A program made the position numbers and the translations under genes. Below are positions 1-38,736 of a stretch of 38,736 nucleotides of DNA, one piece after another (position 1 is the stretch's first letter; each line of letters starts with the position of its first letter). This DNA comes from Bacillota bacterium. Lineage in GTDB: Bacteria > Bacillota > Limnochordia > DUMW01. The stretch spans positions 1-38,736 of the forward strand of contig DUMW01000085.1 of the NCBI GenBank assembly GCA_012839765.1, read 5' to 3'. The notes beneath the pieces are model-generated. The model saw nothing but the letters and a program-made list of their open reading frames with translations, had not been told where the DNA came from and made no database searches.

Positions 1-181
1 ATTAGTCACCCTTCGTCCTCAAGATTCCCAGGTAAGAAAGGGAGCAGCGTAAAGCCTTTGGATCTTACAATTTCAGTATACCTACCTGGCCCTGGTACTA
101 CAACAAGATAACTCGGCAACTTAACTGTGAAGTAATAAACTTATAAAACTCACTCCTGGGCCGGTTTCCTGCTCAAAACGA

Positions 182-210
182 TTGATCTCTGATGAATGTT
201 AGAGTATTCT
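182..210 (+). promoter_or_regulatory. Probable sigma-A promoter of gdhA
   Basis: TTGATC (182-187) and TATTCT (205-210) are separated by 17 bases. Transcription would start near 217, leaving a leader of about 37 bases before the ATG at 254. That start point rules out the in-frame ATG at 212 as the translation start. Upstream, bases 1-181 show no gene that I can support. Confidence 0.55.
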
Positions 211-253
211 AGTGTGTATGAGTACGAATTTCTTGAATGGGGAGCAAGAGAAT

Positions 254-1537
254 ATGGCAGAACAGTATAACGCGTATTTGGCTGCTCAGAAACAGTTCGA
301 TGGTGTTGCCGAATTGATGGGGCTCGATCAAGCAATGCGTGACTTGCTGCGGCAGCCTCGACAGGAATTCCATTTCACAATCCCGGTGAAGATGGACGAT
401 GGCAGTACCCGAGTCTTCAACGGTTTCCGTGTACAGCATAACGACGCCCGGGGACCAGGAAAGGGTGGCATCCGATTCCATCCCGAAGAGACAGTGGACA
501 CCGTCAGGGGTCTTGCCATGTGGATGACCTGGAAATGTGCGGTAGTGGACATTCCCCTTGGCGGAGCCAAGGGAGGTATTGTCTGCGATCCACGGGAACT
601 GTCTCCTGGGGAACAGGAACGGCTCTGCCGGGGCTATGTCAGACAACTGGCAAAGAACTTAGGGCCAGTCATCGACGTGCCAGCCCCGGATGTAATGACC
701 AACAGTCAACACATGTTGTGGATGCTCGATGAATTCGAAACCATCCACGGCGCTCACTACCCTGGCATGATCACCGGCAAACCCGTGGGAATGGGCGGCT
801 CCCTGGGACGTACCGAGGCCACTGGCTACGGCGTGATCTTTACCCTAAGAGAAGCCCTAAAGAAACTGGGAATTGACATCACCAAGACAACCGCCAGTTT
901 GCAGGGGTTCGGTAACGTTGCCGAGTATGCAGCGCGGAAGTATACAGAGCTGGGCGGAAAGATCATTGCCATCTCCTGCTGGGATAACAAGGCCAAACGG
1001 GCTTGGACTTTCCGCAACCTTAACGGGCTGGATATCGAGCAGATGGCTCAGATCAAAGACAGCTTCGGTTCCATCGACAGGGAAAAGGCTGAAGCCATCG
1101 GCTGCGAGGTCCTGGATGGAGAAGCTTGGATCGCGCAAGATGTGGATATCCTTCTGCCATGCGCCCTGGAAAACCAAATCACACCCCAGACTTTTGCCCA
1201 CGTAAGCGACCAGGTGAAGGTAATTTGCGAAGGTGCGAACGGACCTACCACGCCGGACTGTGATGAGCTAATCAAAGCAAGGGGAATCTTCCTGATTCCA
1301 GACTTCCTCTGCAACGCCGGAGGCGTAACCTGTAGCTACTTTGAACAGGTACAGTGCAACATGAACTACTTCTGGCCCAAGGAAGAAGTATTTGAGAAAC
1401 TGGATGCTAAGATGACCGCTGCCTACCACGCCGTTCATGATCTAGCCCAAAAACAGGGGTTATACATGCGTGATGCCGCGTATGTAATCGCAATCAGCCG
1501 GGTAGCCGAAGCTGTTCGGTTGCGTGGATGGGTATAA
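254..1537 (+). CDS. gdhA: Glutamate dehydrogenase (Glu/Leu/Phe/Val dehydrogenase family)
   Basis: A 427-residue cytoplasmic enzyme that interconverts glutamate and 2-oxoglutarate plus ammonia with NAD(P)H. The N-terminal substrate domain has the family signature KGGIRFHP (about residues 70-77), the MTWKCAVVDIP stretch with Lys94, and the GGAKGG loop with the catalytic Lys106. The C-terminal Rossmann domain starts around residue 180. Length is normal for the hexameric NAD-type family. The start at 254 is chosen because GGGGAGC lies about 9 bases upstream and because the promoter at 182-210 would start transcription after the alternative ATG at 212. The gene is monocistronic. A GC-rich imperfect hairpin follows the stop at about 1562-1597 but lacks a T-run. 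Cofactor preference cannot be read from the sequence here. Confidence 0.95.
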   Translation: MAEQYNAYLAAQKQFDGVAELMGLDQAMRDLLRQPRQEFHFTIPVKMDDGSTRVFNGFRVQHNDARGPGKGGIRFHPEETVDTVRGLAMWMTWKCAVVDIPLGGAKGGIVCDPRELSPGEQERLCRGYVRQLAKNLGPVIDVPAPDVMTNSQHMLWMLDEFETIHGAHYPGMITGKPVGMGGSLGRTEATGYGVIFTLREALKKLGIDITKTTASLQGFGNVAEYAARKYTELGGKIIAISCWDNKAKRAWTFRNLNGLDIEQMAQIKDSFGSIDREKAEAIGCEVLDGEAWIAQDVDILLPCALENQITPQTFAHVSDQVKVICEGANGPTTPDCDELIKARGIFLIPDFLCNAGGVTCSYFEQVQCNMNYFWPKEEVFEKLDAKMTAAYHAVHDLAQKQGLYMRDAAYVIAISRVAEAVRLRGWV

Positions 1538-1856
1538 CGGGTTGTCATAGTGAGTTTATGAGTGGGAGGGGGCGATTAACACCGTCCCCTCACCACTGTA
1601 CATATTGCTTGGAATTCGACGGTTCGCACCAACCGCTCCAAGAGTAATTGTTCAAGGTATGGACATACACCTCTATCCTTGGCGGACACTAACCGGTTTG
1701 TGCACGACTAATTGGTATCACCCAGCCGCTGCTTGTATAAAAGCCTTCGAGGTTGACCGATACGTCGAGGTGCGGCGTCTCAATTACATGAACCCACGCA
1801 GCATGCGCGTGTTCAGTTCAATAGTCTCAAGCCCGGAGGCAACAAAATCCCTATCT
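1538..1856. other. Intergenic region, no supported gene
   Basis: This gap lies between the convergent gdhA and FNR-like genes. It holds an imperfect GC-rich hairpin (about 1562-1597) without a T-run, possibly a weak terminator for gdhA. A 92-codon open frame (1605-1883, +) has no recognisable domain and no convincing ribosome site, and it runs into the 3' end of the regulator, so I do not call it a gene. Confidence 0.5.
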
Positions 1857-2543
1857 TCACTCAGCGAGGCTAAGCTCTTCTAACCGCGATTTGTTCTTAA
1901 TCACAATCTTCCGATGGCCCTCTTGTTCAAGCAACCCTTCCTCTTGCAGCGCTGCCAGCTTCCGACTTAAGGTTTCCTGGGTCATACCTAGCTGTGACGC
2001 AAAGTCCCCCTTGGTCATAGGCAAGATAATCTCCTCCCCCTCGCCTGACAACGCCAACAGGGCTTGGGCCAGCCGCTGTGTGGTGGAACTTAGACTAATG
2101 ATCTCAATTCTGTTTTCCGCTTCCGCTAGCCTACGGGCCAGTTCATCCATCACTTTAAAGGCAATTGACGGATACTTCACCATCAATTCTTTAAGCTTGG
2201 ACCCCTCAACAACACACATGATGCAGTCTTCTAAGGCCTGGGCATTGTCGGTCAGAGGCAGAGAGGAGAATAAAGAGAGTTCTCCGATGAACTCCCCCGG
2301 TTGCACGACGCGCAGTACCTGCTCTTTCCCGCTGGCGTTGATCCGAAACAGCTTTACTTTCCCTGTATAAAGAACGAATAGGGTACCACTGGCATCTCCA
2401 GCCCGGTACACCATTTCGCCCTTCCGGTAATGCCGTGATGAGGCAATTTGTGCGATCTCCAGCCTTTCTTCACCATTTAGACTGGCGAAGATTGGGACAT
2501 GCTGGATACAACTGGCTTGTTCTTCACAATGATGACATCGCAT
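1857..2543 (-). CDS. FNR-type Crp/Fnr transcriptional regulator, probable [4Fe-4S] oxygen sensor
   Basis: A 228-residue regulator with a cyclic-nucleotide-like sensor domain (about 15-130), a dimerisation helix and a C-terminal winged helix-turn-helix (about 170-215). Cysteines 3, 6 and 12 have the spacing C-x2-C-x5-C of E. coli FNR Cys20/23/29. Cys110, in the ALEDCIMC stretch, aligns with FNR Cys122, so all four cluster ligands are present. The recognition helix carries ETLSR, matching the E-x2-S-R residues with which FNR reads TTGAT. The gene is the third in an operon behind the HMA protein and P1B ATPase, 19 bases after the ATPase stop. A perfect FNR box precedes that operon, which suggests autoregulation. 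Cluster binding is inferred, not seen. Crp-type cAMP binding is unlikely. Confidence 0.9.
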   Translation of the reverse strand: MRCHHCEEQASCIQHVPIFASLNGEERLEIAQIASSRHYRKGEMVYRAGDASGTLFVLYTGKVKLFRINASGKEQVLRVVQPGEFIGELSLFSSLPLTDNAQALEDCIMCVVEGSKLKELMVKYPSIAFKVMDELARRLAEAENRIEIISLSSTTQRLAQALLALSGEGEEIILPMTKGDFASQLGMTQETLSRKLAALQEEGLLEQEGHRKIVIKNKSRLEELSLAE

Positions 2544-2562
2544 TTCCCGTCCACCCGTTCAG

Positions 2563-4410
2563 CTAATTGGATTTGCCATATCGTAGCAGGCGCATCGCAT
2601 TCAGGATTACCGCCAACACGGAACCCTCATGGACTAACATCCCTATAGACATGTTCACCGTTTTAAGCAAAACACCTGCCAATAATATCCCTACTACCAG
2701 GAGGGCAAATCCAATATTCTGCCGAATATTCCGCACTGTCGCCCGACTTAGTCCGACGGCATAGGAAAGCTTATGGATGTCCGCGCTCATCAGTACCACA
2801 TCCGCGGTTTCCATGGCCACATCAGTGCCGGCGCCGCCCACGGCAATACCCAGATCCGCAGCGGCCAAGGCCGGAGCGTCATTTACTCCATCACCCACCA
2901 TGGCCACCGTCCCGTGCTTCTCCCGCAGTTCTTCCAGGGCCTGCACCTTGCCCTCTGGGAGCAATTCACTGTAGAACTCATCAATGCCCACCCGCTGTGC
3001 CACATAGCGCGCAGCCAAGGGATTGTCCCCCGTAAGCATGACCGTTCGTTTGACACCCTGGGCCTTCAAACGGGAGACTAGGGCCGGCGCATCTTCCCGA
3101 ATGGTGTCTGCAATGGAGATTATGCCATAAATGGTGTCTTTCGTGCCGACGATCACCGCAGTCTGTCCCTGTTCTTCCTCCCTTGCCAGATAGGCTTCAT
3201 AGTCCGAAAGATCCACTCCCTGGTCCTGGAAGAGCTTCCGATTACCAATATAATACCGGGTGTCATCAAGGCTGAAGCTCAGTCCTTGCCCGATTACCAT
3301 CTCCACATCCTCGGGAGTCCTGATAATGATACCCGGTCTTTTTTCCGCCTCGGCAATAATGGCTCGGCCCAAAGGATGCTCCGAGTAGGACTCACCGGTG
3401 GCTGCGATGCTGAGGAGTTCCTCTTCGCCCATATTGTAGGCTTTCACCTTAGTCACCCCCGGACGACCCTCGGTCAGGGTACCGGTCTTGTCAAAGGCTA
3501 CCACCCGCACCGTACCCAACTTCTCGATAACCTCTCCACCTTTGATTAACACACCACGTTTCGCTCCATTTCCGATACCGGCCACAATGGAAACGGGGGT
3601 GGAAATCACCAAGGCGCCGGGACAGGAAATCACCAATAGGGTCAAAGCCAACCGAATATCCCGGGTCACAAGGAACAGAACAAGGGAGAACAGGATGATG
3701 GCCGGTGTATACCAGCGAGAAAACCGCTCTAGGAATTTTTGGGTTTTGGCCTTTTTGTCCTGAGCCTCCTCCACCAAATGCAGAATACGGGCAAAGGTGG
3801 TATCGTCTCCCACCTGCTCTGCCCGGATTACAAGATACCCCGATTCAATGATGGTACCGGAAAACACCCTTTCGTCCACGGTTCGACTTACCGGAATGGA
3901 TTCACCGGTAATAGCAGCTTGGTTGATGTAGGCAGAACCCTCCACCACTGTACCATCCACCGCGATCTTCTCACCAGGCTTCACCACCACTAGGTCACCC
4001 TGTTCCACCTCTTCTGGAGAAACAGTGGTCTCCACCCCGTCTTTGCGAACCCTGGCCATGTCTGGGGCTAGATCCATCAAGGCCCTGATAGAAGAACGGG
4101 TTTTTTCAATGGTGCGGGATTCCAAGTAATCTCCCAAAGTAAACAGGAAGGTAACCGCCGCGGCCTCCCAATACTCCCCAATACTGAGGGCCCCAAGCAC
4201 AGCAACGCTGACCAGGGTGTCAATACCCACAACCTTGTAACGCAGCCCACCAATGGCCCTGTTGAAGATGGAGGTGCCCGCGATAACAGTCACTGCCAAC
4301 ATCAGGACAATGGTTAGGGGCGCATAACCGATCATGTTCTTGAGGACAAAGGAAACCCCCGCCATAATCCCCGAGATCCATACGATTTGCGTCTTGCTGA
4401 GCTTAAACAT
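2563..4410 (-). CDS. P1B-type heavy-metal-exporting ATPase with CPG and HEGS motifs
   Basis: A 615-residue membrane ATPase. Visible in order: two pairs of N-terminal membrane segments, the TGES actuator loop (168-171), the TM4 metal motif CPG (263-265, in SCPGALVISTP), the phosphorylation site DKTGTLT (Asp307), the SEHPLG motif of the nucleotide domain, GDGVNDAPAL, and a last membrane segment with HEGS (594-597) followed by N and RLL. CadA/ZntA proteins normally have CPC in TM4 and an Asp in the last segment. The HEG[GS] signature is known from the P1B-4 group (CoaT/PfeT-like; Co, Fe, Zn, Cd), whose TM4 motif is SPC. The metal is therefore uncertain. There is no fused metal-binding domain, but one is encoded just upstream. 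The ATG at 4410 is preferred over GTG 4419 because GGGAGG lies 8 bases before it. Confidence 0.9.
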   Translation of the reverse strand: MFKLSKTQIVWISGIMAGVSFVLKNMIGYAPLTIVLMLAVTVIAGTSIFNRAIGGLRYKVVGIDTLVSVAVLGALSIGEYWEAAAVTFLFTLGDYLESRTIEKTRSSIRALMDLAPDMARVRKDGVETTVSPEEVEQGDLVVVKPGEKIAVDGTVVEGSAYINQAAITGESIPVSRTVDERVFSGTIIESGYLVIRAEQVGDDTTFARILHLVEEAQDKKAKTQKFLERFSRWYTPAIILFSLVLFLVTRDIRLALTLLVISCPGALVISTPVSIVAGIGNGAKRGVLIKGGEVIEKLGTVRVVAFDKTGTLTEGRPGVTKVKAYNMGEEELLSIAATGESYSEHPLGRAIIAEAEKRPGIIIRTPEDVEMVIGQGLSFSLDDTRYYIGNRKLFQDQGVDLSDYEAYLAREEEQGQTAVIVGTKDTIYGIISIADTIREDAPALVSRLKAQGVKRTVMLTGDNPLAARYVAQRVGIDEFYSELLPEGKVQALEELREKHGTVAMVGDGVNDAPALAAADLGIAVGGAGTDVAMETADVVLMSADIHKLSYAVGLSRATVRNIRQNIGFALLVVGILLAGVLLKTVNMSIGMLVHEGSVLAVILNAMRLLRYGKSN

Positions 4411-4431
4411 CCCGGGCACCTCCCTTCCCCT

Positions 4432-4647
4432 TTACTTCTCCGACAGGACTTTGTAACCCAAACCTTCAATCTTCCCCTTAAGTTCCTCGGAAGTCACTAC
4501 GCTTTCGTCGAACTCCGCCTTTACCCGGGAACTGTTGAATAATACTTCCACTTCCTGGACTCCATTGGTCTTCTTTAGTACGTTTTCAATCTTCGCCGCG
4601 CAACTGGGGCAAGCAATGGTTTCCAGCTGATAGGTTCTCTTTGCCAT
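4432..4647 (-). CDS. Free heavy-metal-associated (HMA) domain protein, CopZ/MerP-like
   Basis: A 71-residue protein with one ferredoxin-like HMA fold. The metal-binding CPSC (Cys13, Cys16) follows the first strand, in the place of the usual GMTCxxC loop. The rest matches the family (a helix with AAKIENVLKK, then a strand ending in KAEFDE). It probably delivers metal to, or buffers metal for, the ATPase encoded downstream, acting as the separated N-terminal domain of that transporter. It is the first gene of the operon, with AGGAGG upstream of ATG 4647, and sits directly behind the FNR-controlled promoter. Its metal (Cu, Zn, Cd or Fe) cannot be told from the motif alone. Confidence 0.88.
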   Translation of the reverse strand: MAKRTYQLETIACPSCAAKIENVLKKTNGVQEVEVLFNSSRVKAEFDESVVTSEELKGKIEGLGYKVLSEK

Positions 4648-4678
4648 GTTTCTACAACCTCCTTTTGTTTGTGGTTTA

Positions 4679-4720
4679 AGTATACGAGAAACGGCGGGAG
4701 ATTACTTTGATCTAGATCAA
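4679..4720 (-). promoter_or_regulatory. FNR box and -10 element of the HMA/ATPase/FNR operon
   Basis: Bases 4707-4720 read TTGATCTAGATCAA, a perfect match to the FNR consensus TTGAT-N4-ATCAA. On the minus strand a -10 element TATACT lies at 4684-4679. Taking the usual spacing, transcription starts at about 4672, which puts the centre of the palindrome (4713.5) exactly at -41.5. This is the class II activator position of FNR. The box overlaps the -35 region and no good -35 is visible, as expected for an activator-dependent promoter. Confidence 0.8.
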
Positions 4721-4870
4721 AAAAGGGATCCATTTGGGGAGCTTTTTGACACTTGAGCCGGCAATACTGCACGGCAACTGACGAAGGATTTGACCATGCT
4801 GGCCAGGATGAAGACTCATATCCGGGCTAGATATCTTTGGAGGGACTGACCCCTTAGCGGGGCGACGGGC

Positions 4871-4895
4871 AAAAAAACCGCCTCCTGCGGCGGTT
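4871..4895 (-). terminator. Rho-independent terminator after tRNA-Ser
   Basis: On the minus strand AACCGCC, a 6-base loop and GGCGGTT form a perfect 7-bp stem followed by a T-run. It lies 25 bases beyond the tRNA 3' end. Confidence 0.85.
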
Positions 4896-4919
4896 ACACA
4901 AACTTCGTATAGAAAACAA

Positions 4920-5010
4920 TGGCGGAGGGGGTGGGATTCGAACCCACGGAGGGCTCAGCACCCTCGACGGTTTTCAAGACCGCTCCATTAGTCCACTCTG
5001 GCACCCCTCC
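4920..5010 (-). tRNA. tRNA-Ser (anticodon UGA) with encoded CCA
   Basis: A 91-base class II tRNA. The acceptor stem GGAGGGG/CCCCTCC, the anticodon loop CTTGAAA (anticodon TGA), a long variable arm and the T arm GGTTCGAATCC are all visible on the minus strand. The discriminator base is G and the CCA end is encoded (complement of 4920-4922). It reads UCA and, depending on U34 modification, other UCN codons. It has its own promoter and terminator and lies just downstream of serS. Confidence 0.95.
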
Positions 5011-5026
5011 GCAATAGACGTATTTT

Positions 5027-5055
5027 ATTATATCAGTCCCGCCCATTGGCGGCAA
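5027..5055 (-). promoter_or_regulatory. Sigma-A promoter of tRNA-Ser
   Basis: On the minus strand TTGCCG (5055-5050), a 17-base spacer and a consensus TATAAT (5032-5027). Transcription would begin about 10 bases before the mature 5' end at 5010. Confidence 0.75.
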
Positions 5056-5143
5056 GTCTTCCTGGAGCTGCGTAGGCGGTACTAGCACAAGTCAAAGAAA
5101 GAAAGCTCCATAGAACCGTGAATTGGTCAAGATCCGCTAGTTG

Positions 5144-5185
5144 GTCCGCTGGAAACCGGGCAAAAACCGATGGTTTCCAGCGGAC
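5144..5185 (-). repeat. Long perfect inverted repeat after serS
   Basis: GTCCGCTGGAAACC (5144-5157) is repeated inverted at 5172-5185, a 14-bp perfect stem with a 14-base loop, starting 11 bases after the serS stop. There is no T-run on the minus strand, so it is probably a 3' mRNA-stabilising hairpin or a weak terminator rather than a classical one. Confidence 0.6.
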
Positions 5186-5196
5186 AAGGCTTGAAA

Positions 5197-6730
<1,534 letters not shown>

Positions 6731-6746
6731 CGCGTTTGTCTCTATA

Positions 6747-7667
6747 TTATGCTTCTTCGCCACACCTCTTAAGCAAAGCTTCCCAGCGGCGATCCACGTC
6801 GGCCTGGATCTGTTCCACCAAAGCCTCGTCCTTCACCACGTGACGGAAACGGTTTTGCATCTTCAGGTATTCGATGACCGGAAGCTTCTCCTTGGGTTTG
6901 TAGGTCAGCCGCCACTCACCGTTTTCCACTTCATACATCGGATAGATACAGCAATCCACTGCCTTCTGGGCCACTTCCACGGTCTTATCCGGTGTAAAGC
7001 CCCAGCCGAGACGACAGGGAGTCAATACGTTCAAGAAGGTGGGACCCTCGGTATTCAGGGCCTTCTCTGCCTTCTTAGACAGATCCCGCCAGTCGCTAAT
7101 GGAGGACTGGGCCACATAAGGCACACCATGGGCGGCGATAATAGCCGTCAGATCCTTTTTGAACTGCGGTTTCCCTTCGCAAACTTTACCCGCCGGTGTG
7201 GTGGTGGTGTTCGCACCCCGCGGCGTGGAACTGGACCGCTGGATTCCTGTATTCATGTATGCTTCGTTATCGTAGCAGACATACAGAATGTTATGACCCC
7301 GTTCCATCGCTCCCGAAAGGGACTGCAGACCAATATCATAGGTTCCTCCGTCGCCGCCAAAGGCTACGAACTTGATCTCCCGATCCAGTTTCCCCCGACG
7401 CTTCAGGGCGTTGTATGCAGCTTCAATACCACTGATGGTAGCCGCTGCGTTTTCGAAGGCACTGTGCATCCACGGTACGGTCCAGGCTGTTTGGGGGTAG
7501 ACGCTCGTGGTAACCTCCATACAGCCAGTGGCGTTAGCCACCACCACCGGTGTCTCCGTGGACTTGAGCACCATTTTAATCACCAATGGAAAAGCACATC
7601 CGGCACAGGCCCGATGACCACCAGTAATCGGATCAGGCCGTTCGGCCAATTGTTTCAAAGTAGCCAT
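6747..7667 (-). CDS. porB: Pyruvate/2-oxoacid:ferredoxin oxidoreductase, beta (TPP) subunit
   Basis: A 306-residue TPP-binding subunit. It shows the GHRACAGCA N-terminal motif, further cluster-type cysteines (GCMEV, and TPCRLGW near residue 218) and the TPP site GGDGGTYDIG with a following NEAYMNTG. The sequence around NTGIQRSSSTP is typical of PorB and argues for pyruvate rather than branched-chain acids, although VOR cannot be excluded. Last gene of a porG-porD-porA-porB operon; ATG 7667 follows AGGGGGGAA. With the other subunits it oxidises pyruvate and CoA to acetyl-CoA and CO2, reducing ferredoxin, a core reaction of anaerobes. The serS T-box begins right after its stop. Confidence 0.93.
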   Translation of the reverse strand: MATLKQLAERPDPITGGHRACAGCAFPLVIKMVLKSTETPVVVANATGCMEVTTSVYPQTAWTVPWMHSAFENAAATISGIEAAYNALKRRGKLDREIKFVAFGGDGGTYDIGLQSLSGAMERGHNILYVCYDNEAYMNTGIQRSSSTPRGANTTTTPAGKVCEGKPQFKKDLTAIIAAHGVPYVAQSSISDWRDLSKKAEKALNTEGPTFLNVLTPCRLGWGFTPDKTVEVAQKAVDCCIYPMYEVENGEWRLTYKPKEKLPVIEYLKMQNRFRHVVKDEALVEQIQADVDRRWEALLKRCGEEA

Positions 7668-7682
7668 TTCGTTCCCCCCTCG

Positions 7683-8894
7683 CTATTCACGAACCCCTAC
7701 GTAGTACAGCGACTGTTCCACTTTGCCGCTTTCGGCTGCTTCCCGCACCTTGTCGGCAACGAGCATGATATCAGCAACACCGGTGTCCCGACCACCAAGG
7801 CCATAGACAAAGTTCAAAGCCAAGGGCCGCTGATCCAGTTCGTACAATGCAGCCTTCGTCTCCGCCGCCAGCGGACCACCCTGGGTGGAGAAGCTTTCGG
7901 CACGATCCATAATTCCGATGGCCTTCATGTCCTTGAGGGCCTCACGCAGTTCCGCAGCCATGAAGGGTCGGAATACCCGGGGTTTCAGAAGACCAATCTT
8001 CACGCCCTGTCCCCGCAACTGGTCCACGACTTCCTTCGCGGTTCCTGCCGCGGAGTTTATCACGACGATGGCCATCTCCGCGTCATCCAACCGGTACTCT
8101 TCAAAGTATCCGTAGTACCGGCCGGTAAGATCGCCGTATTCCTTGCCGATCTGCTTGATGACCGCCTTGGCCTTCTCCATGGCGTCCACCTGCTGCCGCT
8201 TGTGCTCAAAGTAGTAATCCTGCAAGTCCAGGGGACCGACGGTTACAGGATTATCCACATCTAACAGGGGATTTTTGGCCTGGTATTCCCCCACAAACTT
8301 GGTTACCACATCGTCTTCCAACACATGGAAGATTTCCATGCCATGGCTGGTGATAAACCCATCCATGCACACCATCACGGGCAACATCACGTCAGGATGC
8401 TCCGCGATCCTAATCGCCTGGATCATGTTGTCGTACATCTCCTGGGCATTCTCGGAAAACAGCTGGATCCAACCCGCATCCCGGGCGCCCATGGCATCGC
8501 TATGATCACAGTGAATGTTAATGGGTGCACTCAGGGCCCGGTTGACCAAGGGCATCACGATGGGAAGCCTGCTTCCAGAAGCAATATACAGCATCTCCCA
8601 CATCAGGGCCAAACCATTGGCCGACGTAGCGGTCATGGCCCTTGCACCCGCGGCCGAGGCCGCAATGGTGGCACTCATGGCACTGTGTTCACTTTCTACC
8701 GGTACAAACTCGGTATCTACAAGTCCATCAGAAACATAGGTGGAAAAAATCTGTACAATCTCGGTCTGGGGTGTAATCGGGTAAGCAGCCACCACGTTGG
8801 GATGGATCTGACGCATCGCCAGCGCTGCGGCTTCATTACCGGTCCCCGCTATACGCCGTTGTATCTTGTCGGCAGAAGCCGTTTTCGTATTCAT
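7683..8894 (-). CDS. porA: Pyruvate/2-oxoacid:ferredoxin oxidoreductase, alpha subunit
   Basis: A 403-residue subunit of the four-subunit enzyme. The N-terminal pyrimidine-binding domain shows GNEAAALAM and YPITPQTE, and the SANGLALMWE stretch follows. The C-terminal half holds the DRAESFSTQGGPL stretch. ATG 8894 (MNTKTAS) is chosen because GGGAGGGAAAG lies just before it; an ATG 18 bases further up overlaps that ribosome site. The gene is 24 bases after porD and 15 bases before porB, so it is co-transcribed and probably translated in stoichiometric amounts. Confidence 0.94.
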   Translation of the reverse strand: MNTKTASADKIQRRIAGTGNEAAALAMRQIHPNVVAAYPITPQTEIVQIFSTYVSDGLVDTEFVPVESEHSAMSATIAASAAGARAMTATSANGLALMWEMLYIASGSRLPIVMPLVNRALSAPINIHCDHSDAMGARDAGWIQLFSENAQEMYDNMIQAIRIAEHPDVMLPVMVCMDGFITSHGMEIFHVLEDDVVTKFVGEYQAKNPLLDVDNPVTVGPLDLQDYYFEHKRQQVDAMEKAKAVIKQIGKEYGDLTGRYYGYFEEYRLDDAEMAIVVINSAAGTAKEVVDQLRGQGVKIGLLKPRVFRPFMAAELREALKDMKAIGIMDRAESFSTQGGPLAAETKAALYELDQRPLALNFVYGLGGRDTGVADIMLVADKVREAAESGKVEQSLYYVGVRE

Positions 8895-8918
8895 TAGGTC
8901 TTTCCCTCCCATCAGTTG

Positions 8919-9233
8919 CTAGTCTTCCCGATGTTTGCTTTCCGGTTCCATGTGCAAAGCCTGCACCTTCGGAGGACATACGCTCACGCAGATAGCACAG
9001 CCTTTGCAGTGAGCATAGTCGATACCGGTAACCTTGCCATCCTCTACGATGAAGGCCACATCGGGACAGTAGACCACACAACGCATGCAGTTGATGCACT
9101 TCTCGGCATCCCAAATCGGCCGCTCAGTGCGCCAATCTCCGGTATGGAATTCCGCCGCGGAGCCGGGATTCTTGATCAAACCGCCAATGGGTATAGACTT
9201 CCAACCTGGTTTAGCTTGCTTGGTATCCGCCAT
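8919..9233 (-). CDS. porD: 2-oxoacid:ferredoxin oxidoreductase, delta (2[4Fe-4S] ferredoxin-like) subunit
   Basis: A 104-residue electron-transfer subunit with two classical cluster motifs, CINCMRCVVYCP and CKGCAICVSVCP, each C-x2-C-x2-C-x3-C-P. It passes electrons from the TPP site in the beta subunit to external ferredoxin. Its ATG overlaps the porG stop by one base (TAATG), implying translational coupling. Confidence 0.95.
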   Translation of the reverse strand: MADTKQAKPGWKSIPIGGLIKNPGSAAEFHTGDWRTERPIWDAEKCINCMRCVVYCPDVAFIVEDGKVTGIDYAHCKGCAICVSVCPPKVQALHMEPESKHRED

Positions 9234-9814
9234 TACTCGATCACCTCCTGGTAAGCGCGCCGGATGGCTTCCAAATTGCCTTCGATAACCTCTGGCTTAT
9301 TTCTGAATTTGACCTCCAATTTGCGGCGCGTATCTTCCAACAGATCATCTAACGACAACCCACCGGTTAAGCGCACCAGGGCACCAAGCATGGGGGTATT
9401 GGGGATACTCCGCTTGATGGTCTCCATAGAAATCTTGTTGGCGTCGATTACATAAACCTGCTGCTTGTCCGAGGCTCCCAGCTTCTTGCGAATCTCCTCG
9501 GTGCTCTGATCCGAGTTCACCAAGAAAACTCCATCTTCACCTACGCCATCCAATACATCAACGCTACTGCCAATCAATGTGGGGTCCAGAATGACCACAT
9601 ACTTAGGATTGGTAACACTACAATTTAGACGAATAGGTGTATCACTGATCCTGTTGTAGGAAGTAACAGGGGCTCCCATCCGTTCTGGACCGTACTCCGG
9701 AAAGGCTTGGACATACTTGCCCACGGCTGCCGCGGCCTCGGCCAGCAAGATCGCCGCAGTCTTGGCTCCTTGCCCTCCCCGGCCATGCCAGCGAATCTCT
9801 AGCATTTCTGCCAC
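9233..9814 (-). CDS. porG: 2-oxoacid:ferredoxin oxidoreductase, gamma subunit
   Basis: A 193-residue subunit with the family N-terminus EIRWHGRGGQGAKTAA and the FPEYGPERMGAPV stretch that helps bind CoA. First gene of the operon. It starts with GTG 9814, 9 bases after GGAGG; ATG 9805 is an alternative. The 196-base leader up to glyA holds a perfect hairpin but no promoter that I can assign with confidence, so read-through from glyA is possible. Confidence 0.93.
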   Translation of the reverse strand: MAEMLEIRWHGRGGQGAKTAAILLAEAAAAVGKYVQAFPEYGPERMGAPVTSYNRISDTPIRLNCSVTNPKYVVILDPTLIGSSVDVLDGVGEDGVFLVNSDQSTEEIRKKLGASDKQQVYVIDANKISMETIKRSIPNTPMLGALVRLTGGLSLDDLLEDTRRKLEVKFRNKPEVIEGNLEAIRRAYQEVIE

Positions 9815-9854
9815 TTTGACTCTCCTCCTTTGTTCACTCGGAAAACTTCAAGAC

Positions 9855-9872
9855 GCGTCGAGAAATCGACGC
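9855..9872 (-). repeat. Perfect short hairpin in the porG leader
   Basis: GCGTCGA and TCGACGC (7-bp stem, 4-base loop) lie about 40 bases before the porG start. No T-run follows, so it is not an intrinsic terminator. It may be a 5' stabilising structure or an operator; nothing else shows its role. Confidence 0.4.
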
Positions 9873-10010
9873 ATGCCCTGGTGTGTATAACTAACAATGA
9901 AGGGATGCCTCTTGTTGGGATAAGTGTTTGTTCTGCTTTTCACTAACTTCCACTTACAAAGGGACACACCTTTACTTAAGGTTCATCCCTTCAAAGGTTA
10001 TCTCCTGCCC

Positions 10011-11252
10011 TTAACTGCTCAATTCTGGATACAGGGGAAATCTCGCCGTCAAGGCCAATACCTCGGACTTGATCTGCCCTAGATCCGACTCCTTACCCAG
10101 GGTACGATCAATCAAATCGGCGATGAGCTGCATTTCTTGCTCACCCATACCCCGGGTGGTCACTGCCGGTGTCCCCAGGCGGATCCCACTGGTAACAAAG
10201 GGACTTTGGGGATCAAAGGGGATGGTGTTCTTGTTCACCGTAATGCCGACCGCATCCAGCCGGGCCTCCGCGTCTTTGCCGGTAATGCCCTTGTTCCGCA
10301 GATCCACAAGGATGAGATGGTTATCAGTACCGCCAGACACCAGACGGAAATCCCTCTTGACCAGCTCTCCAGCCAGGACCTGGGCGTTTTGCACCACCGT
10401 TTGCTGATAGGCCTTGAATTCAGGAGTGGAGGCTTCCTTGAGGGCCACGGCCTTAGCGGCAATTACATGCATCAAGGGTCCACCCTGGATGCCAGGGAAA
10501 ACAGCCTTGTCGATGGCCTTGGCATATGCTTCCTTGCACAGGATAATGCCACCCCGGGGTCCCCGCAAGGTCTTGTGGGTAGTAGTGGTGACAAAGTCCG
10601 CGTAGGGAACGGGGTTGGGATGCAACCCGGCGGCTACTAGCCCTGCGATGTGGGCCATGTCCACCATGAGAAGACTACCTGCCCGGTCACAGATCTCCCG
10701 GATCCGGGCAAAGTCAATCACCCGAGGATAGGCGCTGGCACCGGCCACCACAAGCTTGGGTTTGTGTTCCAAAGCCAGCTGCTCCAAGGCGTCGTAGTCG
10801 ATCAGTTCCGTATCTTTGGACACCCCATAGCTAATCACGTTGAACCATTTTCCCGAGAAATTCACCGGGCTTCCGTGGGTTAGATGGCCGCCATGGGAAA
10901 GATTCATGCCCAGGATGGTGTCTCCTGGTTCACAGGTAGCAAAGTAAACTGCCATGTTGGCTTGGGCCCCACTGTGCGGCTGGACGTTGGCATGATCTGC
11001 CCCGAAGAGAGCCTTGGCCCGATCGATCGCGAGTTGCTCCGCGATATCCACGTACTCACAACCACCATAGTACCGCCGGTTAGGATAACCTTCGGCATAC
11101 TTGTTCGTAAGTACGAACCCTTGGGCTTCCATTACTGCTAGACTGGTAAAGTTCTCAGAGGCAATGAGTTCAATCTTGTCTCTCTGCCGCGTAAGCTCAC
11201 CCGCAAGCGCCTCGGCAAGTTCGGGATCAACCTGGTTTATCCATCGAAACAT
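10011..11252 (-). CDS. glyA: Serine hydroxymethyltransferase
   Basis: A 413-residue PLP enzyme that converts serine and tetrahydrofolate to glycine and 5,10-methylene-THF. Visible: the ELIASENF N-terminal motif, the [15 protein letters not shown] loop, the [11 protein letters not shown] aspartate that binds the PLP ring nitrogen, and the PLP lysine in [14 protein letters not shown]. Length is normal. ATG 11252 follows AAAGGAG. It has its own promoter at 11363-11392 and a terminator-like hairpin inside the leader, only about 30 bases before the start codon, so expression may be attenuated. Confidence 0.97.
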
Positions 11253-11283
11253 TGGGCAAACTCCTTTCCCGCGCCCTCACCAC

Positions 11284-11312
11284 AAAAAAACGCCCAGACT
11301 GGGACGTTTTTT
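11284..11312 (-). terminator. Terminator hairpin inside the glyA leader (possible attenuator)
   Basis: ACGTCCCAG and CTGGGCGT form a stem with one bulge, flanked by A/T runs on both sides, so it could act in both directions. On the minus strand it is followed by seven Ts. It lies between the glyA promoter and the glyA ribosome site, so transcripts from that promoter must read through it. Confidence 0.7.
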
Positions 11313-11362
11313 ATCCCGGTTACGGCTCACTAACACCTATTTCTGGCCTTCCGACCGTTTCC

Positions 11363-11392
11363 AGTATAGCATATAAATAAAGTAAAAGACAA
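11363..11392 (-). promoter_or_regulatory. Sigma-A promoter of glyA
   Basis: On the minus strand TTGTCT (11392-11387), an 18-base AT-rich spacer and TATACT (11368-11363). Transcription would start near 11356, giving a leader of about 104 bases. Confidence 0.65.
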
Positions 11393-11588
11393 GCAATCCG
11401 CAGGAACGCGCGGAGTACTTCCCCTTGGTACCAGGGGCCAAGGACTCCACAGGCAAGGGGCCTCCAACACATCGACAAAATCAACTGGGATTCTGAGACG
11501 TAGGCGAAACCAATGGGCTCAGCCCGAGGGGAGAGGTCTAAATGTCAGAGATTTTGAGGTTTCCGGCAGGGTTTAACCCTGCCGGTTG
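11393..11588. other. Structured intergenic DNA between the TrpB2 gene and the glyA promoter
   Basis: No gene is visible. A perfect inverted repeat CCGGCAGGGTT/AACCCTGCCGG (11563-11585) follows the stop codon of the upstream trpB2 gene by 3 bases and lacks a T-run. A second short hairpin, CCCCT-TGGTACC-AGGGG, lies near 11421-11437. They resemble the hairpin after serS and may protect 3' ends. Confidence 0.45.
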
Positions 11589-12944
11589 TCATACTTTGGG
11601 CAACTTGGCGAAGGATTCCTCTAGGAGGTGATCAGGATATTCGTAATCCTGCAATTGCCCCGCCAAGAAGGCGTCATACGCCGCCATATCCAGATATCCA
11701 TTACCGCTCAGGCAGAAGAGGATGGTTTCTTCTTTGCCCTCTTCCTTACAGCGCAGGGCCTCATCGATGGCCCCTTTGATGGCATGGGCAGATTCCGGTG
11801 CCGGCACAATCCCTTCGGTTTGGGCAAAGAGCCGAGCCGCTTCAAAAACGCCCACCTGGCCCAAAGCCTTAGCCTCAATGAATTTATCGGCATACAGTTG
11901 ACTGACCAAGGGTGCCGCGCCATGGTAACGCAAGCCACCCGCGTGGATGCCGGCGGGTACAAATTCATGGCCCAAGGTATACATGGAGGCGATGGGTGTC
12001 AACTGGGCGGTATCACCGTAGTCATAGGCAAAGCGCCCCTTGGTCAACGAGGGACAAGCCTCGGGCTCCACGGCCACCGTGCGAACCTTGCGATCACCAG
12101 ACAAGACATCCATCAGGAAGGGAAATGCAATGCCCGCGAAATTACTGCCGCCACCGTGGCAGCCCACCACCACATCGGGATAATCCCCAACCTTGGCCAA
12201 TTGCTCCTTGGCCTCCAAACCAATAACGGTCTGATGCAAGAGGACGTGGTTCAAGACACTGCCTAGGGCATACTTGGTATCCTCTCTTCCCACGGCATCC
12301 TCCACCGCTTCACTGATGGCAATTCCAAGGCTTCCCAGGGAATCGGGATCCTTCTCCAAGATCCTCCGGCCCGCGTTGGTATGGGGACTGGGACTGGGCA
12401 CCACTTCGGCCCCCCACAATCTCATCATGGACCGCCGATAGGGCTTTTGCTCGTAACTGACCCGCACCATGTACACCTTGCACTCCATGTCAAAATAGGA
12501 GCAAGCCAGACTGAGGGCACTTCCCCACTGTCCAGCACCGGTCTCGGTGGCAAGCCGCTTCACGCCCTCCCGTTTGTTGAAATAGGCCTGGGGAATAGCG
12601 GTGTTGGGTTTATGAGAACCAGCGGGACTTACCCCTTCGTTCTTGTAGTAGATCTTTGCCGGAGTTTTCAGGGCTGCTTCCAACCGATGGGCCCGGTACA
12701 AGGGAGAAGGTCTCCACAGGGAATAGATCTCTAACACCTCTTCGGGGATTTCGATCCAACGCTGGGTGCTCATTTCCTGCTCGATCAAACTTTCAGGGAA
12801 AATGGGAGCTAGTTCTTCCGGTGTGATGGGCTGTTTGGTACTGGGGCTCAATGGCGGCTTCGGCAGATTAGGCATATCCGCCATGATATTGTACCATTTC
12901 TTGGGCATCTCCGACTCTTTTAGCAGGATCTTCGTTCGACTCAT
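11589..12944 (-). CDS. trpB: Tryptophan synthase beta chain, TrpB2 type
   Basis: A 451-residue PLP enzyme. The PLP lysine lies in GSHKPNTA, the phosphate loop is [10 protein letters not shown], and the C-terminal LSGNGYLD stretch is typical. The long N-terminus ([20 protein letters not shown]) and the total length identify the TrpB2 subfamily rather than the TrpA-partnered TrpB1 of about 400 residues. No trpA or other trp gene is next to it, so it probably acts alone, joining serine and indole, perhaps in indole salvage. The start is ATG 12944, with GAGGAG about 10 bases upstream. It is separated from the glycosidase genes by a probable terminator. Confidence 0.92.
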
Positions 12945-12999
12945 CTCTGCTCATCTCCTCTACGCTATGCTAAGCTAAAACTATGTTAACTATTATTCT

Positions 13000-13011
13000 C
13001 CCTTCCAAGGG
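13000..13011. repeat. Short inverted repeat before trpB2
   Basis: CCCTT-CC-AAGGG lies about 60 bases before the trpB2 start and could be an operator. No promoter in this leader fits well, so the assignment is weak. Confidence 0.3.
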
Positions 13012-13066
13012 GGATTCCTGCCTGAACACAAAAACCGACCAAAAATCTTATTCTCCCTGCCCAGAT

Positions 13067-13099
13067 AAAAAGGACCAGCCTCCCAGCAGACCAGCCCTT
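13067..13099 (-). terminator. Probable terminator downstream of the GH76 gene
   Basis: On the minus strand AAGGGCTGGTC and GGCTGGTCCTT pair along 11 positions if G-U pairs are allowed, with an 8-base loop, and are followed by a T-run. In DNA the arms look like direct repeats; only the RNA of this strand can fold. A competing upstream arm (GCCCCTT, about 13117-13123) could pair with AAGGGC, so attenuation of trpB2 is possible. Confidence 0.5.
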
Positions 13100-13217
13100 C
13101 TCTGCAAAACACATCGGCAAGGGGCGTCCCAGACGGTAACCCATTTACCTCCAGATTACAAGTCTTTCTTGAACATGAACACAGTTTAGCCTGACCCTCG
13201 AAAAGGCCGCCTCCCCT

Positions 13218-15311
13218 CTACTGGGCTGCTCCGGCCGGCCGCATCAGCACCAGATCCCCCAATTGCGGCGGTGTCTTTCCGGGAACGTTTTGTACCACGA
13301 TTACCAGATGATCTGCACCCCCCGCCAGTTCGCCTGTCAGTTGGTACCGTTGCCAGGGAGAGCCTTGTCCCTGGATAGTCAGCTCAAACCGGTCCATCAA
13401 CTGCCACTGTTGGGAACCGGAGAAGGTATAAATCTCCAAAGCATCTAACAGGCTTTCGTCTTGAGCATAGACCGTAAGTACAAACCTGCTCAGACCCGGG
13501 TAGTACCAGATCAGGTACTCTTCCCCACTCCCCACTGCCTCGATACGATGGGCATCACCGTAGAATTCTTCCGGAGTATCCTGTCTAAACACCCAACCAG
13601 CGGAACGTTCCTTCGCCAAAAGGGTATCCATTTTGATGCCGAAGAAATCCACGGGAGAACGGAAGGCCTCCTGTAGGATCTCCCAGTTTTGGATCAGGAG
13701 ACGGCGAGTCAATTGGGAGATAGGTTGGTGATCCCCATCAAGGGCCACCAACATCAAATCGTATGCCCCATCGGGATAGAGCATGGTTTCCAAGACAAAT
13801 TCCGGGGGCAGCTGTTCTCCTGCAAACAGGATTTCACGCCTATCGGCAAGTCCTTCCCCAATACCCAAAAGAATTAGTTGAAACTGGGCCACACTGTCCC
13901 TAGGGAAGGCCGCGGCCAAGCCCAGCGACAGCTCTCCTTGGACCGGCCCCTGCTCTGTCTCGGGCAAGTCCAGGCACAGACGATACACCCGACAACGGGT
14001 GGAGCGTTGACGCACTTCCCCACTGCTGTCAATAGCCCGCACCGTAATCTTCCTCTCCTCCCCCTCTTCCCCGATGGGAAGGGAAAGATAAAGTGGCTCC
14101 AGGGGCACAGGTCCCCGATAGACCTCTACCTCATTTTCCAGTACCACCAGCTCCTCGACGTCTAAATCTGCGGATAGCTGGAATTGGATGGGCTCATCAA
14201 CCATAACGTTGGCCCCCCATGCCGGGGTAAGAATGGTGATCCCACAGGCCGCCTCCTCCGCCAAGACACGGGCGGTGAGGTTCAGCAACATCACACCAGA
14301 AACATGGGTAAGCAGCTGTACCGGGCCCGTCTCAGGTTTCGTCCAATTCGGACCGATGAGATTAAGCTGGTTGAAGGCATTCTCTCCCACGCTGACCGCG
14401 TTCTTGACCAGGAAATCTATATAGACTTCCGGTTCCGGATCCACCTCAATCAGGGAGACGAAGTATCGGACACAGATTCCCTTAAAGCCGCCCCCATCAC
14501 CTTGCCCCTCGTCTTTGAGGATGCCCCTTTGGTCGGTAAGTCGGGACATGGTCAGCTGGGCAGTACGCCGGGCGTCGGCCAGATATTGGGGATCACCGGT
14601 GTTCTTGTAAAGTTCCACCGCAGCCCCGATATATGTTCCCTGGTTATAGGTAAAGGTTGCCTCCCAGATATTCCCGCTGCGGTTCTTGTTATCCCACACC
14701 AGTCCCGTGGGAGCCAGATTCTCCTTCACCCAGTGGTATAACTTCATGGCCCACTCTAGGTATTGTTCTTCACCGGTAATCTGGTACAACTTCGAAGCAA
14801 GAATAGAGGCAGGACAATTGATACAGGCATTCTTCGCGCCCTTTTGGTCGTTACGCCACCAGATACCCCCACCCAATTCCTCATCCCAGCTACGCAGAAT
14901 CGTATTCCACAGCAAAAGAGCCCGGTTCAGATACTTAGTATCACCGGAAATTCGGTATGCCCGCAGGGAGGCCAGGGCCCACCAGGCCATATCATCGTTG
15001 AATTCATTGATGAAGGTGGGGTTGATGGCGTTTTGCCGGCGGAAAAGCTCGTCAATGTAGGGGTAGTAGGGCGATGCCGTGCCTCCTGTCCGCTCCACCG
15101 CATCCATAAGGGCATCCCAAGCCTGGGCATTTCCCCACCCAAACCCCCGGAAGGGACTGTTGGAACCGGCCCAGTACTGATCAATCAAAGCCTGGGTAGC
15201 CAAGTCTGCCCAGTGTTCGATATCATCCAAAGGGACAATCGCTGCGGCCACGGTCACCGTCCCTATGAAGACAATCCACATAGAAACCAAAATTCCTAGA
15301 TAAGACTTCAT
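13218..15311 (-). CDS. Secreted GH76 family glycoside hydrolase (alpha-1,6-mannanase-like)
   Basis: A 697-residue protein. Residues 1-24 form a signal peptide or membrane anchor (MKSYLGILVSMWIVFIGTV). Residues about 28-410 form an (alpha/alpha)6 barrel with GH76 features: the catalytic Asp pair NDDMAWW (106-107), GGIWW, KNACINCPASILASKLYQ and TYNQGTYIGAAVELYK. The family cleaves alpha-1,6-mannan backbones by an endo mechanism. Residues about 430-697 form beta-rich modules, and the last 186 residues resemble the C-terminus of the GH43 protein encoded next to it. The start is ATG 15311, with GGGAGG 9 bases upstream; the longer frame to 15506 overlaps the GH43 gene and has no homology. It is the second gene of a GH43-GH76 operon (44-base gap). 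Confidence 0.85.
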   Translation of the reverse strand: MKSYLGILVSMWIVFIGTVTVAAAIVPLDDIEHWADLATQALIDQYWAGSNSPFRGFGWGNAQAWDALMDAVERTGGTASPYYPYIDELFRRQNAINPTFINEFNDDMAWWALASLRAYRISGDTKYLNRALLLWNTILRSWDEELGGGIWWRNDQKGAKNACINCPASILASKLYQITGEEQYLEWAMKLYHWVKENLAPTGLVWDNKNRSGNIWEATFTYNQGTYIGAAVELYKNTGDPQYLADARRTAQLTMSRLTDQRGILKDEGQGDGGGFKGICVRYFVSLIEVDPEPEVYIDFLVKNAVSVGENAFNQLNLIGPNWTKPETGPVQLLTHVSGVMLLNLTARVLAEEAACGITILTPAWGANVMVDEPIQFQLSADLDVEELVVLENEVEVYRGPVPLEPLYLSLPIGEEGEERKITVRAIDSSGEVRQRSTRCRVYRLCLDLPETEQGPVQGELSLGLAAAFPRDSVAQFQLILLGIGEGLADRREILFAGEQLPPEFVLETMLYPDGAYDLMLVALDGDHQPISQLTRRLLIQNWEILQEAFRSPVDFFGIKMDTLLAKERSAGWVFRQDTPEEFYGDAHRIEAVGSGEEYLIWYYPGLSRFVLTVYAQDESLLDALEIYTFSGSQQWQLMDRFELTIQGQGSPWQRYQLTGELAGGADHLVIVVQNVPGKTPPQLGDLVLMRPAGAAQ

Positions 15312-15355
15312 CTCTACAGCCTCCCAGATCATGGGTCTTCGGCACCTTGAAGAAA

Positions 15356-17860
15356 TCAATCGGTGTTGCTGATCTTTGGCGCCTGAATGCGGGCATATCC
15401 CAGTTGTACCGCCTGCGGCGTTAGGCCAGTCTCCCGTAAAGTAAGCCGAACATAGTCCCAAGGGATACCAGCGGAAGGCACCCCCCCACAGACCTCGAGC
15501 TTCCATAGCCCATCAGCGGATTTCTCCACGGGGTCCACCGTGTAAGGCACTAGCGTCCAGTGCCTTTGGTCTCGGGATACGGCGATCTCCAAAAAGCGCC
15601 CGATGACATCGGGATCCGGAGCATACAGGGTGAAAGCAAAGCCCTGGAGGTTTGGCAGATGCCAGATCAGATACTCCTCCCCTGTTCCACTGGGATGGAT
15701 CCGATTAGGATCCCCGAACCAACGTTCCGGATCATCCTCTACAAAGACCCAGCCCAGGGACTCGGCCTCGGTTTTTAGACGTTTCCGGACTCCAAAGAAC
15801 CCCAGATCCTGGGGCGCAAGCATCTCATCCTCAAGGAAGATCCAATTGTCGATAACCAGACGCAACCTGTCCTCATGGACTGTTCCGTCGGTCTTGAGCA
15901 CCCCGGCCACCAGATCATAGGTCCCGTCAGAAAACTTAGTGGTATCCAGGGTAATTGCTTTGGGGCAGGCATCCCCGACGAACACCAACGCTCCGGGTTC
16001 CGCCACTCCCTCCAGGATCGGGTCCAACCGTAGATACACTTCCGTCAACTCTTGGCCCAGAAAGGCAGTCCCCAAAGTCAGGGTGATCTCACCCCGCACA
16101 AAGGCCGATGTTTCTTCCTCGGCTACCAGGGCTAGGGAGACGGGCACATGGAAAAAGGTGGTTTTATACTGCTGTTGCTTTCCCCTTCGATTCACCATAT
16201 CCACCACTAAAGTGTTTTCCCCCAACTTCAAATAGTCCCGATAGGATGGGAAATCAAAGGGCCAATCGGCCCCCTCATAGAGGGGAGTTCCGTTCAGACT
16301 AATGTTCAGATTTGCCACCACCGGTAAGCCCATGGCAGACACCCTCGTCTCGGGTCCCAAAACCCGGATCCCTGGGGTCACCGTCCTGGGCACAGGAATA
16401 ACTACAGAAGAACCCGGTTCCGGATCGGCTTCCACTTCACCGATTAAAGTACCGTCATCTAGCAAGAGCTGCCACCGGGCCTTGGGATCTCGGGAGTAAT
16501 TATGCAACAGAATACTGACAATGAGTTGAGGCTTTTCCCAGAACAGGATTAGCCCATGGTCCTTCCGTTCTGCTTCCGCATCCTGGGCAATATCGCGCCA
16601 TAGTGTCTTTCCCGCGGGTACTGGTCTAGGAGCAATGGAAGGACCATCGACGAACAAGGTTCCATCGGGACGAAACTCCATCCGATCAATGGCCACCTGG
16701 CGCCGCCCGCCGGGTGCGTCCAAGTCCATATGGGTGTGGTATACGACGAAAAGCTCAGTGCCATCGGGTGAAGAAACCACGGCATTATGGCCAGGGCCGG
16801 AGACACCGGGGATATTCGCCGAAAGAACAGGGTTTTCCGGAGCCTTGATGAAGGGTCCCAAGGGATCCGTGGAAACAGCATAGCCCACCCCATAGCTGCG
16901 TACATCAAACCAGTTAGCCGAGTACATCATGTAATATTTCCCAGCGTGTTTCAGGACAAAGGGAGCCTCGTTGATGAAACCTTTGTCGAATTCCCAGGGC
17001 TGATCAGGCTTAAGCAAAAGCCTTGGTGCCGTCTCAAACATGGTGGACCGATCGACGGGTTCACCCTTGATGAGGCTGGTAAACAGATCCGGACTCAATT
17101 TGACACCGAAAATTGCGTTGGCATGGAAATTGCCTGTCCAATAGCCCGGTCGGACGTAGTACAGGTAGATGTGACCAGCATCAACGAACACCTGAGGGTC
17201 GATGGTTTCGTAGGAGAAGTTAAATAGGGGTTCAGTCAACGGATCTTTAAAGGGTCCCAAAGGACTTTCGCTTATCGCAACGGAAATGCGCTTCAAACCG
17301 TCAGGTCCTTCCGCGGAGTAGAAGAGAAAATAGTGGTCTTGGTACTCCAGTGGACCAGGAGCCCAAAAGTTGCGGCTACCTCCCCAGGCCACGTTCTCCG
17401 GCGCTAGGGCACGGCCGCCGCGGGTCCAGTGTACCAGATCGTCGGAGACATAAACATCAAAGCCACTTCCCCCGGTAGGGTAAAGGTAATACCGTCCATC
17501 GGCTGCTTTCAGCAGATCAGGATCTGGCGCCAAGGGAATTAGTGGATTGGAGTAAAACAGAGCGTGGTAACCCTCATCACTAGGGTCTGCCCAGTTTACC
17601 GGGGCATACAGGATCCCAGTCAAGTCAGGGAGCAGTTCCTCCTCTGTATCAGGATAGACGACCCGAACCACAGCCTCTTGATAACTACTATGAAGCGTAG
17701 CCGCCTCCAGCACAACGTACGGATTGATCAATACACAGACCAATGACATAGTTGCTAATACGATACCCAATTTCTGCCGCCTCCCCCTTTGGATCGAAGG
17801 AAAACCCGCGGTGTTCTCCCAAAGCGAATATCCGTAGACAAAATGCAATTTCCGTGTCAT
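15356..17860 (-). CDS. Secreted GH43-like glycoside hydrolase with C-terminal beta modules
   Basis: An 834-residue protein. A hydrophobic signal segment spans residues 32-53, ahead of a five-bladed propeller. The GH43 catalytic triad can be placed: the base at Asp113 or Asp115 (APDPDLL), the pKa-modulating Asp221 (ETIDPQ) and the acid Glu298 (INEAPF). The family removes arabinose, xylose or galactose units. Residues about 430-640 form Ig-like strands, and residues 643-834 share motifs with the end of the neighbouring GH76 protein. The start is uncertain: ATG 17860 has no ribosome site but gives a basic n-region (RGRRQK), whereas TTG 17770 has AGGGGGAGG 9 bases upstream but no positive charge before the hydrophobic core. 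Confidence 0.8.
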   Translation of the reverse strand: MTRKLHFVYGYSLWENTAGFPSIQRGRRQKLGIVLATMSLVCVLINPYVVLEAATLHSSYQEAVVRVVYPDTEEELLPDLTGILYAPVNWADPSDEGYHALFYSNPLIPLAPDPDLLKAADGRYYLYPTGGSGFDVYVSDDLVHWTRGGRALAPENVAWGGSRNFWAPGPLEYQDHYFLFYSAEGPDGLKRISVAISESPLGPFKDPLTEPLFNFSYETIDPQVFVDAGHIYLYYVRPGYWTGNFHANAIFGVKLSPDLFTSLIKGEPVDRSTMFETAPRLLLKPDQPWEFDKGFINEAPFVLKHAGKYYMMYSANWFDVRSYGVGYAVSTDPLGPFIKAPENPVLSANIPGVSGPGHNAVVSSPDGTELFVVYHTHMDLDAPGGRRQVAIDRMEFRPDGTLFVDGPSIAPRPVPAGKTLWRDIAQDAEAERKDHGLILFWEKPQLIVSILLHNYSRDPKARWQLLLDDGTLIGEVEADPEPGSSVVIPVPRTVTPGIRVLGPETRVSAMGLPVVANLNISLNGTPLYEGADWPFDFPSYRDYLKLGENTLVVDMVNRRGKQQQYKTTFFHVPVSLALVAEEETSAFVRGEITLTLGTAFLGQELTEVYLRLDPILEGVAEPGALVFVGDACPKAITLDTTKFSDGTYDLVAGVLKTDGTVHEDRLRLVIDNWIFLEDEMLAPQDLGFFGVRKRLKTEAESLGWVFVEDDPERWFGDPNRIHPSGTGEEYLIWHLPNLQGFAFTLYAPDPDVIGRFLEIAVSRDQRHWTLVPYTVDPVEKSADGLWKLEVCGGVPSAGIPWDYVRLTLRETGLTPQAVQLGYARIQAPKISNTD

Positions 17861-18324
17861 TGCAGACTACACGGAGTACCCAAAGCCACCTGGACTAGCC
17901 AAGCTCGTCAGGGACTTCTAACAATCTTTGATATATCTTGATTAGTATTCCAGGTTTATGTAACCACCGTTTCCATCAAAGTAAGAACTTACTTACAGAT
18001 GCGACCTACGGATCAATATGTCTTTTTCCAACTTTCGTTCAAAGTTACTTACATTTTACTACGGGGTTCCCTTGTTGATCAAGAACCTGGCCTAGCTCGG
18101 CAAAGCCTAATGCTGCGAATTAGAACAACAAACGGGGGAAACAAGCGAAAAGCCAGGGTGGCCTCATTGACAGAACCTTGGTTAGCCCATATATTGACCA
18201 GACCTTGTCCCAATCAGGAATGTCTTTTTGGCCGTCAAGACTAGAGGTAGTCATGCAGGGACAAAAGAATAACCGATCCGTTCCCACCAATAAAGCTCAT
18301 CTTACTGGCGCCGCAGACTACTTA
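17861..18324. other. Intergenic region upstream of the GH43 gene, with an operator-like inverted repeat
   Basis: No gene is supported here; the open frames on the plus strand have no recognisable product. AAGTAAG-AA-CTTACTT (17979-17994) is a 7-bp inverted repeat about 120 bases before the GH43 start, and further CTTAC half-sites occur near 18050. It could be the operator of a sugar-responsive repressor. No clean sigma-A promoter was found. Confidence 0.4.
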
Positions 18325-19802
18325 CTATTGGTGCTCCATAGCCCTATGCCAGTTGTTCGGCGCCTCTTTCGGTACATATTTGCCCCGGGACAGATCGTCT
18401 TCGGTACGAATGGTCCAGCACAGCAATTCCTCCAGTAGCTCCATCTTGATTTCGCCATAGTCCGGATCCCCGTATACATTCCTCAACTCCGCGGGATCTT
18501 CCACGATATTGTACCGTTCTCCGCTACCGATCACATCATAAAGCAGCTTCCAGTCTCCCTTACGGATCATCTTCAAATTGCCGCTTTGGGTGACGCTGTT
18601 TAACTCATCGTATTCGTCCCCCGCAGAGGAAAAATGCAGCTTCGGTCGCTCATGCTCCCCATAGGGCCAACCACCAAAACCGAGCTCACAGTAAACACTT
18701 AGGAACTCCTCCTTGGGATAGGGCTGACCGGTCAGCAAGGGCCACAAACTCCGGCCTTGCACACCGTAAGGAATCTCAGCCCCCACCGCTGCACAAAGGG
18801 TCGGCATCAGATCCACCAGAGAGACAAACTCCTCGGTCACCCGCAGACCTTGTAGGATTCCGGGCCCCATTATCAACAGCGGTACACGCACCAGGCATTC
18901 GGGTAGTCCAACACCCTTCCGTTGCAGTCCGTAATCGGCGGCGTAATCACCGTGGTCCGCGCAGAAGATGACAATGGTGTTTTCCAACAGGTTCGCCTCT
19001 TGGAGATAAGTCACAAAACGCTGCAACTGATCATCGATCAACTGAAGCATACCGCAGTAGTTGGCACGGTACCGGCGCCAAAGGTCATCGTAACCCGGAA
19101 TCTTCTCTTCGATCAAGCGACGCAACCACCGCCAGTGGGGACCCTTATTCCAAGCACCTTCCGGTCCAATCCGGCGCGGGGAATTGCTTCCTCCGGAAAG
19201 AGACTGAAGTACGGTTCGGGCACTTGATAAGGGTTGTGGGGTTCCGGAAAACTCAACCACAAAAAGAAGGGAGAATGGCTCTGTTTCAAACACTCGATGG
19301 CATCGTCCACAATCCGGACAGGAAACTGGCACCCTAAGGAAAAAGGTGTGGGTTCCGTGCTTACCCGGTGGTGAAGGTTTTCCAGCCAAGTTTCAAAGGC
19401 TCTTTGTTGTTCTGTTTTGTATTGCGGCCGGCCACCGGTGGTATGCATGTATGATGAATAGAAATCAAAATCCTCGGGCAGAAGGCAACTGTGGTTCTTG
19501 CCCGAGAGGTAAATAGAATAACCATGGCTGCGTAATACACCAATGAGATCTTTGCCGTAGTAGGCTTCATGCAGGGTCCAGTTGGTGCGGACCCGGGTTG
19601 CCTTGGGAAATCGCCCGGTAAAGAGGCTCGTACGGGCCGGACCACAGGTGGGCATGGGGGTATAGGCCCTTGTAAAACGTACTCCCCGGGCGTTAAGGGA
19701 TTCCAGAAAAGGCATGGTGTCTAGGGGAAAACCCTCGCTCTTGAAAAAATCCGCCCCTTGCTGATCCGTCATGATGAGAACAATATTTGGCTGTTCCTTC
19801 AT
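18325..19802 (-). pseudogene. Sulfatase (S1 family), interrupted by a frameshift near 19180
   Basis: Two overlapping frames make up one sulfatase of about 492 residues. The 5' part (from ATG 19802) has NIVLIMTDQQ and the formylglycine signature CGPAR in TCGPARTSLFTGR, plus SGKNHS. The 3' part has FCADHGDYAADYG, the VPLLIMGPG stretch and the C-terminal NVYGDPDY region. The frames join between EEAIP and RRIGPEGAW; one missing C in the CCCC run (19178-19181 on the plus strand) would restore the reading frame. There is no signal peptide, so it would act in the cytoplasm on sugars already taken in. The site is not a classical -1 slippery heptamer. It may be a true recent pseudogene or a homopolymer sequencing error. 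Confidence 0.85.
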
Positions 19803-19972
19803 CACTGGAAAGCTCCCTGCTGTCTTGCGTCCTGATATGGAGGCATTGTTCCTATCTCGGACGTTTCTAAGTCGTTCACAGACACAGATTCATACAGTGG
19901 CGGAATTCCGGTCTAAATCTCTGCATCCTGACATATGAATCCGTAATAGATTAGGACCAGGAGCCGACGAAC

Positions 19973-20245
19973 ATGAAACGACAATTACCAACAACAATCT
20001 ACATGATGGTGCTGTGCCGGCTGCTTACCGGAAGCCTTGAACTAATAGCAGCCATCCTGATGTGGCGCTCAGGGAAGATCACCAGTGCCCTAAAGATCAA
20101 CGCGTTCTTGGGCTTTGTGGGACCAGTGGTGTTAATCATCACGAACGCATTGGCCCTAAGGGCCCTTTCCAGTGAGCTTCCCCTTCAGAAACTGTTAATC
20201 ATCGCCCTAGGAGTCCTCCTGATTTTTTGGGGTGCAACCAGTTAA
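19973..20245 (+). CDS. yqhV: Small membrane protein, YqhV/DUF2619 family
   Basis: A 90-residue protein with about three hydrophobic helices (residues 8-30, 41-66 and 71-88). The pattern RLLTGSLELIAAILM-x-ALKINAFLGFVGPVVLI-x-KLLIIALGVLLIF is that of the DUF2619/YqhV family of spore-forming Bacillota, whose role is unknown; in Bacillus subtilis it lies next to the spoIIIA operon. Here it stands alone, as the only plus-strand gene between gdhA and rpmH. The start ATG 19973 has AGGAG 9 bases upstream. Its stop codon overlaps that of the convergent ylbF-like gene, sharing TTAA. Confidence 0.8.
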   Translation: MKRQLPTTIYMMVLCRLLTGSLELIAAILMWRSGKITSALKINAFLGFVGPVVLIITNALALRALSSELPLQKLLIIALGVLLIFWGATS

Positions 20246-20667
20246 TCGTTCGGAGTCCAAAGTTTGGGCTTTTTCAAGGGGATCACCTTGCTGTCCTGCT
20301 TGGTCTCCTTTTCTTCCGGAGCCTCTTCCGATGGTTTCTCTACAAGACCCAGGTGATTAACCAACCCCTCCTGTACCTGGATCAGAAGTTCCATCACCTG
20401 GTACTGGGCCTGAACAAAGTTCCGCACATAGGGGTTCATCATAAGAATCTGGAAACGTTCAGCCATCTGTGCTTCCTCTTCGGGAGTAATCTCCTCACCA
20501 CGTTCTTCTTTTTCCATCAGTTCCCTTTGGAAGCGAGAGAAATCGCTCAACATGTGTTTGGCCGCTTCCCGCTGCTCCAGTTGTTCCTTCGCACTTTGGA
20601 ATTTCTTGAATTCCTCCGTGTCTTGAATCTCCTGGGCTAACTCGATGATTTTCCTCTGCACACTCAT
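20242..20667 (-). CDS. YlbF/YmcA family protein
   Basis: A 141-residue, mostly helical acidic cytoplasmic protein. The pattern of EFKKFQSAKEQLEQREAAKHMLSDFSRFQ and the following helix resembles the YlbF/YmcA (Com_YlbF) family, whose B. subtilis members act in competence, biofilm and sporulation through RNase Y-linked mRNA processing. Which member this is cannot be said. A charged, low-complexity tail (EKPSEEAPEEKETKQ) follows the helical core. It starts at ATG 20667 with AGGAGAG upstream and follows gyrA by 25 bases, so it is likely part of the gyrBA operon. Confidence 0.75.
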   Translation of the reverse strand: MSVQRKIIELAQEIQDTEEFKKFQSAKEQLEQREAAKHMLSDFSRFQRELMEKEERGEEITPEEEAQMAERFQILMMNPYVRNFVQAQYQVMELLIQVQEGLVNHLGLVEKPSEEAPEEKETKQDSKVIPLKKPKLWTPND

Positions 20668-20692
20668 GGTAATCTCTCCTCTTGTCCCTGAA

Positions 20693-23173
20693 TTAGAAGG
20701 GAATCTCCTCATTTTGCACCGTGCGGCCATCATCTTCGTCATCATCTTTTTCGGCCACCAATGCCACCGCCACCACCTGATCATTGTCTTGGAGGCGCAT
20801 CAGCCGCACCCCTTGGGTACTCCTACCTTGACGAGGAATATCTGCTACCTTCATCCGGATCATGATCCCCTCGGAACTAATCATCATGACCTCATGATCC
20901 TCGACCACCACCCGGGCACCAACGACGGGTCCGGTTTTGTTTGTAATGTGGGCGGTCCTAATCCCTTTTCCACCCCGAGAAGTGACCCGGTATTCCGCAA
21001 GGGGTGTGCGCTTGCCGTATCCCTGTTGGGTCACCACCAACAGGTCACCCTCTTCGATGATAATCCCTCCCGCGACCACGAAGTCCCCTGGCCGCAGATC
21101 AATACCCTTAACACCGGCGGTAGCCCGGCCCATGGGCCGCACTTCCTTTTCGGGGAAACGGATGGCTTGGCCCAGATAGGTCACGATCCCAAATTCCTGA
21201 TGCCCATCGGTGAGGAATACCCCAGCTAGTTCATCCCCATCCCGAAGGTTAATCCCCACCAATCCAGAATTGCGTGAAGAATCATATTCGCTTAACACCG
21301 TCTTTTTAATCTGCCCATTCTTGGTAATCATGACCAGATAGTGGTCTTCGTCAAAGGTAGCCACGGGGTGGACAGCTTTGATGGTTTCCCCTGACGACAG
21401 GGGCAATAGGTTTACAATCGCCGTACCCCGGGCTGTCCGTCCGGCCTCGGGGATCTCGTGGGCCTTTAGGCGATACACCTGTCCCCGATTACTGAAAAAC
21501 AGCACGTAGGAGTGGGTGTCGGTGATGAACAGATGTTCCACGAAATCCTCTTCCCGGGTGTTCAGGGCCACCACACCCTTGCCGCCCCGGCGCTGGGCCC
21601 TGTAACTGGACAATGGCAAGCGCTTGACATACCCATAATGGGTCATAGTAATGACCACGTCTTCCTTGGTAATCAGGTCTTCAATTTCGAACTCGCCGGG
21701 ATCATGATCGATCTTCGTCCGCCGGGGTGAATTGTATTTTTCCTTGATCTCCAATAGCTCATCTTTCACGATCTGGGCCACCCTTGCCTCCGAAGCGAGG
21801 ATGTCCTTCAGATCCGCAATCCGCTCGGTCAACTCTTTGTGTTCCTGCTCAATCTTAATCTGCTCAAGACCGGTCAGGCGGCGCAGCCGCATGTCCAAAA
21901 TGGCTACGGCCTGGGTTTCGGTCATGTCAAATCTTTGTATCAACTCATTCTTAGCGATAACGTCGTTCTCAGACTCCCGGATTACTTTGATCACTTCGTC
22001 AATATGCAACAGTGCGATCCGCAATCCTTCGACGATGTGGATACGTTCCTCGGCTTTCCTCAGCTGGAACCGGGTACGACGGGTCACTACTTCCTTCTGG
22101 TACTCCAGATAATGCCACAACATCTGCTTCAGGTTAAGCACCCGGGGTTCATCATCCACCAAAGCCAGCATGATGGCACCAAAGGTGTCTTCCAAAGGTG
22201 TATGCTTAAACAAGAGGTTCAAGACCACATTGGGACTGGCATCCCGCTTCACCTCAATGACAATGCGCATACCGCTGCGGTCCGACTCGTCCCGCAATGC
22301 AGAGATCCCCTCTACCTTCTTCTCCCGAACCAAGGTGGCAATCTTTTCCACCAAAGCCGCCTTATTCACCTGATAGGGAATCTCTTCCACGACGATCCGG
22401 TGACGCCCCCCGGACATAGGCTCGATCCTTGTCTTCGCCCGAACCTTAATCCTGCCCCGGCCGGTGGTATAGGCCTCCCGAATCCCCTGGGTACCGAGGA
22501 TGATTCCTCCCGTTGGAAAATCCGGACCCTTAATGAACTGCATCAACTCATCAACGGTGGCGCCCGGGTGTTCAATTAGATAGGCCAAAGCATCGATACA
22601 TTCCCCCAAATTGTGGGGAGGGATCTTCGTGGCCATGCCCACCGCAATACCCTCAGCTCCATTGACCAAGAGATTGGGAAAGCGCGCCGGCAAAGTCATG
22701 GGCTGCTGCAAACTCTCGTCGAAGTTAGGCCCAAAATCCACGGTGTCCTGGTCAATATCCCGCAGCATCTCCCCGGCCAGACGGGAAAGCCGGGCCTCGG
22801 TATAACGCATGGCTGCCGGAGGATCGCCGTCCACCGAACCAAAGTTACCATGCCCATCCACCAACGGCTCCCGATAGGAAAAATCCTGGGCCATGCGCAC
22901 CATGGCATCATAGATGGCACTGTCCCCGTGGGGATGGTATTTACCCATGACTTCACCTACAATACGGGCCGACTTTTTATAGGGCCGATTGTAGGCCAGG
23001 TTCAGTTCGCTCATCGAATAGAGGATGCGTCGTTGCACTGGCTTTAAGCCGTCTCGCACATCAGGAAGGGCTCGATCCACGATCACGCTCATGGCGTAAT
23101 CGAGATAGGAACGCCTCATCTCATATTCCAATTCCCGCCGAATGACGCGGCCACCTTCAAAATCTAATGCCAT
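20693..23173 (-). CDS. gyrA: DNA gyrase subunit A
   Basis: An 826-residue DNA-cleaving subunit of gyrase, which introduces negative supercoils with GyrB. The catalytic Tyr124 lies in [11 protein letters not shown]. The quinolone-resistance region reads [11 protein letters not shown] with Ser85 and Asp89 (E. coli Ser83/Asp87), the drug-sensitive residues. The GyrA box QRRGGKG in the C-terminal beta-pinwheel marks it as gyrase rather than topoisomerase IV. The start is ATG 23173 with GGAGTAG upstream. Encoded 33 bases after gyrB. Confidence 0.98.
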
Positions 23174-23206
23174 CAGCTACTCCACTCCCTACCAAAAAAC
23201 ACCCGG

Positions 23207-25150
<1,944 letters not shown>

Positions 25151-25223
25151 CTACTATTCGCAAAAAGACAGGCATTTTGGCACTCAATGCCTTGAAATAC
25201 ACGACTTTCTCACAACCACTAAG

Positions 25224-25252
25224 ATTCTAGTATAACAACAGGTGGCTGTCAA
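25224..25252 (-). promoter_or_regulatory. Sigma-A promoter of gyrB
   Basis: On the minus strand a consensus TTGACA (25252-25247), a 17-base spacer and TAGAAT (25229-25224). Transcription starts about 85 bases before gyrB. It lies just after remB, so gyrBA has its own promoter apart from the dnaN-recF unit. A small TAACC-TTC-GGTTA hairpin just upstream may end remB transcripts. Confidence 0.85.
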
Positions 25253-25276
25253 CTTAACCTTCGGTTAGTCTATACT

Positions 25277-25558
25277 TTACGGTTTGTCACTCGGTGCACT
25301 TAAAGTTAACTGGGGTGTGCTGTTTATCGACTGCAGCCTCCGCTTCAAGGTGGCCACGCTAATAGGCGACACATAGACCTCCTGGTCCAACAGGACCAAC
25401 GTACGGGGTTTCGACCCTAGATGAACCACAAAACCTTCTTCCCGGGCTGTATCAATGAACTGGTGATTCGCTCGGTAATTCACCGGGTCTTGAATGCCAA
25501 TCAAGGCAACTATCTTCTTCACCGGAACGGTGACATCTCGACCAATGTGTAAGTACAC
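25277..25558 (-). CDS. remB: Extracellular matrix regulator RemB (YaaB, DUF370)
   Basis: A 93-residue protein with the DUF370 N-terminus YLHIGRDVTVPVKKIVALIG and a C-terminal ATLKRRL stretch. In B. subtilis, yaaB lies between recF and gyrB, exactly as here; the related RemA is a DNA-binding matrix activator. The GTG 25558 start has GGAGG 10 bases upstream. It is 17 bases after recF. Function in this organism is by family only. Confidence 0.88.
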   Translation of the reverse strand: MYLHIGRDVTVPVKKIVALIGIQDPVNYRANHQFIDTAREEGFVVHLGSKPRTLVLLDQEVYVSPISVATLKRRLQSINSTPQLTLSAPSDKP

Positions 25559-25575
25559 TACGTTTAAACCTCCTG

Positions 25576-26730
25576 CTATAACTTCTCCACTTGTTCCAAT
25601 CTTCCCTGACGAATATGGCTAACCCGCGCCCCCTGGAGACTGGTGCGATCAATTGTACCAAGATCGGTGGTGGTCAAAAAGATCTGCGTGTCCTGGCTGA
25701 TATAGGTCAAAAAACGCTCACAGCGCTGTTGATCCAATTCGCTCAAAACATCATCCAAAAGCAAGAGGGGTCGCTCTCCCCTGGCCTGGGCCACGTAGTC
25801 CAACTCCGCTAGTTTGCTCGCCAGCACCGCTGTCCGTTGCTGCCCCTGGGAGGCGTAGACTCTAGCGTCTTTGCCGTTAAGCACGAAGATTAGATCATCC
25901 CGCTGGGGACCGACGAGACTACTTTTTTGCCTTCGTTCCTCCCATTGCTTTTCCCGCAATTGATTCATAAAAATGCCCTGGATCCTGTCTTTGGTATAGG
26001 GCACCTTCCCGGCCCCGTGGGCGATCATATACTCCCTTTGGTCCCTCAAGAAAAAGGGTAGATAGACAATCTCCAGCTTTTCATCGGCAGCAATGGACAG
26101 TTGAGCTGCGCCGGCCAACCGGCTGATCTGCTCCACCGCTTCCATACGCCTTTGCATAATCTCCGTGCCGATCACCACCAACTGATGATCCCACAGTTCC
26201 AGTTGCTCCAGTTGGCCATGCTTCAAAGCCAGGTTCCGTTGGGCCAACACTTTGTTATACTTCTGCAATTGATGACGATAATACTTGTTCACCAAAGACA
26301 ACTGCAAATCTAAATAACGCCGGCGCCCGGCGGGAGAGCCTTTTACCAGGTTCAGATCATCGGGTGAAAAAAGTACCGCCGACAACCTCCCAAAGACATC
26401 GAAGGCACTGGATAACCGCTTGGCACCCACCCAAATCTGTTTTCTGCGCCCCCGGACCAGACTCATCCGGATCCGGATGCTGGTCTGACTGTAAGCAACC
26501 TCCCCTTCTAGGGAAGCCTCCTCCCTGTGCCAGTTAATCAACTCCTCTTCCCGGTACGCCCGTTGAGAAGAGGCGGTGGAAAGATAATAGACCGCCTCCA
26601 GGAGATTGGTCTTACCCTGTCCATTGTTCCCCACAAAGACATTTAACCCCGGCCCCGGTTCATAGACGATCTCCTCAATATTCCGGAATCCCCGGATCTG
26701 CAACCGATCTAACCGCAAAAGCCGCATCAT
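25576..26730 (-). CDS. recF: DNA replication and repair protein RecF
   Basis: A 384-residue ABC/SMC-like ATPase that loads RecA at single-strand gaps with RecO and RecR. Walker A GNNGQGKT (34-41), the signature YASQGQQRT and Walker B LLLLDDVLSELD are all visible. It starts at ATG 26730 (a second ATG follows directly), overlapping the yaaA stop (ATGA), so the two are translationally coupled. Length is close to the family norm of 360-375. Confidence 0.97.
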   Translation of the reverse strand: MMRLLRLDRLQIRGFRNIEEIVYEPGPGLNVFVGNNGQGKTNLLEAVYYLSTASSQRAYREEELINWHREEASLEGEVAYSQTSIRIRMSLVRGRRKQIWVGAKRLSSAFDVFGRLSAVLFSPDDLNLVKGSPAGRRRYLDLQLSLVNKYYRHQLQKYNKVLAQRNLALKHGQLEQLELWDHQLVVIGTEIMQRRMEAVEQISRLAGAAQLSIAADEKLEIVYLPFFLRDQREYMIAHGAGKVPYTKDRIQGIFMNQLREKQWEERRQKSSLVGPQRDDLIFVLNGKDARVYASQGQQRTAVLASKLAELDYVAQARGERPLLLLDDVLSELDQQRCERFLTYISQDTQIFLTTTDLGTIDRTSLQGARVSHIRQGRLEQVEKL

Positions 26731-26966
26731 CCTCCATCTTGTCGCACGACTTTAATCTGACCCACCCCGGCCACCTCCACCACATCACCGGGGACGATCT
26801 GTTTACTCCGCCTTGACTCCCTTTGCCCATTTACCATCACTTGGCCCTCCTGGATCAGCTGCTTGGCCATGCCACCACTCAGACCGAAGGCCCATTTCAA
26901 CAGACCCTGCAAGGGAATCGTCTCGGTGTAGATTTCCACTTCTTGCAAGCTAGATTTCCCCTTCAC
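26727..26966 (-). CDS. yaaA: S4-domain RNA-binding protein YaaA
   Basis: A 79-residue protein with one S4 fold (LLKWAFGLSGGMAKQLIQEGQVMVNGQRESRRSKQIVPGDVV). In B. subtilis the homologue lies between dnaN and recF and acts in 50S ribosome assembly. The start is uncertain: GTG 26966 overlaps the end of dnaN by 17 bases, while TTG 26948 (two bases inside the dnaN stop) has GAAGGGG upstream and would remove six residues. Confidence 0.9.
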   Translation of the reverse strand: MKGKSSLQEVEIYTETIPLQGLLKWAFGLSGGMAKQLIQEGQVMVNGQRESRRSKQIVPGDVVEVAGVGQIKVVRQDGG

Positions 26967-28221
26967 TAGTTTTCACCGGCATTACCAGATACAAGAAGAA
27001 ATTGCTATCGGGAGACTTCAGAAGGGCCGGTCCATTGCTTTCGGCCAGTTCCAGCACCACTTCCTCCGTGTGCATCACCCGCAGAGCATCGATGAAAAAC
27101 CGTGCCTGATAAGCGCCAAACAGCCGGGTCACAGTTCTGGATTCACCAGAGAAGCCCGTGGTCTCATCATCAACACTGGGGCGGGTCAAGTTCTCTACCG
27201 TATCAGGCAAGATGAGTTCTTCATCGATATGCCCCAACTCAGGCTCCCGACTGCTCACCAACAACCGATTCCCCTCCGCGGTGAGGAACATCACGGCACT
27301 ACCCTTTTTGGTCATGATCCCCGCCCGATCACTGGCCGCCAAAAGCTCCACCCTCGACAGGGTTAGGGCATAGTTGTGCAAGTTGTCGGTGAAACGGGTG
27401 TAATCGGGGTAATCCCCCTCGATCAACCGCGCGGTGATCACCATACTTTCATTCCAGAAAGTAATAGTATTCTGTCCAATCTTGCAGTTAACCTTGCTCT
27501 TTTCCCCCAGTCCCCCAAGGATACGGGAGACTAGGTTCATGGTCCGCCCTGGCACCACCGCGCGCAACCGCTCCGGAAGGGCCATGTCCAAATCGGAGTC
27601 AAAAAGTCCCGTTTCGAAGCTATCCCCGGCGACCTCCTCTTCCTCTTCACCGGCGGAAACCACTTCCTTGGTACAGACCGCCAAACGGTTACCATCGGTG
27701 GAGACCAAATTCAAGGTTCCGGCTTCATATTCCATCAAGATACCGGAGATGAATGGCCGACGATCTTCCTGGGGACCTACACTGATCAACGTATGTCTGA
27801 TCATGTCCTGTAGGTCATGGGCTGAGGTGACGAAATCTGGGGCGCCGGCGGGCAATTGGACACCGGGAAATTCACCTACGTTCAATACCTGCAACTTAAG
27901 ACGCACATTGCCAGCCCGGAGTAAAACCACATTCTCCTCAGGGAGCATCTCTAAAGTCACATCGGTTTCGGGAAGCCGGCGGACCACCTGGGCGAAATAC
28001 CGCCCGTCCACCAACAACTTCCCGGGCGCTTCTACTATAGCACCCAGACCACAGCGGATCCCTACCTTTTGGTCGCTCGCGGAAAGGATCAGTTGGTTAT
28101 CACTGGCTTCCAGCAGGATGCCGGCGCTGCCCGGAAGGCTTTCGCTGTCCCCCGGGGCCACCGCGTGTTCTACAATATCAACGCCATTTCGCAAGTTTTC
28201 TTGTCTGCAGAGTATCTTCAT
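26950..28221 (-). CDS. dnaN: DNA polymerase III beta sliding clamp, with two insertions
   Basis: A 423-residue ring protein that tethers DNA polymerase to DNA. Its three clamp domains are recognisable (LEASDNQLILSASDQ in the first, RRPFISGILMEY and VSTDGNRLAV in the second, and a C-terminus ending in LYLVMPV). It is about 45-50 residues longer than the usual 366-378. The excess lies in an acidic stretch at about 188-217 (GEEEEEVAGD) and in a second stretch at about 335-367, both absent from typical clamps that I know. The start is ATG 28221; GGGGGT lies about 9 bases upstream and no better start exists. The gene overlaps yaaA. Confidence 0.96.
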   Translation of the reverse strand: MKILCRQENLRNGVDIVEHAVAPGDSESLPGSAGILLEASDNQLILSASDQKVGIRCGLGAIVEAPGKLLVDGRYFAQVVRRLPETDVTLEMLPEENVVLLRAGNVRLKLQVLNVGEFPGVQLPAGAPDFVTSAHDLQDMIRHTLISVGPQEDRRPFISGILMEYEAGTLNLVSTDGNRLAVCTKEVVSAGEEEEEVAGDSFETGLFDSDLDMALPERLRAVVPGRTMNLVSRILGGLGEKSKVNCKIGQNTITFWNESMVITARLIEGDYPDYTRFTDNLHNYALTLSRVELLAASDRAGIMTKKGSAVMFLTAEGNRLLVSSREPELGHIDEELILPDTVENLTRPSVDDETTGFSGESRTVTRLFGAYQARFFIDALRVMHTEEVVLELAESNGPALLKSPDSNFFLYLVMPVKTSEGEI

Positions 28222-28523
28222 GGTCTTCGGACCCCCGTGGGCCCCTCGCCTCCTTTGTTAGTTTACGTGCTTTTGTGGAAAACTCCCGGATATGATGGGG
28301 TGAATCCCTGCGATAGCCAAAATAGACAATAGGGTCGTAGTCGTAGTAGTAGGCCCTGTCTAAAAGTGGATAACCCCTCCCAAACCGGCTATAAACCTAA
28401 GTTTGGGCTGTAGGGAAAGCTGTAGACAGCCCCGCGGTCTTATCCCCAGGATCCCCATGGAAAAAAGAGGGTCTAGGACTATCCACCATTCATCCACAGG
28501 TTTTCCACAGGTTTTGTGGAAAT
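28222..28523. other. oriC, dnaA-dnaN part with DnaA-trio unwinding element
   Basis: Read in the dnaA-to-dnaN direction (minus strand). A near-consensus DnaA box TTATCCACT (28373-28365) is followed by a GC stretch (GGGCC, 28357-28353), a run of CTA triplets with two CGA variants (28352-28335; TAG repeats on the plus strand) and then AT-rich DNA (28334-28318). This is the order known for the bacterial basal unwinding system: DnaA box, GC cluster, DnaA-trios, unwinding site. More box-like sequences lie near dnaA (28490-28498, 28501-28509, 28515-28523) and near dnaN (28274-28282). Confidence 0.75.
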
Positions 28524-29939
28524 CTAGCCACCATGCAACCGGGTTTTTAGGATCTGAATGGTCCGTTCCAGTCCGGGATCATTCTCAATATCTTGGCTAA
28601 TCTTTTCAAAGGAGTGGAGGATAGTGGAATGGTCCCTTCCCCCGAAGGCCTCGCCAAGGCGGGGCAATGAGGCGTCAGTCATTTGTCGTGCCAAGTAGAT
28701 GGCGATCTGCCTAGGAAAGACGATGGCCCGGGTACGCTTGCGGCCCCGCAGATCCGATGCCTTGATCCCGAAGTACTCGGCCACCACTTCTTGGATTTCT
28801 TCTATGGTTATGTCCTTACCGCGCTTTGGCGTGATAATGTCCTTGAGTGCCTCCTGGGCCAGTTCCAGATCTACTGAATGACCGGTTAAGGAGGCATAGG
28901 CCGCGATTTTGATCAAGGCTCCTTCCAACTCCCGAATGTTTCCTTCGATATGTTCAGCGATATAGAGCAAGACCTCATGGGGGATGGAAAGGTTTTCTGC
29001 GGCTTGCTTCTTCTGCAGGATGGCCACCCGTGTTTCGTAGTCCGGGGGCTGAATATCTGTGCCCAATCCCCATTCGAAACGGGAACGGAGACGTTCTTCA
29101 ATGTCCGGGATCTCCTTCGGAGGCCGGTCGCTGGAGATAACAATCTGTTTATTGGCCTCGTACAGCGCGTTAAAGGTGTGGAAGAACTCTTCTTGGACAC
29201 TCTCTTTACCGGCTACAAACTGGATGTCATCGATGAGCAGAATGTCCACATGGCGGTACTTATTGCGAAACTCCGGCATCGTTCGGGAGCCGATCGCGGT
29301 AATCAACTCGTTGGTGAAGGTCTCCGATGAAACGTAGACCACTTTGATGCCCCGATGGCGTTCCATAGCGTACTGACCGATGGCATGCATCAGGTGGGTT
29401 TTTCCCAACCCCACATTTCCGTAAATGAACAAGGGATTGTACGCCTTGGCCGGTTCCTCAGCCACAGCCAGACATGCGGCATGGGCAAATCGGTTTGAAT
29501 CTCCCACCACATAGTTGTCGAAGGTATACTTCGGATTGAAGCTACTGGACTTGGGGATCTGCGCCGAGGTGGTCGATTGCCTTTTTTCCACCGGTTGGAC
29601 TTTCTTTTCCGTCTGTTCCATGGGTGGTTTGAATTCATCGGGTAGCACTAGGGCAATCTGCCAAGACCGCCCAGTGATCTCCTCAATATTGGCTTCCAAC
29701 CGCTTGAGGAATCTGGCCTGGATCCAATCGCGCACAAAGCGATTGGGAACTTGTACCACCAGCGAATTGCCCCGGAAACCCAGGGGTTTTGCTGACATTA
29801 ACCACACACGAGCCCCGGGATCCTCTTCCGAAGCCTGTACGCTTGAGATGACCTTTGTCCAAATCTGCTGCAATCGTTCTGTCATGGCATTGGGCGCATT
29901 TTGGGTCAGCTTCTTGTGACATAGACAGAAATGCGCCAT
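28524..29939 (-). CDS. dnaA: Chromosomal replication initiator DnaA
   Basis: A 471-residue AAA+ initiator that binds the DnaA boxes on both sides of its own gene. Domain I spans about residues 19-100. Domain II is a short linker rich in Q/K/S. The AAA+ domain has Walker A GNVGLGKT (174-181) and Walker B LLIDDIQF. Domain IV carries the DNA-binding signature LPRLGEAFGGRDHSTILHS. The start at ATG 29939 is backed by AAAGGAAG just before it and adds 18 residues (MAHFCLCHKK...) to the conserved start MTERLQQIW at 29885, which has no ribosome site. Translation could begin at either. Confidence 0.97.
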   Translation of the reverse strand: MAHFCLCHKKLTQNAPNAMTERLQQIWTKVISSVQASEEDPGARVWLMSAKPLGFRGNSLVVQVPNRFVRDWIQARFLKRLEANIEEITGRSWQIALVLPDEFKPPMEQTEKKVQPVEKRQSTTSAQIPKSSSFNPKYTFDNYVVGDSNRFAHAACLAVAEEPAKAYNPLFIYGNVGLGKTHLMHAIGQYAMERHRGIKVVYVSSETFTNELITAIGSRTMPEFRNKYRHVDILLIDDIQFVAGKESVQEEFFHTFNALYEANKQIVISSDRPPKEIPDIEERLRSRFEWGLGTDIQPPDYETRVAILQKKQAAENLSIPHEVLLYIAEHIEGNIRELEGALIKIAAYASLTGHSVDLELAQEALKDIITPKRGKDITIEEIQEVVAEYFGIKASDLRGRKRTRAIVFPRQIAIYLARQMTDASLPRLGEAFGGRDHSTILHSFEKISQDIENDPGLERTIQILKTRLHGG

Positions 29940-30021
29940 TACTTCCTTTCTATATATAGTAATCACGGTGCGGATAGATCCGAGCCAAGTAATATTCAGG
30001 AAGCTAGGCGGTGTATTGTTA

Positions 30022-30051
30022 ATCATAGCCGACGGTGCCCAGTTATGGCAA
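30022..30051 (-). promoter_or_regulatory. Sigma-A promoter of dnaA
   Basis: On the minus strand TTGCCA (30051-30046), an 18-base spacer and TATGAT (30027-30022). A DnaA-box-like TTTTCCACA lies directly upstream at 30056-30064, well placed for autoregulation by DnaA. Confidence 0.65.
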
Positions 30052-30055
30052 GTAG

Positions 30056-30610
30056 TTTTCCACAGGGCCCTTCATTTACGGCTAGAGCTTTTCCAACCTT
30101 TTCCACGTATAGACACAAAAAGGCGAAGAAATCAGTATTGATGCGGGTTTAGCATCGCTCGGTACCGAACAACCTCTCCTTATCCAGTTAGGTATATTCG
30201 GTTCTCGAGGGAGACTTTCCTGCCTGCCAGGGAAAATAGGGAGTTTGTCCACAGTTGTGGATAACTTGTGTAAAACTAGTAGTGAAGCGGATCTCACAGG
30301 TACACTTTTCCCCAAAATGGGGGAAAAAAGGGAGGAAAATGGGCTTGCGGACGACATCGCGTCGCTTTTCCACAACTTATCCACAAGGTGTTGACATTTC
30401 CCCCGGAAAGCCGTCGGGGAAAAGCCCGGGGTTTTCCACAAGTTATCCACAGTTTCCCTACAGTTGGGGGAAATCGGTGGAAAACCGATAACCATGCGGT
30501 GTTAGGACGTCTTCTTTTGGACCGAGACGCAAAGTTATCCACAAGAACAGACATTTTGGGGAAGGGAGTCTAATCTAGATTGCAACGAGATCGCGGCTAG
30601 TTTCCACAGG
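30056..30610. other. oriC, upstream DnaA-box cluster between dnaA and rpmH
   Basis: Four exact DnaA boxes TTATCCACA are present: 30256-30264 (inverted), 30377-30385, 30443-30451 and 30535-30543. One-mismatch forms lie at 30056-30064, 30245-30253 (inverted to its neighbour), 30366-30374 and 30432-30440, so three boxes are paired with a weaker one 2-3 bases away. Several TGGGGAAAA-like sites and a TTTTCCCC/GGGGAAAA inverted repeat (30306-30327) lie between them. With the dnaA-dnaN gap this makes a bipartite origin like that of B. subtilis. No protein gene is supported in this stretch. Confidence 0.88.
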
Positions 30611-30670
30611 TTTTACACGGTCTGGGGAAAACCATAGAAAGGGTTTAAATGGGTGAAAGCCGCTGTTTGC

Positions 30671-30700
30671 TTGACACTGAAAAGGAGGCTAGGCTATAAT
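30671..30700 (+). promoter_or_regulatory. Sigma-A promoter of rpmH-rnpA
   Basis: A consensus TTGACA (30671-30676), an 18-base spacer and a consensus TATAAT (30695-30700). This is the strongest promoter in the window, as expected for ribosomal protein L34. Transcription starts about 49 bases before rpmH. Confidence 0.9.
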
Positions 30701-30755
30701 TTGATCAGCGTGTGGGCCAATGGAAATAGCAGTCAGGAATAGGAGTTGACGGGTT

Positions 30756-30890
30756 ATGAAGAGGACGTATCAGCCGAAGGTACGTAGGCGCAAAAGAAGA
30801 CATGGTTTTCGGCAGCGGATGCAAACTCCCGGTGGCAGGAACGTACTGAGAAGAAGACGTCAGAAGGGACGGAAGGTGCTATCTGCTTAA
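30756..30890 (+). CDS. rpmH: Ribosomal protein bL34
   Basis: A 44-residue, very basic protein starting [18 protein letters not shown] and ending in the [19 protein letters not shown] pattern, the complete L34 sequence type. It starts at ATG 30756, with AGGAG 10 bases upstream. First gene of the operon with rnpA, which starts 10 bases after its stop; this pairing is near-universal in bacteria. Confidence 0.97.
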
Positions 30891-30900
30891 GGGTAAACAG

Positions 30901-31260
30901 TTGTGTAGATTCGAGGCTATAAAGAAGACCAGGGATTACCGAAGGGTTTTTGAGTCGGGGAGAAGTTATCGAAACAGAATGTTAGTCCTACACGCTTTAG
31001 ATTCCGACGATGGGGTAGTCCGCGTTGGTTTTTCTGTTAGTAAAAAGATCGGCAAAGCGGTAGTGCGCAATCGCTGTAAACGCCAACTGAGAGAGATTCT
31101 CCGATCGTTGATCCCCCAAGTGACCCATGGGGGATATCTGGTTTTCTCCGCTAGGGCCGCCGTGAAGGGTGTCGATTACTGGACGCTACACGATGCGGCC
31201 GTCGATCTTTTGTACAGAGCTGGCTACCTAAAGGGGAAGAAAGCAACGTCAAGACGATGA
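30901..31260 (+). CDS. rnpA: Ribonuclease P protein component
   Basis: A 119-residue basic protein that helps the RNase P RNA process tRNA 5' ends. The RNR signature is seen in SKKIGKAVVRNRCKRQLRE (about 52-70). The TTG 30901 start has AAGGG upstream and lies 10 bases after rpmH. Its stop overlaps the start of yidD (ATGA). Confidence 0.96.
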   Translation: MCRFEAIKKTRDYRRVFESGRSYRNRMLVLHALDSDDGVVRVGFSVSKKIGKAVVRNRCKRQLREILRSLIPQVTHGGYLVFSARAAVKGVDYWTLHDAAVDLLYRAGYLKGKKATSRR

Positions 31261-31493
31261 AGATAAACTGGGTGACCAAATTTTGCCGATTCCTAGTGTG
31301 CGGGATGATCAGGGCATATCAGACGTTGATATCTCCGCTTCTGCCCCGACACTGCAGGTTCTATCCTACATGTTCGGAATATTGTTTAATCGCGGTCCGT
31401 CGCTATGGTGTCATTGTTGGTTTATCTAAGGGATTCCGTCGGATTTGCCGTTGCCATCCTTTCAGTGCAGGAGGATATGATCCTGTAGATTAG
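31257..31493 (+). CDS. yidD: Membrane protein insertion efficiency factor YidD
   Basis: A 78-residue small protein with an N-terminal amphipathic region and the family core YQTLISPLLPRHCRFYPTCSEY and RICRCHPFSAGGYDPV, including the conserved cysteines. It is thought to assist YidC-dependent insertion at the membrane. It overlaps rnpA by four bases and lies 27 bases before yidC. Confidence 0.95.
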   Translation: MKINWVTKFCRFLVCGMIRAYQTLISPLLPRHCRFYPTCSEYCLIAVRRYGVIVGLSKGFRRICRCHPFSAGGYDPVD

Positions 31494-31520
31494 TCGTCGG
31501 AGCGGAATGGAGGAGACCTT

Positions 31521-32204
31521 TTGCGGTATATACAACTAGGCTTTGAATGGATATTGACTACCTTCCATCAGTGGACGGGCAGTTGGGGGCTGGCTATTGT
31601 ACTTCTTACCGTCGTGCTGCGGATTGTTCTTTATCCCTTGTACCTAAGTCAGATGCGGGGACTGGCGATCCAAAGGCGGTTGCAGCCCCAATTGAATGAA
31701 TTACAGAAAAAGTATAAGGACAAGCCCGAAGAGTTTAACAAGAAGATGATGGAGCTGTATAGGGAAAACAAGGCTAATCCCTTTGGGGGATGTTTACCCG
31801 CGCTCATACAGTTGCCGATCGTTTGGATTCTGTTCAGTGTTCTCCGTAGCTTTGAATTTTCCGGTAGTTTTCTATGGATTCCCGACCTCAAGAACCCGGA
31901 TCCCCTCTACATTTTGCCCATCTTAGCAGCTGTTTTCACCTATGGTCAATCGAAGATGATGACTCCGTCCAAGGGGACTTCCGATGCGGCGGATGCCAGT
32001 GCGAACATGATGCTTTGGTTTAGTCCGATTTTGATTGGTACAGTGAGTATTGGGCTCCCTGCCGGGTTGACTGTCTACTGGACCGTGAATGCCATTTTGG
32101 GGATGGTGCAACAGTATTTCGTGCAACGGCGGCTCGATGCAGAGGAGAAAGGATGGGGGGCAACCACGAATGAAGACGACGGTAAGAAGCGGCAAGACGG
32201 TTGA
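31521..32204 (+). CDS. yidC: Membrane protein insertase YidC/SpoIIIJ
   Basis: A 227-residue five-helix insertase. The groove arginine is seen in VVLRIVLYPLYLSQMR, the cytosolic hairpin follows (LQPQLNELQKKYKDKPEEFNKKMMELY), and the later helices include NPFGGCLPALIQLPI and GLPAGLTVYWTVN. Many Gram-positive YidC proteins are lipoproteins with a signal peptide; this one starts directly at the first insertase helix and has no lipobox. The start is TTG 31521, with GGAGGAG upstream. The 3' end overlaps jag by 35 bases. Confidence 0.95.
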   Translation: MRYIQLGFEWILTTFHQWTGSWGLAIVLLTVVLRIVLYPLYLSQMRGLAIQRRLQPQLNELQKKYKDKPEEFNKKMMELYRENKANPFGGCLPALIQLPIVWILFSVLRSFEFSGSFLWIPDLKNPDPLYILPILAAVFTYGQSKMMTPSKGTSDAADASANMMLWFSPILIGTVSIGLPAGLTVYWTVNAILGMVQQYFVQRRLDAEEKGWGATTNEDDGKKRQDG

Positions 32205-32796
32205 AGAGGCCGTACAAGCGGTTCTTGACGAGTGGCAAGTGACCGAAGATCTAGTGGAAATCGAGGTCTTGGACGAGGGCAGCAAAGGGATCTTGGGGTT
32301 ATTCGGGAAAGATGCCCTGGTGCGGGTAACGATGCGTGACCCCCTCGAGGAGAAGAGCAAGTTCGCCCAGGAGTTTCTGCAGACCATCGTGGATCAGATG
32401 GGTTGCACAGCCCGGGTGGAGATGAAGGTAGAAGACGATTGTGTTTATTTGACTATCACCGGCGAGGGGATCGGAAAACTCATCGGGCGGCGGGGTCAGA
32501 CCTTGGATGCTCTCCAGGCTATCGTCAGTGCTGGAACTAATAAGGGCGAGGGCGAATGGGTTAGAATAGTGGTGGATGCCGAGGGTTATCGGGCCCGCAG
32601 GGAGGAAACGCTGCGGAAGCTGGCCCAACGGCTGGCTAAGAAGGTGAAGGGGACGAAGAAAAAAGCAGTGTTGGAGCCCATGAGTTCCTATGAGCGGCGG
32701 GTGATCCATCTGGCTTTACAAAATGAACGGGCTGTAGAGACCTTTAGTGAAGGGAAAGAACCCTATCGCCGCGTGATCATTGTCCCCAAGAATTAG
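32170..32796 (+). CDS. jag: RNA-binding protein Jag/KhpB
   Basis: A 208-residue RNA-binding protein with three parts: an N-terminal Jag domain (KTVEEAVQAVLDEW, with DEGSKGILGLFGK), a KH domain with GKLIGRRGQTLDALQ, and an R3H domain ending in PMSSYERRVIHLAL. It works with KhpA in RNA binding and cell elongation in related Gram-positives. The start ATG 32170 (MKTTVRSGKT) lies inside yidC and has a G-rich site upstream. A terminator follows its stop. Confidence 0.93.
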   Translation: MKTTVRSGKTVEEAVQAVLDEWQVTEDLVEIEVLDEGSKGILGLFGKDALVRVTMRDPLEEKSKFAQEFLQTIVDQMGCTARVEMKVEDDCVYLTITGEGIGKLIGRRGQTLDALQAIVSAGTNKGEGEWVRIVVDAEGYRARREETLRKLAQRLAKKVKGTKKKAVLEPMSSYERRVIHLALQNERAVETFSEGKEPYRRVIIVPKN

Positions 32797-32822
32797 GAGA
32801 TCGTTGAAGAGCTAACCTTTTC

Positions 32823-32855
32823 GAACGCGGCCTTCGGGGCTGCGTTCTTCTTTTT
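32823..32855 (+). terminator. Rho-independent terminator between jag and mnmE
   Basis: GAACGCGGCC, a TTCG-containing loop and GGCTGCGTTC form a stem with one mismatch, followed by TTCTTTTT. The T-run runs into the mnmE ribosome site, and the mnmE ATG is 15 bases after the terminator, so this may be a partial terminator or attenuator. No separate mnmE promoter is evident in the 73-base gap. Confidence 0.85.
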
Positions 32856-32869
32856 GGAGGGAGTTATCT

Positions 32870-34243
32870 ATGGCCACGGATACCATTGCGGCCATCTCTA
32901 CGCCCTTAGGGGAGGGCGGAATTGGGATTGTCCGGATGAGTGGTCCCCGGGCGGTGGAGATCGCCAAGGGAATATTCCAGCCGATGGGAGGGGCTCCCTG
33001 GCCCGGGGAGTCCCATCGGTTGACCTATGGCCGGATAGTGGATGAAACCGGGCATGTCTTGGATGAGGTCTTGGTGTCGTTCATGCAGGCACCTCATTCC
33101 TATACCACCGAAGATATTGTGGAGATCAATTGCCATGGCGGTATGGTGGTGATGCAGCAGATCCTGGACCTGTTGTTGCAGCGGGGGGCCAGACTTGCGG
33201 AGCCCGGGGAGTTTACCAGGCGGGCCTTTATGAACGGACGGATCGATCTGGTGCAGGCAGAGGCAGTCATTGATCTGATCCGGGCGAAATCCGATGCGGC
33301 GGCAAAGGCCGCCAGCCACCAACTGCAGGGATACCTATCCCGGGAACTGAGGGAAATCTGGCAAAGGCTTGTGGACATCCTGGCCCACATGGAGGCTTCT
33401 TTGGACTTTCCCGAGGACGACATTGAGGAACTACCCCGAGAGGAGATCGCAGGGACCGTTGCTGAATGTATGTCTAAGGTGGAGGATTTGATCCGGAGAA
33501 GCCATCAGGGTAGGATCCTGCGGGAAGGGGTCTATACGGTGATCGCGGGTCCGCCCAATGTGGGTAAGTCTAGTTTGCTGAATGCGTTGCTGCAGGATGA
33601 CAGGGCCATCGTTTCGCCCTATGCGGGGACTACCCGGGATGTAATCGAGGAACTGGTGAATATTGAAGGGTTGGTTCTCCGGATTGCCGATACCGCTGGG
33701 ATCCGGGCCACGGAAGATGTGGTGGAGCAGCTGGGGGTGGACCGGAGCAAAGCGGCCTTTGCGGCCGCGGAGTTGGTACTGTGTGTTTTGGATGGGTCTG
33801 TTCCCTTGGGAGAGGACGGATTGGAACTGGTGAAATCCCTACCGGGGCGGTCCCATGTGGTGATCATTAACAAGATGGATTTGCCCCAGCGGTTGGATCG
33901 GAGCATGGTCGGGAGTTATACGGATCGGGTCGTGGAGATCAGTGCCTTGACCGGTGAAGGACTGGACCGGTTGCGGGAGCAAATCCGAAGGGAAGTATTG
34001 GGGGATGTGAGGATCGATGCCGGTAGTGAGGCGACGGTGATGCGCCTGCGCCATCGGCGCCATCTGGAGGAGTGCCTGGAGCGCCTTCGGGATGCCCAAA
34101 AAACCCTGGAGCAGGGGCTTCCCATCGATTTTGTTACCATCGATGTGCGGGCCGCGGGGGAGGCCATCGGTCGGATCACCGGAGAGAACGTGGCCGAAGA
34201 CGTGATTCAGCAGGTGTTCGAAGAATTCTGTGTGGGCAAGTAG
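32870..34243 (+). CDS. mnmE: tRNA uridine-5-carboxymethylaminomethyl modification GTPase MnmE
   Basis: A 457-residue GTPase that with MnmG adds (carboxymethyl)aminomethyl groups to U34 of tRNAs. The N-terminal formyl-THF-binding domain has the usual DTIAAISTPLGEGGIGIVR opening. The G domain has the P-loop GPPNVGKS (227-234), DTAGIR and NKMD. The C-terminus ends FCVGK with the conserved Cys. The start is ATG 32870 after GGAGGGAG. Its stop is nine bases before the first mnmG. Confidence 0.97.
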   Translation: MATDTIAAISTPLGEGGIGIVRMSGPRAVEIAKGIFQPMGGAPWPGESHRLTYGRIVDETGHVLDEVLVSFMQAPHSYTTEDIVEINCHGGMVVMQQILDLLLQRGARLAEPGEFTRRAFMNGRIDLVQAEAVIDLIRAKSDAAAKAASHQLQGYLSRELREIWQRLVDILAHMEASLDFPEDDIEELPREEIAGTVAECMSKVEDLIRRSHQGRILREGVYTVIAGPPNVGKSSLLNALLQDDRAIVSPYAGTTRDVIEELVNIEGLVLRIADTAGIRATEDVVEQLGVDRSKAAFAAAELVLCVLDGSVPLGEDGLELVKSLPGRSHVVIINKMDLPQRLDRSMVGSYTDRVVEISALTGEGLDRLREQIRREVLGDVRIDAGSEATVMRLRHRRHLEECLERLRDAQKTLEQGLPIDFVTIDVRAAGEAIGRITGENVAEDVIQQVFEEFCVGK

Positions 34244-34252
34244 GTGAGGCTG

Positions 34253-36145
34253 ATGGGAACCTATGATGTGATCGTCGTGGGGGGCGGCCACGGGGGCTGT
34301 GAAGCGGCGTTGAGCAGTGCCCGCTTGGGCTGTCGGACCTTGCTTGTTACTCTGCATATAGACCATATCGCCCAGATGTCCTGTAACCCGGCCATTGGGG
34401 GGCCTGCGGCCAAAAGCCATCTGGTGCGGGAGATTGACGCTTTGGGCGGTGTGATGGGGAAAGTTATCGATGAGACGTTTTTGAATATCCGCTTGCTGAA
34501 CACGAGCCGAGGACCGGCGGTGTGGGCCCTGCGGGCCCAAGCGGATAAACGGGCCTATCAGCGGGAGATGCTGCGTCGACTTTATGCCACCGAAAACCTG
34601 GATGTGGTGATGGGGGAAGTGACGGACCTGTTGGTGGAGGATAACCGGGTGAGGGGTGTGCAGGTGACCAGCGAACGAATGTTCGTTGGGAAGACGGTGA
34701 TCCTCTGTACCGGCACTTTCCTGGGTGGCCAGGTGGTGCTGGGGGACAAGAAGAGCCCCGGTGGACGGTTGGGGGAACCCGGGGCCACACAGTTGACGTC
34801 CAGTCTGGAGAAGTTGGGCTTCAGTTTGAGCCGTTACCAGACGGCTACACCGCCGCGGATTGATAAAAGGACTGTGGATTTTTCACAGATGACTAGGCAG
34901 GAAGGGACACCGGGCCTGCGCTTTTCCTTCAGCACCGAACGGCCCCGGGAAAGTATCTTGCCCTGTTGGTTGACCTATACCACCGAGGAGACCATCCGGG
35001 TGGTCCGGGAGAATCTTCACCGGTCGCCTATCCAAAGTGGAGCCATCTCCGGGGAAGGGCCGCGGTTTTGTCCCTCCATTGACCGGAAGGTGCTTCGTTT
35101 TCCCGATAAATACGATTACCAGATCTTCGTGGAACCAGAAGGACAGGACACGGTGGAATTGTATCTGTTAGGTCTGACCACCGCGATGCCCTTCGATGTG
35201 CAGCTGAAGATCCTGAAGACCATCCCCGGTCTGCAGGAAGCGCGGGTGATGCGGCCGGGCTATGCGGTGGAGTACGATCACATCGATGCCCGGGAATTGT
35301 GGCCCACCTTGGAGAGTAAGCGGATCAGGGGACTTTATTGTGCGGGACAGATCATTGGTACGTCCGGCTACGAAGAAGCCGCGGCCTTGGGGTTGATGGC
35401 GGGGATCAACGCGGCCCGTCAGGTGCAGGGGCTACCGCCGGTGGTGATCCCCCGCAGCCAAGCCTACATCGGCGTTATGATTGATGACTTGGTGACCAAG
35501 GGCACCAAGGAGCCTTACCGGATGATGACTTCCCGGGCCGAGTACCGGCTTTTGCTGCGACAGGATAACGCGGATTTCCGCCTGCGGGAGCTTGGCTTCC
35601 AACTGGGGCTGGTTTCCCAGGAGGAGTATGCAAGATTCCAGGAGAAAAAGGCCCAGGTTTTGGGATGCCTTCGGAAGTTGGAAAAAATCCAGGTAACCCC
35701 TACTGTGGAGGTGGTGGAGAAACTGGAGAAATTGGGAAGTGGTGGTCTTAAGAAGGCGGTCAGCTTGGCTGATGTGCTAAGGCGTCCTGAGATTAGCTAC
35801 GAGGATCTGTTGGATCTTTGTCTTGAGACGCCTCGGGTAAGTTGGGATGTGGCGCGGCAGGTGGAAATCGAAGTGAAGTATGCCGGCTACATCGCGCGAC
35901 AGCAGGAGCAGGTGGCCAGGTTCGAAGAGTTGGAAAGTATTCCCATCCCGAAGGATTTGGATTACACAAAGATTAAGGGTCTGGGCAATGAGGCGCGGGA
36001 ACGGCTGTTGGAGGTCCGGCCCCTGACCATCGGGCAGGCCCGACGGGTGCCCGGGATCTCCACCGCAGACGTGACCGCGGTACTGGTGGAGATTAAGCGG
36101 AGGCAGCAGACTAACCAGGAAGGACGAGCGGTGAGCAGTGGCTAA
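34253..36145 (+). CDS. mnmG: MnmG/GidA paralogue 1
   Basis: A 630-residue FAD protein of full MnmG length with all domains: the FAD site GGGHGGCEA (10-18), the Cys44 loop SCNPAIGG and Cys273 (FCPSI; E. coli Cys47 and Cys277), the inserted tRNA domain and the helical MnmE-binding C-terminus. It keeps EIDALGG and LRAQADK, but three usually invariant spots differ: IGxGKG is GPAAKS (50-55), KTGTPPR is QTATPPR (196-202) and QINGT is QIIGT (366-370). The start is ATG 34253 with AGGTGAGG upstream; GTG 34244 lacks a ribosome site. It overlaps the second copy by 8 bases. Both copies are likely made from the mnmE transcript. Confidence 0.93.
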
Positions 36146-38021
36146 TTATGATGTGATTGTTATCGGAGCCGGACATGCGGGCTGTGAGGCGGCGTTGGCT
36201 GCGGCCCGGCTGGGTAGCCGGGTGCTTTTGGTCACGGCCAATTTGGACAGTATCGCTTTGCTTCCCTGCAATCCTTCGGTCGGGGGGCCGGGAAAGAGCC
36301 AGCTGGTGCGGGAATTGGCCGTATTTGACGGTGCCATGCCGAAGGTGGTGGACAAGACCCTGGTGCAGATTCGGCGGCTGAACACCTCGAAGGGGCCGGC
36401 GGTGCAGTCCCTCCGAGCCCAGGTGGACCGACGGATGTACCGACGGGTGATGGCTAAGGTGCTGGAGCGGCAGCCGGGATTGGAGGTGAGGGAAGGGGTA
36501 ATCACCGAGATCGCAGTGGACGATCGAGGTGTGTGCGGTGTGTGGACCCAGACAGGACGGTTTTGGGAGGCCCGGGCGGTGGTACTCACCGCTGGTACCT
36601 ATCTTAATGCCTTGTTACATTACGGGAAAGTGCATTTCCCCGGTGGTCCCAATGGCCAACGAACCTTCAGTGAGCTTTCTAGATCCCTGGAGAAGCTAGG
36701 GTTCCGGTTGCGCCGTTTTAAGACCGGCACACCACCCCGGGTCGATGGACGCACCTTGAACTATGAGGTGATGGATCCCCAACCGGGCCATCGGGTGGAA
36801 CAGGGCTTTTCCTTTGAACCGTTGCGGCTGCCCGATCCCCAATTGATGTGCTATTTGACCTACACCACCGAGCAGACCCACCAGTTGGTGCGGGAAAACC
36901 AAGGGGAGGCCGCGTTGTTGTCTGGGCTTATCGAGGGTATTGGACCCCGGTATTGCCCTTCCATTGAGGTGCGGGTGTTCAATTTTCCCAATCGCCGGCG
37001 ACACCAGGTGTTTGTGGAGCCCGAGGGATGGGATACGGAGGAAGTGTATCTGGCGGGGTTGTCCAACAGTTTCCCCGAGGCTATCCAAGAGGAGTTGGTC
37101 CATTCGGTGCCAGGGCTAGAGCAAGCGAAGATCACCCGCTTGGGCTATGCTATCGAGTACGATTGCCTCTATCCCGATGACCTCAAGATCACCCTAGAGA
37201 CAAAGCTGATCCCTGGGCTTTTCACTGCGGGGCAGTTGAACGGGACTTCGGGGTATGAAGAGGCCGCGGTCCAGGGGTTGGTGGCCGGTGTCAACGCGGT
37301 GCGGTACCTGCGGGGAGAGGCTCCGTTGGTTATCGGGCGGGATGAGGGGTATATTGGTGTGTTGTTGGATGATCTGGTTACCAAGGGGACGGAAGAGCCC
37401 TACCGGATGATGACCTCCCGGGCGGAATACCGGCTATGGTTGCGGGAGGACAATGCGGATCTGCGGCTGGGCCAAAAGGCCTATGAGTTCGGCCTATTGA
37501 GCCAAGATAGATATGATGCTATCCGGGCCAAGTGGGATACTATCGCGTCCCGGGCCGAGGAACTGAAAGAACTGTGGGTGAAGCCCCAGGCGCCTGTGCA
37601 GGAGGTACTCCGGGCCGCGGGAACCACACCCTTGGTCCAGGGGGAGACTTTGTACCAATTGTTGAAACGTCCAGAGTTGGGTTATGGAGATATCCAGGCG
37701 ATCTTGGCGGGTTTGGGCCGGGAGGATGCTTTTCCCTATCCAAGAGAACTGGAAGTGGTAGTGAAGTATGCGGAGTATATCGAGCGGGAGCGCAGACAAG
37801 TGGAACGGTTCCGGCAGTTGGAGGAGCTTTTGATCCCTCTGGATCTGGACTATGGAAAAGTGCCGGCCCTGTCCCGGGAGGCCACGGAGAAACTGAGTAA
37901 GGTACGGCCTCGGTCCTTGGGTCAGGCCAGTCGGATCAGTGGTGTGTCGGTGGCAGATCTTAATACCCTGATGATCTACCTGGAAAAAAGAAAAAGGGAG
38001 CAGTACCGTGAGTTTCAGTGA
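36138..38021 (+). CDS. MnmG/GidA paralogue 2
   Basis: A 627-residue FAD protein, co-linear with paralogue 1 without gaps through at least residue 370. It has the canonical FAD site [10 protein letters not shown], Cys44 (PCNPSVGG), GKS, KTGTPPR (195-201), Cys273 (YCPSI), [12 protein letters not shown] with Asn368, and the C-terminal [17 protein letters not shown]. It departs from the family where paralogue 1 is normal: EIDALGG reads ELAVFDG (59-65). The start is GTG 36138, inside the end of paralogue 1. Which copy is the orthologue of single-copy mnmG is unclear; the pattern fits either sub-functionalised partners or one active and one adapted copy. Confidence 0.93.
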
Positions 38022-38736
38022 AGAACGCTTTTGTGAGGATTTGAAGCTGGGCGCGGAGGCCATGGGTATTCCCTTGTCACCGGAGACGGTGGAGGCGTTT
38101 TCGGCCTTCGCTCTTTATGTCTATGGGGCGAATCAACGGCTCAATCTTACGCGGATTCTTGACGAAAGGGAGATGGCGGTCAAGCATTTCCTGGATTCTT
38201 TGGCGGTGTCCTTTATACCGCAGTTTGAGTCTACGGATAGTTTCGTGGATGTGGGCAGTGGTGCTGGTTTTCCGGGGATTCCCCTTAAGCTTTACGCTCC
38301 GGACAAAGAGGCGGTGCTGCTGGACAGTGTTGGTAAGAAGGTGGCCTTTTTGCAAAGGGTCATCCAGCATTTCCAGCTGAAGGGAATTCAGGCAGTACAC
38401 GGGCGGGCCGAGGAGCTGGCCTTGACCCACAGGGAAGACTACGGTGCGGTCCTATGCCGCGGTGTGGGCAGTGTGGGCGAAGTGTGCGAACTGGGGCTGC
38501 CGTTATTGAGGGTGGGAGGCGTACTGGTGATCATGAAGGGCCCCCAGGAGGAACCCGTGGACGAAGGGTTGCTGTTGGAAGAGTTGGGTGGAGCATTGAA
38601 CCGGGAACAGCAGAGGGAATATGATTTGCCCTTTGGCTTGGGCGTTCGAAGACTGATTGTGGTGGAAAAGGTGCGTCCTGCCAGAGAGAAGTATCCCCGA
38701 CGGCCGGGGATGGCCCGAAAGCGGCCATTGTTTTAG
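38008..38736 (+). CDS. rsmG: 16S rRNA (guanine527-N7)-methyltransferase RsmG
   Basis: A 242-residue SAM-dependent methyltransferase that modifies G527 of 16S rRNA. The SAM site VDVGSGAGFPGIPLKL, the NLTRILDEREMAVKHFLDSL stretch and the C-terminal Arg/Lys-rich end (RRPGMARKRPLF) are typical. The GTG 38008 start overlaps mnmG paralogue 2 by 14 bases, so it is coupled. The gene is complete and its stop codon is the last base of the window. Confidence 0.96.
   Translation: MSFSEERFCEDLKLGAEAMGIPLSPETVEAFSAFALYVYGANQRLNLTRILDEREMAVKHFLDSLAVSFIPQFESTDSFVDVGSGAGFPGIPLKLYAPDKEAVLLDSVGKKVAFLQRVIQHFQLKGIQAVHGRAEELALTHREDYGAVLCRGVGSVGEVCELGLPLLRVGGVLVIMKGPQEEPVDEGLLLEELGGALNREQQREYDLPFGLGVRRLIVVEKVRPAREKYPRRPGMARKRPLF

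Follow-up and report, generated by a model that had tools for sequence, protein, structure and literature searches.

A putative FNR/FLP-type operator and a probably autoregulated operon of the CPG-type P1B ATPase clade

What does a perfect FNR box in front of a metal-pump operon signify when the operon also encodes a Crp/Fnr-family protein? The question is posed by a 38,736-nucleotide stretch of DNA from a Limnochordia bacterium (referred to below as the window; its positions are numbered from the first letter), in which a minus-strand operon encodes an HMA chaperone, a P1B ATPase and a Crp/Fnr regulator, in that order, with intergenic gaps of 12 and 19 nt (Table 1). A preliminary description had interpreted the box as the class II site of an oxygen-controlled FNR protein. 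From the sequence comparisons reported here, we consider it probable that the operon constitutes an autoregulated class II circuit in which an FLP-type sensor controls a metal pump, most likely for iron(II).

Table 1. Features of the operon, its promoter and the neighboring DNA in the window
Feature	Position	Strand	Basis
HMA-domain metallochaperone (CopZ-like), 71 aa, CPSC metal site	4432–4647	-	ORF; Pfam HMA 6.9e-14
P1B-type metal-transporting ATPase, 618 aa, GTG start	2563–4419	-	ORF; TIGR01525, TIGR01512; CPG clade in tree
Crp/Fnr-family regulator, 228 aa, ETLSR, C3 C6 C12 C110	1857–2543	-	ORF; Pfam; orthologue alignment
Putative FNR/FLP-type operator, TTGATCTAGATCAA	4707–4720	-	exact match; kept before orthologous operons; centre at -41.5
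-10 element, TATACT	4679–4684	-	sequence; 22 nt downstream of operator, 22-nt gap also in orthologues
T-box leader, upstream of a seryl-tRNA synthetase-like gene	6534–6739	-	Rfam RF00230, 101 bits
tRNA gene	4923–5010	-	

The operon and its promoter

The sequence TTGAT-CTAG-ATCAA, previously described as an exact FNR consensus palindrome, is correct to the base: it forms a perfect palindrome and is the sole zero-mismatch TTGAT-N4-ATCAA within the window. Counting the TATACT element from 4684 to 4679 as -12 to -7 puts a presumptive transcription start, deduced solely from this -10 element, at about 4672 and the centre of the box (4713.5) at -41.5, in agreement with the position claimed for it. 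The hexamers located 16–18 nt upstream of the -10 (AGTAAT, AAGTAA and AAAGTA) do not resemble a -35 element. A box centred 41.5 nt from the deduced start, a recognizable -10 and a weak -35 are the features of a class II promoter.

The ATPase scores well above the cut-offs of two curated heavy-metal ATPase models (TIGR01525, 595.4 bits against 346.25; TIGR01512, 514 against 313.5). Of the metal-export operon proposed earlier, the P1B pump therefore stands; export is read from family membership. The protein has SCPG in TM4 and HEGS in TM6 and is devoid of an N-terminal HMA domain. It does not carry the P1B-2 signature of ZntA/CadA, which combines CPC in TM4 with DxG in TM6. Like ZntA/CadA and the PfeT-type P1B-4 pumps, it belongs to the P1B family and exceeds the TIGR01512 cut-off, but its TM4 motif is CPG rather than CPC or SPC and it falls in a separate, well-supported clade. 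We take the HEGS motif to resemble the HEG[GS]T motif that typifies P1B-4, a group with Fe(II) and Co(II) exporters among its members, and also the SPC rows in our comparison of relatives' ATPases. The xCP-type TM4 motif, together with the iron context described below, raised the idea of a ferrosome (fez) operon, and the CPG ATPase is possibly related to the P1B-6/FezB ferrosome ATPases. The product of the third gene contains both domains of a Crp/Fnr regulator (Pfam cNMP_binding, 7.2e-24; HTH_Crp_2, 1.1e-18).

Five perfect TTGAT-N4-ATCAA sequences are present in the 2.56-Mb genome. Three of them fall inside open reading frames, belonging to genes that, judged from their translations, are presumably purC-like, ndk-like and a member of an Mnh-type antiporter cluster. 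The remaining one, besides the box of the window, stands before a second operon copy, which is located on contigs C121 and C95 (L064 and L063) and whose products are 87% (HMA), 89–90% (ATPase) and 89% (regulator) identical to those of the window operon. The second copy keeps the box, the 22-nt gap and the TATACT element, and the DNA farther upstream diverges; in this 121-contig assembly, it could represent either a paralogue or a co-binned strain. The full motif, defined as the box followed after 21–23 nt by TANNNT, has just two occurrences in the genome, both before an operon copy, and a reversed-pattern control found none. A genome search for TTGAT-N4-ATCAA sites had been proposed as a means of defining the regulon; once the -10 spacing is included, it returns the window operon and its copy only. 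A broad FNR regulon in this genome was therefore rejected. Relaxed matching, with up to one mismatch, gave 339 places against 181 in the control, mostly noise. A third Crp/Fnr gene (contig C24, 26% identity) was set aside as an unlikely reader of the box, as it has RPSLSR in place of ETxSR and no CXXC before its domain.

Association of the box with CPG-type ATPases

A set of genomes at class level and contigs of species representatives supplied the relatives. According to the residues that flank the TM4 proline, their P-type ATPases were sorted into xCPG proteins, with mostly HE[GAL]S in TM6, and CPC, SPC or APC proteins. A quick tree, with long branches elsewhere, placed the CPG sequences on one side of a branch with strong support (61 rows; SH-aLRT 100). 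Upstream regions were scored for a box with at most one mismatch and a -10 at 21–23 nt. This combination was found before 48 of the 58 CPG ATPases, and thus missed at 10 CPG loci under the criterion used, versus none of the 38 remaining ATPases, which include the CPC and SPC types (Fisher 1.6e-17, a value that overstates independence since the ATPase loci are related and that is not a true probability). Shuffled upstream regions contained it in 7 of 1140 cases. The gap between box and -10 was 22 nt in 40 of the 49 matches, 23 nt in eight and 21 nt in one, and the best -35-like hexamer at box-bearing loci mostly matched at only two or three of six positions. The nearly constant gap and the lack of a good -35 uphold, by comparison, the class II activation position claimed for the box. 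Within the CPG clade, loci with the box fall on several deep branches, and their genes are arranged in one of three ways: HMA-ATPase-regulator; the regulator ahead of HMA-ATPase; or a short RIC-like protein ahead of ATPase and HMA, with the regulator elsewhere. Layout, conservation and clade specificity are in this sense direct observations. The box, whose conservation upstream of orthologous operons the preliminary description had made the touchstone of its proposal, has been kept.

A search with the exact 22-nt motif through 73 genomes of the class yielded 46 matches against 17 for the reversed control. About 25 of the 46 lie at a CPG ATPase or at the HMA gene that comes next, as assigned by coordinates, with the HMA gene confirmed in part of the cases and one ATPase remnant included. 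In the case of a decayed CPG ATPase reduced to a 119-aa frame (L224; genome G014, contig C40), the promoter box has been retained. Regulator and CPG ATPase also co-occur across 61 genomes (36/6 versus 4/15; Fisher 1.7e-6). Some genomes, such as G004, G026 and G041, have the box and no close regulator, and another Crp/Fnr protein may therefore act there. A 500-aa fusion of a radical SAM domain like that of the PFL-activating enzyme to a complete Crp/Fnr regulator (cNMP_binding plus HTH_Crp_2) is encoded in relative G055 (L168, 887–2389, plus strand), with a PFL-like gene on one side and the box-ATPase operon on the other, and similar 500-aa open frames are present in many relatives. The fusion could be a glycyl-radical-linked regulator and, where a close regulator is missing, may itself recognize the box.

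It could be argued that the palindrome is a functionless product of chance. With five perfect boxes in the genome, three of them in coding frames, a single one in a window is not rare genome-wide. Its conserved position and its specificity for the CPG clade leave this explanation a negligible probability, and it was rejected because the full motif occurs at the two operons only and because of the contrast between CPG and other ATPases. We conclude on comparative grounds that the box-ATPase link is real and not a one-off.

The circuit is not confined to the class. Plasmid records yielded homologues of the regulator in 470 plasmids, mostly from Enterococcus, Lactococcus, Leuconostoc, Listeria and Ligilactobacillus, with identities to the window regulator of mostly 28–36%. 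In eight Bacilli plasmids whose regulator homologue has a P-type ATPase close by (L211, L212, L216–L221), the neighborhood encodes a CPG ATPase, an HMA protein and, in most cases, a Dps/ferritin-like protein. Boxes precede the HMA and ATPase genes in all eight plasmids examined, and L211 and L216 have perfect boxes with the 22-nt gap before Dps and the regulator as well. A Listeria plasmid has four separate promoters, for Dps, regulator, HMA and ATPase, each with a perfect box and a gap of exactly 22 nt, and L. salivarius pMP118 has boxes at the same four. The positive feedback loop postulated earlier finds comparative support in these arrangements: where the regulator is not part of the operon, its own promoter can carry the box (L211, L214 and L216). 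Acetoanaerobium noterae likewise has one box before the regulator and one before the ATPase operon. Within the Actinomycetota, a Corynebacterium has a perfect box before HMA and ATPase, and a Microbacterium has a box with one mismatch before HMA, its Crp/Fnr gene being divergent. Among alphaproteobacterial and haloarchaeal HMA-CPG ATPase pairs the box is mostly absent; the alphaproteobacterial homologues, which keep the gene pair and show no convincing box, were rejected as members of the circuit. We conclude from these comparisons that the circuit is much wider than one Gram-positive anaerobe. A search of the open-access literature for an FNR box coupled to a P1B ATPase retrieved no description of it.

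The ATPase-HMA-Dps-Crp/Fnr cassette is mobile, being carried by plasmids of Ligilactobacillus, Listeria, Leuconostoc, Enterococcus, Lactococcus and Mammaliicoccus (L211, L216–L221). Its boxes are perfect, with the gap of exactly 22 nt. Antibiotic resistance genes lie near it in two cases, str in L218 and tet(K) in L221.

Sensing by the regulator and the metal of the pump

All four FNR cluster cysteines and the ETLSR helix attributed to the third gene's product are present: C3-X2-C6-X5-C12, with C110 at the position of FNR C122. We take this spacing, together with the cysteine at the C122 position, to be the E. coli FNR pattern. The pattern is variable among the orthologues. C12 is found in all 57 scorable sequences and C110 in essentially all alignment rows, but an exact CX2CX5C is present in only nine of the 57, and the four ligand cysteines are thus not conserved among orthologues that use the same box. 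In the 16 residues before C12, 39 orthologues have at least two cysteines, 11 have one and seven have none. Two regulators that start with MNQPDHIHC (L046) and MSSNC (L010, of which L081 is a longer stretch) lack the first two cysteines, yet their operons have the box. Plasmid regulators combine two cysteines with a His-rich tail, as in MAHHHHHSHVDC. The DNA-recognition features of the FNR family, an E-x-x-S-R helix and TTGA half-sites, are nonetheless preserved, with ET[LIV]SR in nearly all orthologue rows and TTGA[TC] half-sites at box-bearing loci, the latter partly built into the search pattern. With 84 bits, the window regulator stays below the cut-off of the curated Fnr model PRK11161 (228). 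Two cysteines are conserved, one before the beta-roll (C12) and one at the C122 position (C110), which is the arrangement expected of FLP-type proteins.

Judged by the alignment, the conserved core of the regulator is FLP-like, and a four-cysteine cluster in the window regulator is possible. Because the four cysteines are not conserved, neither a [4Fe-4S] cluster nor the sign of an oxygen response should be assumed, and the oxygen switch "on without oxygen" of the preliminary description is unproven. The FLP of L. casei binds DNA when oxidised; this would reverse that polarity and is taken as a lead only. C29 and C122 are close in FNR either way, such that a predicted structure would fail to discriminate between a cluster and a dithiol. 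Among Gram-positive FNR-like proteins, a set of two cysteines is frequent, and whether these proteins form clusters or are activated by them is disputed; for FlpA of L. lactis, a cluster held through non-cysteine ligands has been considered possible (PMC5039431).

Gene context bears on the metal. Two further P1B ATPases in the genome, on contigs C45 and C77, are of the CPC type, and the motif is absent from both. In Listeria or Leuconostoc plasmids, genes for a FetAB iron exporter and a VIT1/CCC1 transporter adjoin the cassette; the box is absent from their promoters, and they are therefore regarded as neighbors, not as regulon members. The short RIC-like protein in many operons of relatives reaches 49.7 and 44.1 bits, far short of the RIC family cut-off. 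Together, the RIC-like proteins, FetAB, VIT1/CCC1 and the Dps genes preceded by the box speak indirectly for iron(II) as the substrate. Zinc or cadmium also fits, because a ZIP transporter gene lies near the Microbacterium locus and cadA near a Rhizobium locus. Two further loci in relatives (L225 and L228) have the motif: it is followed by a hybrid cluster protein in G009 and by a longer RIC/YtfE-type protein in G024. Both count as additional indirect signs of iron, and they suggest that the regulon of some relatives extends to Fe-S or nitrosative stress.

Three other readings of the signal were weighed. A true FNR would hold an oxygen-labile [4Fe-4S] cluster on C3, C6, C12 and C110, would be active anoxically and would keep the pump running throughout normal anaerobic growth; in this version it could also serve as an iron-sufficiency sensor. 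The E. coli-like cysteine pattern of the window protein, the two or more cysteines before C12 in most orthologues and the fit of ETLSR and TTGAT to FNR-type recognition all agree with it. We nevertheless find a true FNR rather doubtful in view of the rarity of the exact spacing, the box-bearing loci without the first two cysteines, the two-cysteine plasmid regulators and the low score against the Fnr model. Direct binding of the exported metal (Zn, Cd or Cu) by C12, C110 and the Cys/His tail is an explanation suited to an operon that contains a CPSC chaperone and a P1B ATPase, to tails whose His and Cys residues vary in spacing, and to the listing of the FlpA regulon as metal homeostasis (PMC3616900). 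It is unlikely, given that the genome's separate CPC-type ATPases are without the motif and that partner genes elsewhere point to iron.

A regulator of the HcpR/DNR kind would instead respond to NO-damaged Fe-S proteins, with the pump disposing of released iron. The motifs of HcpR1 (TTGACnnnnGTCAA) and DNR/FNR (TTGATnnnnATCAA) are of the same type as the box (PMC1274295), an operator type common to the NO-responsive activators HcpR, DNR and NnrR; the Hcp and RIC genes under the motif in two relatives, and the RIC-like proteins in many operons, also speak for such a regulator. Against it, hcp, frdX and N-oxide genes are absent beside the window operon, the motif in this genome marks the two ATPase operons in place of the hcp/frdX control that characterizes HcpR, and the Lactobacillales versions accompany Dps, not Hcp. 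We regard an NO regulator as improbable.

The FLP-type reading leads to a model whose regulator-box binding, activation (and not repression), sensing chemistry, metal and polarity we infer from the comparisons above. The regulator from the third gene, or its near-twin from the second copy, would bind TTGATCTAGATCAA at -41.5 and recruit RNA polymerase to this promoter, whose -10 is good and which lacks a good -35. Activation would turn on the HMA chaperone, the P1B ATPase of the CPG/HE-S clade and the regulator itself. The sensor would be an FLP-type redox/metal switch, its site most likely the two near-invariant thiols C12 and C110 aided by the variable Cys/His-rich N-terminal tail; in the window regulator the tail happens to complete the CX2CX5C pattern, so that a [4Fe-4S] cluster could be held there. 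The pump would most likely expel ferrous iron, with zinc the next best candidate, under threat from iron, oxygen/peroxide or NO.

Relation to known systems and significance

B. subtilis pairs Dps with the P1B ATPase PfeT in its PerR regulon. The plasmid cassettes likewise place Dps and a P1B ATPase under common control, but by a presumed Crp/Fnr-family activator instead of a Fur-family repressor, and the window operon is without Dps. FNR-family control of a P1B ATPase is also seen where FixK/FNR controls the copper ATPase FixI/CcoI; the role of FixI is linked to the assembly of cbb3 oxidase, and the window operon has no cbb3-type neighbors. With E. coli FNR, the window system shares the cysteine spacing, the ETxSR helix, TTGAT-N4-ATCAA and the class II position; unlike it, the four-cysteine pattern varies in orthologues, and the regulon in this genome is the operon and its copy, not respiration.

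The FLP, FlpA, FlpB and FlpS proteins of Lactobacillales are likewise Gram-positive Crp/Fnr proteins with few cysteines (PMC5039431), and Lactobacillales plasmid homologues of the window regulator occupy the same HMA-ATPase circuit. The window regulator differs in its two extra N-terminal cysteines, its presumably strictly anaerobic host and its low identity to those plasmid homologues (28–36%); it is likened to the studied FLP proteins by description only. The coupling of FNR-type control to a P1B ATPase, called unusual in the preliminary description, is instead the rule for the CPG clade, and in lactic acid bacteria the FlpA regulon has already been classed under metal homeostasis (PMC3616900). 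By sequence criteria, the circuit is FLP/FNR-type metal-redox control of the FlpA regulon kind, newly tied to a specific ATPase clade. More tentatively, a widespread family of two-thiol/His-rich Crp/Fnr activators may substitute for PerR/Fur, sensing iron, peroxide or oxygen and driving the CPG clade as a hitherto undefined class of Fe(II) exporters, together with Dps in some hosts, on chromosomes and on mobilisable plasmids.

One regulator family and its operator are thereby linked to an entire P1B ATPase clade. With one regulator, one box and an exact spacing, the circuit offers a compact test case for how two-cysteine Gram-positive FNR-like proteins sense their signals. The cassette on Enterococcus, Listeria, Lactococcus, Leuconostoc, Ligilactobacillus and staphylococcal plasmids probably matters for stress and metal tolerance there.
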